NCBI RefSeq assembly: GCF_904846625.1
Contig: NZ_CAJHBL010000004.1
Span: 124,001 to 188,000, forward strand
DNA: 64,000 nt
Origin: Psychrobacter sp. JCM 18900
GTDB lineage: Bacteria; Pseudomonadota; Gammaproteobacteria; Pseudomonadales; Moraxellaceae
Direction of reading: 5' to 3'
Both the position numbers and the translations under genes were made by a program. Position 1 is the stretch's first letter. Each line of letters starts with the position of its first letter. Under the pieces are notes generated by a model. It saw only the letters and a program-made list of their open reading frames with translations. It had not been told where the DNA came from and made no database searches. This document shows positions 1-64,000 of the stretch, piece after piece.

Positions 1-1338
1 AATGCTGATGACGAGATGGATAGAACCATTCTAGAGCGCATTACGTCACCGCTTGAGCATATGTTACGTAATGCTGTCGACCATGGTATTGAAACCACGT
101 CAACCCGTCTGAAGTCAGGCAAAGAGCGTAGTGGCCGTATTACCCTTGAGGTCCGTCGTGAAGGTAGTGAAATCGTCATTCAATTAACAGATGATGGGCG
201 AGGCATTGATGTTGAAGCAGTACGTAGCAAAGCCATCTCTCAGGGTCTAATTGATGCAGACGATAATAATCTGTCAGACCTTGATATTATGCAATATATT
301 TTCAACGCCGGATTGAGTACGAGTCAGCAAGTGACTCAGATTTCTGGACGCGGCGTTGGTATGGACGTTGTTATTAGTGAGATTCGCCAACTAGGTGGCT
401 CAGTATCCGTCGTTTCAGAGTTGGGTAAAGGCTCAAGTTTTACGATGCGCCTACCATTGACGGTAGCCGTGTCTGACGCATTGGTTGTTCGTGCTGCAGA
501 TCGCTACTATGCAATTCCATTGGTACAGATTGAGCGTGTGGTTCGAGTGAACCCAGAGAAGCTCTATGACTATTATCAATCAAATGATGCCACATTGAAT
601 TTTGAAGACACTGAGTATCGAGTACGCTACCTAAATGAGATTTTATCAGGTAATAAGTTAAATGAGTTGGTCGTAAATACCAATACCAGCTTACCGCTTA
701 TCATTATTAAAAACCGTACCGGACAGAATATTGCTTTGCAAGTGGATCAGATTGCAGGTTCGCGCATAGAAGTTGTTGTCAAACCTTTAGGCCAACAATT
801 ATCAAATATTCCAGGAGTTTCAGCTGCTACTATCATGGGTGATGGCTCGGTCATGCTCATCTTAGATCTGATTGCTCTTATGCGTAATGCGCAATTGGTC
901 AAGAATATTACGAAAGCTGCTGATGCTAAAAGAGGACGTATAGAGTCTAAATCTACCATTCTAGTCGTCGATGATTCAGTGACAGTGCGTAAAGTAACCT
1001 CACGTTTCTTAGAGCGCCAGGGGTTCAATGTGGCAGTCGCTAAAGATGGTATTGACGCAATTGAGATATTGCAAGATATGACACCAGATATGATATTGCT
1101 TGATATCGAAATGCCTCGTATGGACGGCTTCGAGGTCGCCACTCAAGTCAGACATAATAATCGTCTAAAGCAAATTCCGATTATTATGATAACGTCACGT
1201 ACTGGCGAAAAGCATCGTGAGCGTGCCTTAGAGATTGGTGTGAATGACTATATGGGTAAACCATTCCAAGAAAAAGAGCTGCTTGATAAAATGCAAAAAT
1301 TACTAGGTGAAGGGGTTAGCCTGACTAATGAAGGATAA
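1..1338 (+). CDS. chpA: ChpA/CheA-type hybrid histidine kinase, C-terminal part (5' end outside window)
   Basis: The frame is open from base 1, so the gene begins upstream; 445 residues are visible. In order they show: the end of the CheA HATPase domain, with an N-box (HMLRNAVDHGIE) and the ATP-lid motifs DDGRGID and GRGVGMD in roughly the first 150 residues; a CheW-like coupling domain (about 150-300); and a C-terminal receiver domain (about 320-440) with VVDDS, phosphoacceptor Asp in LLDIEMPRMDG, and the Lys of GKPF. Kinase-CheW-receiver order is that of ChpA/PilL, the kinase of the Pil-Chp system that controls type IV pilus twitching and cAMP. The next two genes are a CheB-like and a CheW-like protein, as in the Pseudomonas chp cluster. 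The Hpt domains expected at the N-terminus are not in the window. The call is firm as a CheA hybrid; the ChpA name rests on context. Confidence 0.85.
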   Translation, partial: NADDEMDRTILERITSPLEHMLRNAVDHGIETTSTRLKSGKERSGRITLEVRREGSEIVIQLTDDGRGIDVEAVRSKAISQGLIDADDNNLSDLDIMQYIFNAGLSTSQQVTQISGRGVGMDVVISEIRQLGGSVSVVSELGKGSSFTMRLPLTVAVSDALVVRAADRYYAIPLVQIERVVRVNPEKLYDYYQSNDATLNFEDTEYRVRYLNEILSGNKLNELVVNTNTSLPLIIIKNRTGQNIALQVDQIAGSRIEVVVKPLGQQLSNIPGVSAATIMGDGSVMLILDLIALMRNAQLVKNITKAADAKRGRIESKSTILVVDDSVTVRKVTSRFLERQGFNVAVAKDGIDAIEILQDMTPDMILLDIEMPRMDGFEVATQVRHNNRLKQIPIIMITSRTGEKHRERALEIGVNDYMGKPFQEKELLDKMQKLLGEGVSLTNEG

Positions 1339-2323
1339 TGCACGTGTTTTAGCGCTGCGAAAAAAAAATAAAAACGATATTAAAGTGATGGTGGTGGCAG
1401 AAGACCACCGCCAGCGCATGGCTTTTTCAGATACGGTACGTGGTTTCGGCTTTATGCTAGTCGGCTGTGTGTCACGAACACAGTGGCATGAAACAGGTGA
1501 GCTTTCTAACTCAGCTATCGATATTTGGCTGATAGACAGTGATTATGATGACAGTGTGGCAATAGCGACGGTGGCATCCAAACCAGCAGCAGTACTAGTA
1601 GGCTTCAGTCAAGCACCGTATCTAAACGAATCGCAAGAATATGCAAAATGGCAACGTAAGTTAAAGCGTAAATTTGCCCAGTTGCTTGATTTACCAACAC
1701 TAGTAGATGCTCCAAATTATAAGAGCGCCGCTACTGACTGGCATTATGTCGTATTTTTAGGTGCTTCTATGGGTGGTCCTAGTGCGGTCAAAGAGTTTTT
1801 AGATAACGTACCAGCCACACTGCCAATTTGTATTTTATTGGCACATCATTTTAATCAGGCTATGATTGGTACGTTGCCCCGCATACTTAATCGTCATAAT
1901 GACTGGCGCTGTAAGATTATCGCTTCTTCACAGCGGCTACGAGCAGGAGAGTGTCTGATAGTACCTATTGATAAGCAGGTTGTCTGTGATTCAACAGGTC
2001 GCGTGATACTATTGGATCAAGATTGGCATGGTGAATATAAGCCTGCAATCGGGCAGCTGCTCAAAAATACCAGTGATGTTCATGGTAGCGAGCTTATTAA
2101 TATTATATTTTCAGGTATGGGTAATGATGGCTCTCAGTATCTAGACTTAATCCAAGACAATAACAGTCAATTATGGGCACAAGATCCGAGCTTGAGTGCA
2201 TGTCCAAGTCAGCCTCAGGCTATCATTGACTCAGGGTATTGCAATTTTGTTGGTAGCCCTACCGATTTAGCAAAAAAACTAACCGATTACATTGGTGAAA
2301 GGGCAGATAGCCATTCACATTAA
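1328..2323 (+). CDS. chpB: ChpB-like chemotaxis methylesterase (CheB family)
   Basis: 331 residues, starting 11 bases inside the end of the kinase gene, so probably translationally coupled. The C-terminal half (about 140-325) is a CheB methylesterase domain: the nucleophile Ser lies in GASMGG (Ser148), the catalytic His in LAHHF (about His174) and the Asp in GMGNDG (Asp267). CheB enzymes remove methyl groups from chemoreceptor glutamates; in the Pil-Chp system the receptor is PilJ. The N-terminal 120 residues look like a degenerate receiver domain: the expected acidic pocket and lysine are not clear, so control by phosphorylation is doubtful. The degenerate N-terminus is the unusual feature. 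Confidence 0.8.
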   Translation: MKDNARVLALRKKNKNDIKVMVVAEDHRQRMAFSDTVRGFGFMLVGCVSRTQWHETGELSNSAIDIWLIDSDYDDSVAIATVASKPAAVLVGFSQAPYLNESQEYAKWQRKLKRKFAQLLDLPTLVDAPNYKSAATDWHYVVFLGASMGGPSAVKEFLDNVPATLPICILLAHHFNQAMIGTLPRILNRHNDWRCKIIASSQRLRAGECLIVPIDKQVVCDSTGRVILLDQDWHGEYKPAIGQLLKNTSDVHGSELINIIFSGMGNDGSQYLDLIQDNNSQLWAQDPSLSACPSQPQAIIDSGYCNFVGSPTDLAKKLTDYIGERADSHSH

Positions 2324-2340
2324 CTTATTGCGAGTGACGT

Positions 2341-2838
2341 ATGACACAAATTTTAAAACATTCGTTTGAGGCTGTGAGTCTGTTGACTACCAACAACGGT
2401 ATGCTTGACGTCACTATTGTTCCAGCAGTTAACCAGCCGGACTGGATCATTCCAAGCAGCCTAATTTTGAGTGTGGATGAGTCTCAGCAGCAGGTTTCTA
2501 GATACGACTGGCAACAGCAAGATTTGGCTGTATTTCATTTGCTACTGCAAGATCAAACTCCAGACAAAATGGTTGTTTTGGAAGGTAATACGACTGATCA
2601 CCGTTTTGCCTTACAGACGGCAGGTGATTTGCGTCAGCTGCAAGCACGAATTTCTGAAGTGAAAGATGTAGAAACACCGGAACAATTTAGTGGTGCTAAT
2701 ATCGAAGGTAGGGAAGAGTATTTTGATAAAAATGACGTCTCATCCTACCTATACCAAACAGTGATGATTGATGACGAAATCTACTTAGTGCCAGATTTGG
2801 ATAAAATAGCCCACCACCTGATTGATTCGGATGGCTAG
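2341..2838 (+). CDS. Probable CheW-like adaptor (ChpC-like)
   Basis: 165 residues, 17 bases after the CheB-like gene and therefore probably the last gene of the chemosensory operon. The sequence has alternating short hydrophobic stretches (PDWIIPSSLILSV, DLAVFHLLLQ, EIYLVPDLDKIAHHL) compatible with the two beta-barrels of a CheW fold and has no signal peptide. Pseudomonas aeruginosa carries the CheW-like chpC at the same position. Sequence likeness by eye is weak, so the call depends mainly on position, length and hydrophobic pattern. A divergent protein of unknown function is the alternative. Confidence 0.5.
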   Translation: MTQILKHSFEAVSLLTTNNGMLDVTIVPAVNQPDWIIPSSLILSVDESQQQVSRYDWQQQDLAVFHLLLQDQTPDKMVVLEGNTTDHRFALQTAGDLRQLQARISEVKDVETPEQFSGANIEGREEYFDKNDVSSYLYQTVMIDDEIYLVPDLDKIAHHLIDSDG

Positions 2839-2977
2839 ATTCTCACCTGTATTTAAGGTATTCTCCATTCTATAAATAGTAAGCCAGTAATGTTAATGAC
2901 TTCATCTGTTGAAGACTTATTAACTGGCTTATAAAATTGATTAGAGATAATTCCTGATAAAGGTAGTAGAGTCCCTC

Positions 2978-3505
2978 ATGAATAATGCCAACTCGAATGT
3001 ATCAAAGTGGTCGGTTAGTAGCCGTATTTTTCATTGGATTAGTGCAGCCTTACTGTTAACCACATGGGTAATGATACTGCTATATGAGAATTTAGATAGC
3101 AATATGTTTATTGGATATCATAAAGCGTTCGGCGTGAGCCTGTTATTTTGGATGATTGCCCGAGTTATCAACCGCGTTTTTACTAAGGCGCCACCACCGT
3201 TAGCCATGCCAAAATGGCAAATGCTCATATCTCAGCTGTCACATTTTGCTCTCTATGCCATACTGATTGCTATGCCAATGGTTGGCTTACTGATGGCAGT
3301 ATATGGCGGTCGACCGGTTGATATTTTCGGTATCTTTCAGATCCCTGTATTCGTAACCCCAGATAGAAGCTTGGCTCGTTTTTACAATAACTTGCATACT
3401 GAGATTATCTGGCCAATGATTATTGGTTTTACGGTCTTGCATATAGCAGCCGCGTTATACCATCAGTTTGTCAAAAAAGACAATCTTATTGCCCGTATGA
3501 AATAA
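2978..3505 (+). CDS. Cytochrome b561 family protein
   Basis: 175 residues with four predicted membrane helices, the usual size for bacterial cytochrome b561. The histidines that ligate the two b haems are visible: His in FHW (helix 1), GYHKAFG, QLSHFALY (helix 3) and LHIAAALYHQ (helix 4). Family members pass electrons between quinol and periplasmic acceptors, for example CybB as a superoxide:ubiquinone oxidoreductase; the substrate here cannot be read from sequence. The gene stands alone between the chemosensory operon and a bidirectional terminator, converging on minE. Confidence 0.9.
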   Translation: MNNANSNVSKWSVSSRIFHWISAALLLTTWVMILLYENLDSNMFIGYHKAFGVSLLFWMIARVINRVFTKAPPPLAMPKWQMLISQLSHFALYAILIAMPMVGLLMAVYGGRPVDIFGIFQIPVFVTPDRSLARFYNNLHTEIIWPMIIGFTVLHIAAALYHQFVKKDNLIARMK

Positions 3506-3519
3506 TCGATAAACATTAA

Positions 3520-3553
3520 AAAGCCCCAAGTATCAAACTTGGGGCTTTTTTTA
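3520..3553. terminator. Bidirectional intrinsic terminator between cytochrome b561 and minE
   Basis: A perfect 10-bp stem, agccccaagt (3522-3531) with acttggggct (3537-3546), has a 5-nt loop. It is followed on the plus strand by a T run and preceded by an A run, so it can serve both converging genes. Confidence 0.9.
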
Positions 3554-3583
3554 TTCATTGTAAAAATACGTATTGCTAGAACG

Positions 3584-3877
3584 TTATTTCTTATGCTCAG
3601 GCAAATTGATATTCATCTCTAACACATCTAAGCTGTCTTCAGAACGATGGTTGATATTGACATCATCAATCTGCACACCGTTAACGTATTTGTTCACGAC
3701 TTCTAAGATTTCACGTTTCATTTTCTCGATACGATCAACCGTTAAGCGATTGTTCAATCTGTTTTCGCTAGCAACGATAACTTTTAAACGCTCAGTTGCT
3801 AAATTTGCGCTACCTGCGTTACTGTTGTCGTCAGTACCAAATAGGCTACTCCAAAATCCTTTTTTCTTAGTCATCAT
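3584..3877 (-). CDS. minE: Cell division topological specificity factor MinE
   Basis: 97 residues. The N-terminal part (residues about 28-45, [15 protein letters not shown]) is the MinD-binding anti-MinCD segment, and the C-terminal part carries the dimerisation region with EVVNKYV and INLPE. MinE stimulates MinD ATPase and drives pole-to-pole oscillation so that FtsZ assembles at mid-cell. The first ATG overlaps the minD stop by one base (TAATG). GGAGG at 3885-3881 sits better for the second ATG (3874-3872), so translation may start one residue later. An amphipathic start ([11 protein letters not shown]) fits the membrane-targeting sequence of MinE. Confidence 0.95.
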
Positions 3878-4689
3878 TATCCTCCAAACCAGCGCTGTAA
3901 TAGACTCTTTTTCTTCACGTCAATATGACGTAGTGGACGCTCTTCACCCAAGAAACGGGCGACAATGTCTTCATAACATTGACCAGCAACAGAGTCGGTA
4001 TAATGAATAACTGGTTCGCCATGGTTGGACGCTTCAAGCACTGAATGGCTTTCAGGAACAACCCCAAGTAGTGGAACTTTTAGGATATCATTTGAGATAG
4101 TATCAATATCCATCATCTCATTGGCAGCCGCACGTTCAGGATTATAACGAGTGATAATCAAATGCTCACGGACGGTCCCTTGGTTCTCTTCTACTTTTTT
4201 CGTCTGACTTTGCAGAATACCGATGATTCTATCTGAGTCACGTACTGAAGAGATCTCAGGGTTAGTGACAATAATAGCTTCATCCGCATGATACATCGCT
4301 AGCTGTGCACCGCGCTCGATACCGGCAGGTGAGTCACAGATGATATAGTCAAACTGCTTTGAGAGTTCAGCCATTACTTCTGATACCCCTTCGTCTGTCA
4401 ATGCGTCTTTATCACGCGTTTGACTGGCGGGCAGGATATACAGGTTTTCAAGCTGTTTGTCTTTGACAAGTGCTTGCGACAAGCGCGCGTTTCCAGTGAT
4501 GACATCAACGAAGTCATAAACAATTCTGTTTTCGCAACCCATGATTAAGTCTAGATTACGTAGACCTACATCAAAGTCGATAACAACCGTTTTATAGCCA
4601 CGTAACGCCAAACCAGCGGCAAAAGAAGCACTTGTCGTGGTTTTACCCACACCGCCTTTACCTGAAGTGATTACAACTATCTTCGCCAC
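3877..4689 (-). CDS. minD: Septum site-determining ATPase MinD
   Basis: 270 residues, typical for MinD. The deviant Walker A motif GKGGVGKTT is at residues 10-18, followed by the switch region [13 protein letters not shown] and Walker [10 protein letters not shown]. The C-terminus ([12 protein letters not shown]) is the amphipathic membrane-targeting helix. ATP-bound MinD recruits MinC to the membrane. The start is GTG, with AGGAG about eight bases upstream. It overlaps minE by one base but is separated from minC by about 290 bases, so minDE may also have its own promoter in that gap. Confidence 0.97.
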
Positions 4690-4978
4690 AATGGCACACT
4701 CCTATGAATCAATGGGATATCTTTTATATAAATAGCAAAATTACATGTTATTCACCTAACATATATACACTATCTTCGAAGCTAGCCTAGCATAAATAAA
4801 CAAAAATTTATAGCAGCTCGATACTAAAGCAGAAAAACAACCTATGTATCGCTCAATTAGCCTCTCTGCGTGGTATTGGTAGGGTCATAGTCATGCTCTT
4901 TGGCTTGTCGAATAGAGCAGCTTAACTACCTTAGTTTTCTATAAAGTCACTTCACGGTGTATTATTTTTAATGGCGTC

Positions 4979-5803
4979 TTAAGCTTCATCCATCACGGTA
5001 AATACTAAGCCTTCACCTTCTACGAATTTTACTTGCACCGACTTGTCGATGACATGCTCAGGTAAGTTGTCTCGTAAGCAATAAGTCCCTGCTACTGATA
5101 CCAGTGACGGATTAAAGACTTGGCAGAATATACGGGCATCTTTATCCCCTGTTGCGCCTGCCACCAAACGCCCTTGTGCACGGCCATATACATGTAAGCT
5201 ATTGTCAGTAATCGCTTCAGCACCACTATTGATACTACTGGTCAAAATCAAGTCGCCACCAACGTGATTGAGGCTTTGTCCTGAACGCAGCATTTGATCA
5301 TAGATTAAGCTAGTAATATGCTGGGTACTTACCAATGTTTCGGTGGGCATATTAGATAGTGTCGTTTCAGTAGCAGGTTCGCTCGTGGTAGAAGTATCAT
5401 CGACGTTATTAGCATTAACTACTTCGGCGTTGTTGTTCTCTACTGCCTTTTGAGTAGGGATGGGGGCTTTTTTACTTGGTAATATACGTTCAATACGCTT
5501 ACCATCTGCTGGAAATATCGCTAAGCGTTGCTCACGTGCTTGCGCATCCAGCATACCTGTCACCACACCAATAGGCTGTAATCCCCATGCCCATAACAGC
5601 TCTACCAATGCTAATAAATCCTGCTCAACGTCACTATCAATAAGGATAGGGATATTGCTCGATTTATTACTGAGCGTTTCAGTTAGCTGAGCTTCTATAG
5701 CTGCTAGATCGCTTGTACTAAACTGTACGCGTGAAAACGTCAGCATCTTGCCATAGAAAGCTAGCGCTGGTGCAGTCTGGTTATCGTTAGCTGAAACTGT
5801 CAT
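4979..5803 (-). CDS. minC: Septum site-determining protein MinC
   Basis: 274 residues. MinC inhibits FtsZ polymerisation away from mid-cell. The N-terminal domain (to about 110) precedes a long low-complexity linker rich in Asn, Thr and Glu (about 115-160). The C-terminal beta-helix domain follows, with the hallmark SGQSLNHVGGDLILTSSINS and GRAQGRLVAGATGDKDARIF. I chose ATG at 5803 over an in-frame TTG at 5809 because AAGGG lies seven bases before it. The gene is followed by a 289-base gap before minD, whereas many genera have these genes nearly abutting. Confidence 0.95.
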   Translation of the reverse strand: MTVSANDNQTAPALAFYGKMLTFSRVQFSTSDLAAIEAQLTETLSNKSSNIPILIDSDVEQDLLALVELLWAWGLQPIGVVTGMLDAQAREQRLAIFPADGKRIERILPSKKAPIPTQKAVENNNAEVVNANNVDDTSTTSEPATETTLSNMPTETLVSTQHITSLIYDQMLRSGQSLNHVGGDLILTSSINSGAEAITDNSLHVYGRAQGRLVAGATGDKDARIFCQVFNPSLVSVAGTYCLRDNLPEHVIDKSVQVKFVEGEGLVFTVMDEA

Positions 5804-5874
5804 ATACAAACCCTTAAAAATAATTCTGTCACGGTATTATGTCTCTTATTACATCATGCTATTAGATAGCTAAA

Positions 5875-6972
5875 CTATAGATTTAGCATATCTTGGTGTT
5901 TCCATTGCTGCACTTTTACTTGCGCTTCAAACGCAGTCAAACTGTCATCAATGATACTAGAAATTAAGGTATCTAGCGCTGTATTATTGGTATCTATTTG
6001 CGCAATACCGCTAGCAATTTCCATCATTAATATATCCAAGCGCTTAGGGTCTAAAAGTCGCTTGTTTAACGCATTTACGACATTCTCACCGATATTGTGC
6101 CCGACGTGATGCAGCTGTGACTCAATCAGGCTGCCAGCGATAGGTATCATGCGTAGATAGCGTCGCAATTCAGGTGTGTTGGCCAATCCTTCTTCAATAG
6201 CATTGCCCATTTCGCTCGCCAATATACTGCCCCCACCTGATGAGGCAGTCAGTTCTTGCAGCTTCGGTGCAAGCTCTGTACGCAGCACAGACAATACGGC
6301 CGCTTCAATCTCATTTCGATTTTTTGCAATCGTCGACTCGATGAATGATTTATGCGTGTCTGAACTGGTTAGCTCTTGTCGAAAGTTCTGTATCGCTGTC
6401 AAAATAACGCGATCGGAGAGCTCTTCTAACAGTAGGTCAATGTAGAACTTGATTCGGTTGATCCACGTCTGCGGCAGTACTTGATAGCCAAGCTGATATA
6501 GACGTCGTCCAATAACGACCGCTCGCAGTAGTCGCAAAGCACGTAGCTGCGGAAAACAGCCTAATACTTCGTACCAATGAACGAATGGGAAAAAGAACCA
6601 GCGATAATAGACTTTTTGTTTAATGGCAATCACCCAGCGCAATAGCAACTCAATGACCAAAAAGATAGTAAAAAAACCTCCAGCAGTGCGTAGAGGATCA
6701 TGTAGAGTGCTCTGATACCAATTGAGCCCTTCACTAATGGTTAGCCATTCTGCAGCATTACTACTAAAATTGCTCATCAAAATAGCGTCGATACTGATCA
6801 ATAGCAGATCAATACTGATGGCAATAATCATAACGATATCGTAAGTGAGCTTAAAGCGACTCGGCTTTGGATGGTCCGGTTTTGGCGGCTCATTACTGAT
6901 TGGATAAGGAGGCTGACTCAAAACAGATTCGGTAGCTAACGGCGAGCTAGTAGTAGAGGTGGGCACAGTCAT
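5875..6972 (-). CDS. Membrane protein with voltage-sensor-like domain, function unknown
   Basis: 365 residues. A Pro/Ser-rich cytoplasmic start (1-40) is followed by a helix with acidic residues (about 43-66: Asp45, Asp55, Asp62), a second helix with Glu108 and Arg112 (about 97-117), a third hydrophobic stretch (about 124-140), and then an S4-like segment with basic residues at about every third position (Arg144, 147, 150, 156, 157; LRALRLLRAVVIGRRLYQLG). This is the layout of a voltage-sensor domain. No S5-pore-S6 follows: residues 170-365 look soluble and helical. I infer a stand-alone sensor or a structural membrane protein and cannot name a function. It lies just upstream of minC on the same strand, with a 71-base gap. 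Confidence 0.6.
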   Translation of the reverse strand: MTVPTSTTSSPLATESVLSQPPYPISNEPPKPDHPKPSRFKLTYDIVMIIAISIDLLLISIDAILMSNFSSNAAEWLTISEGLNWYQSTLHDPLRTAGGFFTIFLVIELLLRWVIAIKQKVYYRWFFFPFVHWYEVLGCFPQLRALRLLRAVVIGRRLYQLGYQVLPQTWINRIKFYIDLLLEELSDRVILTAIQNFRQELTSSDTHKSFIESTIAKNRNEIEAAVLSVLRTELAPKLQELTASSGGGSILASEMGNAIEEGLANTPELRRYLRMIPIAGSLIESQLHHVGHNIGENVVNALNKRLLDPKRLDILMMEIASGIAQIDTNNTALDTLISSIIDDSLTAFEAQVKVQQWKHQDMLNL

Positions 6973-7383
6973 ACCTTATAAGTAATAAATGGCACAAAGA
7001 ATGGGTCAGAAATCGATATTTACTACCATTTACTATTAAAGTAGACATCGAAAATCTATGAGTTCATGATTAGTCACATTATCAATGAATAAGGTTAAAA
7101 AACAACCCATCTTTGATTAAAATTTACTTACGATGCATGGCTGTTTTAACAGTAAACATCATAAGTAAGATATGACTATTGTGACACCTGTACCCGTAAC
7201 TTTGTTCCTCAATAACTTTTTATCTCGTACTCGATACTTATTGCATCAACGTTTGTTACATCGATACTTATTGCATCAACGTTTGTTACATCGATATTTA
7301 CTACTTAGTACGCTTGCATAGACTGTGCTTGGTATTTGATAAGGTCTAACGGTCAGCCAGTTTATTATTGCTGAGCGTCTTTG
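6973..7383. other. Intergenic region with tandem repeat
   Basis: AT-rich non-coding DNA of about 410 bases between two genes on the minus strand. It contains the 30-bp tandem duplication listed separately. No convincing ORF, RNA or terminator was seen. It probably also holds the promoter of the voltage-sensor-like gene. Confidence 0.5.
7231..7300 (+). repeat. 30-bp direct tandem repeat, two full copies plus a partial third
   Basis: The 30-base unit beginning tcgatacttattgcatcaac occupies 7231-7260 and is repeated exactly at 7261-7290. The first bases of a third unit (tcgata, then diverging) follow at 7291-7300. It is non-coding. Confidence 0.95.
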
Positions 7384-8346
7384 TTAGGCATCTTGCGTTT
7401 TAGGACTAGTTTCAAAATCTGCCAACATAGTACTAATGCGTTCATCTTTTTGACGCCATACTTGTTCAACCCAGTCGAACATTTGAGCTTTTGTATCCTC
7501 GTCATTTTCGTAGCCACCTTGCTTGATACTTTCGAACAAGGCATCTGGTATGTCAATGTAGCGCAAGTCAACGCCCAAACGTTTGATATTGCCTTTCCAA
7601 AGATCGCCGTAGCTTGGCACACCATCAGGATATACGATGGTCATGTCTAGTATGCCATCGATATCTTCACCTAGTGCGCTAATAGCCAATGATAATCCAC
7701 CTGCACGAGGTTTCAATAAGTGCGTATAAGGCGATTTTTGCTGAGCTTGTTTTGCTTTGGTAAAACGAGTACCTTCTAAATAGTTTAATAAGGTAAACGG
7801 TTTGTCTTTTAGTAGGGCGCAGGCACGTTTGGCTTCCTCAATGTCTTTGCCTTTTAGCGCAGGGTTTTTGGCGATGGCTTCTTTTGAGTGTCGGCGCATC
7901 ATTGGAAAATCTAAAAAGTAAAAAGCTTGACCAACGATAGGGATGTAGATCAGCTCAAACTTGGTAAAAAATCGTGTGAGTGGCAAGCGTTTTTCGCCAA
8001 TATACTGCACGATACTGGTATCGACCCATGATTGGTGGTTGCTCACTAGCAGGTATTTACCATCAGTATGAATATCGTCCGGTAGGTTGATACGCCAATC
8101 TTTGCGAGGCAACATATTGTCGATTAAGGCACTGTTGCTACTGATCCAGTGAGTAGCAATTTTGATGACGGCTTTGTCCGCAATAGAGGCGCCAGTAATG
8201 ACTTTACCGACGCCCATTAGCCATAAAGGAATACTACCACCGAAGCTATTGGCGGCGATGACACCAGTGGCTGTTGCAAGCGACACAGCTTTGCCCAGTT
8301 TAGGCGAACGTTTATGCATTTTTCGAATGGTAGATGTCAATCGCAT
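7384..8346 (-). CDS. PlsC-type acyltransferase (YihG-like)
   Basis: 320 residues. The glycerophosphate-acyltransferase motifs are in order: block I SNHQSWVD (NHxxxxD), a block II region around LPLTRFFTKFELIYIP, block III EGTRFT, and a later KPRAGGLSLAI stretch. A hydrophobic N-terminal segment (about 20-45) suggests inner-membrane anchoring. Such enzymes transfer acyl chains to lysophosphatidic acid or related lipids; the resemblance is to the YihG branch rather than to housekeeping PlsC. I preferred ATG at 8346, which has AAAAGGA six bases upstream, over TTG at 8352. The gene appears monocistronic. Confidence 0.85.
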   Translation of the reverse strand: MRLTSTIRKMHKRSPKLGKAVSLATATGVIAANSFGGSIPLWLMGVGKVITGASIADKAVIKIATHWISSNSALIDNMLPRKDWRINLPDDIHTDGKYLLVSNHQSWVDTSIVQYIGEKRLPLTRFFTKFELIYIPIVGQAFYFLDFPMMRRHSKEAIAKNPALKGKDIEEAKRACALLKDKPFTLLNYLEGTRFTKAKQAQQKSPYTHLLKPRAGGLSLAISALGEDIDGILDMTIVYPDGVPSYGDLWKGNIKRLGVDLRYIDIPDALFESIKQGGYENDEDTKAQMFDWVEQVWRQKDERISTMLADFETSPKTQDA

Positions 8347-8721
8347 GCTCAATCCTTTTCAGTCTATCTGATTAATAATAAGCCGTATGTCGCTGAATCT
8401 GTCCTAGTTAAGTCAGGAATATTATGAACGTAAAGCTTTAAATCATGACTATTTAAAGCCGACAAATTCAGCGATATAATTTTAGCAGAAACATGTTGTA
8501 GTGTACGGTTGTAAACGTGACTAGTGGTAGCAAGGCGCGAAGATTTGACCTATAAAATCATTGAAATATAACCTGCACTTCTCATACATAGGTATGACAA
8601 AATATTACACAGAGATAGGTTGTAGTTGCCATAATAATGGGGAATGTAGATAAGTACTTAAAAAAGATTAATGGACAATCTTTATAAAAAGCACGATTTT
8701 TTAAACTTAAGAGGAAATATT
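8347..8721. other. Divergent intergenic region
   Basis: About 375 bases between the divergent acyltransferase and OmpA-like genes. It must contain both promoters. I see no clear operator, RNA gene or repeat. A Shine-Dalgarno sequence GAGGAA is at 8711-8716. Confidence 0.5.
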
Positions 8722-9378
8722 ATGCGTAATACTTTAATGATTGCAGCAGTAGCATCAGGTTTAGCACTTAGTGGTTGTACAACAGATCCAAACACTGGAC
8801 AACAGCGTCTAAATAAAGCTGCTCTAGGTGGTCTAGTTGGTGCAGCAGGTGGTGCAACTATTTCAAAAGCAACAGGCGGCGACAAAACTGGTCGTGATGC
8901 AGCTATCGGCGCAGCACTAGGTGCAGGCGTTGGTTACTACATGGAGCGTCAAGCTCGTCAGCTTGAGCAGCAAATGGCTGGTACAGGCGTAACTGTTGAG
9001 CAAAACCCAACCACTGGTAACATTGATTTGGTTATGCCAGGTAGCATCACGTTCTCATTTGATGATGCAACCCTTAGCTCATCATTCAAGCCAACGCTTG
9101 ATAAGCTTGCTTCAACGATGAACCAGTACAACCAAAACACAATTACTATCGCTGGTCACACTGATAGCAAAGGTTCAGCATCTTATAACATGGGTCTGTC
9201 ACGTGATCGTGCTTACTCAGTTGCTAACTACTTAACAGCTCGCGGTGTTGCTTCAAACCGTGTAAATGTTGTTGCTTACGGCGAGTCACGTCCAATCGCA
9301 GACAACAATACTGAATATGGCCGTGGTCAAAACCGCCGTGTTGAGCTAACAGTTAACGCACCACAGAGCGTAAACTAA
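8722..9378 (+). CDS. OmpA-family outer-membrane lipoprotein
   Basis: 218 residues. A lipoprotein signal peptide ends at lipobox LSGC, followed by a Gly/Ala-rich glycine-zipper segment (AALGGLVGAAGGATI, AAIGAALGAGVGYYM) and an OmpA C-terminal peptidoglycan-binding domain (about 105-215) with GHTDSKG and NRRVEL. The likely role is tethering the outer membrane to peptidoglycan. The ATG at 8722 has GAGGAA five bases upstream and puts the signal peptide at the N-terminus; the longer frame from 8671 would hide it. A terminator follows at 9451. Confidence 0.92.
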   Translation: MRNTLMIAAVASGLALSGCTTDPNTGQQRLNKAALGGLVGAAGGATISKATGGDKTGRDAAIGAALGAGVGYYMERQARQLEQQMAGTGVTVEQNPTTGNIDLVMPGSITFSFDDATLSSSFKPTLDKLASTMNQYNQNTITIAGHTDSKGSASYNMGLSRDRAYSVANYLTARGVASNRVNVVAYGESRPIADNNTEYGRGQNRRVELTVNAPQSVN

Positions 9379-9450
9379 TCAATAGCTATAACTAATAAAT
9401 AGCTATATAGCTATTAAGTATGTGCTAGATATTTGAGCACATATATTTCA

Positions 9451-9482
9451 AAAAGAGTCAGCGATATGCTGGCTCTTTTTTT
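9451..9482 (+). terminator. Intrinsic terminator of the OmpA-like gene
   Basis: The stem aagagtcagc with gctggctctt (one G-T pair) has a 5-nt loop and ends in a run of seven T. Confidence 0.88.
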
Positions 9483-9541
9483 GTGTTCTCAGTTTGAACA
9501 AAGCATTGAGCATTGATAGATATAGTTAATATTAAATTAAA

Positions 9542-9572
9542 TATTGATAATGATTATCAATAACACTATAAT
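9542..9572 (+). promoter_or_regulatory. Fur box overlapping a sigma70 promoter
   Basis: Positions 9542-9562 form a 21-bp perfect odd dyad containing TGATAAT-G-ATTATCA, the 7-1-7 Fur core. A promoter with -35 TTGATA (9544-9549), 17-base spacer and -10 TATAAT (9567-9572) shares these bases, so bound Fur would block RNA polymerase. It lies 162 bases before the imelysin start and implies induction of the downstream cassette under iron limitation. Confidence 0.88.
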
Positions 9573-9733
9573 TTGTCAGTGTTTGTTATCAATGCAATAT
9601 TAAACGTCTTATCGTGCGCACTGAGAGTCAATGTGCATGGCTAAGATAGCCTGCTGTAACATGGCTTGATTATCAAAATAATTGAGGCTACTTAACCAAA
9701 ACGAATTTTTTGCTATATTTCTTGAGGATATGT

Positions 9734-11194
9734 ATGACGATTACCACAGTAACGAGCCGTAAGCTTTTACCAACTACTTTAGCTGTTGCACTTGCAGGAT
9801 TGTTAATGGTGTCGGGCTGTACAAAGCAAGCCGATGAAGACATCAATGCTGCGACAGAGACACAAACAGAAGTAGCAAGCACAGAGACAGCTGATAATTC
9901 AGAGATGACTGCTGCCGAAAAAGCACATATTGATAGATTAATTATCAGTTATGCAAATATGGCACACGCCGCTTATAAAGATTCGTTGGACACGGCTAAA
10001 GCGCTACAAACTGCGGTAGAAACATACGTGGCCACTCCAACACAAGAAAACCTTGATGCTGCAAAAGCTGCCTATAAAGCAGCGCGCCAGCCATATTCAC
10101 AAACTGAGATTTTTCGTTTTGATGAAGGCTTTGTGACTGCCAATGACAAACGTGCTATCAACAGCATCGATAGCTGGGAAGGGCAGATCAATGCTTGGCC
10201 ACTTGATGAAGCGCTGATTGATTATGTCGGTGACGACTATGAAGGCGAATATAACAGCCAAGAGAACATCATCAATAGCGACAGCATTACTGTCGGTAGT
10301 ATCAAGCAAGATACCAGTACGATTACGCCTGAGCTACTTGCAGAAATGAATGAAATCGGTGGTAGTGAAGCCAACGTAACGACTGGCTATCATGCGATTG
10401 AATTTATGCTGTGGGGTCAAGACAACAATGGCGTAAAAGAAGGCGCAGGTAATCGCCCAGTCACTGACTATGCGACTCAAGCCGGACAGTGTACTAGTGG
10501 TGAGACCGTCAATGAAGATGCCAGTATCTGTGAGCGCCGTGGTGAATTCTTAACTGCTGCAACTCAACTATTGGTTGATGATTTGACCGCGATGGAAGCC
10601 CAGTGGCAGCCTGATACTGAAAATACCTTACGTAGTGATTTGATAGCGCGCAAATATGACAATGGTCTACGCCAAATTATGTATCAAATGGGCAGCTTAG
10701 CATTAGGTGAGCTTGCTTCTGAGCGTATGCAGGTCGCTTTTGTTACTGGTTCTACTGAAGATGAGCACGAATGCTTTAGTGATTTGACCCATTTAAGCTA
10801 TGCCAATAATGCGCGCGGTATCCAAAACGTCTTTAATGGTAGCTATACAACAGTCGCTGGTAAGACAGTAGGCGGCTACGGTATCAAAGATTATCTGACG
10901 GATAACGGCCACACAGAAGCTGCTGATAAATTGGCTGCTGAGTTCAACAAAGTAGAAGGTGCGTTTAACGTTATCGTTGAAAAAGGCGAAAAAGACGGCA
11001 TCAAGATTGACCAGATGATTGCAACTGTCGGTCAAGCCAGCCAAGAAGGTATCTCTGCTGAAGAACAAAACGTCCGTCGTGGATGGGTTGAAGCGGGTAT
11101 CACTAGCTTACAAGAGCTGACGGCCAGTATCGAAAACGCTGCAAAAGCAGTTGGTATCGATAATCTAGATGCAGATGCAGGGTCACAGTTTTAA
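9734..11194 (+). CDS. Imelysin-family (IrpA-like) iron-regulated lipoprotein
   Basis: 486 residues. The signal peptide ends at lipobox VSGC (about residue 28) and is followed by a Thr/Glu-rich linker. The imelysin domain carries the signature GYHAIEFMLWGQ (GxHxxE, about residue 218). Imelysin proteins (IrpA, IcmP, EfeO relatives) are periplasmic or surface iron-regulated proteins thought to bind or help acquire iron. ATG at 9734 is preferred because TTGAGGA lies just upstream; TTG at 9710 would only lengthen the signal. It is first in an iron-responsive cassette behind the Fur box at 9542. A weak hairpin (aaagcc/ggcttt near 11224-11242) follows. Confidence 0.9.
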   Translation: MTITTVTSRKLLPTTLAVALAGLLMVSGCTKQADEDINAATETQTEVASTETADNSEMTAAEKAHIDRLIISYANMAHAAYKDSLDTAKALQTAVETYVATPTQENLDAAKAAYKAARQPYSQTEIFRFDEGFVTANDKRAINSIDSWEGQINAWPLDEALIDYVGDDYEGEYNSQENIINSDSITVGSIKQDTSTITPELLAEMNEIGGSEANVTTGYHAIEFMLWGQDNNGVKEGAGNRPVTDYATQAGQCTSGETVNEDASICERRGEFLTAATQLLVDDLTAMEAQWQPDTENTLRSDLIARKYDNGLRQIMYQMGSLALGELASERMQVAFVTGSTEDEHECFSDLTHLSYANNARGIQNVFNGSYTTVAGKTVGGYGIKDYLTDNGHTEAADKLAAEFNKVEGAFNVIVEKGEKDGIKIDQMIATVGQASQEGISAEEQNVRRGWVEAGITSLQELTASIENAAKAVGIDNLDADAGSQF

Positions 11195-11374
11195 GAAAAA
11201 TTTAAGCTAGCGGCCCTTATTTAAAAGCCTTTCATTGGCTTTGCGACGTTTTATTAGTCGTTATAGGTCAGTAACCGCTGTTTATTAGATACTTAGATTA
11301 GATATAATACGTGCGTTGTCAGCCACCGTTGGCAACGCATTTTTACGAGCATTAAATAAGACAATTGGCCGGTG

Positions 11375-11431
11375 TACCACCTCATTATATGTCGACAGGC
11401 AATGATTGTGACGACATATAATGAGATGGTA
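11375..11431. repeat. 20-bp inverted repeat with 17-nt spacer inside the iron cassette
   Basis: Left arm 11375-11394 (taccacctcattatatgtcg) is the reverse complement of 11412-11431 except for one position. That mismatch becomes a G-U pair if the region is read on the minus strand. There is no T tract, so it is not an ordinary terminator. It lies 49 bases before the di-haem protein start. Confidence 0.85.
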
Positions 11432-11479
11432 TGACAAAATTTTAATGGTTCTACTCTAGCGCTAAGGCAATTAATTTCT

Positions 11480-13144
11480 ATGAACGCCAATTATGTTAAC
11501 CCCTCTGATTCTCCTCTTGCTACTCAAATCCTACGACATATACCCTCTAAGATTGCGCTAATTATCGCGAGTGCAATGGCTATCAGTGCGTGTCAACCAT
11601 CTGATAGCGTTTCTGACAACACTTCTAGTGATGCTTCAGAGCAGGCCTCAAGTAATGAAAGCAGCAGTGAAAAAAGCCAATCGCTGTCGTCCGAACACGT
11701 CAAAAATATAGAAACACTGGCAGGCGTGCCGATGCAGCAACTGGTGAGCTTTGACCCTCAAGAGATCAAGCAGGGCGGTGACTCTGGTATTAGCATTAGC
11801 AGTGCTGAGAGCTACTCGAAGCCTTCATCGAATCTAGCAGCTTCTCGAAAAGGATCGTTCTTTATTGGTAATGCATTTTTCAAGCAGCCATGGGTCGTTG
11901 CACCTGCTAGTACTGATAGTCGCGATGGGTTGGGCGCATTATTCAATGTGGCAGCTTGTCAGTCTTGTCATGTCAAAGATGGGCGAGGCCATGCGCCGAT
12001 GACTGCCGATGACGATGCTGATAGTTTATTGATTCGTCTGTCTATGCCAGCGACGACTGATGAGCAGCGCCAACAGCTACAGGATTCGCTGATTGAAAAG
12101 GTGGCCCATCCTATGTATGGTGGCCAGCTACAAGATCGCGGTATTCAGGGCGTGCCTGCTGAAGCGAGAATCGCAGTGCAGTGGACGGACAAACCAGTGA
12201 CCTTTGCTGACGGATATGTCGAGACGCTACGTGCGCCAATGTTTAATTTGACCAAACCTGGTTACGGTGCTTTTGACGATGACATGATGGTATCACCGCG
12301 TGTGGCGCTACCGATGATTGGGCTTGGGCTACTAGAGCAAATACCTGACGATGACATTAAAAAGCAAGCCAGCGACAGTAGTAATGGTGATATCAGTGGT
12401 AAATTTAACTGGGTCATGGATCCACAAACCGGCAAGCGTGCGCTTGGACGATTTGGGTGGAAAGCAGGTCAAACCAAACTTATTACTCAGAACCAAAGTG
12501 CCTTTAACGAAGACATGGGTCTGACGTCGAACATCCGTCCTAACGAGTCATGTATGCCAACGCAGACCGCTTGCCTAAATGCAGCGACAGGTGCTGATGA
12601 GCAGGGTAATGGTAAATCACCTGTGGAAGTAAACGATGAGGTCGCTAAGTTTGTAGAATTTTATACTCGCAATCTAGCAGTACCGCATCGCCGTAATGCA
12701 GATGATAAGCTTGTGCTGGCTGGCAAAAAGCGTTTTTATGACATGGGTTGTCAAAGCTGTCATACGCCAAGATATCAGTTGCCAAAAACCGACGATGATC
12801 ACCTTGAGCAGCATGGACAAGTGATTTATCCTTACACAGATTTGCTATTGCACGATATGGGCGATGATCTCGCTGATCGTACGATTGCTGGCAAACTACC
12901 ACCAAAAGATGCCCAAGTTGAATTTTTAGCCAACTCTTATGAATGGCGTACGCCAGCACTTTGGGGCGTAGGGCTTGCGCAGACAGTTGATCCTCAAGCG
13001 ACGTTTTTGCATGATGGCCGTGCCCGTACGTTGATGGAAGCTGTTTTATGGCATGGCGGAGAAGCCGAAAAGCAAAAGCAACAAGTGTTGAAGTTAGACA
13101 AACAAGGTCGCACAGAGCTTAATGCGTTCCTAAAGTCGCTGTAA
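11480..13144 (+). CDS. Di-haem oxidoreductase-like lipoprotein (DUF1111)
   Basis: 554 residues. The signal peptide ends at lipobox ISAC and is followed by a long Ser-rich linker (about 40-75). Two CxxCH c-type haem sites are present: CQSCH near residue 160 and CQSCH near residue 424. The C-terminal half matches the DUF1111 / thiol-oxidoreductase family seen beside imelysins, with a YTDLLLHDMGDDLADR motif and the ending TFLHDGRARTLMEAVLWHGGE typical of the di-haem peroxidase (MauG/CcpA) superfamily. A periplasmic redox role in iron uptake, for example changing the iron oxidation state, is inference. No strong Shine-Dalgarno is seen before the ATG. Confidence 0.88.
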   Translation: MNANYVNPSDSPLATQILRHIPSKIALIIASAMAISACQPSDSVSDNTSSDASEQASSNESSSEKSQSLSSEHVKNIETLAGVPMQQLVSFDPQEIKQGGDSGISISSAESYSKPSSNLAASRKGSFFIGNAFFKQPWVVAPASTDSRDGLGALFNVAACQSCHVKDGRGHAPMTADDDADSLLIRLSMPATTDEQRQQLQDSLIEKVAHPMYGGQLQDRGIQGVPAEARIAVQWTDKPVTFADGYVETLRAPMFNLTKPGYGAFDDDMMVSPRVALPMIGLGLLEQIPDDDIKKQASDSSNGDISGKFNWVMDPQTGKRALGRFGWKAGQTKLITQNQSAFNEDMGLTSNIRPNESCMPTQTACLNAATGADEQGNGKSPVEVNDEVAKFVEFYTRNLAVPHRRNADDKLVLAGKKRFYDMGCQSCHTPRYQLPKTDDDHLEQHGQVIYPYTDLLLHDMGDDLADRTIAGKLPPKDAQVEFLANSYEWRTPALWGVGLAQTVDPQATFLHDGRARTLMEAVLWHGGEAEKQKQQVLKLDKQGRTELNAFLKSL

Positions 13145-13213
13145 TAAAGTTGCTATTATAAAATTAGTATAAAAACGCTATAAATTACTATCTATAACAT
13201 TACCGAGAAACCT

Positions 13214-14365
13214 ATGAAAATAAACCACGCTTTGGCAATGGCGCTATCTGCATTAAGTGCTGGACTGCTGATCAGTTGTGTCAAACCTGCCGATGACAAC
13301 AAAACTGCAGATGTAGACAGCCAAAAAGTTGTGCAAGACAGTGCAGCTACTGACAGCTCAGTAGAGAACAGCAAAGCAAGTACTGAGCAAATCGTTGCAG
13401 TAGATATCAGCCCTGAGACTGCAAAAACGTATTTGACGCATGTGGCAGACGATATCGTGATTCCTGCGTATGCTGATGCGGCCAAGCAAAGCGATCTGTT
13501 GAACGAATTGGCGCAGAAGCATTGTACCCAAGCTCCAGTAAGTGGCGATGAGCTACAAGCATTACGTGCACAGTGGCTAGTGTTGGCACAAGCATGGTCG
13601 AGTGCTGAGATGGTCAACTTCGGTCCTGCGACTGCTAGCATGAGCAATCTATACATTAACTATTATCCTGACGAGCGCGGACTCGTACATAGTGGCGTGG
13701 CTGACTTAATCGCAGCCAATCCAAAACTAACGCCAGAGCAGCTTGCTGGCGAGAGTGCTATCGTACAAGGTGTACCAGGGTTGGAAGAGGCATTGTTTGC
13801 CAATGACAGTCTAGACGCTGGTCAGTGTGCTTACGTGATTAGCGCTAGTAGTGCGTTGAGCACGCGTCTAAAAGCCATCGAGAAAAACTGGCAGCAAAAC
13901 GCGACTGATTTATTGGCGATAGACAAAACAGCAGAAAGCGATAGAGGCTTAAATCAATGGATTAACTCTCTACTGTCATTGATTGAGACTATGAAGTCTA
14001 ATGCCATTGATCAGCCACTCGGTCTGACAGGTAAAGCAAAGGGTCATTTACCTGCTGCTACTGCTGGTCAAAGCCGCGCTATTATCAATGCTAAGTTAGA
14101 TACGATTAACAAAGCCATGACTGACCCAGTATTGACGGCTATTCTTGGTAGCAATGATGAAAACAAAGTTTCGGATAATCTATCAACTGCATTGGCTGAT
14201 ACAACCGCATTATTAGCACAAATGCCAAAAGATTTATCAGAGGCTAGTAAGGACGACCAACAAGCGTTATACGATCATTTGACTGATGTCACTCGTCTGA
14301 TTAAGCGCCAGTTAATCCCAGCACTTGGTATCCGTGTGGGCTTTAACAGCACTGATGGCGATTAG
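13214..14365 (+). CDS. Second imelysin-family lipoprotein
   Basis: 383 residues. The signal peptide ends at lipobox LISC and is followed by a polar linker. The domain has the imelysin pattern of long helices, with GVPGLEEALFAND in place of the canonical GxHxxE and RVGFNSTDGD at the C-terminus. It starts 69 bases after the di-haem gene and ends 3 bases before the DUF1513 gene, so the last three genes are very likely one transcript. Paired imelysins flanking a DUF1111 protein is a recurrent arrangement in gammaproteobacteria. Its iron-related role is inferred from context. Confidence 0.85.
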   Translation: MKINHALAMALSALSAGLLISCVKPADDNKTADVDSQKVVQDSAATDSSVENSKASTEQIVAVDISPETAKTYLTHVADDIVIPAYADAAKQSDLLNELAQKHCTQAPVSGDELQALRAQWLVLAQAWSSAEMVNFGPATASMSNLYINYYPDERGLVHSGVADLIAANPKLTPEQLAGESAIVQGVPGLEEALFANDSLDAGQCAYVISASSALSTRLKAIEKNWQQNATDLLAIDKTAESDRGLNQWINSLLSLIETMKSNAIDQPLGLTGKAKGHLPAATAGQSRAIINAKLDTINKAMTDPVLTAILGSNDENKVSDNLSTALADTTALLAQMPKDLSEASKDDQQALYDHLTDVTRLIKRQLIPALGIRVGFNSTDGD

Positions 14366-14368
14366 ACA

Positions 14369-15931
14369 ATGTCTACTATCGAAGCGAGTACAGCAGTGTC
14401 AGCAGCTCAGAATCATGACCAGATGAACAGGTCTAATCGGTCTGGGAAAACTTCGTCAACTCATGAGCTTTTGACGACTTCAGTGCTGACAGCAGTTGGC
14501 ACGGCGGCGCTGGTCGGTATTCATCATCGTTATCGTAAGCAGCAGCATCCAGATGCCAGTCTACAAGATTATGTAGATGGTATTTGTACGCAGTTGCAGG
14601 TATTACGAGCGGCACATGATTTAACGCCGAAGCTTTTGCGCTTACGTTATGCTTGTGAGCAAGCAGCGGCAACCTGGAAGCAGGCTTATCATGCTGTAGG
14701 TGATGATAAAAGTAACACGCCTGACTTTGCTACTGTGCATACGACAACGATGCTGGCGCGCCCAGTCAGCTGGGTCAGTGGCGTCGCATCACTACCAAAA
14801 AATCATGCCACATCAAGCCAGAATGAGCACGACTTTGGTGTGGTAGGTATTGATGCTGACAGACAAATCGTTTGGCAGACGACTATGCCTGAGCGTGTCC
14901 ACGACATCGTTGTTCAGCCTCTGCCTGTCAATATATATGAAGCTCAAACTCAGCATAGCAATGTGGATCAAAGACGTGATGTCGTCGTCATGGGTCGCCG
15001 TCCAAGCGAAAAATTCTGGGTACTTAATACGTCAAATGGGCAAGTACAGCATGCGATTACAGCTGATGTAAACCGTCACTTTTATGGTCATGCTTGTTAT
15101 AGCTTAGATGGTAGCTTGCTCTACGTAACTGAGAATGACACAGTGAGTCTGGCAGGCAAAATCGGTATCTATGATGCCCGTGATGCTTATCAAAGAGTAG
15201 CAGAATTTGATTCATATGGTATCGGACCGCATGAACTGATTATGCATCCTGATAGCGAAACGCTCGTCATTGCAAATGGAGGCATCAAAACCGAGCAGGC
15301 CTCACGCGAAGAGCTAAACCTAGATACCATGCGACCCTCACTGGTTTATCTGAATCGTCACGATGGCACACTGCTTGAGCAAGTGACTCCCGAGCACAAT
15401 CAGATGAGTGTGCGCCACTTAACCATGCACGATGACGGCACAGTGATGATCGGTATTCAGTTCCAAGGTGAAAAACATATCAATGTTCCATTGGTATTGA
15501 CTCATAAACGTGGTGATGCCAGCTTTACATCACTCACTATGCCAAATAATCAATGGCAACGTTTTCACCAATATATCGCTAGCGTGGCGGTGGATAGTGA
15601 GCGTAACCTACTGTGTGTGACCACACCGATTGGTGGCCGTGCGGCAATTTATGATTTACATACTCGCGAGCTGATTGATGATGTAAGCCTGCCAGATTGT
15701 GCAGGGGCTTCAGTGTTAGCCAATTCTAGTGCTTCAATGAGTAAAATTGATAAACATGCCGAGCCGACAGGTTTTATCGTTAGTGATGGTCAAGGTCAGT
15801 TAACAGCGCTAAGAGTAAATGCTTTACCAGAAGTAAAGTTGGACGTAAACGACATCGAACCTCATGAGCGGATTATCAAAGACAGTCAACTGCATATGAT
15901 GTCGTTTGACAACCACTTACAAGCACTGTGA
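14369..15931 (+). CDS. DUF1513 beta-propeller protein with long N-terminal extension
   Basis: 520 residues. The C-terminal 360 or so show the DUF1513 pattern, including VVMGRRPSEKFWVLN, HFYGHACYSLDGSLLYVTEND, GIGPHELIMHPD, VIANGGIKT, LNLDTMRPSLVYL and TTPIGGRAAIYD, consistent with a seven-bladed propeller. The first 140 residues are extra: a polar start, one possible membrane segment (about 38-52, VLTAVGTAALVGIHH), then a helical stretch. It starts 3 bases after the imelysin gene, so it is translationally linked. Homologues occur in the same cassette elsewhere; biochemical function is unknown. A substitute export signal in the extension is possible. Confidence 0.82.
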   Translation: MSTIEASTAVSAAQNHDQMNRSNRSGKTSSTHELLTTSVLTAVGTAALVGIHHRYRKQQHPDASLQDYVDGICTQLQVLRAAHDLTPKLLRLRYACEQAAATWKQAYHAVGDDKSNTPDFATVHTTTMLARPVSWVSGVASLPKNHATSSQNEHDFGVVGIDADRQIVWQTTMPERVHDIVVQPLPVNIYEAQTQHSNVDQRRDVVVMGRRPSEKFWVLNTSNGQVQHAITADVNRHFYGHACYSLDGSLLYVTENDTVSLAGKIGIYDARDAYQRVAEFDSYGIGPHELIMHPDSETLVIANGGIKTEQASREELNLDTMRPSLVYLNRHDGTLLEQVTPEHNQMSVRHLTMHDDGTVMIGIQFQGEKHINVPLVLTHKRGDASFTSLTMPNNQWQRFHQYIASVAVDSERNLLCVTTPIGGRAAIYDLHTRELIDDVSLPDCAGASVLANSSASMSKIDKHAEPTGFIVSDGQGQLTALRVNALPEVKLDVNDIEPHERIIKDSQLHMMSFDNHLQAL

Positions 15932-16026
15932 TACGTGATATTCAACAAGAGCGACAGCTGAACAGGTATGGCGATTAATAACGACTATTACTAGAACGGT
16001 AGTAATAGTCAGCCAAGGAGTAGAGC

Positions 16027-16680
16027 ATTAGCTTAGACACCAATTTAGATACTGTCAGACAGCAGCTTGCACAGGCAGGCATCGAGCTACATATCAGTAA
16101 AAAGCATGTTAAAAATATCAATTTTCGCTTAAAGCCCCATACGTTGATGGTCTCTGCACCGATGCATGTCAGCGCATTACAAATGTTGCATGCTGTGGCT
16201 AAGCGGGTGCCTTGGGCTATTGCAAATCACCCGCAGGTATTAGAACAGTATAGACGTAGACAGAATACGTCGTCAGACTTTCCAACTGCTAATAACTCAG
16301 TTCTATTATGGGGTGTAGAGCAATCATTTACGCTCAGCCCCGATCAAAAAACGACATATTATCGGCAACAACTCTCTAAAGTCGCACCTGCAATATTTGA
16401 AAAGTGGCAGCCAATCGTTGGCGCTTACGCCAATGAAATACGGTTAAAAAAAATGCACACACGTTGGGGTAGCTGCAACACACGCGCAAAACGAATTTGG
16501 CTATCGGTTTATCTTCCTGCCTATCCTATCGAATGCACCGAATACGTAATCGTTCATGAGCTGTGCCACTTGCATCATGCCAACCATAGCCGAGCGTTTT
16601 GGCAAACCGTTGCCACAGCGATGCCAGATTACCAGCAATGGCATAATATCCTAGCGGGCAAGACAGGACAGCTGGACTAA
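16027..16680 (+). CDS. YgjP-like zinc metallopeptidase (DUF45), apparent ATT start
   Basis: 217 residues. The C-terminal half has the gluzincin motif HELCHLHHANHSRAFW (HExxH plus a downstream His), with WGSCNTRAKRIWLS before it, all diagnostic of the YgjP/DUF45 family. The usual N-terminal beta-strand region (ELHISKKHVKNINFRLKP then LMVSAPMHVS) lies upstream of the first ATG/TTG (16144) and is in frame back to a stop at 16021. No ATG, GTG or TTG occurs between. AAGGAG at 16015-16020 is spaced six bases from ATT at 16027, so I take ATT as the start. A sequencing error changing ATG to ATT is the alternative. Substrate unknown. Confidence 0.8.
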   Translation: MSLDTNLDTVRQQLAQAGIELHISKKHVKNINFRLKPHTLMVSAPMHVSALQMLHAVAKRVPWAIANHPQVLEQYRRRQNTSSDFPTANNSVLLWGVEQSFTLSPDQKTTYYRQQLSKVAPAIFEKWQPIVGAYANEIRLKKMHTRWGSCNTRAKRIWLSVYLPAYPIECTEYVIVHELCHLHHANHSRAFWQTVATAMPDYQQWHNILAGKTGQLD

Positions 16681-16710
16681 ACCTACCATCTAACTATCTA
16701 ACTTTCTAAT

Positions 16711-16814
16711 CAGCTAAATAGTTCTAGTAAGCACCTCGATATCATCTGCGTCACCTTCATTATGCAGAGCACCTAGTCCTATTTTTATCATCATTTTTAA
16801 AATAAGGACACGTC
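16711..16814. mobile_element. Degenerate remnant of a MITE-like element
   Basis: Over about 100 bases this matches the right part of the 42789-42960 element: shared blocks include ctcgatat-atctgcg, atttttatca-catttttaaaat and aggacacg. It has lost the left end and its terminal inverted repeat is imperfect. It lies in the gap between the metallopeptidase and methyltransferase genes. Confidence 0.65.
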
Positions 16815-16892
16815 TGAATAAGCCTGATATGATAAGAAATAACGGTACAAATTGTTTCATTTAATCAGCAGGTTTATATACAGGGATGTTAT

Positions 16893-17495
16893 ATGGAAAA
16901 CGTCAACCAAGCGGAGTTTTGGCAGCAGCGTTATGAGAAGAACAGCATCGGTTGGGACATGGGGCAGGTGTCACCACCGCTAAAAGCTTATATCGACCAG
17001 CTACCTGAGAGCGCGAAAGATCAAGCGATACTAGTGCCAGGTGCGGGTAATGCTTATGAAGTAGGCTATTTATATGAGCAAGGTTTTACCAATATCACGC
17101 TGGTTGACTTTGCCCCTGCACCGATTGAGACGTTTGCAGAGCGTTACCCTAATTTTCCATCTGAGCATTTGCTCTGTGCGGATTTTTTTAGTTTACCAGC
17201 TGAGCAGTATCAATTCGATTGGATACTTGAGCAGACGTTTTTTTGTGCGATTAATCCATCGCGCCGTGATGAATATGTGCAGCAGATGGCGAGACTGCTA
17301 AAGCCACAAGGTAAGCTGGTTGGATTGTTGTTTGACACGGATTTTGGACGGGAAGAGCCACCATTTGGCGGCAGCAAGGAAGAATACCAGCAGCGCTTTC
17401 AAAGTCATTTTGATATCGATATTATGGAGCCTAGCTATAATTCACATCCAGCACGGCAGGGTAGTGAGCTGTTTATAAAGCTGCAAGCGAAGTGA
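16893..17495 (+). CDS. Thiopurine methyltransferase-like SAM-dependent methyltransferase
   Basis: 200 residues. The start matches the TPMT family (FWQQRYEKNSIGWDMGQVSPPL), motif I is VPGAGNAYEVGYL, the acidic SAM-ribose residue is in VTLVDF-like ITLVDF, and WILEQTFFCAI and GLLFDTDFGREEPPFGG follow. TPMT-family enzymes methylate thiols, selenols or related small nucleophiles, detoxifying them. The substrate here is unknown. The last 23 bases overlap the converging HD hydrolase gene. Shine-Dalgarno GGGATG precedes the ATG. Confidence 0.88.
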   Translation: MENVNQAEFWQQRYEKNSIGWDMGQVSPPLKAYIDQLPESAKDQAILVPGAGNAYEVGYLYEQGFTNITLVDFAPAPIETFAERYPNFPSEHLLCADFFSLPAEQYQFDWILEQTFFCAINPSRRDEYVQQMARLLKPQGKLVGLLFDTDFGREEPPFGGSKEEYQQRFQSHFDIDIMEPSYNSHPARQGSELFIKLQAK

Positions 17496-18144
17496 GCTCG
17501 CGCTTGATATTATCTCGAGCTTGCGTTTCTAACTGATTATAGTAATGGTCAGTCAGATAGAGTTTGGGATGCGCTAGTAATCCTTGTAGCACTGCAGTGC
17601 GTCCATCACGGTAGTTGTCATCGGCGACATGCTTATATTCTTGACGTATCGCCTTTGCATACTGCTTGTAGGTAGGCCAAGGCGCACCCAAAATACTCAA
17701 ATCCATATCTAACAAATATGCCGCATCATTGTATTTTTCACTGTCTATCAATACATCTATCTGATGATTAGCCGTCATCATAATGAGAGCGTAGATCTGC
17801 TGGCATTGCTCTGTGCTTAGATAAGGGCTCAAAGCATCTGTCGCAAATTCTGCACTTTTTAGCTCGTTGTCGGAGCGTGTTGGGTTATATATCGCATCAT
17901 GATAGTACAGTGCCAATGCAATGATATGCGGCTCAGCAAGATGGTGCTTAATATTCTCAAACTGTACCAAGAGCTGCTCAATATGATTGAGCGTATGATA
18001 GGCACGTTGTGGTTCACCATAGCGCGTCACGATATCTTGCCAAAGCCTATCTATTTGCTTTGGCGAGATATCGCTGGTCATAGCTGACAAATACTGTGCA
18101 AAGCACTTGCCAAGCTCATCATGCTTATTTGAGGCAGTTTTCAT
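17473..18144 (-). CDS. HD-superfamily metal-dependent hydrolase
   Basis: 223 residues, wholly cytosolic. The metal-binding pattern is YHTLNHIEQLL (His), ALALYYHDAIYNP (HD) and a later Asp-rich region YLLDMDLSILG. It matches the COG4339-type predicted metal-dependent HD phosphohydrolases, small bacterial proteins of unknown substrate. It overlaps the converging methyltransferase tail-to-tail and lies just downstream of oxyR on the same strand (39-base gap), so it may be co-transcribed with oxyR. Confidence 0.8.
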   Translation of the reverse strand: MKTASNKHDELGKCFAQYLSAMTSDISPKQIDRLWQDIVTRYGEPQRAYHTLNHIEQLLVQFENIKHHLAEPHIIALALYYHDAIYNPTRSDNELKSAEFATDALSPYLSTEQCQQIYALIMMTANHQIDVLIDSEKYNDAAYLLDMDLSILGAPWPTYKQYAKAIRQEYKHVADDNYRDGRTAVLQGLLAHPKLYLTDHYYNQLETQARDNIKRELTSLAAL

Positions 18145-18183
18145 ATGTCGTTTTTCACTATGACCGTGGTAAAAATGGTTTGA

Positions 18184-19095
18184 TTATTCTTTGTTAGCTA
18201 CCGCATCTTTAAATGCTTTATTAAACACCTCGCCAAGCAAGCTAACATCATCGACACGCGCATAGTTCAGACGGGTGACAAAGGCAATATGGCGATGCGG
18301 CCCGTCTTCAGCCAATGGTATGGCGACGGCATTTTGGTTTTGCAGGTGTAGCTGATCGAGCGCCATTTCAGGCACTAGCGTTGTGCCCATATTGGCAAGT
18401 GCCATCTGAATCAAAGTATTTAAACTAGCATCTGAGAAGCTTGACTTCATTTGTGCACGGTCGAAATGACAGACAGACAGCGTCTGGTCGGTTAGGCAGT
18501 GTCCTTCGCCAAGTAACATGAGATTGGCAGTTGCCAGTTCGTCAGCATTGATAGTATCAAGCTTGGCATGTATGTCATCTTTTGGAAATACAGCAAAGAA
18601 GTCCTCACTCCAAAACTCAAAACTGTGTAGCCCATCTACCGCGTACGGTAGTGCAATGATAGCCGTATCGATATGACCGTAGCGTACTTGCTCAAGCAGA
18701 CGCTCTGTCTGTTGTTCGACGATGGTCATACGGAACTCTGGATATTGAGCACGTAGCGCAGGCAGTACTTTTGGCAGCAAATAAGGCGCAATTGTCGGAA
18801 TAATACCGACAGTCATAGGATAGGCAAGCGGCGTCTGATGGCTATGGGCACGTGTGGTCAAATCACTCACTTCAGAAAACACTCGCTGCGCCCGCGTAAG
18901 AATGTCTTGACCGATAGGGGTAATCAATACCTGTTTATTGTTGCGCTCAAAAATCTGAGTATCTAGCTGTTTTTCTAATTCTGCGATACCCAAACTTAGT
19001 GCAGACTGCGAGATATTGCAATCTTCAGCAGCACGTTTAAAATGACGATGTTTGGCGACGGCTAGGGCAAACTCAAGTTGTCGTAAAGTAATCAT
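18184..19095 (-). CDS. oxyR: Peroxide-sensing LysR-type regulator OxyR
   Basis: 303 residues. The N-terminal winged helix-turn-helix is typical of LysR regulators (LEFALAVAKHRHFKRAAEDCNISQSALS). The effector domain holds the redox pair Cys200 and Cys209 within GEGHCLTDQTLSVC, the same nine-residue spacing as Cys199/Cys208 of Escherichia coli OxyR, so peroxide sensing by disulfide formation should be retained. It is divergent from ahpC, its expected target, across a 268-base control region. GAGAGG lies four bases before the ATG. Confidence 0.95.
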   Translation of the reverse strand: MITLRQLEFALAVAKHRHFKRAAEDCNISQSALSLGIAELEKQLDTQIFERNNKQVLITPIGQDILTRAQRVFSEVSDLTTRAHSHQTPLAYPMTVGIIPTIAPYLLPKVLPALRAQYPEFRMTIVEQQTERLLEQVRYGHIDTAIIALPYAVDGLHSFEFWSEDFFAVFPKDDIHAKLDTINADELATANLMLLGEGHCLTDQTLSVCHFDRAQMKSSFSDASLNTLIQMALANMGTTLVPEMALDQLHLQNQNAVAIPLAEDGPHRHIAFVTRLNYARVDDVSLLGEVFNKAFKDAVANKE

Positions 19096-19363
19096 AAAAC
19101 CTCTCTGTTAGTGGGTTTTTAATGCAATTTATTATGTTTGGTCAACCTTTATAAGGTAGCAAATTACCAATTAAGCACCAATGATAAAATGTAGAGATAA
19201 TAGTTTAACAAGTTTAATAAAACAAAACATCACATTAAAAACTTTTAACTGGATTAACCGTAGAATTCGCGTATAGTTTGTCAGGTAGCCCAGAGAGCTA
19301 GAGGGCTAATTGAAAAAACCATATAAATAATTTCCAATTTACTCAACTATAGAGGAGCCAACC

Positions 19364-19930
19364 ATGGCGTCTATCATCAATCAAGAAATCCCAGAATTTT
19401 CAGCAGATGCATACGTAAATGGTGAATTCAAAACCATCACTTCAGAAGACGTAAAAGGCAACTGGGCGATTTTCCTATTTTACCCAGCTGATTTCACGTT
19501 TGTTTGCCCAACTGAGCTAGAAGACATGGCCGCTCATTATGACGAGCTAAAAGGCCTCGGTGTTGAAGTATACTCAGTATCTACTGACACGCATTTCACA
19601 CATAAAGCGTGGCATGATTCTTCAGAAGCTATCGGTAAAGTACAATACCCAATGATCGGCGATCCTACTGGTAAAATTACTCGTGGCTTTAATGTCATGA
19701 TTGAAGAAGCAGGCTTGGCTGAGCGCGGTACGTTCCTAGTAGATCCTGATGGCTTGATCCAAGTCGCTGAAATCCATGCTGGCGGTATCGGCCGTAGTGC
19801 AAAAGACATGCTACGTAAAGTAAAAGCAGCACAGTATGTTCGTGAAAATGACGGCGAAGTTTGCCCAGCAGCTTGGGAACAAGGCGGCGACACATTGAAG
19901 CCAAGTCTTGACCTAGTTGGTAAAATCTAA
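19364..19930 (+). CDS. ahpC: Alkyl hydroperoxide reductase peroxiredoxin AhpC
   Basis: 188 residues, standard for AhpC. The peroxidatic cysteine is Cys48 in [13 protein letters not shown] and the resolving cysteine is Cys167 in EVCPAAW near the C-terminus. AhpC reduces hydrogen peroxide and organic hydroperoxides, and AhpF (20789) re-reduces it. GAGGAG precedes the ATG. It is transcribed divergently from oxyR. A strong terminator follows, so ahpF is not in the same transcript, unlike in Escherichia coli. Confidence 0.98.
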
Positions 19931-20001
19931 GTAGACATTCCATACTTAGATAAAAGTAGTGCTGTATCTTAAATATCTGATTTAAGGCAGTACTACAAAT
20001 A

Positions 20002-20036
20002 AAGACCCCATCAACATAAGTTGATGGGGTCTTTTT
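20002..20036 (+). terminator. Intrinsic terminator of ahpC
   Basis: A 14-bp perfect stem (aagaccccatcaac with gttgatggggtctt), four-base loop and T run. Also positioned to end the converging DUF465 gene. Confidence 0.95.
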
Positions 20037-20100
20037 ACGTCTTAAGCATAGATATTGTTAGTATTATTTTCTCAGCATATCTCTAAGTATAGACGCAATA

Positions 20101-20349
20101 TTAAGCGCGAGACTGTGCTTTATTTTTATCAATAGTTTTATAAATCTCGTCTTTGAGTTGTAGCTTTCGTCGTTTCATCTGTTCGATTTCTTCGTCGCGA
20201 CTGGCATGCTTGACCACATCGTTTTCAAGCTTATTAATTTGCCTATCTAGAGTCGTATGCTCATCGAAGATACTCGCAAAATGCGTGTCCTTTTGCTTAA
20301 GCTCATCGATAATATCACTGTGATCTTGCCATGTGTCTGTCATTGTCAT
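20101..20349 (-). CDS. YdcH-like DUF465 small helical protein
   Basis: 82 residues, with the family pattern FASIFDEHTTLDRQINKLE followed by EIEQMKRRKLQLKDEIYK; predicted to be two long helices forming a coiled coil. No enzymatic function is known for the family. It lies on the opposite strand between ahpC and ahpF. AAGGA is seven bases before the first ATG. Confidence 0.9.
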   Translation of the reverse strand: MTMTDTWQDHSDIIDELKQKDTHFASIFDEHTTLDRQINKLENDVVKHASRDEEIEQMKRRKLQLKDEIYKTIDKNKAQSRA

Positions 20350-20788
20350 GTTGTCATCCTTGTTATTTAGTGCAAGCTTAGAATAAGCGTAAGCACGTTA
20401 TGGTTAAGACGCTTATGATGGTAAGACTTTGTTTGGAAGGGGTGAAAGTTTAATGGTAATAAAGATAGTTACTTCACGATATTGATAATGCATATTGCTA
20501 TCAATACCATTCGATTGTAGCGAAAAAATAGACCATGTACCATCACTATCATTTGCTTATGTATTTATATTTAATTATTTAAGTTAACAAACGATTGGTT
20601 TTATAAAACATAAAGTTTGAGTTTCTCAGCTTGCTGAAATTCGCTAAACGCTTGATAATAGACACATCAAAGGGCAAGAGCCCACTATATATAACCTTTT
20701 ATACAAAATTATTAACACCAACTATTTTATATTTAGACGCGTGGCATGACAGCTGCCGTTACATATTCAGTCATAATGAGGAACAAAC
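20350..20788. other. Long intergenic region before ahpF with a dyad
   Basis: About 440 AT-rich bases between the divergent DUF465 and ahpF genes. It contains an 8-bp inverted repeat tattgata (20480-20487) / tatcaata (20499-20506). A regulator site is plausible, but the spacing does not match the OxyR consensus. Nothing else was recognised. Confidence 0.5.
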
Positions 20789-22366
20789 ATGATAGATCAG
20801 AATTTATTAGATGCCGTTAAGAACTATAGCGAAAATATGACACGCCCAATTACCTTTATATTGGGTACTGGTACGCATGCAAAACGTGCAGAATTGGTAG
20901 ATTTTTTGACCAAGATTGCTGGAACAACAGACAAAATCAACTTCGATGCAGAAGCGACTGACGATAGTTTGCCTAGTGCGATTAGTTTTAAAGTAGTCAG
21001 CCATATCGATGGCGCATCAGATGATACTGGTATCGTATTCAGCGGTATTCCAGGTGGTCATGAGTTTACGTCATTGATTTTGGCGATTTTGCAAGCGGGT
21101 GGTCATACGCTAAAGTTGGATGAAGGTATCCAAAAGCTAGTTAAGCGCTTTAATAAGCCGCTACAGTTCCAGACCTACGTGTCATTGTCATGCCATAGCT
21201 GCCCAGAAGTCGTTCAAGCATTGAACCAGTTTGCGCTACTAAACGATGGTATCAGTAATGAGATGATCGACGGTGCATTGTTCCAAGAGCAAGTAGAAGC
21301 GAACAAAATCCAAGGCGTACCAGCTGTATTTTTAAACGGTAAGCCATTTGCTAATGGTCTGATCGACACTGCTAAATTGATTGGAAAATTGCAAGAGCAG
21401 TTCCCTGATTTACTGTCAGAAGTAGAAGACGATGCTGAGCAATTAGAGCAGCAAGACGTTACTATCATCGGTGCTGGCCCTGCAGGTGTGGCTGCTGCCA
21501 TCTACACAGCGCGTAAAGGCTTAAAAGTTACAATGGTCGCTGATCGTATCGGTGGACAGGTAAAAGACACGCAAGATATCGAAAACTTGATCTCAGTACC
21601 GCTCACTAATGGTACGGATTTATCGACCAACTTTGTTAAGCACTTGGCTGAATACAACATCACGCTAAAAGAGCATGTGAGCGTTAAAGAAATTGGTGAG
21701 ACTGAAGAAGAGAACTACAGTATCCACCTAAATACTGGTGAGACTTTTAATACTCGTAGTATCATCTTGGCGACAGGTGCTCAGTGGAGAAAGCTTGGTG
21801 TACCGGGCGAAGAAGAAAATATCGGTAAAGGCGTGGCTTTCTGTGCGCATTGTGATGGCCCATTCTTTAAAGGTAAAGATATCTCAGTGATCGGCGGTGG
21901 TAACTCAGGCGTTGAGGCAGCACTAGATTTGGCAGGTATCGTCAATCACGTTACTGTACTCGAGTTCGCTGATGAATTGAAAGCTGACCAAGTACTGATC
22001 AATAAAGCCAGAGAGAAAACCAACATCGAGTTCATTACTGGTGCAGCAACGCAAGAAATCAAAGCGACTGATGGTAAAGTATCGTCTATCGTTTACCAAG
22101 ATCGCAGCACAGGTGAGACTCATGAGCGTGACTTATCAGGGGTGTTTGTACAGATTGGTTTAGTGCCAAACACTGGATTCATCAAAGGCTTCGTTGATCT
22201 AAACCGCTTTGGTGAGATCGAAATCGATGAGCGCTGCCGTACAGATCGTAAAGGTATCTTCGCTTGTGGTGATGTAACCACCGTACCATTCAAACAGATC
22301 AACATTGCGATGGGTGAAGGTAGTAAAGCAGCATTGTCAGCGTTTGAATACTTAGTTATGCAGTAA
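20789..22366 (+). CDS. ahpF: Alkyl hydroperoxide reductase flavoprotein AhpF
   Basis: 525 residues. The N-terminal double-thioredoxin domain (to about 200) has Cys135/Cys138 in SCHSCPE. The FAD motif follows (VTIIGAGPAGVAAAIYTARKG begins near 225), then the second redox pair FCAHCDGPFF (about 350), the NADH-binding VIGGGNSGVEAALDLAG and a C-terminal FAD contact ACGDVTTVPFKQI. Electrons run from NADH through FAD and the two disulfides to AhpC. GAGGAA precedes the ATG, and a terminator follows. Confidence 0.97.
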   Translation: MIDQNLLDAVKNYSENMTRPITFILGTGTHAKRAELVDFLTKIAGTTDKINFDAEATDDSLPSAISFKVVSHIDGASDDTGIVFSGIPGGHEFTSLILAILQAGGHTLKLDEGIQKLVKRFNKPLQFQTYVSLSCHSCPEVVQALNQFALLNDGISNEMIDGALFQEQVEANKIQGVPAVFLNGKPFANGLIDTAKLIGKLQEQFPDLLSEVEDDAEQLEQQDVTIIGAGPAGVAAAIYTARKGLKVTMVADRIGGQVKDTQDIENLISVPLTNGTDLSTNFVKHLAEYNITLKEHVSVKEIGETEEENYSIHLNTGETFNTRSIILATGAQWRKLGVPGEEENIGKGVAFCAHCDGPFFKGKDISVIGGGNSGVEAALDLAGIVNHVTVLEFADELKADQVLINKAREKTNIEFITGAATQEIKATDGKVSSIVYQDRSTGETHERDLSGVFVQIGLVPNTGFIKGFVDLNRFGEIEIDERCRTDRKGIFACGDVTTVPFKQINIAMGEGSKAALSAFEYLVMQ

Positions 22367-22390
22367 GCTGTTCAGTTTAGTTTCAGTATA

Positions 22391-22420
22391 AAAGGCCACC
22401 TCGGTTGAGGTGGTCTTTTT
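22391..22420 (+). terminator. Intrinsic terminator of ahpF
   Basis: An 11-bp stem around gccacctc/gaggtggt with one G-T pair, loop ggtt and a T run. Confidence 0.92.
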
Positions 22421-22624
22421 ATGTTAGCGTATAAATACTTCTCTATAAAAAAATCCTGATATTTAGAAAATGGACTCTTAAGTAAACAAATAACGCGTTT
22501 TCACTCAGAAAATATCAGTATTTACGTTACAAATTCGACATTTGCATTACAAACTCGTGTTGTTGATGCAATAATGTATGCAATAAAACCTATCATAGCG
22601 TCATGAACTATAAGGAAAATAGGC

Positions 22625-24073
22625 ATGGAATATATTGAAGCTTTTTTTGCCCTAGTCGGGGATCTAACGTGGGGCTGGGCGCTCGTGCCTATGCTAATTA
22701 TTTTTGGTTTATTATTTACCATCGTAGGCAGGTTCGCTCAGTTTAAATATTTTAAACGTATGTTCCGCGTATTCAAAACGGATGAGGTAGGTGACGACGG
22801 AATTTCTGCCCGTCAAGCGTTGCTCGTTTCTATCGGTGGACGTGTAGGCGGTGGTAATATTGCTGGTGTTGCTGTTGCCATCTCTTTAGGGGGTCCGGGA
22901 GCGGTATTCTGGATGTGGGTTGTGGCTTTAATTGGCATGATGACCAGCATTGTCGAGTGTAGCTTAGCCCAGCTTTATAAGCGTAGAGATACTGATGGTA
23001 ACTTTCGCGGTGGCCCTGCAACCTATATTTTACATGGTTTAGGTAAAGACTATCGCTGGCTTGCCGTTATTTATGCTATTGCTTTACTACTGTCTTTCTC
23101 TATCGGGTTTATCGCGTTCCAAGGTAATACGGTGGCAGGTTCTGCGCTTGAAAGCTTTGGGATTGATCGCTGGATATCGGGTGTGGTGTTGGTCATTGCT
23201 GGTGGGTTTATTGTCTTTGGCGGTATTCAGCGCATTGCAAAAGTAGCTGACGTTGTCATTCCTGTTATGGCATTAATCTATATTGGTATGGCACTTGTTG
23301 TTATATTGTTCAATGTCACAGAGCTGCCTACGTTGATGGTAATGATTGTCAAAAATGCATTTGGTATTGAGTCTGTCGTGGGCGGTGGTATTGGTGTGGC
23401 GATTGAGCAAGGTATGAAGCGTGGTTTATTCTCTAATGAAGCAGGTCTAGGTTCTGCGCCTAATATTGCTGCCACCGCTTATGCCACTCATCCTGTGAGT
23501 CAAGGTATCTCGCAGTCATTATCTGTATTTATTGATACGATAATCGTATGTAGTGCCACCGCATTTATGATTTTACTGAGCGGCGTATATCAACCAGGTG
23601 CTGAAGTCGATGGTATTGTACTGGCACAGCAAGCGTTAACGACTCAGCTTGGGAACTGGGCGCAGTATATTCTGACTATATCGCTATTGTTATTTACACT
23701 AAGTTCTATCATGTATAACTACTACATGGGCGAAAACGCCATTAATTTCTTGATCAAAAAGAATATTAAAAAAGCGACCTTGGTTTTACGAATTGTCGTG
23801 ATGGCGATATTATTCTTGGGCGCAGTGGCTCCTGCCGCTACTACAGTATTCTTCTTCGCTGATCCGTTGATGGGCGTGCTAGCGCTAGCAAACTTACTGG
23901 CCTTGATAATGTTATTTCCACGAGCTAAGCGTCTATTGGACGACTTTGCAAGTCAGTTGAAATCAGGGGTTAAAGAGCCGCTATTTGATGCAAAAGAGTA
24001 TGAGAAGTTAGATCTTGATCTGAGCGCATGGGGCAAAAAAGCAGTAAAAGAGGCATTAGAGCAAAAGCAGTAA
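22625..24073 (+). CDS. Sodium:alanine symporter (AGCS family)
   Basis: 482 residues with about ten membrane helices. Family signatures are visible: RQALLVSIGGRVGGGNIAGVAVAI near the N-terminus, GGPGAVFWMWVVALIGM, and FSNEAGLGSAPNIAATA (the GxGS region). AGCS proteins import alanine or glycine with Na+. The regulator is not adjacent and the exact amino acid cannot be read. A terminator follows. Confidence 0.93.
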   Translation: MEYIEAFFALVGDLTWGWALVPMLIIFGLLFTIVGRFAQFKYFKRMFRVFKTDEVGDDGISARQALLVSIGGRVGGGNIAGVAVAISLGGPGAVFWMWVVALIGMMTSIVECSLAQLYKRRDTDGNFRGGPATYILHGLGKDYRWLAVIYAIALLLSFSIGFIAFQGNTVAGSALESFGIDRWISGVVLVIAGGFIVFGGIQRIAKVADVVIPVMALIYIGMALVVILFNVTELPTLMVMIVKNAFGIESVVGGGIGVAIEQGMKRGLFSNEAGLGSAPNIAATAYATHPVSQGISQSLSVFIDTIIVCSATAFMILLSGVYQPGAEVDGIVLAQQALTTQLGNWAQYILTISLLLFTLSSIMYNYYMGENAINFLIKKNIKKATLVLRIVVMAILFLGAVAPAATTVFFFADPLMGVLALANLLALIMLFPRAKRLLDDFASQLKSGVKEPLFDAKEYEKLDLDLSAWGKKAVKEALEQKQ

Positions 24074-24100
24074 AACGTTATGCTCGAAGTCTTATCAAAC

Positions 24101-24136
24101 AAAAAACCACTCTGGCTAAGCTGAAGTGGTTTTTTT
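24101..24136 (+). terminator. Intrinsic terminator of the AGCS symporter gene
   Basis: The stem aaaaccact with agtggtttt around a 13-base loop, followed by a T run. Confidence 0.85.
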
Positions 24137-24146
24137 ATGTAAGATA

Positions 24147-24899
24147 CTATTTATTCGCCAATACGCCAACGACAGACAGTATCTTGCCTGCTTCATCTTC
24201 TTCAATAACTCGAGTTTCTGTTAGTGCTGATTGTTGCCACGCCTGTATGTGTGGATGATTTAGCATGGTTTGGCAATATTGCTTAGTCAGTGGCTGCAAA
24301 GTAATATCAGATGCATCAGCATAAGTCTGTAATCGCAGCACCACTGGAGCAAAAAACACATCAGCTGCTGTGAAATCTCCGAATAAGAAACTGTCTGCTG
24401 AGGGAGTTTTTAAACAATCGGCAAAGATGTCTTCGATACGAGTGATATCTGCTAAGCAAGCACTACTTGGTTGTATCTTAGCCGTTGCTCGTATATTCAT
24501 CGGCATCTCGTTACGAATGCCTGTCAATCCCGAATGCATCTCAGCCACGATGCTTTGGCAATAGGCACTATTTATTCTACTTTGACTATTATGTCGTTTT
24601 TCAGCGTTAGATTTATCAATACCTGTCCAAATATCAATATCCGTAAAGTACTCATTAGCATGCATAGCAATCGCTAAGGTGTCCCAAACGGTTACTTTAT
24701 TATCTTTTTCACCATAGACTAAAATAGGTACTTTACCCGTTGGTGAATGCGCTTCGAGCATTGAGCGTGCTGATGGATGAAACAACTCGACAAGTTGCTC
24801 ATCAAAATCAACATTGAAGGCTTTGAGCAATAGCCATGCTCGTAGCGACCAAGATGAGTAGTTTCTATTCCCAATAATTAATAGCGGTTTTTGCATCAT
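24147..24899 (-). CDS. Glutathione S-transferase family protein
   Basis: 250 residues. The N-terminal thioredoxin-fold half contains IGNRNYSSWSLRAWLLLKA, the catalytic Ser/Tyr region of the YfcF/zeta-like bacterial GSTs, and SPTGKVPILV with the conserved cis-Pro for glutathione. The C-terminal half is helical. The substrate is unknown. Either of two adjacent ATGs could start it; AGGA spacing favours the second (24896). Confidence 0.9.
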   Translation of the reverse strand: MMQKPLLIIGNRNYSSWSLRAWLLLKAFNVDFDEQLVELFHPSARSMLEAHSPTGKVPILVYGEKDNKVTVWDTLAIAMHANEYFTDIDIWTGIDKSNAEKRHNSQSRINSAYCQSIVAEMHSGLTGIRNEMPMNIRATAKIQPSSACLADITRIEDIFADCLKTPSADSFLFGDFTAADVFFAPVVLRLQTYADASDITLQPLTKQYCQTMLNHPHIQAWQQSALTETRVIEEDEAGKILSVVGVLANK

Positions 24900-25003
24900 A
24901 GAGTCCTATTAAGCGATAACAGTAGCATTTTATTATGTACTCAATGTTGAGTATTGACCAGTCTATAACCCGAGCTATATTTCTATCATTTAAATCCTAT
25001 TTC

Positions 25004-25034
25004 AAAAAAATGCCCATCTAATATTTAGACGGGT
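25004..25034 (-). terminator. Terminator for the BASS transporter gene
   Basis: Read on the minus strand, a 9-bp stem (cccgtctaa/ttagatggg with one G-T) has a three-base loop followed by seven T. Confidence 0.9.
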
Positions 25035-25077
25035 ACTTATTTAGAAGGGCGCTTTTTATTTCTTACATTCGCTATCA

Positions 25078-25935
25078 TCAGTTCTTGTTTTTGATTAGGA
25101 AAATAACGGGCAGCGCAACGACATACATCAGCACACCGTACAAAGCAGCAGGCAGCGCGATGACGGGTAGTGTGCTCACACCCATGATGATAGGGGCTAA
25201 GGTAATAGCCGTCGTGCTATTTTGGATACTGGTTTCTATCGAGATGGTTTTGGTATCAAACCAGCTGAGCTTTAGGACTCTAGAGATCGAGATGCTAATA
25301 GCGAATAAAATAGCAATGATAAAGATCAGCTCTAAACCAATTTGAGTGAACTGTGATTGTAGTAGTTGCCAGTTAGAGGCAATAGCAGCAAAGACGATTA
25401 GTACAAAAAACACGCTGGCCAAGCCGTTTAGAAGGCTGCTACGACGTACCATAAAGTCAGTGAATTTGTGGCGAGCAAGCATACCAAGAGATACGGGCAA
25501 AGTGGTCAATAAGAACATGACTAGGCCAATCTTTATCGCGCTAATAGAATTTGCCTGATCTTTCATAAAGTGATCAAAAGCCAACGTGATTAAGATAGGT
25601 AATGTAATGACCGATAGTATGCTGACCACACCGGTCAACGCGATAGAGAGAGCGACATTTCCTTTGGCATAGTAGGTCAGCATGTTGCTAGTGACGCCAC
25701 CGGGACAAAAACTAATCAGCATAATCCCAAAAGCAATCGCTGGTGGCGGAGCCGTCACTAACACGACTGCGAGCGCAACCAACGGTACCAACACAACTTG
25801 ATTGATTAAACCAACAAAGAACGCTTTTGGATATTTGGCAATGACCTTAAAATCACTAAGTTTTAGCCCTGCTCCTAGAGTGAACATAATGTAGGCAAGG
25901 GCTAGTGGCAGTAATGCTAGCGCGGTATTATTCAT
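25078..25935 (-). CDS. Bile acid:sodium symporter (BASS) family transporter
   Basis: 285 residues with nine to ten hydrophobic helices. The BASS signatures are SFCPGGVTSNMLTYYAKGNVALSI and the later ETSIQNSTTAITLAPIIMG, which form the crossing helices and Na+ sites. Bacterial members transport organic anions; the substrate is unknown. ATG at 25935 with AAGGA seven bases upstream is preferred over TTG at 25938. Confidence 0.92.
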   Translation of the reverse strand: MNNTALALLPLALAYIMFTLGAGLKLSDFKVIAKYPKAFFVGLINQVVLVPLVALAVVLVTAPPPAIAFGIMLISFCPGGVTSNMLTYYAKGNVALSIALTGVVSILSVITLPILITLAFDHFMKDQANSISAIKIGLVMFLLTTLPVSLGMLARHKFTDFMVRRSSLLNGLASVFFVLIVFAAIASNWQLLQSQFTQIGLELIFIIAILFAISISISRVLKLSWFDTKTISIETSIQNSTTAITLAPIIMGVSTLPVIALPAALYGVLMYVVALPVIFLIKNKN

Positions 25936-26310
25936 CAAACATTCCTTGTAAAACTAAATGCCATACCAAGATGGCGTTTTGAAAGTAAATAGCAGCGGGG
26001 CAACCTTGTCATCAGGCAGCTGCTCACAATCCATGTGTTTAGGTATTCAATCGTCTAGCTAATTAAGGGTCTCAACCACTAAGCTAGATCAAGCCTATCA
26101 AATGATAATAGCGGTATTACGCTCGTATAGTAACCCACTTGTCGTGACTATTGAGGTTGGTCGAGGTTGTTGGAAGCTATCGGGAAATGATCAGGCAGTG
26201 ATTGGGTTGTTTGTGGCTAATGACACTTTGAGCATAATGATAAACGCAGTAAAAAGCCCACAAGATTCTGTGGGCTAAATATTCTAACTGTCTAGTCTAT
26301 TTATGCTGCA
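25936..26310. other. Non-coding stretch between BASS and DUF442 genes
   Basis: About 375 bases holding the minus-strand terminator at 26250. No ORF with codon support, RNA or repeat was seen in the rest. It probably carries the BASS promoter. Confidence 0.5.
26250..26277 (-). terminator. Terminator for the DUF442 genes
   Basis: On the minus strand, the 8-bp stem agcccaca/tgtgggct is followed by a T run of five. Confidence 0.85.
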
Positions 26311-26643
26311 CTAGTCATCTAGTAAATCCATTTGCTTAGCGGCTTCATAGATACCGTTTGAGCGGTTACCCGTGCGGCAAAAAATCAGCATTGGCTGTTC
26401 AGCTTGATTAAAGAAATCTGCAAACGTTTCGACGTGAGTTTGATTCAGCTCATTACCTGCAAAAGAAATCTCTTTATAAGCAAGTCCAGCTTCTTTGGCT
26501 GCTGCTTCGATTTCGGCACTGGTTGGCTGATTTGGCTCTTCACCATCAGGACGGTTATTAATAATGGTTTTGAAACCATTTTCGGCAATCATAGGCACTT
26601 GGTCAGGCGTGATTTGTCCGGTAAAGCTAACTTCATGGCTCAT
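26311..26643 (-). CDS. DUF442 / TIGR01244 sulfurtransferase-phosphatase-like protein A
   Basis: 110 residues. It matches the DUF442 domain found at the N-terminus of Blh: FTGQITPDQVPMIAENGFKTIINNRPDGEEPNQP, then the active-site loop FCRTGNRSNGIY with its nucleophile Cys and Arg (CxxxxR). The fold is that of dual-specificity phosphatases. In persulfide operons such domains act with a persulfide dioxygenase as rhodanese-like sulfurtransferases. AAGGAG is five bases before the ATG. It is the last of two tandem paralogues on this strand. Confidence 0.9.
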   Translation of the reverse strand: MSHEVSFTGQITPDQVPMIAENGFKTIINNRPDGEEPNQPTSAEIEAAAKEAGLAYKEISFAGNELNQTHVETFADFFNQAEQPMLIFCRTGNRSNGIYEAAKQMDLLDD

Positions 26644-26709
26644 AAGAGCTCCTTTTTTTATTGGTGTTGTTGGGTTTATAAAACGTGTTGGTTCGAGCGA
26701 CGGTTGTTG

Positions 26710-27036
26710 TTATAACAGACCTTGCATCAATGCGCTTTGGTACAGTAGCTTGGCACGTGCACCAGTGCCACAAAACATTAATATAGGCTTGGGCATTGAG
26801 TGATAGAACTCGGCAAACTGCTCGACCGTCAGCATACTTAGGCGCTCATCATCAAACGGTAGATGATGATACGCTAGGTTTGCCTGTTCGGTAGCCGTTG
26901 CCAAATCGCAGCTATTAGGCTGTGTTTCAATCTCGGCATCTGGCCGAATGTTAAGCACTGAGCGATAACCAAGCTCAGCAATCTTAACGCATTGGCTTGG
27001 GTATATTTGCTTATAAATCGTTAAATTATCGGTCAT
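26710..27036 (-). CDS. DUF442 / TIGR01244 sulfurtransferase-phosphatase-like protein B
   Basis: 108 residues, a diverged paralogue of the next gene downstream. It shares YPSQCVKIAELGYRSVLNIRPDAE and an active-site loop FCGTGARAKLLY, so Cys and Arg are both present, though the loop is different (GTGAR rather than RTGNR). It is separated from its paralogue by 66 bases. The two copies probably differ in substrate; this is inference. No strong Shine-Dalgarno is seen. Confidence 0.85.
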   Translation of the reverse strand: MTDNLTIYKQIYPSQCVKIAELGYRSVLNIRPDAEIETQPNSCDLATATEQANLAYHHLPFDDERLSMLTVEQFAEFYHSMPKPILMFCGTGARAKLLYQSALMQGLL

Positions 27037-27273
27037 AAGATAGGTTCAGTTATATTTGTTAAAGTATATTTATTATTGAGGGTTGGGCTAAGAATATCAA
27101 AGGACTATAAATCAGCATTTTTTAGGTCGATTTCTAGGTTAATTGATTCCCTATTTAGTGCGTCTAGCATAACACAGGCGCTATCATAGCGATATTGTGT
27201 TGTAGACGACAATAGTAATTGAGGTTGAGCGAAAACTAATGTTATAGCGATTTCATTGTAATCAAAATATAGA

Positions 27274-28977
27274 TTATTTTAATGCATCGACAGCATCTAA
27301 GGTACTTAGATAGACCTGCCCTGATAGCTCGCTAATCAATGGGGTGTGACCGATGATGTCCATCACAGGACCTTTGATAAAGCTAAAATGCAAGCGCTTA
27401 TTCTGTAACGCCAACTCATGATTTAAGGTACAAAGCATTTCTTGGGCGGTCAGATCTATATGGTTGACGGCAGCCATAATCAATATAATTTCATTGGCAT
27501 CGGGATATTGCTGCATGGCATTGAGGATACGTCGATGTACAGATTCACTATTACCAAAGAACAAACTCTCATCGATACGTAACATCAATAAGTTGTCAAA
27601 AGTTACGACGTCATGGCGATTGATATTACGAAAATGTCCTGTACCGCCCAACTGTCCAACGACAGCCACGTGCGGCTTACTCGACTGCCAGATGAGACTG
27701 GCGAATGACACCATTAGACCAATGACCAGCCCAGTGTTTAGCCCAAATATCAGCACACCGACGAACGCTGCCAAAAAGCTAGCACCATCTAAGCGATCAC
27801 GCTGCCATGCAGATTTCAACGTCGCGATATCTATCAGGCCAATGATGGAGGCCATGATTGTTGCGCCCAGCAGTGCATAGGGTAGTGGGGCAAGCGCATT
27901 GCTAAAGGCTATGAGCGCGGCAATCATTACTAGTACGGTGACGAGACTGGCAAGTGGAGTCTTAGCGCCTGAATCGGCATTGATAGCCGTACGCGAAAAT
28001 CCACCCGCAACCGAAAAACTTTGGAACAGTCCACCAGACAGATTGGCCAGTCCAAGTCCAGTCAGCTCACGATTGGCATCAAAACTTTCACCACGAAAAC
28101 GAGCATAGGTACTGGCAACTGAACTGCTCGATACAAATACGATTAGCGCCATCAATCCTGCGGTCGGCAAGAGCTTCAGCGCTTCTTGTAGGTCTGAGAT
28201 GTGCGGTAACGTAAAGCTCGGTAGCCCTTGGGGAATACGACCGATGGTCGCGACACCATGTGTGCTCCAATGCAGTGCCATACTGAGTACGATAGCAATG
28301 CCAAGTAAGATAAGCGGAAATAAGCGTTCTGCCCATTTGGCATATGACGATGATAGCCACGTCTGCCATATCCATTCACTTGCATAGCGATTGGCAACCA
28401 ATAGCGCAAATGCGGTCACACCAATAGCTAAGGTTAATGGATGCAGCTGGCTGGCATAGCGTTGCAGGGTAGATAGATACCCAATCAAACTATTGCCCGT
28501 GACCGGAATGTCGGTCAGATATTTGAGTTGACTGACAAATATAAGGACCGCTGCACCGCTTACAAACCCTGCGGACACGCCGCGGCTGATAAACTGCATG
28601 ATCCAGCCAAGTTTTAACCTGCCTGCTACCCACAGCAGTGCACCTACCATCAGTGCCAATAGGCTGGCCATTAGTGCGTACTGTTCAGTGCCTTGCTCGG
28701 CATAAGGCAGTAAGCCACTGGCGGTCATGATGGCGGTAATGGCAACAGGTCCTACGGCTTGCACGTTGCTAGAGCCGAGCCACGCATAAACGAGGACAGG
28801 TACGATCGCTGCATATAAGCCATAGACAGGCGGCAGTCCTGCAAGCACTGCGTAACCTAGGCTCTGCGGTATGACCAACACACCCACCACTATGCCTGCG
28901 ACGAGATCAGTCGGCAACGCTGAGAGCTGGTATTGACGCAGCCAAGCTGGAATCAGACGAGCGACGATAGAGGACAT
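27274..28977 (-). CDS. SulP-family sulfate/anion transporter with STAS domain
   Basis: 567 residues. The membrane part (about 1-430) has the SulP start AWLRQYQLSALPTDLVAGIVVGVLVIPQSLGYAVLAGLPPVYGLYA (positions 28950-28810) and NLSGGLFQSFSVAGGFSRTAIN. A STAS domain fills the last 130 residues. SulP proteins move sulfate, sulfite, bicarbonate or other anions. Its place between a BigR-like repressor (47 bases upstream) and sulfurtransferases suggests export of sulfite or sulfate made by persulfide oxidation, or sulfate uptake; this is inference. I prefer ATG at 28977 over GTG at 28989. Confidence 0.9.
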   Translation of the reverse strand: MSSIVARLIPAWLRQYQLSALPTDLVAGIVVGVLVIPQSLGYAVLAGLPPVYGLYAAIVPVLVYAWLGSSNVQAVGPVAITAIMTASGLLPYAEQGTEQYALMASLLALMVGALLWVAGRLKLGWIMQFISRGVSAGFVSGAAVLIFVSQLKYLTDIPVTGNSLIGYLSTLQRYASQLHPLTLAIGVTAFALLVANRYASEWIWQTWLSSSYAKWAERLFPLILLGIAIVLSMALHWSTHGVATIGRIPQGLPSFTLPHISDLQEALKLLPTAGLMALIVFVSSSSVASTYARFRGESFDANRELTGLGLANLSGGLFQSFSVAGGFSRTAINADSGAKTPLASLVTVLVMIAALIAFSNALAPLPYALLGATIMASIIGLIDIATLKSAWQRDRLDGASFLAAFVGVLIFGLNTGLVIGLMVSFASLIWQSSKPHVAVVGQLGGTGHFRNINRHDVVTFDNLLMLRIDESLFFGNSESVHRRILNAMQQYPDANEIILIMAAVNHIDLTAQEMLCTLNHELALQNKRLHFSFIKGPVMDIIGHTPLISELSGQVYLSTLDAVDALK

Positions 28978-29023
28978 ATCAATCACCACAGTAGATAGTA
29001 TAAATAATTAGGCGAGGGCGGCG

Positions 29024-29359
29024 TTATTCTGCTTTGGCACAAAAACGTTGATACAGCAGATCAAGTACAGCTAGCGCATCCTCGCTTGCGATACTATAGT
29101 AAATTTGCTTACCTTCGCGGCGTGTGGCGACCAGCTCGTCTTTACGCAATATACCCAGTTGCTGCGATAAGCTCGGCTGTCCAACCCCGACCAAATCCTC
29201 AAGCTCACCGACACAATATTCACCTTGGGTCAATTGACAGAGAAGAAGTAGGCGATCAGGGTGCGATAGCGACTTTAATAGTTGGCTGGCTTGTAGCGAT
29301 GCTTGCTGCATTTGCTTGGCAAGATCGGCAGGTACTAAATCTGCAGTATCAGATGACAC
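29024..29359 (-). CDS. ArsR-family persulfide-sensing repressor (BigR/SqrR-like)
   Basis: 111 residues from GTG. The winged helix has SLSHPDRLLLLCQL, VGQPSLSQQLGILRKDELVATRREGKQIYYSI. Cys41 (in LLLLCQL) and Cys107 (in QRFCAK) match the Cys pair of BigR/SqrR, which form a disulfide or polysulfide bridge when persulfides accumulate and release DNA; a third, Cys49, is extra. No Shine-Dalgarno precedes the GTG. AAGGA lies seven bases before an in-frame CTG at 29413, so a longer N-terminus is possible. It is divergent from the persulfide dioxygenase gene. Confidence 0.88.
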   Translation of the reverse strand: MSSDTADLVPADLAKQMQQASLQASQLLKSLSHPDRLLLLCQLTQGEYCVGELEDLVGVGQPSLSQQLGILRKDELVATRREGKQIYYSIASEDALAVLDLLYQRFCAKAE

Positions 29360-29689
29360 ATCGTCAGTGGTACTGCGATTAAGTGTACCTTCGGCTGAAA
29401 TAGAAGTAGTCAGAACAAATTCCTTACATTAGAGGGTAACAAATGCCATGATGTTTTGAACAATATATAGTTGATTATCAATGATATCACGCCACATAGC
29501 AAGTTATCATTAATTACATTATATAAATTGATAAATTGTATAGTGGTTGTTATATTGGTGGCATCAGATAAGTCGTAGGAACGCATTATATACGACTGAA
29601 TATCATACTTAAGGGTTAATTAAAGATAAAAATCCTTATGACCAAAATATGTATAAATAACTTATGTATAAATAATTAAAGAGGCCGCC
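29360..29689. promoter_or_regulatory. Divergent control region with candidate BigR operator
   Basis: 330 AT-rich bases between the repressor and dioxygenase genes. A 23-base dyad at 29465-29487 has the core TTGATTATCAA (11-base perfect odd palindrome) flanked by matching ATAT arms. This is my candidate operator; its recognition by BigR is inference. GAGG precedes the dioxygenase ATG. Confidence 0.5.
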
Positions 29690-30562
29690 ATGCAAGTTCA
29701 TTCTTTTTTAGATAGCGATACAGAAACCTATACCCACGTACTTGCTGATACTGAGCAAAAATTATGTGCCATTGTCGATCCTGTATTGAACTTCGATGCT
29801 AAGTCAGGCCGAACCAATACTAGCAGTGTCGATGAAGTGATTGAGTTTGTACGTGAGCAGGATTGGACGCTCAAGTACATTATTGAAACCCATGCGCATG
29901 CAGATCATTTGTCAGCGGCCATTCATGTAAAAGAAAGCCTTGGCGGACAGTTAGTCATCGGTCAGCATATCACCGAAGTACAAAAAATCTTTAAGCAAAT
30001 TTTCAACTTTGACACCAGTTTCCGCACTGATGCCAGTCAGTTTGATATCTTGACAGACGAAGGCGAGACCTTAGAGCTTGGCAACATTACTATCACTGCG
30101 ATGTATGTACCCGGTCATACACGTGCCGATATGGCCTATCTAGCCGCTGATAATGAGAAAACAGTGGTATTCGTTGGAGATACATTGTTCGCACCTGATG
30201 TCGGTACAGCGCGCTGTGATTTTCCTGGTGGCGATGCCAAAACGCTTTATCAGTCTATTCAGAAGCTGCTAGCACTTCCTGAAGATACGGTCATGTATCT
30301 GTGTCATGATTATCCGAGCAAAGGTCGTCAGCATTGCCCAACGACAACAGTAGCCGCGCAAAAACTAGAGAATATCCATGTCAAAGACAGTATCAACGAA
30401 GCAGAGTTTGTGCAGATGCGTGAGCGCCGTGATGCGACTTTAGATATGCCTCGCCTTATCATTCCTGCTGTACAAATCAATATCGATGCCGGACATTTCC
30501 CTGAGCCAGAAGACAACGGTACGCGTTATCTGAAAGTCCCGATCAATGTCCTCGGTGGATAA
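29690..30562 (+). CDS. Persulfide dioxygenase-type metallo-beta-lactamase protein (Blh/ETHE1-like)
   Basis: 290 residues. The metallo-beta-lactamase site is complete: ETHAHADHLSA (His68, His70, Asp72, His73), VPGHTRADM, VGDTLFAPDVG and CHDYPSKGR. The GTARCDFPGGDAKTLYQSI segment is characteristic of the persulfide dioxygenase / Blh branch, which oxidises glutathione persulfide to sulfite and glutathione with one Fe(II). Blh in plant-associated bacteria is a DUF442-MBL fusion; here the DUF442 domains are separate genes across the divergent promoter. Likely controlled by the adjacent BigR-like repressor. Confidence 0.92.
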   Translation: MQVHSFLDSDTETYTHVLADTEQKLCAIVDPVLNFDAKSGRTNTSSVDEVIEFVREQDWTLKYIIETHAHADHLSAAIHVKESLGGQLVIGQHITEVQKIFKQIFNFDTSFRTDASQFDILTDEGETLELGNITITAMYVPGHTRADMAYLAADNEKTVVFVGDTLFAPDVGTARCDFPGGDAKTLYQSIQKLLALPEDTVMYLCHDYPSKGRQHCPTTTVAAQKLENIHVKDSINEAEFVQMRERRDATLDMPRLIIPAVQINIDAGHFPEPEDNGTRYLKVPINVLGG

Positions 30563-30721
30563 GTTAAACAGTGTAATAACTGAAAGTCATTACCTGATGC
30601 AGCTCTACGTAAGTATCGTATGATTGATATCTATAAGAATGCTAACCTGTAGACTGTCCGTTTTTAGATACTGTGTATGACCAACTGCAAGCGCTAAGTG
30701 CGGCAATAACTGGAGAGAGCA

Positions 30722-31342
30722 ATGAACCCTTACGAGCGCTATGTGTTGCCAAAGATGATAGATGTTGCCTGTAGTACGGGTAATGTGATGAAAGCGCGTT
30801 CCAAAATTGTTCCGCAAGCGCTCGGTAAGGTGTTGGAGATTGGCATTGGTAGCGGTCTGAATTTACAGTTTTATGATGCTAATAAAGTCTCCTCTATCAT
30901 CGGTGTGGATCCAGCGGCTCAAATGCAGTCGCTGGCTCGTGAGCGTGCGGCTGGCATTGGCATTCCGGTTGAAGTGATAGCTGTCGATGTACAAGGTATC
31001 CATGCCGATACGGATCAATTTGATACGATTGTGATGACTTTTACCTTGTGCAGTATTGATGATCCAGTAGCGGCGCTTCGAGAAATGGCACGCGTGTTAA
31101 AACCTAACGGTCGCTTACTATTTTGTGAGCATGGACTGGCACCAGACTCTTCTGTTGAGCGTTGGCAGCATCGATTGACACCTTTTTGGAAGCCTATAGC
31201 AGGTGGGTGTCATTTAGATCGCGATATTCCAGCACTTATCAGAGAAGGTGGGTTTGCTATTGATGAGTTGAGCGAAGCGTATTTGCCCGGCCCAAGACCA
31301 ATGAGCTATGTGTATAGCGGTGTGGCACAGCAACTCGCATAA
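30722..31342 (+). CDS. METTL7-like class I SAM methyltransferase
   Basis: 206 residues. SAM motif I is VLEIGIGSGLNLQFY, followed by IIGVDPAAQM, TFTLCSIDDP and REMARVLKPNGRLLFCEHG. The C-terminal signature (WQHRLTPFWKPIAGGCHLDR then DIPALIREGGF) resembles METTL7/TMT1-type enzymes and their bacterial relatives. Human METTL7A/B methylate thiols and hydrogen sulfide. Lying 159 bases after the persulfide dioxygenase, it may methylate sulfide or thiols, but this rests on distant likeness and context. The alternative is a small-molecule or lipid methyltransferase. GAGAG precedes the ATG. Confidence 0.78.
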   Translation: MNPYERYVLPKMIDVACSTGNVMKARSKIVPQALGKVLEIGIGSGLNLQFYDANKVSSIIGVDPAAQMQSLARERAAGIGIPVEVIAVDVQGIHADTDQFDTIVMTFTLCSIDDPVAALREMARVLKPNGRLLFCEHGLAPDSSVERWQHRLTPFWKPIAGGCHLDRDIPALIREGGFAIDELSEAYLPGPRPMSYVYSGVAQQLA

Positions 31343-31489
31343 AGGATAAGCCCAATTAACTATGCTAAAATTATTTACCAATCAACGCGACGAGACTATA
31401 ACTACAGCAAGCAACGTAACCAGCTTTTATATAAAAGCGTTCATGAACAGTATTTTAAATAACAAAATAATTAGAATAGGAATTAAATA

Positions 31490-31927
31490 ATGAGTGAGCA
31501 AAGTTTTCATCTAGTATGTCCACATTGCCAAGCAACCAACCGTGTACCTGCTGCACGACTAAGCGCTGCGCCAAAATGCGGTAAATGTGGCCAGCCATTA
31601 TTGACTGCCAGTCCACATGAGCTAAATGCGCAAACAGCCAATAAGGTTATCCAAAAGAACGATGTGCTGACTATCGTGGATTTTTGGGCGAGTTGGTGTC
31701 AGCCTTGTATTATGATGGCGCCAGAGTTCAAGAGCGCTGCTAGTCAATTGCCACAAGTAGTCTTTGCTAAAATGCAAACGGATAAATACGAGCAGGCAGC
31801 CGCTCCTTACAATATTCGCAGCTTGCCAACGATGGTTGCTTTTAGAAATGGTAAAGAAGTCGCACGTCAATCAGGTGCGCTACCAAGTCATCAAATCATC
31901 CAGTGGGTGCAAAGCTTACAGTCTTAG
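31490..31927 (+). CDS. trxC: Thioredoxin 2 (TrxC) with CQPC active site
   Basis: 145 residues. An N-terminal zinc site of two CxxC pairs (Cys10/13 and Cys30/33) is followed by a thioredoxin domain with FWASWCQPCIMMAP, that is, Cys70 and Cys73, and the cis-Pro in RSLPTMVAF. The zinc ribbon identifies TrxC, an OxyR-linked, stress-resistant thioredoxin in Escherichia coli. The active site has Gln in place of the usual Gly (WCGPC), which should change redox potential or partner choice. It follows the sulfide block on the same strand with its own spacing. Confidence 0.93.
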   Translation: MSEQSFHLVCPHCQATNRVPAARLSAAPKCGKCGQPLLTASPHELNAQTANKVIQKNDVLTIVDFWASWCQPCIMMAPEFKSAASQLPQVVFAKMQTDKYEQAAAPYNIRSLPTMVAFRNGKEVARQSGALPSHQIIQWVQSLQS

Positions 31928-32003
31928 TATTAGTCAGGCTAGATTACTTTTTCTCCAAGCTATTTATCCAAATACTTATGTTTTCTTATAAAAAACCGTA
32001 GCA

Positions 32004-32038
32004 ATAAAAAAGCCAATACGCGATCTGCATATTGGCTT
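32004..32038 (-). terminator. Intrinsic terminator, mainly minus strand
   Basis: A 10-bp stem (32012-32021 with 32028-32037, one mismatch) is followed on the minus strand by six T. It would end the small lipoprotein gene; it also lies after trxC but has a poor T tract in that direction. Confidence 0.75.
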
Positions 32039-32048
32039 CTTGCTATTT

Positions 32049-32109
32049 CATGTACTACTTTACGGTGTCATGTACTATTTTACGGTGTCATGTACTATTT
32101 TAGCCGTGT
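32049..32109 (+). repeat. 20-bp tandem repeat, three copies
   Basis: The unit catgtactattttacggtgt occurs at 32069-32088, with one change at 32049-32068 and a degenerate third at 32089-32109. It lies between the terminator and the end of the small lipoprotein gene. Confidence 0.92.
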
Positions 32110-32133
32110 AGATAGCTTTGCACTTTCTTAAGC

Positions 32134-32529
32134 TTATTCACCATAAATCTTGATGCCATTGGCAAAGCTACAACGCTGAATGCGCGCCGACTGGACAATT
32201 GCATCACGCTCACCATAGAGCCGCGATAATTTTGCATCGCGTGCTTTGGTATTGTTGCTCTTGCCTAGACCAAAGCTGATATTCGGCGAAATACCCCAGC
32301 GTCCTGCAGAGACGCCTACACCGACGCCTGATGCCGATAGCGTAGATTGCTCGTTGCGAGCCGCTTCGACATAGCGGTTGACGCGAGTGTACTCTTGGCT
32401 AAGGGCTTGGCAATTATAATTTTGATACGTACTTGGTGGTACATATTGCGGGGTGATGTTACCAGTAGAGGCACAGCCTGAGAGCGCAAAAATGCCAGCT
32501 AGTAGTGTCGCTGTCGTAAACGTTTTCAT
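32134..32529 (-). CDS. Small lipoprotein of unknown function
   Basis: 131 residues. The signal peptide ends at lipobox LSGC, then comes a short domain with one coiled stretch (QALSQEYTRVNRYVEAARNE), a Gly/Val-rich segment (SGVGVGVSAGRWGISP) and two further cysteines (NCQ and RCS) that could form a disulfide. The ATG at 32529 is chosen because it puts the signal peptide first; the open frame runs to 32643. I do not recognise the family. Confidence 0.75.
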   Translation of the reverse strand: MKTFTTATLLAGIFALSGCASTGNITPQYVPPSTYQNYNCQALSQEYTRVNRYVEAARNEQSTLSASGVGVGVSAGRWGISPNISFGLGKSNNTKARDAKLSRLYGERDAIVQSARIQRCSFANGIKIYGE

Positions 32530-32694
32530 AATGGCTCCAGTGGCTAAGTGATTGTATTTATATCTATTTAAGATAGCAAAAATAGCGCAATTAAGATATT
32601 GAAAATCCATCGATGATGAAAAATTTTCGCATCGTATCATCAAAATATCGACAGCTTTCTAAAATGGTTGCTTATTAAAACAGAAAATCGCTTA

Positions 32695-33054
32695 TTAAAA
32701 TAAGTTTGCGGGTTTGGCAAAGGCAAGTATGACGATCCCGATATAGGCAACGGCAGCAATAAGGATACCTGTTTTTCTTTGCACAGGTGTCGCATCAACC
32801 TTAAACGCTTTAATGCTTGAGCTAATAGCAGCGATAAGTAAGATGATTTTGGCAAACACCCACTGTATAGGAGCGTTGGCACCCATCAATTGCATTAGCA
32901 TCATCGCACCTGACAAGATAAGCAGGGCATAGATAATATGCGTGGCTATTTTGACTGCTCGTGGTGCGCGTCTATCTGCGCTGAGTACTAAGTAGCTTTG
33001 ATATAAAAATAGCGCAACAGTCAGTGCTGCCATCAGCATATGTAGATGTTTCAT
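32695..33054 (-). CDS. SirB2-like small membrane protein
   Basis: 119 residues, four membrane helices: HMLMAALTVALFLYQSYLV, THIIYALLILSGAMMLMQL, WVFAKIILLIAAISS and LIAAVAYIGIVILAF. Size and pattern match the SirB2 family of inner-membrane proteins of unknown function. GGGAG lies nine bases before the ATG. It is downstream of bolA on the same strand (74-base gap), possibly co-transcribed. Confidence 0.75.
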   Translation of the reverse strand: MKHLHMLMAALTVALFLYQSYLVLSADRRAPRAVKIATHIIYALLILSGAMMLMQLMGANAPIQWVFAKIILLIAAISSSIKAFKVDATPVQRKTGILIAAVAYIGIVILAFAKPANLF

Positions 33055-33128
33055 TGAATATTGCTCCCTCTAAAACTGCAGTATATAGGCTAATTTAAAA
33101 TATGTAGTTGCGAGTCAAACATAATCGG

Positions 33129-33449
33129 CTATTTGTTTTGACCAGCACATAATGGACTCGCAGGGCTTTGACCTTGCCATTCTGTCGGAGTATAGGCATG
33201 GATGGCGAGAGCATGTACTTGGCCGCCTTGTGAAGTGAGTAAAGGCGTGACTAGGCCATATATCAGCTGATGACGCCCGACCAGTCGTTTGCCGTCAAAT
33301 GCATCGCTAACGATAGTGAGCTTAAAGTGGCTTTCTTTACCTTCAAAATAACCGGCATGCGACATCGATTCATTGATCAGTTCGATGTGCTGCGGCGCAA
33401 GTGCCTGTAATTCGGCATGAAGTGCGTCGGCAGTAGGTGTGATACTCAT
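33129..33449 (-). CDS. bolA: BolA family protein
   Basis: 106 residues. The BolA pattern is present: HIELINESMSHAGYFEGKESHFKLTIVSDAFDGKRLVGRHQLIYG (33396-33265), with the His of RLVGRHQ and the HALAIHAYTPTEW end. BolA proteins work with monothiol glutaredoxins in [2Fe-2S] handling and affect cell shape and stress responses. The long loop marks it as BolA rather than IbaG. The sequence ends in a short tail containing a Cys. Confidence 0.93.
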   Translation of the reverse strand: MSITPTADALHAELQALAPQHIELINESMSHAGYFEGKESHFKLTIVSDAFDGKRLVGRHQLIYGLVTPLLTSQGGQVHALAIHAYTPTEWQGQSPASPLCAGQNK

Positions 33450-33722
33450 AACAATCCTTCAATGTATTTTGTGCAATTTGATTGAGCAATCTGCAAACAA
33501 TATTTATCGGTATTATAACAGACACGGTAAGTGGGATAGAGTGTGATTGCCAAATCGACCAATTGCAAACACTGCCTATTAAAATGCTTATCAACTGCAA
33601 TGCTTGCCAATTATAACGCCTGCAATGTCTGGCTATAACTAAAAAAGCAAAGCACAACGCTTTGGCTGTACTTTGCTTCTATGATATCTAAACACGCACT
33701 GATAAAGCGTAAAGGTAGCTAA

Positions 33723-34535
33723 TTAGCGGCGCGACTGTTGATATAGAGGCGTAACTTTTGGCATCAATGACTGTAACTCTGCAATACGGCTGCTACTGGT
33801 TGGGTGAGTGCTAAGGAATTGTGGTGGCTCACCTTGGCTGGCTTTTTGCATTTTTTGCCAAAGCGTAACAGCCGCCTGAGGGTTATAACCTGCACGTGCC
33901 ATCAGCTCAAGACCGATCTGATCGGCTTCGCTTTCTTGAGTGCGACTATGGGGTAGGCTCAAGCCTAAATTACCCGCAGTACCAGCTAGCTCAGCCTGTC
34001 CTTGTGATAAGCCAAATATACTAGCAGCCAGACCGATACCAGTTTGGGTCGCATACTCGCGTGACAGACGCTCGCGTGAATGCTCACGTAATGCATGAGA
34101 GATTTCATGACCCATGATGGCAGCAATCTCATCATCAGTGAGATTCAAGCGATCGATGATGCCTGAATAAAACATGATCTTACCACCCGGCACCACAAAT
34201 GCATTTAGATCGTTAGACTTAATGGTGTGTACTTCCCATTGCCACTTGGCTGCATCTGCGCGATAGACGCTAACTTGACCAACCAAACGGTTCGCAATAT
34301 TTTTTAAGCGGTTTAGCTGAGCGGTATTGGTATCTAGCACACCTTTTGATTTAGCGTCTTGTATTGTTTTGGCATAGCTTTGGGCAGACAGTGCCAATAC
34401 TTGCTCACTAGACACTAATAGCAATTGCTGACGATCAACACCAACCGCGCCAGTACTGGTAGTGCTGGTACAACCAGTTAAGGTCAGTGCTGACAACGAA
34501 GCGGCCATCACTGTCGTGGTTAATAACTTCTTCAT
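33723..34535 (-). CDS. M48-family zinc metallopeptidase lipoprotein (LoiP/YcaL-like)
   Basis: 270 residues. The signal peptide ends at lipobox LTGC, followed by a Thr-rich linker. The zinc site is IMGHEISHALREHSRE (HExxH) with the downstream Glu in SRTQESEADQIGLELMARAGY. FVVPGGKIMFYSGII is the typical M48 segment before it. Such outer-membrane lipoproteins degrade misfolded envelope proteins. GAGAGG is seven bases before the ATG. A stand-alone gene. Confidence 0.93.
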   Translation of the reverse strand: MKKLLTTTVMAASLSALTLTGCTSTTSTGAVGVDRQQLLLVSSEQVLALSAQSYAKTIQDAKSKGVLDTNTAQLNRLKNIANRLVGQVSVYRADAAKWQWEVHTIKSNDLNAFVVPGGKIMFYSGIIDRLNLTDDEIAAIMGHEISHALREHSRERLSREYATQTGIGLAASIFGLSQGQAELAGTAGNLGLSLPHSRTQESEADQIGLELMARAGYNPQAAVTLWQKMQKASQGEPPQFLSTHPTSSSRIAELQSLMPKVTPLYQQSRR

Positions 34536-34983
34536 AAAATATCCTCTCTATAAAATGGAAAAACCTACAAACGAACAAAGGGTAAAGCAGTGTCGTAGAT
34601 TGTAAAGGGGGCTTTATTGACCTCTTATTAGGGTTTACTCATCTACTCTAATGGTAAAATTCTACCTGAACTGCAATCAGACATAAGTATAATAATGTTA
34701 ACCACCTAAAACCAAGATAGGAAAAGTAACAATAAAGCGTATGATTGTAAGTGTGATATCTTTTTATTAGAGTAAAAATAGTAAGTTTTTCTTTTATCGA
34801 TTGTCTTATGACCACTATGAAGCTAAAGGAAGTAGAGCTCAGACTTAAAGTTCTATAATTAATGTGAAATATTTTTAATTTAATTAAAATTAATTCCTGT
34901 TTTTAAATCAATTGCTTATGTTAATTTTTTCGATAAAAAGGACGTTTAGCTAAAAATATTAGAAATAAATTCTAAAAAAGGTG
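34536..34983. other. AT-rich non-coding stretch before tRNA-Gly
   Basis: About 450 AT-rich bases between the M48 gene and the tRNA promoter. Nothing coding and no structured RNA was recognised. Confidence 0.5.
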
Positions 34984-35011
34984 TTGACACCCACAGAATA
35001 TTTGCTAAAAT
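34984..35011 (+). promoter_or_regulatory. sigma70 promoter of tRNA-Gly
   Basis: The -35 TTGACA (34984-34989), 16-base spacer and -10 TAAAAT (35006-35011) lie about 55 bases before the tRNA. Confidence 0.85.
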
Positions 35012-35064
35012 AGCCAGCCTATCGAGACGGAGTAGTTGTTAACAACGCTACGGATTGATGCTAA

Positions 35065-35139
35065 GCGGGAATAGCTCAGTGGTAGAGCATAACCTTGCCA
35101 AGGTTGGGGTCGAGAGTTCGAATCTCTTTTCCCGCTCCA
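35065..35139 (+). tRNA. tRNA-Gly (GCC)
   Basis: 75 bases including encoded CCA. The acceptor arms GCGGGAA and TTCCCGC pair, the D-arm is GCTCAGTGGTAGAGC, anticodon GCC is at 35097-35099 in a CCTTGCCAAGG stem-loop, and the T-arm contains GTTCGAATC. A terminator follows directly. Confidence 0.98.
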
Positions 35140-35160
35140 AATATGGCTTGAAAAAGCGCA

Positions 35161-35192
35161 AAAAGCCTCACTTCACAGTGAGGCTTTTTTTT
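35161..35192 (+). terminator. Terminator of tRNA-Gly
   Basis: The stem aaaagcctcac with gtgaggctttt, six-base loop and T run, 21 bases after the tRNA. Confidence 0.93.
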
Positions 35193-35349
35193 ATGTGTAA
35201 AATCTGTCCTAAGTCAGCTAATAGCGAAAACATAGAAATCAAAAACTAAAGCTAACTATCAGCAAGACAGAGATTATCGATATTGAAGAATAGATGCGCA
35301 CCCCCGAATACCTGAACGAATTAAACCTATAGCAACATAAGGGCATCCA

Positions 35350-36756
35350 ATGCCACCAAAACCCCTCACATTAATCAGTGCCAAGCTCGCCTTTATCATA
35401 TCCGCCATCGTCATCGGTATCATGGGCATCACCATGATTGGTTTTGGCTGGGTGCCGCACCTGTCTCTTATATTGGCTATCTGTGTGCTACTGGCTATCG
35501 GTATGTATAAAGGACTCAGCTTTGATGACATGCAGGCACAAATGGCCTCAGGTGTCATGCGCGGTATTGGTGCCATCTATTTATTCTTCTTTATTGGACT
35601 CATGGTTGCGGCTCTGATGATGTCAGGAGCGATTCCCACACTGATGTATGTAGGCTTTCAGCTGATATCACCTGAGTATTATTATATCTCTGCCTTTATC
35701 TTAACCTCTATTATTGGTATTGCTTTGGGTAGTAGTTTGACGACTGCAGCAACTCTGGGCATGGCGTTTATCGGTATGAGTAATGCCTTTGATGCCAATG
35801 TGGCAATAGCAGCAGGGGCTGTGGTATCAGGGGCATTCTTTGGTGATAAGATGTCGCCCTTATCTGATACTTGTACGATTGCGTCCTCTGTCGTTGGTAT
35901 CGATCTGTTTGAGCATATTCGCAATATGATGTATACAACCGTACCTGCGTGGATACTGACAGTGATACTGTTTTGGATGTTCTCAGGACAGACGACCAGT
36001 GCTGATCTGAGTCAAGTGACAATATTGCAAGGACAACTGATAGACAGTGGTCTGGTACATGGGTATTCGGTACTGCCGTTTGTGGTATTGGTTGGGTTAG
36101 CACTGTTTCGGGTTAATGCGATTTATACGATTATCTGTACCATTGCCGCGGCACTGATTATTACTTATATCCATAGTTCACCAAGCTTTGGTCAATTGGG
36201 TGGTTACTTGTTTGCAGGCTATGCCCCTGCTGAGTCATTAGAGCTAGGGGAGGTAGGTAGTATGCTGTCGCGCGGCGGTGTACAGAGTATGTTCTTTACG
36301 CAGGCAATTGTGATACTGGCATTAAGCTTAGGTGGGTTATTAACGGCACTGGGTATTCTGCCAGCACTGCTATCTGGTATTAAAGACACACTGACGACAT
36401 CAGGACGAGCGATATTCGCCGCAGCGATGTCGGCACTGAGCATTAACGTGCTAATCGGTGAGCAGTATTTGAGTATTCTATTATCAGGTACGGCCTTTCG
36501 ATCGACGTTTGAGCGTCTACACTTACATCCTAAGAATTTGTCGCGGACAATTGAGGATGCGGGAACGGTAATTAATCCATTAGTGCCGTGGAGTGTGTGC
36601 GGGGTATTTATCAGTCAGGCATTAGGGGTGCCGGTATTGGATTACTTGCCTTATGCATTCTTCTGTTATTTGTCACTGCTATTGACGCTGCTATTCGGGT
36701 TTACGGGGCTGACGATTAGTCGGATTAAAGAAGGGAAGGTGACCCAAAATCAATAG
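35350..36756 (+). CDS. NhaC-family Na+/H+ antiporter
   Basis: 468 residues with about eleven membrane helices. NhaC signatures include ASGVMRGIGAIYLFFFIGLMV, AIAAGAVVSGAFFGDKMSPLSDTCTIASS (35803-35889) and IEDAGTVINPLVPWSVCG. It exchanges Na+ (or organic acids) for H+ and would help salt and pH tolerance. AAGGG is six bases before the ATG. It converges on a LysR gene (34-base gap) without a clear terminator. Confidence 0.92.
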   Translation: MPPKPLTLISAKLAFIISAIVIGIMGITMIGFGWVPHLSLILAICVLLAIGMYKGLSFDDMQAQMASGVMRGIGAIYLFFFIGLMVAALMMSGAIPTLMYVGFQLISPEYYYISAFILTSIIGIALGSSLTTAATLGMAFIGMSNAFDANVAIAAGAVVSGAFFGDKMSPLSDTCTIASSVVGIDLFEHIRNMMYTTVPAWILTVILFWMFSGQTTSADLSQVTILQGQLIDSGLVHGYSVLPFVVLVGLALFRVNAIYTIICTIAAALIITYIHSSPSFGQLGGYLFAGYAPAESLELGEVGSMLSRGGVQSMFFTQAIVILALSLGGLLTALGILPALLSGIKDTLTTSGRAIFAAAMSALSINVLIGEQYLSILLSGTAFRSTFERLHLHPKNLSRTIEDAGTVINPLVPWSVCGVFISQALGVPVLDYLPYAFFCYLSLLLTLLFGFTGLTISRIKEGKVTQNQ

Positions 36757-36790
36757 CAATTGATATCGTTAGGAATAACAGAAACATGGG

Positions 36791-37696
36791 CTAATACTGA
36801 TCCCAGTACGGATTGTCACCGAATTGCTCGGCAATAAAATCAATCAAGTAACGACAACGCTGCGACAAAAAACGATTTTTTGGATAAACAGCATAAGCGG
36901 TTAGGGTTGGCAATTGATAGTGTTGGAAGACAGGTACAAGCTCGCCCAGCGCCAGTTGTTTATAAGCTATAAAGGTTGGCACAAAGGTAATGCCATGGCC
37001 TTTGACTGCCAAATCCACTAAGAACTCACCATTGGTGGCTTTGATTTTGGCATCTATCGTACGATGATGACTTCTGCCTTCAGTATCCACCAAGTTTATA
37101 CTATTGGTTTGACCGAGACTGTATTGCAACAGCGCATGGTTGTCTAAATCGTCTAGCGTTTCAGGCGTGCCCATTCTTGCTAAGTAATCGGGACTGGCGC
37201 AAATCACACAACGAATCAATGCAAGCTGCTTGGCTTGATAGCTAGAATCTTGTAACTCGCCGATTCGAATAGCCAGCTCATAACCTTCTTCAATCAAATC
37301 GATACGTCGGTCAGAAAAATCCAGATCGAATCTCAGATTGGGATGTTTATTGGCGTATTTATCAATCACATCGTTCAGATGCATGAGTCCAAAGGACAAC
37401 GGCGCTGTCATTTTTAGCGTACCTTCAATACGCATGGGAGCGTCAGTAGCATGCTCATTGACAGCGTCAACCGCACGCAAGATATTGTTCACTTGCTGAT
37501 AATACTGCTCACCAGCTTGCGTCAATTTAGATTGGCGGGTAGTACGGCTGATTAATTGACTGCCTAAACGCTCTTCCAATTCTTTAAGTCGGCGACTGAC
37601 GGCTGATTTTGCAATATTTAACTGCTCAGCAGCCTTGGTAATACTACCTGCCTCAACAATGCGTACAAACATCGCCATGTCTTCTAATTGACCCAT
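36791..37696 (-). CDS. LysR-family regulator, divergent from the DoxX gene
   Basis: 301 residues. The N-terminal helix-turn-helix is MAMFVRIVEAGSITKAAEQLNIAKSAVSRRLKELEERLG (37681-37565), typical of the AaeR/YhaJ/DmlR-like LysR branch, followed by a substrate-binding domain. The co-inducer is unknown. It is divergent from DoxX across 137 bases and likely controls the DoxX-pirin-nitroreductase genes; that is inference from position. GAGG is eight bases before the ATG. Confidence 0.92.
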   Translation of the reverse strand: MGQLEDMAMFVRIVEAGSITKAAEQLNIAKSAVSRRLKELEERLGSQLISRTTRQSKLTQAGEQYYQQVNNILRAVDAVNEHATDAPMRIEGTLKMTAPLSFGLMHLNDVIDKYANKHPNLRFDLDFSDRRIDLIEEGYELAIRIGELQDSSYQAKQLALIRCVICASPDYLARMGTPETLDDLDNHALLQYSLGQTNSINLVDTEGRSHHRTIDAKIKATNGEFLVDLAVKGHGITFVPTFIAYKQLALGELVPVFQHYQLPTLTAYAVYPKNRFLSQRCRYLIDFIAEQFGDNPYWDQY

Positions 37697-37833
37697 TATC
37701 GATGCCTCATGATTGTTCTTACATCAAGAACTTATATTTGTGATTATTGCTGTTTATCCCATGCTAGTCAACGCCTATAATCGCGCTATTCTCTACTTAG
37801 AGACATGATCAAACACACTTTTGGAGTATCATT

Positions 37834-38214
37834 ATGGACAAATTACAGCAATTTAGCGCACCGCTCGGACGTTTATTATTATCAATCATTTTCATCTTTG
37901 CAGGCATTGGTAAAATCACAGATTATGCGACTACTCAAGGCTATATGGAGTCAGTAGGTGTGCCTGGTATGTTACTACCATTGGTAATCGCGTTTGAGGT
38001 ACTAGGTGGTATCGCTATCTTGCTAGGTTATAAAGCTCGCCCAATCGCTTTCTTGTTTGCTGGGTTTAGCATCGTGTCAGCTGTTCTTTTTCATCAGTTC
38101 TGGACTGACGAATCACAGATGATCTCATTTATGAAAAATATTTCAATCGCCGGTGGGTTTTTGATGATTTTTGCTCATGGTGCGGGTGCTTACTCAATAG
38201 ACAATAAGCGATAA
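37834..38214 (+). CDS. DoxX family membrane protein
   Basis: 126 residues, four membrane helices. Family features: PLGRLLLSIIFIFAGIGKI at the start, GVPGMLLPLVIAFEVLGGIAILLGYKARP and FMKNISIAGGFLMIFAHGAGAYSID. DoxX/YqjF proteins occur in thiol and oxidative-stress settings and often sit beside LysR, pirin and nitroreductase genes, as here. GGAG precedes the ATG. A possible -10 TATAAT is at 37776-37781. Confidence 0.92.
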   Translation: MDKLQQFSAPLGRLLLSIIFIFAGIGKITDYATTQGYMESVGVPGMLLPLVIAFEVLGGIAILLGYKARPIAFLFAGFSIVSAVLFHQFWTDESQMISFMKNISIAGGFLMIFAHGAGAYSIDNKR

Positions 38215-38560
38215 ACAATCAGTAGCTGATCTACCTCTTATACGCTTACGAAGAACAATCATAAAGGGGTAGTTTCAAATAAAGAGCGTCATAAATATTT
38301 TCACAGGAAATCTCAACAGCAGACAGTTTTTTATATAAGAATAACTTAAAGTAATTTATATAAAGTTAGCTTTGCTAATATATGTAAAAAATCTATACTA
38401 CGTTAAAACCGCTATGATTGTTCTATAAAACAGAATAGTTAATTGCATTTAGTGTTGTTTATCTATGTAGAATTAATAATTATAATAAGCCCATTGTTTA
38501 AATATATTAATCGATAATAAGTATATAGAGAATTAATATGTTGATAGCTAAGGACGAATT
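38215..38560. other. AT-rich gap between DoxX and pirin genes
   Basis: About 345 bases, strongly AT-rich, no recognisable gene or terminator. The length suggests pirin has its own promoter. Confidence 0.45.
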
Positions 38561-39274
38561 ATGAAAACAATCTATCATGCAGCAGACTCACGTGGCGATG
38601 CCAATCATGGCTGGCTTAAAAGCAGACATACCTTTAGCTTTGCCAATTATCATAATCCTGAGCGTATGGGGTTTGGTGCTTTACGCGTCATCAATGATGA
38701 TTTCGTCATTGGCGGTCAGGGGTTTGGCAATCACTCGCACCGTAACATGGAGATTATCAGTATTCCTCTATCCGGCAAGCTCGCTCACGGCGACAGTATC
38801 GGCAACGAGGGCGTCATAGAAACTGGTGAAATTCAAGTAATGTCAGCGGGTACAGGCATTACCCATAGTGAAATGAATGGTGACGATGCAGAGGCTGTGA
38901 GGTTTTTGCAAATTTGGGTGATACCAAACAAAATGGATGTCGCACCGCGTTATCAGCAAGTGCATATGGGCGATATCATGCGACCTAACGAGTTTAGCCA
39001 AGTGCTATCACCTAATGCCAATGATGCAGGGGTTTGGATTCATCAAGATGCTTGGTTTAGCATGGGTAGTTTTGACGAAGGTATATCGCAAACTTATCAG
39101 TTAAATAATCCTAACAACGGTGTCTACGTATTTGTCATCAGTGGTGAGGTCGTGATAAATGGCCAAGTCCTGTCTACTCGTGACGGCCTTGGCATTTGGG
39201 ATACTCAGAGCTTTACGATGGACGCAACAGTAGCTAGCCGTGTGCTAGTGATGGAAGTACCGCTATTTATGTAG
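38561..39274 (+). CDS. Pirin family protein (YhaK-like)
   Basis: 237 residues. The pirin N-terminal cupin has SRHTFSFANYHNPERMGFGALRVINDD, the metal site GFGNHSHRNMEIISIPLSGKLAHGDS with two His and a Glu-bearing strand, and TGITHSEMN. Members may act as quercetinases or redox-sensitive proteins; YhaK of Escherichia coli is the nearest in pattern. AAGGA precedes the ATG. Confidence 0.93.
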   Translation: MKTIYHAADSRGDANHGWLKSRHTFSFANYHNPERMGFGALRVINDDFVIGGQGFGNHSHRNMEIISIPLSGKLAHGDSIGNEGVIETGEIQVMSAGTGITHSEMNGDDAEAVRFLQIWVIPNKMDVAPRYQQVHMGDIMRPNEFSQVLSPNANDAGVWIHQDAWFSMGSFDEGISQTYQLNNPNNGVYVFVISGEVVINGQVLSTRDGLGIWDTQSFTMDATVASRVLVMEVPLFM

Positions 39275-39383
39275 TCATCGGATAGCAAAGTGCTTTATCA
39301 ATTAAAGTACTCATACCAATAAATATTAACGCTAAAAATTACTCTTATTAATAACTATTTTACTAATAACCTGGAGAAACACT

Positions 39384-39995
39384 ATGTCAGATTTAACAAC
39401 ACTACAGCAGCTAGCAGAGAAACGTCGTTCTATCTATGCGCTAAGCAACCAACTGCCAGTAGCTAAGGACGAAATCGTGAAAATAGTTGAGCATGCTATT
39501 TTGCACACGCCATCGTCGTTTAACTCGCAATCAACGCGCATCGTTGTATTGTTCGGCGATGACCATCTTAAATTGTGGGATATGACCGAAGATACATTAC
39601 GCGAAATCGTTGGTGACGAAGAGAAGTTCAAATCGACCAAAGAGCGTGTCAATGGTTTCCGTAACGGTGCTGGTACGGTGCTGTTTTTTGAAGATCAAGC
39701 AGTCGTCAGAGGCATGCAAGAAGCCGCGCCACTATATGCTGACAACTTCCCAATTTGGGCAAGTCAAACCAGCGCCATGCATCAGTATGTTATCTGGACG
39801 GCACTAGCCAGTATCGATGTTGGCGCAAACTTACAGCATTACAATCCAGTAATCGATCAAAAAGTAGCTAGCGCTTGGGATATCGACAAAGACTGGACGC
39901 TAAATGCACAATTGGTATTTGGAACGATTGAGCAGCCAGCGGGCGAAAAAGCATTTAAGCCAGTCGAAGAGCGTATGAAAGTTTTTAGTGCTTAA
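39384..39995 (+). CDS. Nitroreductase family protein (YdgI/Hbn-like)
   Basis: 203 residues. The FMN-binding pattern includes EKRRSIYALSNQLP at the start, HTPSSFNSQSTRIVVL, and later HQYVIWTALASIDVGANLQHYNP. It belongs to the oxidoreductase branch annotated as nitroreductase or oxidoreductase acting on quinones and nitroaromatics with NAD(P)H. GGAG precedes the ATG, and it follows pirin by 109 bases. A terminator follows. Confidence 0.92.
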   Translation: MSDLTTLQQLAEKRRSIYALSNQLPVAKDEIVKIVEHAILHTPSSFNSQSTRIVVLFGDDHLKLWDMTEDTLREIVGDEEKFKSTKERVNGFRNGAGTVLFFEDQAVVRGMQEAAPLYADNFPIWASQTSAMHQYVIWTALASIDVGANLQHYNPVIDQKVASAWDIDKDWTLNAQLVFGTIEQPAGEKAFKPVEERMKVFSA

Positions 39996-40046
39996 TATAA
40001 GTTAGTTTATTCTATTTTATATAGTCCTGAAAGCTTACGTAAAACA

Positions 40047-40085
40047 AAAAGCGCCACTCAGTAATCTCTGGGTGGCGTTTTTTTA
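40047..40085 (+). terminator. Terminator after the nitroreductase gene
   Basis: The stem gcgccactcag with ctgggtggcgt (G-T tolerated), six-base loop and seven-T run. Confidence 0.88.
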
Positions 40086-40182
40086 TTGATGATATTCTTT
40101 TGTTGAGGGTGAGAATTGTATAGGTTGTTGAGTAGCCTAAAGCTAAGCTAAATTCCTGCAGAAATTACGCAGAGATTGACAA

Positions 40183-40617
40183 CTATTTACGTTGCATCAA
40201 GCTGTTAGCTACCCATGCTGGACCGATTAATAAGAACTGTAGATCCTTAAAGAAAGAAGGTTTTTTGCCTTCGATTTTATGACCAATGAACTGGCCAATC
40301 CAAGCAACGATAAATACCGCTGCCCACGCTTTAAAGCCCCATGGCATCGCTGCCATCACTGACAGACAGATAAGAATAAACATCCCCATCGCTAAAAAAA
40401 GTGGCGTAGATAAGCGCATATAAAACAGTAATACCAATGCGCTTAGTACCAAGGTAAACCACACAGATAGCGACATGCCCATACCTAACAGGCTGACAAA
40501 GATGGTTGGCACACATAGCCAATGGATTTTTTTATTGACCAAGTTTTGATGACTGACTGAGTACTCACTAAGCCATTGCTCTAGCGTACGTTTGGACATT
40601 TTTGGTTGTCGAGACAT
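40183..40617 (-). CDS. Mpo1-like DUF962 membrane protein
   Basis: 144 residues. The family pattern is SEYSVSHQNLVNKKIHWLCVPTI near the start and IGHKIEGKKPSFFKDLQFLLIGPAWV near the end, with several helices between. Yeast Mpo1 is an Fe(II)-dependent dioxygenase that shortens 2-hydroxy fatty acids; the conserved histidines (SHQN, IHW, GHKIEG) are present. The bacterial substrate is unknown. GGGAGG is five bases before the ATG. Confidence 0.9.
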   Translation of the reverse strand: MSRQPKMSKRTLEQWLSEYSVSHQNLVNKKIHWLCVPTIFVSLLGMGMSLSVWFTLVLSALVLLFYMRLSTPLFLAMGMFILICLSVMAAMPWGFKAWAAVFIVAWIGQFIGHKIEGKKPSFFKDLQFLLIGPAWVANSLMQRK

Positions 40618-40838
40618 ACTAACCTCCCTGTTAGTAAATAAGATAAGTAACTCATACTAGCTAATGGGCTCGCTACTGATCTCAGTATAAAGATGATTGT
40701 TAACATCAGTTGTAGCACTAATTGCGCCTGTCTACCATGTTATCTGATAGACGGCACAGTCAAGTTCACTCGTACTATTGATACTATATCAGCAAGATTT
40801 TATTCAAATTCCCAAGGGGTTTTTCTATAGGAGACGCA

Positions 40839-41570
40839 TTATCCCTGCTCGCTACGATGCCATTCATACAGGCCGATAAAGGCGTTTACTTGATACACCA
40901 TAGTCTGAATAGCAAAGATATAGTTGCCAGACATCAGATTCACGATGAGCCAGACAAAGTTGACGATAATCCATAACCACCAGTTAAATGAATAACGCAA
41001 AATCATAGCTGCCTGAGCGGTGATGGACAGCACAAAGGCAATGACGTTAATCCAAAAGAAAGAGATAAATCCCAAAAACAGACTACTATCATCCTCTACG
41101 ACCGCATAGCCGTAGCTCGCTAATAAATCATTTACCGTAGGGAACAGTGCAAGTCCAACGATAATGAAGGTAGCGGTAATCAACCAAACAGCTTTACTTG
41201 CTGACTTGGGTATCATGTCGCCATCAGGATCGGTGTGCTTCGACCAATAAAAAATACCGTAAACATGGGTAAAAAAGTTAAATAATGGAGCAAGCATCAA
41301 ACCAACTGCGCCAGACGTTGCCTGTACGATGACTTCGCCTGCGGTTGCCCCCATACCAAAGCCATTGCCCATGACGTTTTTGCGGAATGATAGCGAGACT
41401 ACGCAAACCAAACCAATGAACGAGACCGCCAAGTAAAACCAATCAAGCGTGGTATGGTCTGTCGTGAGCCAAAAACCTGCGGATAAGGCAATAACACCGC
41501 AAATAAACCAAATGATAATCCATTGCATCGCCCATTTTCCGGTGATGTTGTCCAATAGCTGAATACGCAT
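40839..41570 (-). CDS. pnuC: Nicotinamide riboside transporter PnuC
   Basis: 243 residues, seven or so membrane helices. The C-terminal signature NWWLWIIVNFVWLIVNLMSG then YIFAIQTMVYQVNAFIGLYEW is that of PnuC. PnuC lets nicotinamide riboside diffuse in, with trapping by the NadR kinase encoded just upstream on the same strand. GGGGA is six bases before the ATG. Confidence 0.9.
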   Translation of the reverse strand: MRIQLLDNITGKWAMQWIIIWFICGVIALSAGFWLTTDHTTLDWFYLAVSFIGLVCVVSLSFRKNVMGNGFGMGATAGEVIVQATSGAVGLMLAPLFNFFTHVYGIFYWSKHTDPDGDMIPKSASKAVWLITATFIIVGLALFPTVNDLLASYGYAVVEDDSSLFLGFISFFWINVIAFVLSITAQAAMILRYSFNWWLWIIVNFVWLIVNLMSGNYIFAIQTMVYQVNAFIGLYEWHRSEQG

Positions 41571-41697
41571 CGCTTTTCCCCTAAAGTGAATACTGATATC
41601 AATATAGTGCTAACTGTCATGTATTAGTTAAATAAAGTGTGCTAGTTAAATAACATGTGCTAATTGAATAAATTATTATAAATATGCTCAGTACAGT

Positions 41698-42756
41698 TTA
41701 TGATTTTTTGCCATAGATATATTGATCAATCAATAACAATGCTTGCTGATAGCGAGCATCATAGTCGGGCTGATCGATCATATGCGGCGTAATATCATGA
41801 CGTGCGAAAATATCTATCAAACGCTGCTCAAAGCGTCCACGCGCTTCAGGCGTACCCAAAGATCGCATACCATCATCAACCCATGGCGTATTGTTATCTA
41901 GCATGATGGTATGGTCTAAGCGAAACTCATCAATACAAGCAGCCACAAAAGGGTGCGTGCGACCCTCATACTCTTCACAAAATGCTTGCGTAGTGACAAA
42001 GTCAGTATCAACGATGGTAATAGGGGCCGTTGCATTCGCTTTAGCTTCTCGGATTGCCTCAGCGTGATCAAGACAAATAGGGCCATAATCACTATATTGC
42101 AGGCCAACCTCGCTACCACCCAAATCTGTACCGACATACAAACGACCCATTTCTAGGGCAAAGCTGGCACCATAATAATTGGCAAGCTTATGGACTAGCG
42201 TTGTCTTACCTGAGCTTTCACCGCCGACGATAGCAACAGTCTTAGTATAGTCGACGCGCGCTTGCGGATGAAGTGCTGACCAATGGGCAACGGGATCACG
42301 CGCAATCGCATAAGAGTCAAACTCGGGCTGTAGCGGCGTAGTAACGACTGGCAAAAGCAGCTGCTCTTGTATGTTATTGCGGGTGAGCGGATGGTTTTCC
42401 GCCATAAACAATACAGTCTCTGCTGATAGTGATAGTGCGTCCATTAAGCGTTGCAATTTGGCATTACTAGCAGCGACATCGATACTAATATCATCACTGG
42501 CACTATACAAATGTTCGTGCAGCGGTAGCTCAATCTCATGAGTAGTATGAATATGGATAAATGGCAAGTCGGCACAGGCCATCTGTAGCCAACGCGCCTT
42601 GTCTTGTAAGGTAATGGTAAAATCAGGATGCGGCGATGGATGCGCCATAATAACGATATGCAAGGTTTTGGCTTGTCCTGCTGCATCCAATATGCTGCGC
42701 ATCTGTCCTAAATGTAGGGGTTCAAAATGTCCAATCATCAATCCAGTTTCGTACAT
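41698..42756 (-). CDS. nadR: NadR-type bifunctional NMN adenylyltransferase / ribosylnicotinamide kinase
   Basis: 352 residues. The nucleotidyltransferase domain has IGHFEPLHLGQM (GxFxPxHxG), and the kinase domain has Walker A GGESSGKT (178-185) and ITIVDTDFVTTQAF. It lacks the N-terminal helix-turn-helix repressor domain of enterobacterial NadR. The second adenylyltransferase motif (ISxxxxR) is poorly preserved (DSYAIARDP), so that activity is less certain than kinase activity. The partner is pnuC, next on the strand. AAGGA is five bases before the ATG. Confidence 0.9.
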   Translation of the reverse strand: MYETGLMIGHFEPLHLGQMRSILDAAGQAKTLHIVIMAHPSPHPDFTITLQDKARWLQMACADLPFIHIHTTHEIELPLHEHLYSASDDISIDVAASNAKLQRLMDALSLSAETVLFMAENHPLTRNNIQEQLLLPVVTTPLQPEFDSYAIARDPVAHWSALHPQARVDYTKTVAIVGGESSGKTTLVHKLANYYGASFALEMGRLYVGTDLGGSEVGLQYSDYGPICLDHAEAIREAKANATAPITIVDTDFVTTQAFCEEYEGRTHPFVAACIDEFRLDHTIMLDNNTPWVDDGMRSLGTPEARGRFEQRLIDIFARHDITPHMIDQPDYDARYQQALLLIDQYIYGKKS

Positions 42757-42788
42757 AGTTATCCTTATTATTTTTTTATTCTAATCTT

Positions 42789-42960
42789 AGGGCGTGTCCT
42801 CAATTCAATCGATAGTCATCTAAATGGGCTAAAAACAGCTAAATCTTGCCAAACAGCGTCAAATAGCTGACTAATATCTCGATATTATCTGCGCTATTTT
42901 CCTTGTTTGACTGCAATTTATCTCATTTTTATCACCATTTTTAAAATGAGGACACGCCCT
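42789..42960. mobile_element. MITE-like element, 172 bp
   Basis: Terminal inverted repeats agggcgtgtcctca (42789-42802) and tgaggacacgccct (42947-42960) are perfect over 14 bp, and the next bases (t/a) continue the match. It can also be read as a core GGGCGTGTCC...GGACACGCCC flanked by TA on both sides, which would fit a TA target duplication. No transposase is encoded, so it would be moved in trans. A degenerate partial copy is at 16711-16814. Confidence 0.85.
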
Positions 42961-43674
42961 AGTGTTCCATGTCTATTCCAAAAAATATGGCTGATGCTGT
43001 CTAAGTTAAATGATCCAAACTAGACATCTATCAAGATCCAAATCAGAAGTCTATTAAGAATCGTAATACCAACCATGTTCTTTACTTCTAATGCTCTTCG
43101 TAAAGGTGTTTTTAAATAACAGTTGAGCAGTGTTATAACTTTCATCATAGAACGTCTGAAAACTTAAGTTGCTTATCAGCATGGTATAAAGCTTTTGGAG
43201 TATTTGCAGGTGGGTTATTGTAAAAATAAGGTATATCGCACGTACACGGAATCGCACGTTTTTTGATTGAGAATTTCTTAAATGAGCAAAATTGGTTAGT
43301 TAAAAGATTATTCAGACTATCAAAAGTTTAACTAAATTTTAGCGTTATGAAGCGAGCTTATCTCTTTGATTAAATTAAAAATAACAAGATATGTAAAGCT
43401 GGATTGCAAGGTTATAGCAACAAAGATAGTTTTGAAACATTTTGAAATAACTATTTAAAATCAGGGGTTTGCATGATGTTATGACAGGTTAGGGTAAGCT
43501 TGAGTAGCATAAACTCACAAAGTACTGCTATACCTTCAACAGATAGATCCTGAATTATTGATATACTGATTCGTAAGTTAGCAAAGCAAGATAATGTTTT
43601 AGCTAAATACGTAAGACAATCAGAAAAATAGAATAAAAAAATAAACAAGAATAGAAAATAGAGAGGTATTTGAT
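42961..43674. other. Long AT-rich non-coding stretch
   Basis: About 710 bases between the MITE and the PspC gene. A 67-codon minus-strand frame (43054-43257) has no ribosome-binding site and no recognisable pattern, so I do not call it. Nothing else was seen. Confidence 0.5.
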
Positions 43675-43887
43675 TTGGCTAAGTTAGCAAAATTACATCG
43701 CTCACCAAACAATCGCATGATAGCAGGTGTGATGGGTGGCATTGCAGAATATGCTGGTTGGTCGCCAACATGGGTGAGAGTATTATTTGTCATTATCTCA
43801 TCGTTAAGCGCAGCAGTACCAGGCATTTTGATTTATATCATCCTATGGATAATTATGCCAAAAGCCAATAGTCAGTCTTATCAATAA
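43675..43887 (+). CDS. PspC-domain small membrane protein
   Basis: 70 residues, consisting almost only of a PspC domain: LHRSPNNRMIAGVMGGIAEY, WSPTWVRVLFVII, and IYIILWIIMPK, one long membrane helix pair. Full PspC is an envelope-stress sensor and toxin antagonist in the phage-shock system; this short form stands alone. The start is TTG, with GAGAGG eight bases upstream. No psp partners are in the window. Confidence 0.85.
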   Translation: MAKLAKLHRSPNNRMIAGVMGGIAEYAGWSPTWVRVLFVIISSLSAAVPGILIYIILWIIMPKANSQSYQ

Positions 43888-44296
43888 TAGGAGCCTGATA
43901 ATTATTTTTAAAATTAGCTTTTTTAGAATTAGGTTTTCTGAACTAATTAAAGAGCCAAGTTTAAGTTAGACGTAGTTGCTAAAAATAGTAGACCTCCAAA
44001 AAATAAAAAGCCTGATCAATCAGGATGCCCAAGATACAATTTTCCTCCTGCCCGAATGCTAGCGCATTTGGGTATTTTTTTATTTATTGTATTAGTACTA
44101 CTTCCATGATGATTTGCCTGAAAATACGCTATACAACCGAGTTTTTGTGCCCACTATGCAAATTTAGTTGATGTAAATATGGATAAAATAGTCAATTTTT
44201 AGTAAGGTGAGCAGGCAGATAGAGTCGTTGCCGAATAGGTCGCGCGTGCGCTATCAGAGATTTATTTAATAATATTCATTTCACAGTGGCTTTACT
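43888..44296. other. Gap before glyQ with a terminator
   Basis: About 410 bases. It holds a small hairpin cctgatcaatcagg near 44013 and the terminator at 44050; the rest should contain the glyQS promoter. No leader RNA was recognised. Confidence 0.5.
44050..44083 (+). terminator. Terminator after the PspC-domain gene
   Basis: The stem cccgaatgc with gcatttggg (one G-T), four-base loop tagc, then a T-rich tract. Confidence 0.8.
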
Positions 44297-45364
44297 ATGA
44301 AAACCGAAACTATGACATCCCAAGCGATAACCCCGATGACACAAGATAAAGACTCTCAACCGATGACTTTTCAAGATTTAATTTTAACTTTGCAAAATTA
44401 TTGGGCCGATAAAGGCTGCGTTGTATTGCAGCCCTACGACATGGAAGTCGGTGCAGGTACTTTTCATACCGCGACGTTTTTGCGCTCGTTAGGTCCTGAG
44501 CGTTGGAATGCGGCTTATGTACAGCCATCACGTCGTCCTACTGACGGGCGCTATGGTGATAACCCGAACCGTTTGCAGCATTATTATCAGTTCCAAGTCG
44601 TATTAAAGCCGAATCCACCGAACATTCAAGAGCTGTATTTGGACTCACTACGAGCCATTGGTATTGATCCATTGGTGCATGATGTGCGCTTTGTAGAAGA
44701 CAACTGGGAATCGCCAACGCTTGGTGCGTGGGGATTGGGCTGGGAGATTTGGCTAAACGGTATGGAAGTCACGCAGTTCACCTACTTCCAGCAGGTCGGC
44801 GGTATTGAATGTTTCCCAGTCACTGGTGAAATCACGTACGGACTTGAGCGCTTAGCCATGTATGTACAGGGCGTCGATAGTGTTTATGACTTAGTCTGGG
44901 CAGATGGTGAGTTTGGCCGTGTGACTTATGGCGATGTCTTTCATCAAAACGAAGTCGAGCAGTCTACCTACAACTTTGAGCACGCTGATGTGCCGATGAT
45001 GGGCGAGATGTTTGATTTTTATGAGCAACAAGCCGACAAATTGGTCGATGCAGGATTGCCATTGCCAGCTTATGAGATGGTATTAAAAGCATCACATGCG
45101 TTTAACTTGCTTGATGCACGCGGCGCTATTTCAGTGACTGAGCGTCAGCGTTTTATCCTACGTGTGCGTACGCTTGCTCGTAAGGTTGCTTTTGGTTATG
45201 TCGAAGCTCGTGCCAAATTGGGCTTCCCGTTGGCTGATGAAGAGCATCGCCAAGCCGCACTTGATAAGTATTTGCCAAAAGAAGACGTGGCAGCAGACAG
45301 CTTAGCAGCAGACAACTCAGCAAAAGAAACTACCGACACTAACCAATCTACTAACGATAAATAG
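44297..45364 (+). CDS. glyQ: Glycyl-tRNA synthetase alpha subunit
   Basis: 355 residues; the family is usually about 300, so there are roughly 22 extra residues at the start (before [14 protein letters not shown]) and a Ser/Asp-rich tail of about 30. The core is highly conserved: [59 protein letters not shown]. It forms the alpha2beta2 enzyme with GlyS and charges tRNA-Gly, a member of which is at 35065. An internal ATG at 44363 could also start the canonical protein. Confidence 0.97.
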
Positions 45365-45373
45365 GAGCATCCC

Positions 45374-47467
45374 ATGAGTACTATTCTATTTGAACTGGGG
45401 TGTGAAGAGCTACCTCCAAAGAGCCTAAAACCATTACGTGATGCGCTACAAGCCAGTGTTACTGAGCAATTAACTGCAGCAGATATTACTTTTGATAGCA
45501 TCAAAGCCTTTGCTGCTCCGCGCCGTTTGGCAATTCAGATTCAAGGTATTAGCGATAAGCAGCCGGATCGTACTGAGCAAAAACGCGGACCAGCGATTAA
45601 GGCGGCGTTCGATGCAGAGGGTAACCCAACACGTGCGGCGATGGGTTTTGCCAAAGGTTTGGGTATTGAAGCTAGCGAGCTTACGACGATTAATACCGAT
45701 AAAGGTGACTATGTCGGTTTTGAGCAGACTATCCGTGGTCAAGCGACCACTGAGCTACTGCCTGCTATTTTCCAAACCGCGCTAGATAATTTGCCGATTG
45801 CTAAGCGTATGCGCTCAGGCGCTAGCCGTAACGAGTTTGTGCGTCCAGTACAGTGGGCAGTATTGATGCAGGACGATACTGTCATTGATGCCACTATCCA
45901 AGGTCATCAGACTGGTACGCAAACGCGTGGTCATCGCTTCCACAGCCCTGACTACCATAATATTGCTCATGCTAATGATTATGAGCAATTGCTAGATGGT
46001 CTAAAAGTAGTGGCAGATTTTGATAAGCGTCAAATGCTGATCAAAAACCAAGTCAAAGCTTTGGCAGATGAAGTCAATTCTGATGCCATCGTACCGCAAG
46101 ACTTATTAAACGAAGTCACTGCATTGGTCGATTTTCCAATTGCGCTACGAGCGAGCTTTGAAGCGCGCTTTTTACAAGTACCGCAAGAAGCACTTATCTC
46201 GACCATGCAAGCGGATCAAAAGTATTTTTGCTTGACGGATAAGACTGGCAAATTGCAGCCGTATTTCATTTTTATTACCAATATTGAATCAAAAGATCCT
46301 AACCAGATTATTGAAGGTAATGAAAAAGTTGTACGTCCACGTTTGGCTGATGCAGAGTTTTTCTTCTTACAAGATCAAAAGCAGCCATTGTTTGCACTCA
46401 CAGAAAGCCTAAAAAATCGCGTATTCCAAGATAAATTGGGTACGATTTGGGAGAAGTCTGAGCGTATTGCTAAGCTTGCTGCGTTTATCGCCACGTTGAT
46501 GCAGCAGCAAGGCCACGATGTCAATGTTGATGAAACCGTACGTGCGGGTATTTTATCTAAAGCAGATTTAGCCAGCTCGCTCGTCGGCGAGTACCCTGAA
46601 TTACAAGGTATCGCAGGTACTTATTATGCACGTTTGAATGATGAGCCAGAAGCGGTCGCTGCCAGTTTAGAAGAGCAGTATCTGCCGAAATTCAGCGGTG
46701 ATGTATTACCACAAACACCGATTGGTATTTGCCTAGCATTGGCGGATCGTTTGGACACATTGGTTGGTATTTTTGCGATTGACCAAGCACCGACGGGTTC
46801 AAAGGATCCGTTTAGCTTACGTCGTTCTGCTATTGGTATCTTACGTATTTTGATCGAAAAGCAGTTGCCGATTAATCTGGTAGCGCTCGTTGAGCAAGCG
46901 ATTAAAGGCTATAGCGATGCTGAAGGTAGCAAGATTGCCAAAATGGGTGATACTTTTACCCAAGTCATGGCATTCCTAAACTCGCGCTATCGTGCGATGT
47001 ATACAGAGCAGGGCGTTAGCGTCGATACGATTCAAGCAGTGCAAGCGATTAACCCGCATATGCCGCTTGATTTTGATCAGCGTATCCGTGCAGTGCAAGC
47101 ATTTAGCGAGCTGTCACAAGCGTCGATGTTGGCTGATTCAAACAAACGTGTTGCTAACATATTGGCCAAGTCAGAAGTGAGCGTGGCTGATACAGTCGAT
47201 GAGGCACTACTGTCTGAACCTGCTGAGCAAAATTTATATGCAAATGTGCAGCAAGCACAGACAGTGGTACAACCATTGCTGGAGCAAGCGGACTATACGC
47301 AAGTATTGCAAACGCTGGCTAGCCTAGATGAGCCGCTGACACAGTTCTTTGATCAAGTAATGGTCAACAGTGAAGATGCTGCGCTTAAAAACAATCGCTT
47401 GGCATTGCTAAAACAGGTTCGCGCCTTGTTCTTGACGGTAGCTGATATCAGCGAGCTACAGCTGTAA
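45374..47467 (+). CDS. glyS: Glycyl-tRNA synthetase beta subunit
   Basis: 697 residues, typical length. It begins LFELGCEELPPKSL, continues with FVRPVQWAVLM and an HD-like central domain (EKVVRPRLADAEFFF, DKLGTIWEKSERI), and ends with the anticodon-binding region (FFDQVMVN). TAGGAGCATCCC precedes the ATG, 9 bases after glyQ, so the two are one transcript. A terminator follows. Confidence 0.97.
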   Translation: MSTILFELGCEELPPKSLKPLRDALQASVTEQLTAADITFDSIKAFAAPRRLAIQIQGISDKQPDRTEQKRGPAIKAAFDAEGNPTRAAMGFAKGLGIEASELTTINTDKGDYVGFEQTIRGQATTELLPAIFQTALDNLPIAKRMRSGASRNEFVRPVQWAVLMQDDTVIDATIQGHQTGTQTRGHRFHSPDYHNIAHANDYEQLLDGLKVVADFDKRQMLIKNQVKALADEVNSDAIVPQDLLNEVTALVDFPIALRASFEARFLQVPQEALISTMQADQKYFCLTDKTGKLQPYFIFITNIESKDPNQIIEGNEKVVRPRLADAEFFFLQDQKQPLFALTESLKNRVFQDKLGTIWEKSERIAKLAAFIATLMQQQGHDVNVDETVRAGILSKADLASSLVGEYPELQGIAGTYYARLNDEPEAVAASLEEQYLPKFSGDVLPQTPIGICLALADRLDTLVGIFAIDQAPTGSKDPFSLRRSAIGILRILIEKQLPINLVALVEQAIKGYSDAEGSKIAKMGDTFTQVMAFLNSRYRAMYTEQGVSVDTIQAVQAINPHMPLDFDQRIRAVQAFSELSQASMLADSNKRVANILAKSEVSVADTVDEALLSEPAEQNLYANVQQAQTVVQPLLEQADYTQVLQTLASLDEPLTQFFDQVMVNSEDAALKNNRLALLKQVRALFLTVADISELQL

Positions 47468-47514
47468 TCCTGCTAAAAGCTGATTGTTGTTTTGACTTGA
47501 CTGTTACTTTTGAT

Positions 47515-47546
47515 AAAAAACCTGGCTTATCGTGGCCAGGTTTTTT
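47515..47546 (+). terminator. Terminator of glyQS
   Basis: The 12-bp perfect stem aaaaaacctggc/gccaggtttttt with an eight-base loop. Confidence 0.93.
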
Positions 47547-47747
47547 GTTATATAGTTGACTGATTTACTCGTACAGTTAATGAATGGATATAACCAGTCA
47601 GTTAGCGCAATTAGCAATTAAACGGTAAAGGCATTGTATTGTCGCTATTATTGACGGTAAAATTTATGCTATCAAAACGTCTTAAATAATCTTATTTAAT
47701 AGATTTCGTTATTTCTCACGTTTACCCGTAATCGAAGGAGCACTGCC

Positions 47748-48038
47748 GTGTTTGCTGTTATTATTGTCATCCTTATTATTTGGGCTTCAATGTGGGCTTT
47801 TTATAAGTTTATGTACCCGCGTGCACCTAAGAGTATGATGCCAAAAGAAGGGGATGTGACCACTCCGCGTCAGTGCAATTTCTGTGGCAACAGCTTGGCT
47901 GAATATCGCGGCGTACTCGAAACCAAACCAAGTACAGCTACCGATGGCAACGTTGAAGCGAACCAAGAGTTATTCTTTTGCAATTATGAGCATCAGGCAG
48001 ACTTTCACGCAGGCAAGACCTACACGCCTTATGCATAA
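47748..48038 (+). CDS. Small membrane-anchored Cys-rich protein, function unknown
   Basis: 96 residues. One N-terminal membrane helix (FAVIIVILIIWASMWAFYKF), then a short cytoplasmic or periplasmic domain with CNFCG, and later FFCNYEHQADFH, so three Cys and two His could bind zinc or form a disulfide. I do not recognise the family. GGAG precedes the start, which is read as GTG at 47748. The gene appears monocistronic. Confidence 0.75.
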   Translation: MFAVIIVILIIWASMWAFYKFMYPRAPKSMMPKEGDVTTPRQCNFCGNSLAEYRGVLETKPSTATDGNVEANQELFFCNYEHQADFHAGKTYTPYA

Positions 48039-48054
48039 TTAGATAAATGATTGA

Positions 48055-48091
48055 CCAAAAAAAGCGCCTAACTTTATTAGCTAGGCGCTTA
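48055..48091 (-). terminator. Terminator of zapA
   Basis: On the minus strand the stem aagcgccta/taggcgctt has an 11-base loop followed by seven T. It may also act on the converging small gene. Confidence 0.88.
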
Positions 48092-48115
48092 TGAGTTTAA
48101 TACAGTACGATGTAT

Positions 48116-48571
48116 CTACAGAATAGAATGAGCATCTTTCATGATTTTATTCAGCAATGCCTCAGACTGTTTGTCTTTCTGCAAACGATCTTCAGCACTT
48201 CTTTGATTGGCATGGATTTTTTCATATAGGTTCAAGCAGCACAGTACCAGTATGCTTTCTTGACTGAGGCTTGGCGCATCTCTTTTTAGATCGAGCGCAT
48301 AGTTGTTGATATACGAAACCGCTGACAGTAGCTCTTCTTGCTCATGTACTGGACAAAAGATTGGATAAGTAACCCCAGCAATCGCAATATCGACTTTCTT
48401 GATTTGTGGTTCTGGCGCTTTAGGTGTTTTGGTATTAGATTGTGCCATGGCGCTTGATATATTTGATGCTGCTGGTGCTGTTTTTTGCGCTGGCGCACTT
48501 GTTACTGGTGCACTTGGCGCTTGAGTATTTTTTGATTGTTTTTCTATCGATTTGCTTTGGTCATCGGTCAT
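48116..48571 (-). CDS. zapA: Cell division protein ZapA with long N-terminal extension
   Basis: 151 residues. The ZapA core is residues about 57-150: KKVDIAIAGVTYPIFCPVHEQEELLSAVSYINNYALDLK (48403-48287), then the long C-terminal helix. ZapA cross-links FtsZ protofilaments in the Z ring. The first 55 residues are an added Pro/Ala/Ser/Lys-rich, probably disordered tail; Escherichia coli ZapA has about 109 residues and no such tail. Next upstream is a coiled-coil protein gene, the usual partner. AGGA precedes the ATG. Confidence 0.9.
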   Translation of the reverse strand: MTDDQSKSIEKQSKNTQAPSAPVTSAPAQKTAPAASNISSAMAQSNTKTPKAPEPQIKKVDIAIAGVTYPIFCPVHEQEELLSAVSYINNYALDLKRDAPSLSQESILVLCCLNLYEKIHANQRSAEDRLQKDKQSEALLNKIMKDAHSIL

Positions 48572-48679
48572 GATAAATCCTACAATGTCTGGTCAGTGAA
48601 ATGAGTGATATCAGATTTTACAAATAGCATTTGGCAGTTGAATAAACAGTACGTCTTTGCTATCTGCTACAAGAATGCG

Positions 48680-49120
48680 TTAGCCTTCTGCTTGATCGAT
48701 ACGAGTTAGGCGTTGTAATACGACTTGCGTACGCTCGGCTGCCAATTGGTTCTTCTTTTGTAGTTCACTGTTTTGTTGTTTGATATCGCTATACTGCTGC
48801 TTTAGCTCATTATTGTGTTGTTGCAGCTCGCTGTTTTGTTGTTGTAATTGGCTGATTTGTTTTTGCAGTTTGTCTTGTTCTTCACCGATCATATGGTGCG
48901 CTTCTGCAAGACTCTGATAGCGCTTATCGAGATCGTTCAGTTGTTTTTTGGCACCGTCACGTTCGTTATGGCTGTTGTCTAATTGGGTTTTTAGTGCGGC
49001 AAATTCTTTTGAATCAGTAACAGGGTGTTGTTTTAAGCTGCTAAGTTCAGCACTGACAAGCTGATACTGTTTTTTGATGTCGAGTACCATTTTTTCTAAT
49101 ATTCTAAGTTGATCATACAT
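48680..49120 (-). CDS. Coiled-coil protein (ZapB/TIGR02449-like)
   Basis: 146 residues, nearly all predicted coiled coil. Residues about 75-125 form a Gln/Leu-rich heptad array (repeats such as QLQQQNSELQQHNNELKQQY). In other gammaproteobacteria a short coiled-coil gene (TIGR02449) lies between zapA and ygfB; this one is about twice as long. A role as a division-associated scaffold is inference from position. Confidence 0.75.
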   Translation of the reverse strand: MYDQLRILEKMVLDIKKQYQLVSAELSSLKQHPVTDSKEFAALKTQLDNSHNERDGAKKQLNDLDKRYQSLAEAHHMIGEEQDKLQKQISQLQQQNSELQQHNNELKQQYSDIKQQNSELQKKNQLAAERTQVVLQRLTRIDQAEG

Positions 49121-49332
49121 AGTCAGTTTTTATCCTTAACAAGTAAGCGTGAATGAATTTTGTTCGCTGCATTTAATAATGCCATAGGTGACCGCATAAT
49201 ATCTATATCAACAAAGTAATTACAAGCATCAGGCTTTGTGTTTTCACTTTTATTTATCGATGACTTGTCTATGACATTTTATCGCGACTATTTTTATTTT
49301 ATGAGCAGTAATCAATTACTAGGACATCTATT

Positions 49333-49986
49333 ATGAATGATAATATCTCTGGCTGGAATACTTGGCTGACTGCGTTTGATGACTGGACTGACGTGTCTAT
49401 CAGCGAAGTGCATGGCATGATGACAGGGCTTATGACGGCTTGTAATGCGCCTGACGAAGCAACTTGGGCTAAGGTGTTTGAAGAGCTCAGCTTTGCCCCA
49501 TTACCAGAGCCTGCATTGACCTTGCTGACAGAAGAAGCGGAAGACATCGTGTTTCAGCTAAAAGACAAAGATGATGCCTACGCGTATATGCCGCTCATCC
49601 CAGATGATGAACATGATTTATACGAGCGCGTGATGGCGTTGAAACAGTGGGCAAACGGTTTTATGACTGGTTTTGGTATTACTGATTGCGGTTTGACCAG
49701 TGAAGAAAACGAGATGCTATCTGATTTGGCTAAGATTGGCGCAATTCGTCTCGAAGATGATGAAGATTTTGAAGGTGGTGAAGAGTCTTATCTTTATATC
49801 TATGAATTTGCTCGCATGGTACCCGTAAGCTTTGCTACGCGTAAACGTAAGGCTGTCAAAGATATCGCGCTCATAGCGGGTTTGTCTATCGATGCCAAAA
49901 CAACCAAAGAGCTACAGGCAGAAGGTAAGCTACCAAAACCAATGCCGCCAGTGGTTGATGTGATGAATCATAACAATCCATCGTAA
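49333..49986 (+). CDS. YgfB/YecA UPF0149 family protein
   Basis: 217 residues. The family pattern is ISEVHGMMTGLMTA near the start, WANGFMTGFG in the middle and YIYEFARMVPVSF toward the end. It is a helical protein; in Pseudomonas YgfB influences expression of stress and cell-wall genes. It is divergent from the coiled-coil/zapA genes, as usual in gammaproteobacteria, but is followed by argE rather than the usual pepP. Confidence 0.9.
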   Translation: MNDNISGWNTWLTAFDDWTDVSISEVHGMMTGLMTACNAPDEATWAKVFEELSFAPLPEPALTLLTEEAEDIVFQLKDKDDAYAYMPLIPDDEHDLYERVMALKQWANGFMTGFGITDCGLTSEENEMLSDLAKIGAIRLEDDEDFEGGEESYLYIYEFARMVPVSFATRKRKAVKDIALIAGLSIDAKTTKELQAEGKLPKPMPPVVDVMNHNNPS

Positions 49987-50034
49987 GGCAGCTCTGACAC
50001 ATCATAGTTCTGAAAATTGTAGTAAGGATATTTT

Positions 50035-51303
50035 ATGATCCAAAATAACAGTAGTAATAGCGATAATGTGGATAGCAGCAGCGCTGTCCAGCTGAAAAGT
50101 GTCGAACATCCTACTCAAAGCCTAGATTGGCTAACACGTCTCATCGCCTTTGATACGGTCAGTCGCCATTCTAATTTGGCTTTGATTAACGATGTAAAGT
50201 CGTACTGTGACCAGTTAGGTTTGACGGTAGATTTGACCTTTAATGAAGCTAAAACCAAAGCTAACTTGTTTGTGACTGTACCCGCTGGCGAAAATGCCGA
50301 TATCGTCAATCATGGTCTGGTCTTATCGGGTCACACTGACGTTGTGCCAGTTGATGGACAAGCATGGTCTTCAGAGCCGTTTACGGCGACGATACGCGGT
50401 GATAAGCTATATGGTCGCGGTGCATGTGACATGAAGGGCTTTATCGCTTGTGCGCTTACGGTATTGCCGCAAGCCGTGCAGTTATCGACCAATGGTCAGC
50501 TACGTCGTCCGTTGCATTTGGCATTATCGTTCGATGAAGAGGTTGGTTGTTTGGGTGCGCCATTGATTTTGGCAGACCTAAAAGCACGTGGTATCACGCC
50601 TGATTATTGTATCGTCGGTGAGCCAACTAACATGACCATGGTAGTTGCACACAAAGGCATCGCAGTTTATCGTTGCCGTGTACATGGCAAGTCGGCGCAT
50701 TCGTCACTGATTGCACAAGGTGTCAATGCTATTAGCTACGCTAGCAGATTGGTTGGCTATGTAGATACGCTTGCTGAAGAGCTGAGTACTCGTGATGATA
50801 ACGATGCGTTATTTACAGTTCCTTATTCGACATTGTCAGTAGGTACCATCCATGGTGGTACAGCGACCAATATCGTACCCAACTTGTGCGAGTTTACTTT
50901 TGACTATCGTAACCTGCCGCACATGAAGCAAGACGATATACTAGCGCCCATTCGAGCCAAAGTTGCTGAGCTAAATGCTCAAATGCAAGCACGCGCGCCA
51001 GAGACTGGTATTGAGCTGATGCAAGAAGAAAGCGTCCCAGCAATGACAGATGACGATAGTGCTGAGCTACAATCGTTAATCGCTGCGCTGACAGGAGATG
51101 ATGAGCGTCATAAAGTGGCTTATGCGACTGAAGGCGGTCAGTTTACCAATGCAGGCATCCCAACGATTATTTGTGGCCCTGGTAGTATTGAACAGGCGCA
51201 CAAAGCGGATGAATATGTGGAGCTTAGTGAAATTGAACGCTGCGATGCGTTTTTAAAGAAGCTATTAGATAGCTGTACGACTCAGCCGTCCATGCAGTCA
51301 TAA
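50035..51303 (+). CDS. argE: Acetylornithine deacetylase ArgE
   Basis: 422 residues. M20 metallopeptidase motifs: LSGHTDVVPVDGQAW (metal His and Asp), GRGACDMKGFIA (bridging Asp), FDEEVGCLGA (catalytic Glu and metal Glu), GEPTNM, plus a dimerisation domain in the middle. ArgE frees ornithine from N-acetylornithine in arginine synthesis. AAGGATATTTT precedes the ATG. The first 30 residues are an added polar Ser/Asn-rich tail. Confidence 0.95.
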   Translation: MIQNNSSNSDNVDSSSAVQLKSVEHPTQSLDWLTRLIAFDTVSRHSNLALINDVKSYCDQLGLTVDLTFNEAKTKANLFVTVPAGENADIVNHGLVLSGHTDVVPVDGQAWSSEPFTATIRGDKLYGRGACDMKGFIACALTVLPQAVQLSTNGQLRRPLHLALSFDEEVGCLGAPLILADLKARGITPDYCIVGEPTNMTMVVAHKGIAVYRCRVHGKSAHSSLIAQGVNAISYASRLVGYVDTLAEELSTRDDNDALFTVPYSTLSVGTIHGGTATNIVPNLCEFTFDYRNLPHMKQDDILAPIRAKVAELNAQMQARAPETGIELMQEESVPAMTDDDSAELQSLIAALTGDDERHKVAYATEGGQFTNAGIPTIICGPGSIEQAHKADEYVELSEIERCDAFLKKLLDSCTTQPSMQS

Positions 51304-51372
51304 TTATTCAGAAAAAGGCGTGTCGTTCCTTTAAGAATTTTTGCGAGACTTTTTTGATATATAGGTATAAGT

Positions 51373-51403
51373 GACACCGTCTTAATGGCGGTGTTTATTT
51401 TTT
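51373..51403 (+). terminator. Terminator of argE
   Basis: The stem acaccg (51374-51379) with cggtgt (51389-51394) and a T-rich tract after it. Confidence 0.75.
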
Positions 51404-51473
51404 AGTCGCATATTTAAGTCGTATAGCCGTTCGTATTAGAACCATTTACACATGACAAAGTAGGGGTGGGTTG

Positions 51474-52202
51474 ATGTCTTGGCATCTGTTTGCAGTGTTT
51501 TTCGCAAGTACGTTTTTTATCTCAGCGACCCCTGGTCCTAATATGCTACTGGCATTTCAGTATGGCATGAACTATGGCGTAAAACGAACGCTGTGGACGC
51601 TGGCAGGCCTGAGTCTTGGCTTGTTTGTATTGCTGCTATCGACTCTACTTGGGCTCGATGTGATCAGTCGCCAGTCACCTTGGCTGTTGACGATCATCAA
51701 AGCCGTGGGCGCGGCATACTTGATTTATTTGGGTATCAGCTCATGGCGCGATGCTGGTGACGGTAGCTTGATGAGCGATGCTCGTGAGTTGAGTGCTGAG
51801 GTGGCAGCTGATTATCCTGTCTCTGAAGGTGTGGCTGCCACACCGTCGTCACGCTCACTCTCTAGTGCTGCCGTGAAAACAGCGCCAAGTAACCTGATTT
51901 TGTTTCGTACGGGGGTTTGGGTGTCACTATCCAATCCAAAAGCTATCTTGTTCTTTGCGGCCTTTTTCCCTAAATTTATCAATTTCAGCGCGCCACTATG
52001 GCCACAATACGTCCTATTGACCATCGGCTTGTTTTTGAGTGAAACGATTTGGCAAATCGTATATACGCTAGGCGGCAAAAAGCTAGCAAGTTGGCTCGAT
52101 GTGGGTAATCGCTTAGCCTGGCTCAATCGTGGTTGCGGGGTGATATTTATAATTATCGCTGCTGCCCTATTGGCTGAAGTGATAAATAGTTTTATAGCTT
52201 AA
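51474..52202 (+). CDS. LysE/RhtB family amino-acid exporter
   Basis: 242 residues with five to six membrane helices. The family signatures are SATPGPNMLLAFQYGMNYG and SLSNPKAILFFAAFFPKF. An extra loop of about 50 residues (Ala/Ser-rich, about 95-140) is inserted between the helices. LysE-type carriers export amino acids; the substrate is unknown. ATG at 51474 is favoured over TTG at 51471. Confidence 0.92.
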   Translation: MSWHLFAVFFASTFFISATPGPNMLLAFQYGMNYGVKRTLWTLAGLSLGLFVLLLSTLLGLDVISRQSPWLLTIIKAVGAAYLIYLGISSWRDAGDGSLMSDARELSAEVAADYPVSEGVAATPSSRSLSSAAVKTAPSNLILFRTGVWVSLSNPKAILFFAAFFPKFINFSAPLWPQYVLLTIGLFLSETIWQIVYTLGGKKLASWLDVGNRLAWLNRGCGVIFIIIAAALLAEVINSFIA

Positions 52203-52417
52203 AAACTACCGATACGATTTTAAATTAAAGTGATTAATTAAATACACGTTTATTAAATCATTTTATATACAAGTCAAAATTAATTATTGACTTTAATTTT
52301 TAAATCGTTATTATTGGTTCATTGATTTATATCGTTTATCTTTCATAAGCGAAAAATCACTTCAATTAACCTGCTATTGTCACCCTGACATTGGCCATAA
52401 CCTATGGAGGAATCATC

Positions 52418-52504
52418 GTGTCCTATTTAACTACCAAGACGTTTTTAAAGATTGAATATGTAAACCACATGACAGCAATGACACCTTCGAAAAGGTTTGG
52501 CTAA
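52418..52504 (+). CDS. Candidate small ORF, 28 residues
   Basis: A GTG is preceded by GGAGG at 52406-52410 with a seven-base spacer, and an in-frame TAA lies at 52502-52504. The peptide begins MSYLTTKTFLKIEY and has no recognisable family. The strong ribosome-binding site in otherwise non-coding DNA is the only evidence; it could be a leader peptide or chance. Confidence 0.35.
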   Translation: MSYLTTKTFLKIEYVNHMTAMTPSKRFG

Positions 52505-52796
52505 ATTTTTATATAAGCTATTGAGTGATATCCCATCTATCGATATCAACGAATAGCCTTCTGTATCTACTTGCGCTATCTCTTTTCTAGGTCTACTGTG
52601 CCAAATGTGCTCTGCGATTGTGCTAAGCCATATTGCGCTTGCTGTTATCTGTTTACCTAACGTTTTTCTTTACCGTTATTGCTAATAAAGCGACTCAGGC
52701 TATGATTTAGTTAAAGCTTTTCTATGCGTATAATATTTACGCTGTGGCCGACGGTTTTGATCTATATTATATTTCTTTAAAATGTCCATAATAAAT

Positions 52797-52955
52797 TAAC
52801 CATGCATTTTTATTGATTTTTTAATTAATAAGAATACGGTTTTTTATCGCCTAAATTTTATAACTTCATTTCTTATTAAACGTTGCGTTTAATTGAGATA
52901 TATAAGTAATGTCTAAAAATTATAAAAACCGGTAATTATAAAAAATGCATGGTTA
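52797..52955. repeat. 15-bp inverted repeat upstream of rtcB
   Basis: taaccatgcattttt (52797-52811) is the exact reverse complement of aaaaatgcatggtta (52941-52955), enclosing 129 AT-rich bases. The right arm ends 28 bases before the rtcB start. Confidence 0.85.
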
Positions 52956-52983
52956 TAAAATAACAAAATGGAAATAACAAGTT

Positions 52984-54198
52984 ATGAGCATTCAATTAGT
53001 ATTAAACGAAAATCGTAAACACGGTGTACCAGTCAAAATTTATACCTCGGATGTTGAGCAAGGTGCGATGCAGCAGTTACGCAATTTAGCCCAGCTAGAG
53101 TTTGTACATTCACACATTGCAGTGATGCCCGATGTGCACGTTGGCAAAGGCGCTACAGTTGGTAGCGTGATACCGACCAAGTCAGCCATCATTCCTGCCG
53201 CAGTTGGGGTAGACATTGGCTGCGGTATGAACGCCGTGCGCTTATCCCTAACCGCAAGTGATCTGCCTGATAGCTTAAGGTCGTTACGCTTGGTAGTGGA
53301 GCAACAAGTGCCTGTGGGTTTCAATATGCATAAGCAAATCCAAGCCAAAAATTCAACGCTTGATCCACTAGGTAAACGCCTAAAACCGATTACTGATAAA
53401 CACCCAGGTTTACTCAAAATGCTTAAAGGTTTTGAGCGTACGTGGGCAAAGCAGTTGGGTACATTGGGCGGTGGTAATCACTTTATTGAGCTGTGCTTGG
53501 ATGAAAACAGTGATGTCTGGGTAATGCTGCATTCTGGCAGTCGCGGCATCGGTAATTGTATCGGTCGCTATTTCATTAACCTTGCCAAAAAAGAGCGTCA
53601 ATCGCGCTTTGGTCATGTGCCAGATCGAGATTTGTCTTACTTTGCTGAAGGGTCTGATAGCTTTGCCGATTATGTCGAAGCAGTAGGCTGGGCGCAGGAC
53701 TACGCGTTAGAGAACCGCCGCGAGATGATGCGTCTCGTCATTAAGTCATTACAGTCGCCACAAGCGGGATTACCACGGTTTCAGCTGACCAAAGAAGCCA
53801 TCAATTGTCATCATAACTATGTCAATGAAGAGGTACATTTCGGTGAGCAAGTCTATGTGACGCGTAAAGGCGCGATCAGTGCTTATGCAGGTGAGCTTGG
53901 TATTATTCCAGGCTCTATGGGCGCAAAGTCTTTTATCGTACGTGGTCTAGGCGCGGCAGAGTCGTTTTGTTCTTGCTCACATGGGGCAGGACGACAGATG
54001 AGCCGTGGTAAAGCTATGCGAGCGTTCACTATCGATGAGCTAAAAGCGCAGACGGATGGCGTCGAGTGTCGCAAAGATAAAGGCGTCATCGATGAGATAC
54101 CCGGCGCTTATAAAGACATCGATGAAGTGATGGCCAATCAAACGGATTTGGTTGAGGTGGTGCATACGCTTAAGCAGGTCATGTGTATTAAAGGCTAA
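52984..54198 (+). CDS. rtcB: RNA-splicing ligase RtcB
   Basis: 404 residues. RtcB motifs are visible: PDVHVGKGATVGSVIP, AAVGVDIGCGMNAVRL (metal Asp and Cys), GGGNHFIEL, MLHSGSRGIGN, CHHNYVNEEVHFG, and the guanylylated His in CSHGAGRQMSRGKA. It ligates 2',3'-cyclic phosphate RNA ends to 5'-OH ends with GTP. No rtcA or rtcR is nearby. It is slightly shorter than archaeal forms but standard for bacterial RtcB. No clear Shine-Dalgarno is seen before the ATG. Confidence 0.95.
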   Translation: MSIQLVLNENRKHGVPVKIYTSDVEQGAMQQLRNLAQLEFVHSHIAVMPDVHVGKGATVGSVIPTKSAIIPAAVGVDIGCGMNAVRLSLTASDLPDSLRSLRLVVEQQVPVGFNMHKQIQAKNSTLDPLGKRLKPITDKHPGLLKMLKGFERTWAKQLGTLGGGNHFIELCLDENSDVWVMLHSGSRGIGNCIGRYFINLAKKERQSRFGHVPDRDLSYFAEGSDSFADYVEAVGWAQDYALENRREMMRLVIKSLQSPQAGLPRFQLTKEAINCHHNYVNEEVHFGEQVYVTRKGAISAYAGELGIIPGSMGAKSFIVRGLGAAESFCSCSHGAGRQMSRGKAMRAFTIDELKAQTDGVECRKDKGVIDEIPGAYKDIDEVMANQTDLVEVVHTLKQVMCIKG

Positions 54199-54348
54199 CG
54201 AATAAAAACATAGCGAGTCATGACGGTGTCAATCGAGCTAAATGTACTAAGTGTACTATTTGCGCTCGATTTCCTAGTCGTGACCTCACTATGCTGTCAT
54301 TCGGATATATAAAACAGATTTAGAGCTATTAAAAATATAGGTAAAAAC

Positions 54349-54585
54349 ATGAGCTTAAAACAAACCTTAAAAAAGGCCAAACAGATTGAACGGCAGTTAG
54401 AGCAGCAAGCTGAAACAGGTACACAGCACTCACTAAGTACAGTCAAGCCGCGCAACTATTTGGCTCTGGATCCACTGTTAAGAAAAGGTGGTATTCATGA
54501 GAAAGAAGATATCGATATTGTTCGAAAAAAACGTCGCCGTGAGACCAAGCAGCAGTTACGGAAGACGGATTGGTTATTAGAATAG
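54349..54585 (+). CDS. Small basic protein of unknown function
   Basis: 78 residues, rich in Lys, Arg and Gln: LKQTLKKAKQIERQLEQQAE at the start and DIVRKKRRRETKQQLRKTDW at the end, with a short middle LALDPLLRKGGIHEK. No membrane segment. The charge suggests nucleic-acid or ribosome binding, but that is a guess. It lies 150 bases after rtcB on the same strand, behind its own AGGT. Confidence 0.75.
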   Translation: MSLKQTLKKAKQIERQLEQQAETGTQHSLSTVKPRNYLALDPLLRKGGIHEKEDIDIVRKKRRRETKQQLRKTDWLLE

Positions 54586-54606
54586 TGGTAGTTAACATTC
54601 ACGCAC

Positions 54607-54643
54607 AAAAAAGCCATTCGCTATTATAGTGAATGGCTTTTTT
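54607..54643. terminator. Bidirectional terminator between the small basic protein and miaB
   Basis: The 11-bp stem aaaagccattc/gaatggctttt with A and T tracts on both sides. Confidence 0.93.
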
Positions 54644-54686
54644 ATTCTTACTCAAATTTATAACTTAACCATTGTTACCTTAACCA

Positions 54687-56180
54687 CTATGCCAATACTT
54701 CGATTAGCTCACCTTTTACCATATGCGGACTGACGAAATCAGTAATACGTACACTCACAAGTTTACCCAACAGCTCATCCATTTTCTCGACATCATGAGG
54801 GAACATAACGGTACGAGTGTTATCTGCTGTACCGATTAAGCAGTCAGGATGACGATTGGCAACTTGTTCAACCAAGACGCGAGTAGTGGTGCCGACCATC
54901 TCATGCGTTTTCGCTAGCGTTGAGTCAATGATGACTTTCTGAAATTCAGCCAAGCGATCTTTTTTGGTCGTGAAGCTTACATCATCTGGCAACTCAGCGG
55001 CTGGCGTGCCTGGGCGCTTAGAGTAGATAAAGCTGTAAGAGTGATCGAAGTTCAACTCTTTCGCCAAGTTTAAGGTATCTTGGAAGTCTTGATCGGTTTC
55101 ACCAGGGAAGCCAATGATAAAGTCGCTCGATAAATGAATATCTGGACGAATGGCTTTTAGCTTATTAATCTGATTAATATAAACGTCGATTGTATGGTTA
55201 CGTTTCATCGCTGCCAAGATAGCGTTTGAGCCACTCTGAACCGGTAGATGTAAGTGTGATACCAGCTCTGGTAATTGTGCATATGCATCAATGATGTCAT
55301 CAGTGAACTCTAGCGGATGGCTAGTCGTATAGCGAATACGCTCGACACCATCAACATGCGAGACATAGTGCAATAGTTCAGCGAAACGGCAAATGCTGCC
55401 ATCGTCTTTTTCGCCGCGATAGCCGTTGACGTTTTGACCCAATAGGTTAATTTCACGGATACCTTGAGCGGCAAGGCTATCAATCTCAGCCAATACATCG
55501 TCAAGTGGACGCGATAATTCTTCACCACGCGTATAAGGCACCACGCAGAATGAGCAATATTTTGAGCAACCTTCCATAATAGAGACAAAGGCTTTGTAGC
55601 CTTCTACTCTTGGCTCAGGCAAAAAGTCAAACTTCTCAATGCTAGGGAATGACACATCAATCGTACCGATACGGTTTTTAGGTGCGATTTCACGTTGTTC
55701 ATTTGATTGATCATACAGCTCTGGCAGGCGATGCAAGGTTTGCGGGCCAAATACCATATCGACATAAGGCGCACGCTTTTGAATGTTATCGCCTTCTTGT
55801 GAAGCGACGCAACCACCGACGCCAATGACGAGGTCAGGGCGTTTTTCTTTTAGTTTGCGCCAGCGACCCAATTCTGAAAAGACTTTTTCTTGCGCTTTTT
55901 CGCGGATAGAGCAGGTGTTCATCAATAGTACGTCGGCCTCATCGATATCATGAGTGACTTCCATACCATGTGAGTCGCCTAGCACGTCTAGCATTTTGCC
56001 AGAGTCATAGACATTCATCTGACAGCCTTGGGTCGTGACAAAGACCTTTTTTGTCGCTGCTTTTTCAACGGGCGCTTGGGCTGAACTTGCTTCTTTGAGT
56101 GCAGTGACAGCACGTGCGGTGACAGTCGTCTCAGCAACAGCATCGTCATCGATGCGGGGATTGAATACAGTAACACTCAT
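54687..56180 (-). CDS. miaB: tRNA-2-methylthio-N6-dimethylallyladenosine synthase MiaB
   Basis: 497 residues. The N-terminal UPF0004 domain has cysteines in [23 protein letters not shown] and [10 protein letters not shown]; the radical-SAM cluster is CSKYCSFC; a TRAM domain closes the protein. It methylthiolates i6A37 in tRNAs reading UNN codons. The ATG at 56180 is preferred over the longer frame to 56261. About 45 residues precede the conserved core, more than in Escherichia coli (474 residues). Confidence 0.95.
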
Positions 56181-56527
56181 AAGGATAAGTCCATGATTGA
56201 CCAAAAATATAGCGGAGTAGCCGATTAACAGGTGGCGTATTTTATCACAACCCTGTGCCAATGTGAAAAATTAGCACGAGCGATGAGGTATCAATATGAT
56301 AAATAATTCATAGCAGTATCAATTATTTACTGGCGTTCATATTACTATTCATAAAAACTGCGGCTCGTTATCACTTCTATGTTACACCGTGCTGTCCTAT
56401 TTATTAACAAAAGGTAAAGGAGATAGTTGAAAGCACAATGAGTATAGTATGATGATTGCTATACCCTTGGCGGTACTTAGCGAACCGTTATTCACATATT
56501 TGTAGAGATATCATAAAGAGAGTCAGT

Positions 56528-58660
56528 ATGACAAAGTTGCGTGTTGCGCATAGCATCAAGGATGAAGAGTCTATCAGTCAAAAACACGCGTCAAAGCGAA
56601 TCACAGTAGGTACGCTACGGTTGAGCGCGTTGAGCGTGGCAACAGCGGTAAGTGCACTTGGTGTGTCACAAGTCGCTTGTGCCGAGTTGACGTGGGGCGA
56701 TGAGGAAAGCTACCAACAAGAAAGTAACTATCAACAAGATTATCAGCAAGACAGTAGTATCGACTCATTTATGGCAGCCGCTATCGCCGCAGACCGCGGT
56801 GATGTGAGTGCGCTCTATAACTATGAGCAAGTCATGAGCGGCGGCTTGTTTGCGATGTATCCGACCTATTGGCGTATGAATCTAGATCTCAATTCACAGA
56901 GTTCAGCGGCGGTCTCGCAGTTTGTGCGTCAGTATCCAGACACAGTGATGGCTGAGAAATTGGTTGCGGATTTTGCGGAGACCAAGGCAGGATCGAATGA
57001 CTACGCCTCTGTCAGACAGGTAGCCAATTTGATTACCAATGCGGATGCCAGTGAGCGCTGTGCGGTTGCGCTTGGGTTTAATAATGGCGGTGACACCATG
57101 CGTGCTATGGCAGCCAAATCTGATGTGTGGCTGACCACCAAAAAGCAACCAGCATTGTGCGATCAGCTAGCGATGGAGATGAACAACAACGCGCTAATTA
57201 GTAATCAAGATCGTGCGGCTCGTCTCAAGCGTATGCTACGTAAAGGCAAGACTGGTGATATTATGGCATTGTCCTCACGTCTTGGTACGCCAATTGCTTA
57301 TTCGGCGCTCAGTGAAATTCAGCTAAATCCGTCTTCTTTCTTTAGCCGTTTTGGTCGTGAGCCTGCTAGCCAAACCAATCAATACCTATATATGTACGCA
57401 ATCGGCCGTATGGCTGACAAGTCTTATCGTGAGGCGGCGCTACAGTTAGATTTTGATATCAAACAAGACAATCAGCGCGCGGTCAGATTGTTGAATGACG
57501 AAACCCGACGCTATGCTTATCGTACGCTTGGCGTACAGCGTATGAACCACAACACTGACGATGGCTTTAACGCTGAAGCAGTGGATTGGTTCCGCAACAG
57601 TTTGGACAATGATTTTAATTTTGAAGAAGCTGAAGATTACGCTATGGCGGCGATTCGCTTCGGTCGTTGGGATGACGTGGTAGAAGCTATCTCAAAAATG
57701 GATGGCGAAACGCAAAAAGAAGCCCAGTGGCAGTATTGGCTAGCTCGTGCGTATGAGCAGTCAAGCGATAGTAGCAAGCGCAATACGTCTAAAAAAATGT
57801 ATCAAAACCTAGCAAAAAGTAATGACTATTACGGTCTAATGGCAAAAGATAAAATAGGGCAGCGTTTTGATGCTAGCCGTTTAGGCGGTAGTAATTTGCC
57901 TAATGTCAGTACCGCTGACCGCGCGCGCGTCATGCAAGATGCCAACTTTGCCCGTGCGTTTGCACTGTACAACTCTGAAGCTAGTCGTGCTTATGCCAAC
58001 CGTGAGTGGAACTGGGCTGTAAAGCAAGCTCGTGACAATCGTGATGACAATTTGATTATTGCCGCTGCTCGTCAAGCCTATGACATGGGCTGGCTCGATC
58101 GAGCGATTTATGCGGTTGATAATACTGATAGAGTGGATAGCTTAGCACTTTCGCATCCGATGCCGCATCAAAGCGCAGTCGTACGTTATAGTGAGGCAGC
58201 AGGTATTGATCCAGCATGGGCGTACGGTATTATGCGTCAAGAGAGTCGCTTTGTGACTTCAGCACGCTCAAACGTGGGTGCGAGTGGACTGATGCAAGTT
58301 ATGCCTGATACTGCAAAATATATCGCTCGTAACCTAGGCGAGACGTATAGTGCGAGCCGTACTAACAGCGGTGATACCAATATCCGCTATGGTACGTGGT
58401 ATATGGGTGATATCTTGGGCAAACTCAATTATCAACCAGTATTGGCAACCGCAGGCTATAACGCTGGTCCTAATAATGCCAAACGTTGGCAGCCAGTTTA
58501 TGGTTCACTTGCCGCAGATCAGTATGTAGAGTCGATTGCATTTCCTGAGACACGTAATTATGTCAAACACGTAATGGAAAACGCCACTATTTATAGCAGT
58601 CTATTGGGTCGTGGTCAGCCGATTACTCAGCGTATGGGTACGGTGCCAGCTGGATTTTAA
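56528..58660 (+). CDS. slt: Soluble lytic murein transglycosylase (Slt-like)
   Basis: 710 residues. An N-terminal hydrophobic segment (LRLSALSVATAVSALGVSQVACAEL) acts as a signal peptide. A long helical superhelix (about 75-530) follows and the SLT catalytic domain is C-terminal: MRQESRF with the catalytic Glu near residue 570, GASGLMQVMPDTA, and AGYNAGPNNAKRW. It cleaves peptidoglycan to anhydro-muropeptides in the periplasm. The ATG at 56528 is preferred over TTG at 56456. A Gln/Tyr-rich stretch (YQQESNYQQDYQQD) follows the signal. Confidence 0.93.
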   Translation: MTKLRVAHSIKDEESISQKHASKRITVGTLRLSALSVATAVSALGVSQVACAELTWGDEESYQQESNYQQDYQQDSSIDSFMAAAIAADRGDVSALYNYEQVMSGGLFAMYPTYWRMNLDLNSQSSAAVSQFVRQYPDTVMAEKLVADFAETKAGSNDYASVRQVANLITNADASERCAVALGFNNGGDTMRAMAAKSDVWLTTKKQPALCDQLAMEMNNNALISNQDRAARLKRMLRKGKTGDIMALSSRLGTPIAYSALSEIQLNPSSFFSRFGREPASQTNQYLYMYAIGRMADKSYREAALQLDFDIKQDNQRAVRLLNDETRRYAYRTLGVQRMNHNTDDGFNAEAVDWFRNSLDNDFNFEEAEDYAMAAIRFGRWDDVVEAISKMDGETQKEAQWQYWLARAYEQSSDSSKRNTSKKMYQNLAKSNDYYGLMAKDKIGQRFDASRLGGSNLPNVSTADRARVMQDANFARAFALYNSEASRAYANREWNWAVKQARDNRDDNLIIAAARQAYDMGWLDRAIYAVDNTDRVDSLALSHPMPHQSAVVRYSEAAGIDPAWAYGIMRQESRFVTSARSNVGASGLMQVMPDTAKYIARNLGETYSASRTNSGDTNIRYGTWYMGDILGKLNYQPVLATAGYNAGPNNAKRWQPVYGSLAADQYVESIAFPETRNYVKHVMENATIYSSLLGRGQPITQRMGTVPAGF

Positions 58661-59026
58661 TCACTGAACTGGTATTTGATAAACCACTAATGATTTATTG
58701 TTAGTGGTTTATTTTTATCTGCTAATTTGCTTTGCTAATTGTCAATTGATCAACTCTGATTTGCCAAAGTAGCACTCATCTGACTAAGGTAAATTTCACG
58801 GCCGTTATCCTTCAGTGCTTTATCAACATTTATCGAGCTTCCTGACGATGTCGTCAACGTTTACGTTTTTGCTATAGATTAAAAAAAACGTTTTGTTACC
58901 ATTGCCTTAATGGGAAACCCTATTTTTCAGTCTTGTTCTTAGGTCAATGCGTGTTTTATGTATCGCGTCTAATGATTTAAGTTATAGCCTATGTCTTATC
59001 ATTGCTAACTAACTGCCTTCAGTCCT
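58661..59026. other. Gap after slt
   Basis: About 365 bases, with a terminator at 58681-58715. Nothing else was recognised; the next gene has its promoter somewhere here. Confidence 0.5.
58681..58716 (+). terminator. Terminator of slt
   Basis: The 10-bp stem aaaccactaa/ttagtggttt, ten-base loop, then a T-rich tract. Confidence 0.85.
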
Positions 59027-59836
59027 ATGATCAAAAAATATTTTAGTCTGTCTACGTCGCCAAAAACCAAATATTCGTTATCTAATCGGATATGCTTTTT
59101 ATCGAAGGCAAATACAAAGACAGATACAAACGCAAGCAACAAGGCTGCTAACTCTATGATGCGATTGCGTGCAGATTTGGCTAGCAAACACAGTGTAGGT
59201 AGTATTAAAGCAACGATGAGCTTCGGCGCTTTACTGCTTATACAAGGTGTTGTACTGCTACCAGCACAGGCGGCTAACACGGTTAAGACTGGTCAGCGCG
59301 TATTGATGATTGAGATGACCCCAGCATTATGTAATATGCAGCCAACGCGGGCACGTATGCGTCAGTGTTTAGAAGGATACTCGTTAACCGTATCTGGTCT
59401 AGATATGGGATATGGCGAACGATGCGGTCGTGGTAGTGAGCCACGCCTTACCCCGCTACAACTAAAAGTCGTCAACCGCATCATGCCTGACACAACGGTA
59501 CGTAGCCAAACGTGGCAACGTTATGGAGCTTGTAGTCCGCTTAGCGCCAGCAGTTACTTTCGACAGATTACTAACTATGCAGGTGGATTAAAACTACCGA
59601 ACGAGTTAAATACGGGTAATAGTTATACCGTTTCCAAATCACGATTTATCAGTCAAATGACCCGTCTCAATAGTGGTATGTCTTCCAATAGCGTGGACCT
59701 CATCTGTCAAGAAGGTAGCCGTCGCCAATCGATACTTACTGATATACATGTGTGTTATGAAGGTAGTGACTTTGGTACTTGTCATGACGTTGTAGACAGC
59801 TGTGGCAGTAAATTTATCATTTCAGGTGGACGATAG
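59027..59836 (+). CDS. RNase T2-like secreted protein lacking catalytic residues
   Basis: 269 residues from the first ATG. A signal peptide lies inside (MSFGALLLIQGVVLLPAQA, 64-82), so translation may really begin at Met44/45 or Met64. The mature part follows the RNase T2 order: VLMIEMTPALC, then LTVSGLDM where the family has HGLWP, RLTPLQLKVVNRIMPD, QTWQRYGAC where the family has HEWxKHGxC, SPLSASSYFRQ, and a closing TDIHVCYEG. All catalytic positions differ (His to Ser123, His to Gln161, Glu to Thr162, His to Tyr166), while eight cysteines remain. I read it as an inactive RNase T2 relative, perhaps an RNA-binding or structural protein. Confidence 0.72.
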   Translation: MIKKYFSLSTSPKTKYSLSNRICFLSKANTKTDTNASNKAANSMMRLRADLASKHSVGSIKATMSFGALLLIQGVVLLPAQAANTVKTGQRVLMIEMTPALCNMQPTRARMRQCLEGYSLTVSGLDMGYGERCGRGSEPRLTPLQLKVVNRIMPDTTVRSQTWQRYGACSPLSASSYFRQITNYAGGLKLPNELNTGNSYTVSKSRFISQMTRLNSGMSSNSVDLICQEGSRRQSILTDIHVCYEGSDFGTCHDVVDSCGSKFIISGGR

Positions 59837-60206
59837 TCTTTACTTAGTTACCTGCTTAAACTTCCTTTTCGATACCGTTTTTCATTTCACTTAATCGAAT
59901 TTGATGGTGCACATTGCCTATTTTGACCATTATATCTACGTATAACACAGTGAAAGTGTGCTTTAATTATCATGTGCTAAAACCCTCTAGCGCTTTATCC
60001 GTAAGCGCTTAGCCTCTGTAGAACTCCTCTCGTATAAAATGTAACAATATAATCCCTGACGGGTCTATGACTGTATCTAGACGGTCACTGCGATGAAGTG
60101 CTACACTAGCTCTCGGTTTATACATGCTGCTATGCGGCAAACAAGTCGATATCTAAAATGATAATCGTTCATTAGAATTATCTAATAATTAATTAGGGAG
60201 TATTCA
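59837..60206. other. Gap before mdh
   Basis: About 370 bases. A 7-bp inverted repeat (agcgctt 59989-59995, aagcgct 60003-60009) is present without a T tract. No gene was recognised. The mdh promoter must lie here. Confidence 0.5.
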
Positions 60207-61196
60207 ATGTCAATGAAACAGCCTTTACGTGTTGCCGTCACTGGTGCCGCTGGTAATATCAGCTACGCGATGCTATTTCGTATTGCATCTGGCGAGATGC
60301 TAGGTAAAGATCAGCCAGTTATTTTGCAATTACTTGAAATTACGCCAGCTCTTGACGCCCTAAAGGGTGTGGTCATGGAACTAGAAGACTGTGCATTCCC
60401 ATTGTTGGCTGGTATCGTCCAAACTGACGATGCTAATGTCGCATTCAAAGATATCGATTATGCTTTACTGGTTGGTGCACGTCCTCGTGGCCCAGGTATG
60501 GAGCGTAAAGATTTGCTAGAAGCCAACGCTGCGATCTTCTCAGCACAAGGTAAAGCATTGAACGAAGTCGCTAGCCGTGATGTAAAAGTATTGGTAGTCG
60601 GTAACCCTGCCAACACGAACGCACTTATCGCTCAGCGCAATGCGCCAGATCTTGATCCACGCAACTTCACTGCAATGACTCGTCTAGACCATAACCGTGC
60701 TATGGCACAGTTAGCTGGCAAGACTGACAGCACTGTAAATGACGTGAAAAAAATGATCATCTGGGGCAACCATTCGTCAACTCAGTATCCAGATCTAACT
60801 ACTTGTACAGTAAACGGCAAGCCTGCGCTAGATTTAGTTGATCGCGAATGGTACGAAGCGACTTATATCCCAGAAGTACAACAGCGCGGTGCTGCAATTA
60901 TCAAAGCTCGCGGTGCATCATCTGCGGCTTCTGCTGCCAACGCTGCTATCGCACACATGCGTACGTGGGCACTAGGTACTGATGAGAACGATTGGGTATC
61001 TATGGGCGTTTACTCAAACGGTGAATACGGTATTGCTGAAGGTTTGATCTACTCATTCCCATGCACATGCACTAACGGCGACTGGTCTATCGTAGACGGC
61101 GTTGATGTATCATCAGACTTTTCGAAAGAGAAAATGGCTGCCACTGAGCAAGAACTTAGTGAAGAGCGTGATGCAGTAGCACATTTACTACCGTAA
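60207..61196 (+). CDS. mdh: Malate dehydrogenase
   Basis: 329 residues. The NAD-binding motif is [21 protein letters not shown] near the start, followed by [39 protein letters not shown] (substrate Arg and Asp) and the catalytic His in [12 protein letters not shown]. This is the type-1, roughly 330-residue MDH of proteobacteria such as Acinetobacter and Neisseria. It oxidises malate to oxaloacetate with NAD in the TCA cycle. TAGGGAG precedes the ATG. Confidence 0.97.
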
Positions 61197-61498
61197 ATCT
61201 AAGCTGCTATCCAGTAAGCTATGATTCAAGTAGTAGAGATAAGTAGTATGAAAAGCCCTCTGGAATATGAGGGCTTTTTTGTGTCTATAAGAAATATAAG
61301 AAATGAGTGAGCGAAAATAATTTATGTCACTATTTTAAATGGATAAAAGCAGTTTAGCGTCAATACAATTGATAACGTTAGATAAACGTTGATTAACAGC
61401 TATTAAAATAAAGCTTGCTACAATGAATATGTCAATTTGAATAATAAGCACATTAAACAATAAGTACGATCCTATTCGTACCATTTAAGGAGAAAGTT
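61197..61498. other. Gap with the mdh terminator
   Basis: About 300 bases: a terminator at 61251-61280, then AT-rich sequence that should hold the promoter of the DUF2789 gene. Nothing else was seen. Confidence 0.5.
61251..61280 (+). terminator. Terminator of mdh
   Basis: The 10-bp stem aaaagccctc/gagggctttt, eight-base loop and T run. Confidence 0.95.
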
Positions 61499-61738
61499 AT
61501 GTTGGGTGAACCAGAATATAGTATGAATGAGTTATTTGCTCAGTTAGGCCTAGACAGCTCTGATGAAGCAATCGATAATTTTATCGCAGAAAACCAACTA
61601 GCTAGCGAAGAAAAACTGACAGAGGCTAGCATTTGGACAGATAATCAGCGTATGTTCTTACAAGAAGAATGGCAAAAAGATGCAGCATGGGTAGAAACCA
61701 TTGATGAGTTAAATGTTCGTTTGCATCCTGACGCATAA
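61499..61738 (+). CDS. DUF2789 family small protein
   Basis: 79 residues. The family pattern is YSMNELFAQLGLDSSDEAIDNFIAENQL (61517-61600), then WTDNQRMFLQEEWQKDAAW and ETIDELNVRLHP; predicted helical. No function is known. AAGGAG is seven bases before the ATG. It is followed by a bidirectional terminator shared with ribF. Confidence 0.92.
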   Translation: MLGEPEYSMNELFAQLGLDSSDEAIDNFIAENQLASEEKLTEASIWTDNQRMFLQEEWQKDAAWVETIDELNVRLHPDA

Positions 61739-61752
61739 AGACTTATAGACAT

Positions 61753-61791
61753 AAAAAACCCCGCGATAGTCTTAATAACGCGGGGTTTTTT
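61753..61791. terminator. Bidirectional terminator between DUF2789 and ribF
   Basis: The 12-bp perfect stem aaaaaccccgcg/cgcggggttttt with a 13-base loop. Confidence 0.93.
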
Positions 61792-61813
61792 ATGTCTGGA
61801 CTAACACTGAATT

Positions 61814-62881
61814 TTAAATTTGCTTGTCGCGCCACTCAAGTAAGTCTGCGACGTCTTGATGAATACCGGCTTTTAATGCTTCTAATCCATCATAGCGACG
61901 CTCACCATGCAAGAAGTGTAGGAAACGTACGTGTAAGTTCAGTCCGTATAAATCAGCTTGCAACTGTGGAAAGTGGACTTCTAGTCGCCAGTCATCACCT
62001 TTATCAACAGAAGGTCTTTTGCCAATATTAGCCGTGCCGAACACACTATGCGGACGCAAGCCGGCAACACCTGTATGACCGTCGGTGGCAAGCGCAGTCA
62101 AACCATCAGCGATCACATTACCATTGTCATCTAAGCTCACCACATCGACTGCAAAAATACCATACAGGGCAGGCTTTATACGTTGCAAATCGATATTTGC
62201 GGTAGGGAAGTCTATCGTACGACCTATCTGATCGCCGCGCACAACCACTCCAGTGATTGCATAGTCACGACCAAGTAACCTGTTGGCTGCTTGAAGATCA
62301 CCTGCTAATAGTAAATCACGAACACGAGTAGAGCTGATACGGGCAGCGTCGTTATCGATAGTATCAACACTGTCGCTATCATTACTATTATCAGTGACCG
62401 TATGCAGGTTGGTCACATCCAAACCATAACTACGCAAAAACTGACTGTCGCCAGTACGATCATGGCCAAAGTGAAAGTCATCGCCCAGCACCAATGCTTT
62501 GACGTTCAAACGCTTGGCCAATATATCGGCAAATGCTTGTGCTGATAGCGAGCGAAACTCTGTATCAAAACCTGCTACGATCAATGTTTCAACGCCATAT
62601 TCTGCCAGCAGTGCTTGTTTTTCTGCCAGATTGGTCAAACGTGCAGGCGCTTTAGCAGGTGCAAAAAACTCGCGTGGCTGCGGCTCAAATATCATGACCG
62701 CTGCACCCAAGTTTTGGGTATGCGCAATTTCACGAACCTGGGCTAGCATGGCTTGGTGACCAAGGTGCACACCGTCGAAATTACCAATAGTGAGCACGCA
62801 AGCTGCCAACTCTACTGGGACAGTGTCCGTAGATGAAGCGTGTGGCGACGAAATCAGTTGCTCAAGAAAATAGGTTTTCAT
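61814..62881 (-). CDS. ribF: Bifunctional riboflavin kinase / FAD synthetase RibF
   Basis: 355 residues. The N-terminal FAD synthetase has TIGNFDGVHLGHQAML (HxGH nucleotidyltransferase motif), FEPQPREFF, LGDDFHFGHDRTGD and ISSTRVRDLL. The C-terminal flavokinase has GVVVRGDQIGRTIDFPTANID and TANIGKRPSV, closing with HFLHGERRYDGLEALKAGI. It makes FMN and FAD from riboflavin. A 30-residue Asp/Ser-rich insert sits near 165-180. A small inverted repeat (acacatc 62922-62928, gatgtgt 62942-62948) precedes the start. No FMN riboswitch was seen. Confidence 0.95.
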   Translation of the reverse strand: MKTYFLEQLISSPHASSTDTVPVELAACVLTIGNFDGVHLGHQAMLAQVREIAHTQNLGAAVMIFEPQPREFFAPAKAPARLTNLAEKQALLAEYGVETLIVAGFDTEFRSLSAQAFADILAKRLNVKALVLGDDFHFGHDRTGDSQFLRSYGLDVTNLHTVTDNSNDSDSVDTIDNDAARISSTRVRDLLLAGDLQAANRLLGRDYAITGVVVRGDQIGRTIDFPTANIDLQRIKPALYGIFAVDVVSLDDNGNVIADGLTALATDGHTGVAGLRPHSVFGTANIGKRPSVDKGDDWRLEVHFPQLQADLYGLNLHVRFLHFLHGERRYDGLEALKAGIHQDVADLLEWRDKQI

Positions 62882-63096
62882 AAGTTTTCAGCTATGATGA
62901 GACCAAATAAAAAACGAAAAAACACATCTATGCTTAAAATTGATGTGTCTAAAACCAGCCATTATAAAGTAAAATAGCCACACTAACATCCTATAGTCTA
63001 CGTGTAATGCAACTATGACGCATAGGGTGGCTATTCTTTATTGCCAATGATGCTAACACCAACCCTAACAACAATCTCGACAACGATGGAGATCTT

Positions 63097-63717
63097 ATGT
63101 CTGCTGCTGCCTTAAATACTATACCAACCGAACTATCGACATATCAGCTCACCGATCAGTTCGTTGTGCAGCGTGCAAATAAAGAAGATTTAGCAGAAGT
63201 CTTAGCCATTTATAATCAAAGCATACCGGGTAAACAAGCAACAGCCAATCTTGCATTGGTTACGCTAGAGGAGCGTGCCGCTTGGTTTGAGGAGCATTTG
63301 GATAGTGCAACCAGACCAATATATGTGGTTAAAGTACTACCATCAGATGATGTAGATCAAACCAAGGCGCCGATAGTCGCATGGGGCAGCTTTAGCGATT
63401 TGTACGCACGTACGGCCTATCATATCAGTACCGAGATTAGTATCTATCTAAATCAAGATTATCAGGGCAAAGGATTGGGCAGTTTGCTGACCCGTTGGAT
63501 GTTGACGCAAGCACCAAACCTAGGTATTCGAAATATCATCGCCCTTGTCTTTGCTCATAATCATCCAAGCTTAGGACTGTTCCGTAAGCTTGGCTTTGAA
63601 CAATGGGGTTATATGCCCGAAGTTTGCGATATGGAAGGGTTTATCGCTGATGTTGTGATGCTTGGTAAATCAGTGACATCAGACGATATCTCAGATAAAG
63701 CGTCTGAAACAATTTAG
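63097..63717 (+). CDS. GNAT-family N-acetyltransferase (phosphinothricin acetyltransferase-like)
   Basis: 206 residues. The GNAT core is visible: VQRANKEDLAEVLAIYNQSIPGK at the start, AYHISTEISIYLNQDYQGKGLGSLL (acetyl-CoA site, Q/RxxGxG/A as QGKGLG), NIIALVFAHNHPSLGLFRKLGFEQWG. The pattern matches the Pat/Bar/YncA branch, which acetylates phosphinothricin, methionine derivatives or similar amines; substrate not known. GGAG precedes the ATG. Confidence 0.9.
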   Translation: MSAAALNTIPTELSTYQLTDQFVVQRANKEDLAEVLAIYNQSIPGKQATANLALVTLEERAAWFEEHLDSATRPIYVVKVLPSDDVDQTKAPIVAWGSFSDLYARTAYHISTEISIYLNQDYQGKGLGSLLTRWMLTQAPNLGIRNIIALVFAHNHPSLGLFRKLGFEQWGYMPEVCDMEGFIADVVMLGKSVTSDDISDKASETI

Positions 63718-63728
63718 CTTAAAACGCT

Positions 63729-64000
63729 CTAACCTAAAATCTTCCATTGACCTTCTATCTTCTGTAGCTGGTAGGTCAGTGGTGCAGGTTCGCTCTGTCC
63801 TTTTAGCATCAGCTCGCCAGTGATGGTGGCACGAGTTTTATCATCATTATATTTGGTATCAGTAATCGTAACGCCATCCACCGTTTGCTGAAACGCAGAC
63901 TGGGTATTGGCAAGCTCTTCTTCGAAGTTTGCCATATCGACTTGGTAGTATGATGCTGCATCCTTCACGTCACCGTAATATAAACTGTTTAGGGCTTGCT
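63729..64000 (-). CDS. C-terminal part of a DUF4878-like protein (5' end outside window)
   Basis: The frame is open to the right window edge, so only the last 90 residues or so are visible. The segment (ALNSLYYGDVKDAASYYQ, then DGVTITDTKYNDDKTRATITGELMLKG and PLTYQLQKIEGQWKIL) resembles the NTF2-like DUF4878 / lumazine-binding-like domain of bacterial lipoproteins. An upstream signal peptide would be expected. It converges on the GNAT gene with 11 bases between. Confidence 0.6.
   Translation of the reverse strand, partial: QALNSLYYGDVKDAASYYQVDMANFEEELANTQSAFQQTVDGVTITDTKYNDDKTRATITGELMLKGQSEPAPLTYQLQKIEGQWKILG

Follow-up and report, generated by a model that had tools for sequence, protein, structure and literature searches.

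The window, a 64,000-nucleotide stretch from Psychrobacter sp. JCM 18900, has a gene order that we take to be miaB, slt, rnaA, mdh, the neighbours being named from general knowledge of such genes. The parts of the rnaA locus are collected in Table 1. Given the hairpin that follows slt, rnaA may be transcribed from its own promoter. A few kilobases upstream, at positions 52984–54198, is an ORF that we presume to resemble an RtcB-type RNA ligase. By inspection of hydropathy, the rnaA product appears to carry a signal peptide, with a hydrophobic stretch at about residues 61–78 and a candidate cleavage site between AQA and A. Mature residue numbers (G36, Q64, R98, R31 and so on) are counted from A82 of the ORF, and the actual cleavage site probably lies one residue further on. 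The whole ORF encodes nine cysteines, eight of them in the mature part and the ninth in the leader. The roughly 55 residues before the hydrophobic stretch (window positions 59027–59206) differ in length between species, with a MIKKYF-like start common to most of 30 leader rows; the leader may be a long one, or the start codon may be mis-set. Because the segment varies in length and evolves loosely, the start codon given here is provisional.

Table 1. Features of the rnaA locus, in window coordinates
Feature	Position	Strand	Basis and remarks
rnaA orthologue, RNase T2-fold pseudoenzyme (predicted), apparently secreted	59027–59836	+	269 aa; ORF, NF050015 match, predicted fold
Leader: some 55 residues of loose conservation, followed by a hydrophobic stretch that resembles a signal peptide and ends LLPAQA	59027–59269	+	dN/dS 0.575
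Mature T2-fold domain (predicted), 188 residues modelled	59270–59833	+	Model and fold search; dN/dS 0.016
Gene for slt-like lytic transglycosylase, upstream neighbour	56456–58660	+	ORF list, name presumed; synteny marker
Terminator-like hairpin 3′ of slt	58678–58713	+	Weak: 1 found against 1.2 expected in shuffles
Arg31, invariant in RnaA	59360–59362	+	135/135 RnaA rows against 3/31 active-type; 16/31 are gaps, so a weak comparison
Gly36, invariant in RnaA	59375–59377	+	135/135 RnaA rows against 4/31 active-type
Ser replacing catalytic His46; CAS I reads SGLDM	59393–59395	+	Alignment: His absent in 90/90 same-genus rows
Gln64, invariant in RnaA	59459–59461	+	135/135 RnaA rows against 3/31 active-type
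CAS II reads QTWQRYGAC: H104Q, E105T, K108R, H109Y; W, G and C retained	59507–59533	+	Alignment
Arg98, invariant in RnaA	59561–59563	+	135/135 RnaA rows against 1/31 active-type
Malate dehydrogenase gene (mdh), downstream neighbour	60207–61196	+	ORF list, name presumed; synteny marker

The first-pass annotation had read the protein as an RNase T2 fold and proposed a profile search as a check. A match to Pfam Ribonuclease_T2 (PF00445) was indeed obtained, although it is weak and falls under the cut-off (E 5.7e-4, 20.5 bits against 26). The NCBIfam profile NF050015, "ribonuclease T2 family protein" (RNaseT2Fam), is matched over nearly its full length by residues 61–267 (E 2.3e-55), but at 187 bits against a cut-off of 250; that cut-off is exceeded in 40 of 149 family genomes, all of genus g15 (Acinetobacter; other genera of the family are likewise given by g numbers). 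Weak matches to Nucleoporin_C (Pfam) and glycocin F (NCBIfam) were taken as chance. By phmmer, the window protein matched no PDB sequence up to E 10. An AlphaFold2 model of the mature part, built from an alignment of the window protein with 67 of 80 fetched relatives, was of fair quality, with a pLDDT of 82 and a pTM of 0.81. A Foldseek search of the PDB with this model gave 15 matches at E ≤ 0.001, all 15 of them T2-fold proteins, with Escherichia coli RNase I (2pqy) at the top (E 1.8e-7; TM 0.74, normalised to the length of the query). Also among the T2-fold matches is 1jy5, an RNase-related protein of Calystegia that we take to be inactive. The model thus predicts an RNase T2 fold, in agreement with the earlier reading. 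With E. coli RNase I and other T2 enzymes of PF00445 the window protein has the fold, the cysteine framework and, by prediction, secretion in common; it differs from the PF00445 enzymes in its sub-cut-off Pfam score and in the replacement of all five catalytic positions.

These positions are His46, His104, Glu105, Lys108 and His109, in what we take to be the numbering of fungal RNase Rh. The window protein aligns with S, Q, T, R and Y at them (H46S, H104Q, E105T, K108R, H109Y), so the loss of every catalytic position and the retention of eight cysteines in the mature part are as the first-pass annotation had described. It had also asked whether related genomes keep the same substitutions. Within the genus they are steady: the 90 same-genus rows have Ser (84), Ala (5) or Glu (1) at His46, Tyr (84), His (5) or Phe (1) at His109, and Gln throughout at His104. 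Acinetobacter shares the Gln (29 of 32 rows) but otherwise has other residues, with eight types at His46 and Val or Ile at His109 in 31 of 32; at Lys108, ten types occur across the two genera. Several Acinetobacter rows read TGLMPE and VQLWKSVGGC where the window protein has SGLDM and QTWQRYGAC. Not one of the five catalytic residues is left in 85 of the 90 same-genus rows or in any of the 32 Acinetobacter rows, the latter drawn from a scan of family genomes and lacking both histidines without exception. Both histidines are likewise absent from 80 of 80 loci in the best 80 of 203 relatives found by a contig scan (72 Acinetobacter, 3 Alkanindiges and 5 metagenome-assembled genomes, with none from the window's genus), a set that overlaps the 32 rows. 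As a control, 18 of 274 class genomes yielded T2 genes, which were joined to the alignment at low identity. All 18 keep His46, Lys108 and His109; 13 have His at the first CAS II position, and 16 keep Glu105. On this alignment, the loss of both histidines appears unusual among relatives.

The cysteine framework is nearly invariant: in the 135 RnaA rows, seven of the eight cysteine columns are complete and the eighth is filled in 133. Because active T2 enzymes usually have eight cysteines as well, the number is not by itself a pointer to redox sensing. Two residues before Cys162 lies His160 (window positions 59747–59749), a histidine in 84 of the 90 same-genus rows and in 1 of the 32 Acinetobacter rows.

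The gene is the orthologue of rnaA of Acinetobacter baumannii (A1S_3026, ACX60_RS02390), since the two have the slt-rnaA-mdh order and a clade in common. Counting presence within the flank, irrespective of orientation, slt and mdh each occur within 1.5 kb in 29 of 30 same-genus loci and together in 28, with one locus lacking slt and another mdh. Both genes were found in 30 of 30 Acinetobacter loci of one set and, with 4-kb flanks, in 72 of 72 of a second. Acinetobacter baylyi also has rnaA (locus L190). A single metagenome-assembled genome has a gene, presumably nitroreductase-like, between rnaA and mdh (L327:2469-3320). A maximum-likelihood tree was computed from 55 rows, comprising 16 of the 90 same-genus rows, 13 of the 32 Acinetobacter rows and all 26 others. 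It groups the window's genus with g7 and Acinetobacter in a single clade (100/99), and the RnaA clade stands apart from active T2 with supports of 100/99 and 100/100, in an analysis for which the program warned of long branches. The window protein is 33 to 44 percent identical to 67 aligned relatives, mostly Acinetobacter, and has a longer leader than A. baumannii RnaA.

RnaA has been described before. In a 2014 study (PMC3904860), A. baumannii RnaA is reported to lack the two CAS histidines, and RNase activity could not be detected with the purified protein (data not shown). Its authors saw no obvious secretory motif, and a transposon mutant attached poorly to surfaces and expressed fewer pilus genes. 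The same paper cites a Chromobacterium T2 protein that has one histidine of the pair, and Tetrahymena, in which three of eight T2 proteins have neither; by description, these and the Calystegia relative have the loss of catalytic histidines in common with RnaA. A 2023 paper (PMC10249906) reports a signal peptide for A. baumannii RnaA and states that both Acinetobacter and Psychrobacter orthologues are without the catalytic histidines. A. baumannii RnaA matches the window protein in locus order, in clade (by way of the fetched Acinetobacter relatives), in catalytic loss and in its eight cysteines; the signal peptide reported for it would correspond to the one predicted here. The first-pass annotation knew of no bacterial pseudo-RNase T2, and on this point it is contradicted by both papers: the protein and its catalytic loss are already known in outline, and a claim of novelty does not hold. 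Beyond the papers cited here, open-licence literature carrying the name or locus tag yielded no title about the protein; the 2014 paper is cited by PMC7997844.

That the window protein is still a ribonuclease, working through other residues or a cofactor, is highly improbable. The 2014 authors could not exclude assay limits or a missing cofactor (PMC3904860), and His160 is widespread in the genus, where His109 also survives in 5 of 90 rows. However, His160 is a histidine in only one Acinetobacter row, no other mature histidine reaches half of the 90 same-genus rows, and the A. baumannii protein was inactive in vitro.

Turning to distribution, 90 same-genus genomes carry the gene out of 100, a number that counts the window's own genome. 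NF050015 is matched in 101 of 149 family genomes and in 13 of 293 order genomes, of which 8 lie within the family and 5 carry distant genes of active type. Among same-genus rows, and using only pairs with dS of 0.1 to 1.0 (239 of 4005 for the mature part and 552 for the leader; the pairs are non-independent and the two sets differ), the median dN/dS is 0.016 for the mature part (interquartile range 0 to 0.029) and 0.575 for the leader. The mature part is under very strong purifying selection. Presence in 90 of 100 genomes and this low dN/dS argue that the ORF did not arise by chance, and rnaA is not a decaying gene. Selection for a non-catalytic role, which the first-pass annotation had suggested, is thus upheld despite the catalytic loss; of its interpretation as a whole, the fold, the lost active site, the cysteines and this selection stand, and the undescribed family falls, so that it is supported in part.

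Ten of the 100 genomes are without rnaA. In nine of these (L244-L252), slt and mdh are separated by a gap of 235 to 526 bases with no rnaA match between them; the tenth genome is incomplete, and slt is absent from the stretch searched. An active T2 enzyme alongside the pseudoenzyme, another point raised at the outset, was not found in the window genome, nor was any second T2 gene; PF00445 gave no match (missing rnaA itself) and NF050015 gave one, a search that a very decayed copy could escape. One family genome, G109, does have such a pair, a decayed RnaA and another T2 gene whose HGLWP and HEWFKHGTC motifs are intact (L206 / L320, G109:C1:2342115-2342690). Duplication followed by decay of one copy is unsupported as a general route: PF00445 is matched in 30 family genomes, and in 29 of them the match coincides with that of NF050015, G109 alone having it elsewhere.

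What RnaA does is suggested by published genetics. In PMC10249906, RnaA is placed upstream of the BfmRS envelope sensor and linked to DsbA. When A. baumannii rnaA or dsbA was deleted, the share of BfmR that is phosphorylated rose about three-fold and capsule increased by roughly half, both effects depending on BfmRS, and rnaA overexpression brought capsule below wild type unless BfmS was inactive; a sensor of disulfide defects is one interpretation offered there. Of the roles that the first-pass annotation had suggested (RNA binding, protein inhibition or a structural one), these genetics, by indicating input into the BfmRS two-component system, would be compatible with one that involves protein binding. 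Components of such a pathway are found in the window genome. BfmR, queried as 238 residues, has as its first PDB matches the entries named BfmR/RstA, 5hm6 and 5e3j; BfmS has an RstB-like profile, adjoins bfmR and is the reciprocal best match of the Acinetobacter gene; and there are four DsbA-family matches. We favour, with a probability of about 0.6, the reading that the window protein is RnaA, a periplasmic pseudoenzyme derived from an active RNase T2. In the window genome it would be exported to the periplasm, where the DsbA system would pair its cysteines, and the BfmS sensor would be kept quiet, directly or indirectly, by the quantity of RnaA that is correctly folded. Failure of oxidative folding would then remove RnaA and turn the envelope response on. 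Most simply, RnaA would report to BfmRS whether disulfide formation works. Against this reading stand the ten same-genus genomes that manage without rnaA and the disagreement between the 2014 and 2023 papers over an export signal in the A. baumannii protein.

Co-occurrence proved uninformative as a test of direct contact between RnaA and BfmS. BfmS is found in 144 of 149 family genomes (100 of the 101 with an NF050015 match and 44 of the 48 without), and since it is just as present without RnaA, the distribution lends no support to direct contact. BfmS is retained in the five rnaA-less same-genus genomes that were checked, of ten. In these five, no release of its sensor domain from constraint was seen: from pairs among 16 same-genus rows, of which 11 have rnaA and 5 do not, the sensor-to-kinase distance ratio is 2.94 for rnaA-less against rnaA-bearing rows, 2.65 among bearing rows and 1.78 among rnaA-less rows. 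The rows come from 17 of 22 loci kept, five (two g10, two g9, one g7) having been dropped by a motif or length filter. Faster evolution of the sensor domain after loss of rnaA is thus not seen in the ratios. Because BfmS is kept and its sensor domain is not faster in genomes without rnaA, RnaA is disfavoured as the sole BfmS ligand; it may be one input to BfmS.

The same maintained constraint would suit a passive RnaA, a structural or scaffold client of DsbA whose loss disturbs the envelope and is sensed by BfmS via something else. The width of the mutant phenotypes, from adherence and pilus genes (PMC3904860) and capsule (PMC10249906) to an rnaA mutation listed with others that appeared under colistin selection (PMC5088200), also suits a passive client. 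The BfmS-dependent drop of capsule below wild type on overexpression would not be expected of such a client, and we consider this explanation rather unlikely, though not negligible.

A second alternative is that RnaA is a periplasmic RNA- or nucleotide-binding protein, its old cleft binding without cutting, with an indirect effect on BfmRS. The predicted T2 fold is in keeping with this, as are the basic mature protein (median pI 9.28 over 90 same-genus rows and 9.07 over 32 Acinetobacter rows) and the replaced positions, whose steadiness within the genus, and in Acinetobacter for the Gln at His104, indicates that the old active site is not drifting freely. Between genera, however, the His46, Lys108 and His109 sites differ as described above, and the charge does not single RnaA out, because the median pI is lower in g11, g5 and g12 (7.7, 8.4 and 8.2) and equally high (9.28) in the active g13. 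We regard RNA binding as unlikely.

The family also retains stages between an active T2 gene and rnaA. Genus g13 keeps His46, Lys108 and His109 in 7 of 7 rows, and His104 and Glu105 in 2 of 7. Genus g5 (3 of its 4 matching genomes) keeps His46 and Lys108 with Tyr at His109, while g12 (1 of 1) has Gln at His46 and keeps Glu105 and His109. The other family genera have neither histidine, bar the His109 of the five same-genus rows noted above; in g8, Glu105 is still present. The tree puts g13 between the distant active genes and all others; of these, g5 is the first to diverge and g12, with a support of only 85/75, the second, and the remaining genera sit on one strong branch (100/100). Because the root is a midpoint root and the program warned of long branches coming together, the branching order is uncertain; at face value, the tree implies that the order in which the two histidines were lost differed between lineages.

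Gene neighbourhoods were compared by eye. What we take to be an NADH-oxidoreductase-like gene and the gene of a protein with a CKYH-type cysteine motif adjoin the T2 gene in g5 (3 of 3 genomes), in g12 (1 of 1) and in one g13 genome of two (L322-L326, L331); both g13 genomes, and one of g5, have a presumed macro-domain-like gene next to the T2 gene. In g1, g7, g8, g9, g11 and g15, the T2 or rnaA gene lies beside slt. The neighbours common to g5, g12 and g13 suggest that the active-type and half-decayed genes probably occupy one ancestral place.

Six residues, R31, G36, P62, Q64, R98 and Y163, are identical across all decayed rows (131 of 131) and all intermediate ones (4 of 4). Of the 31 rows of active type, 18 come from the class and 13 from family and order; these have the six residues in 3, 4, 8, 3, 1 and 7 cases, respectively, with 16 gaps at R31. 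G36, Q64 and R98 thus appear, by sequence, to be clear markers of RnaA, whereas R31, P62 and Y163 weigh less because P62 and Y163 occur in 8 and 7 active-type rows and R31 is gapped in 16. As candidate early gains, T40 and R70 were dropped because they are missing from the four intermediate rows, and E35 and Q83 because they are not in all decayed rows. G36, Q64 and R98 are already present where His46 (g5) or His109 (g12) remains. From the four intermediate rows and the tree order, we infer that the RnaA residues were gained before catalysis was lost. Neither the decay series nor the RnaA-only residues turned up among the passages and titles consulted in a survey of the open-licence literature on rnaA and its locus tag.

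Our tentative account, which we hold at somewhat less than even odds, is that the Moraxellaceae T2 protein took on a second, non-catalytic job while still cutting RNA. G36, Q64 and R98, perhaps with R31, P62 and Y163, would have been fixed first, the histidines would then have been lost separately in at least two lineages, and these residues would mark the surface for BfmRS signalling. Signalling pseudoenzymes are familiar from eukaryotes. Here, an active-type relative and half-decayed intermediates survive within one family, so that one can ask whether the new function preceded the loss of the old. G36, Q64, R98 and the others are the residues to test for input to BfmRS, a point that PMC10249906 leaves open.
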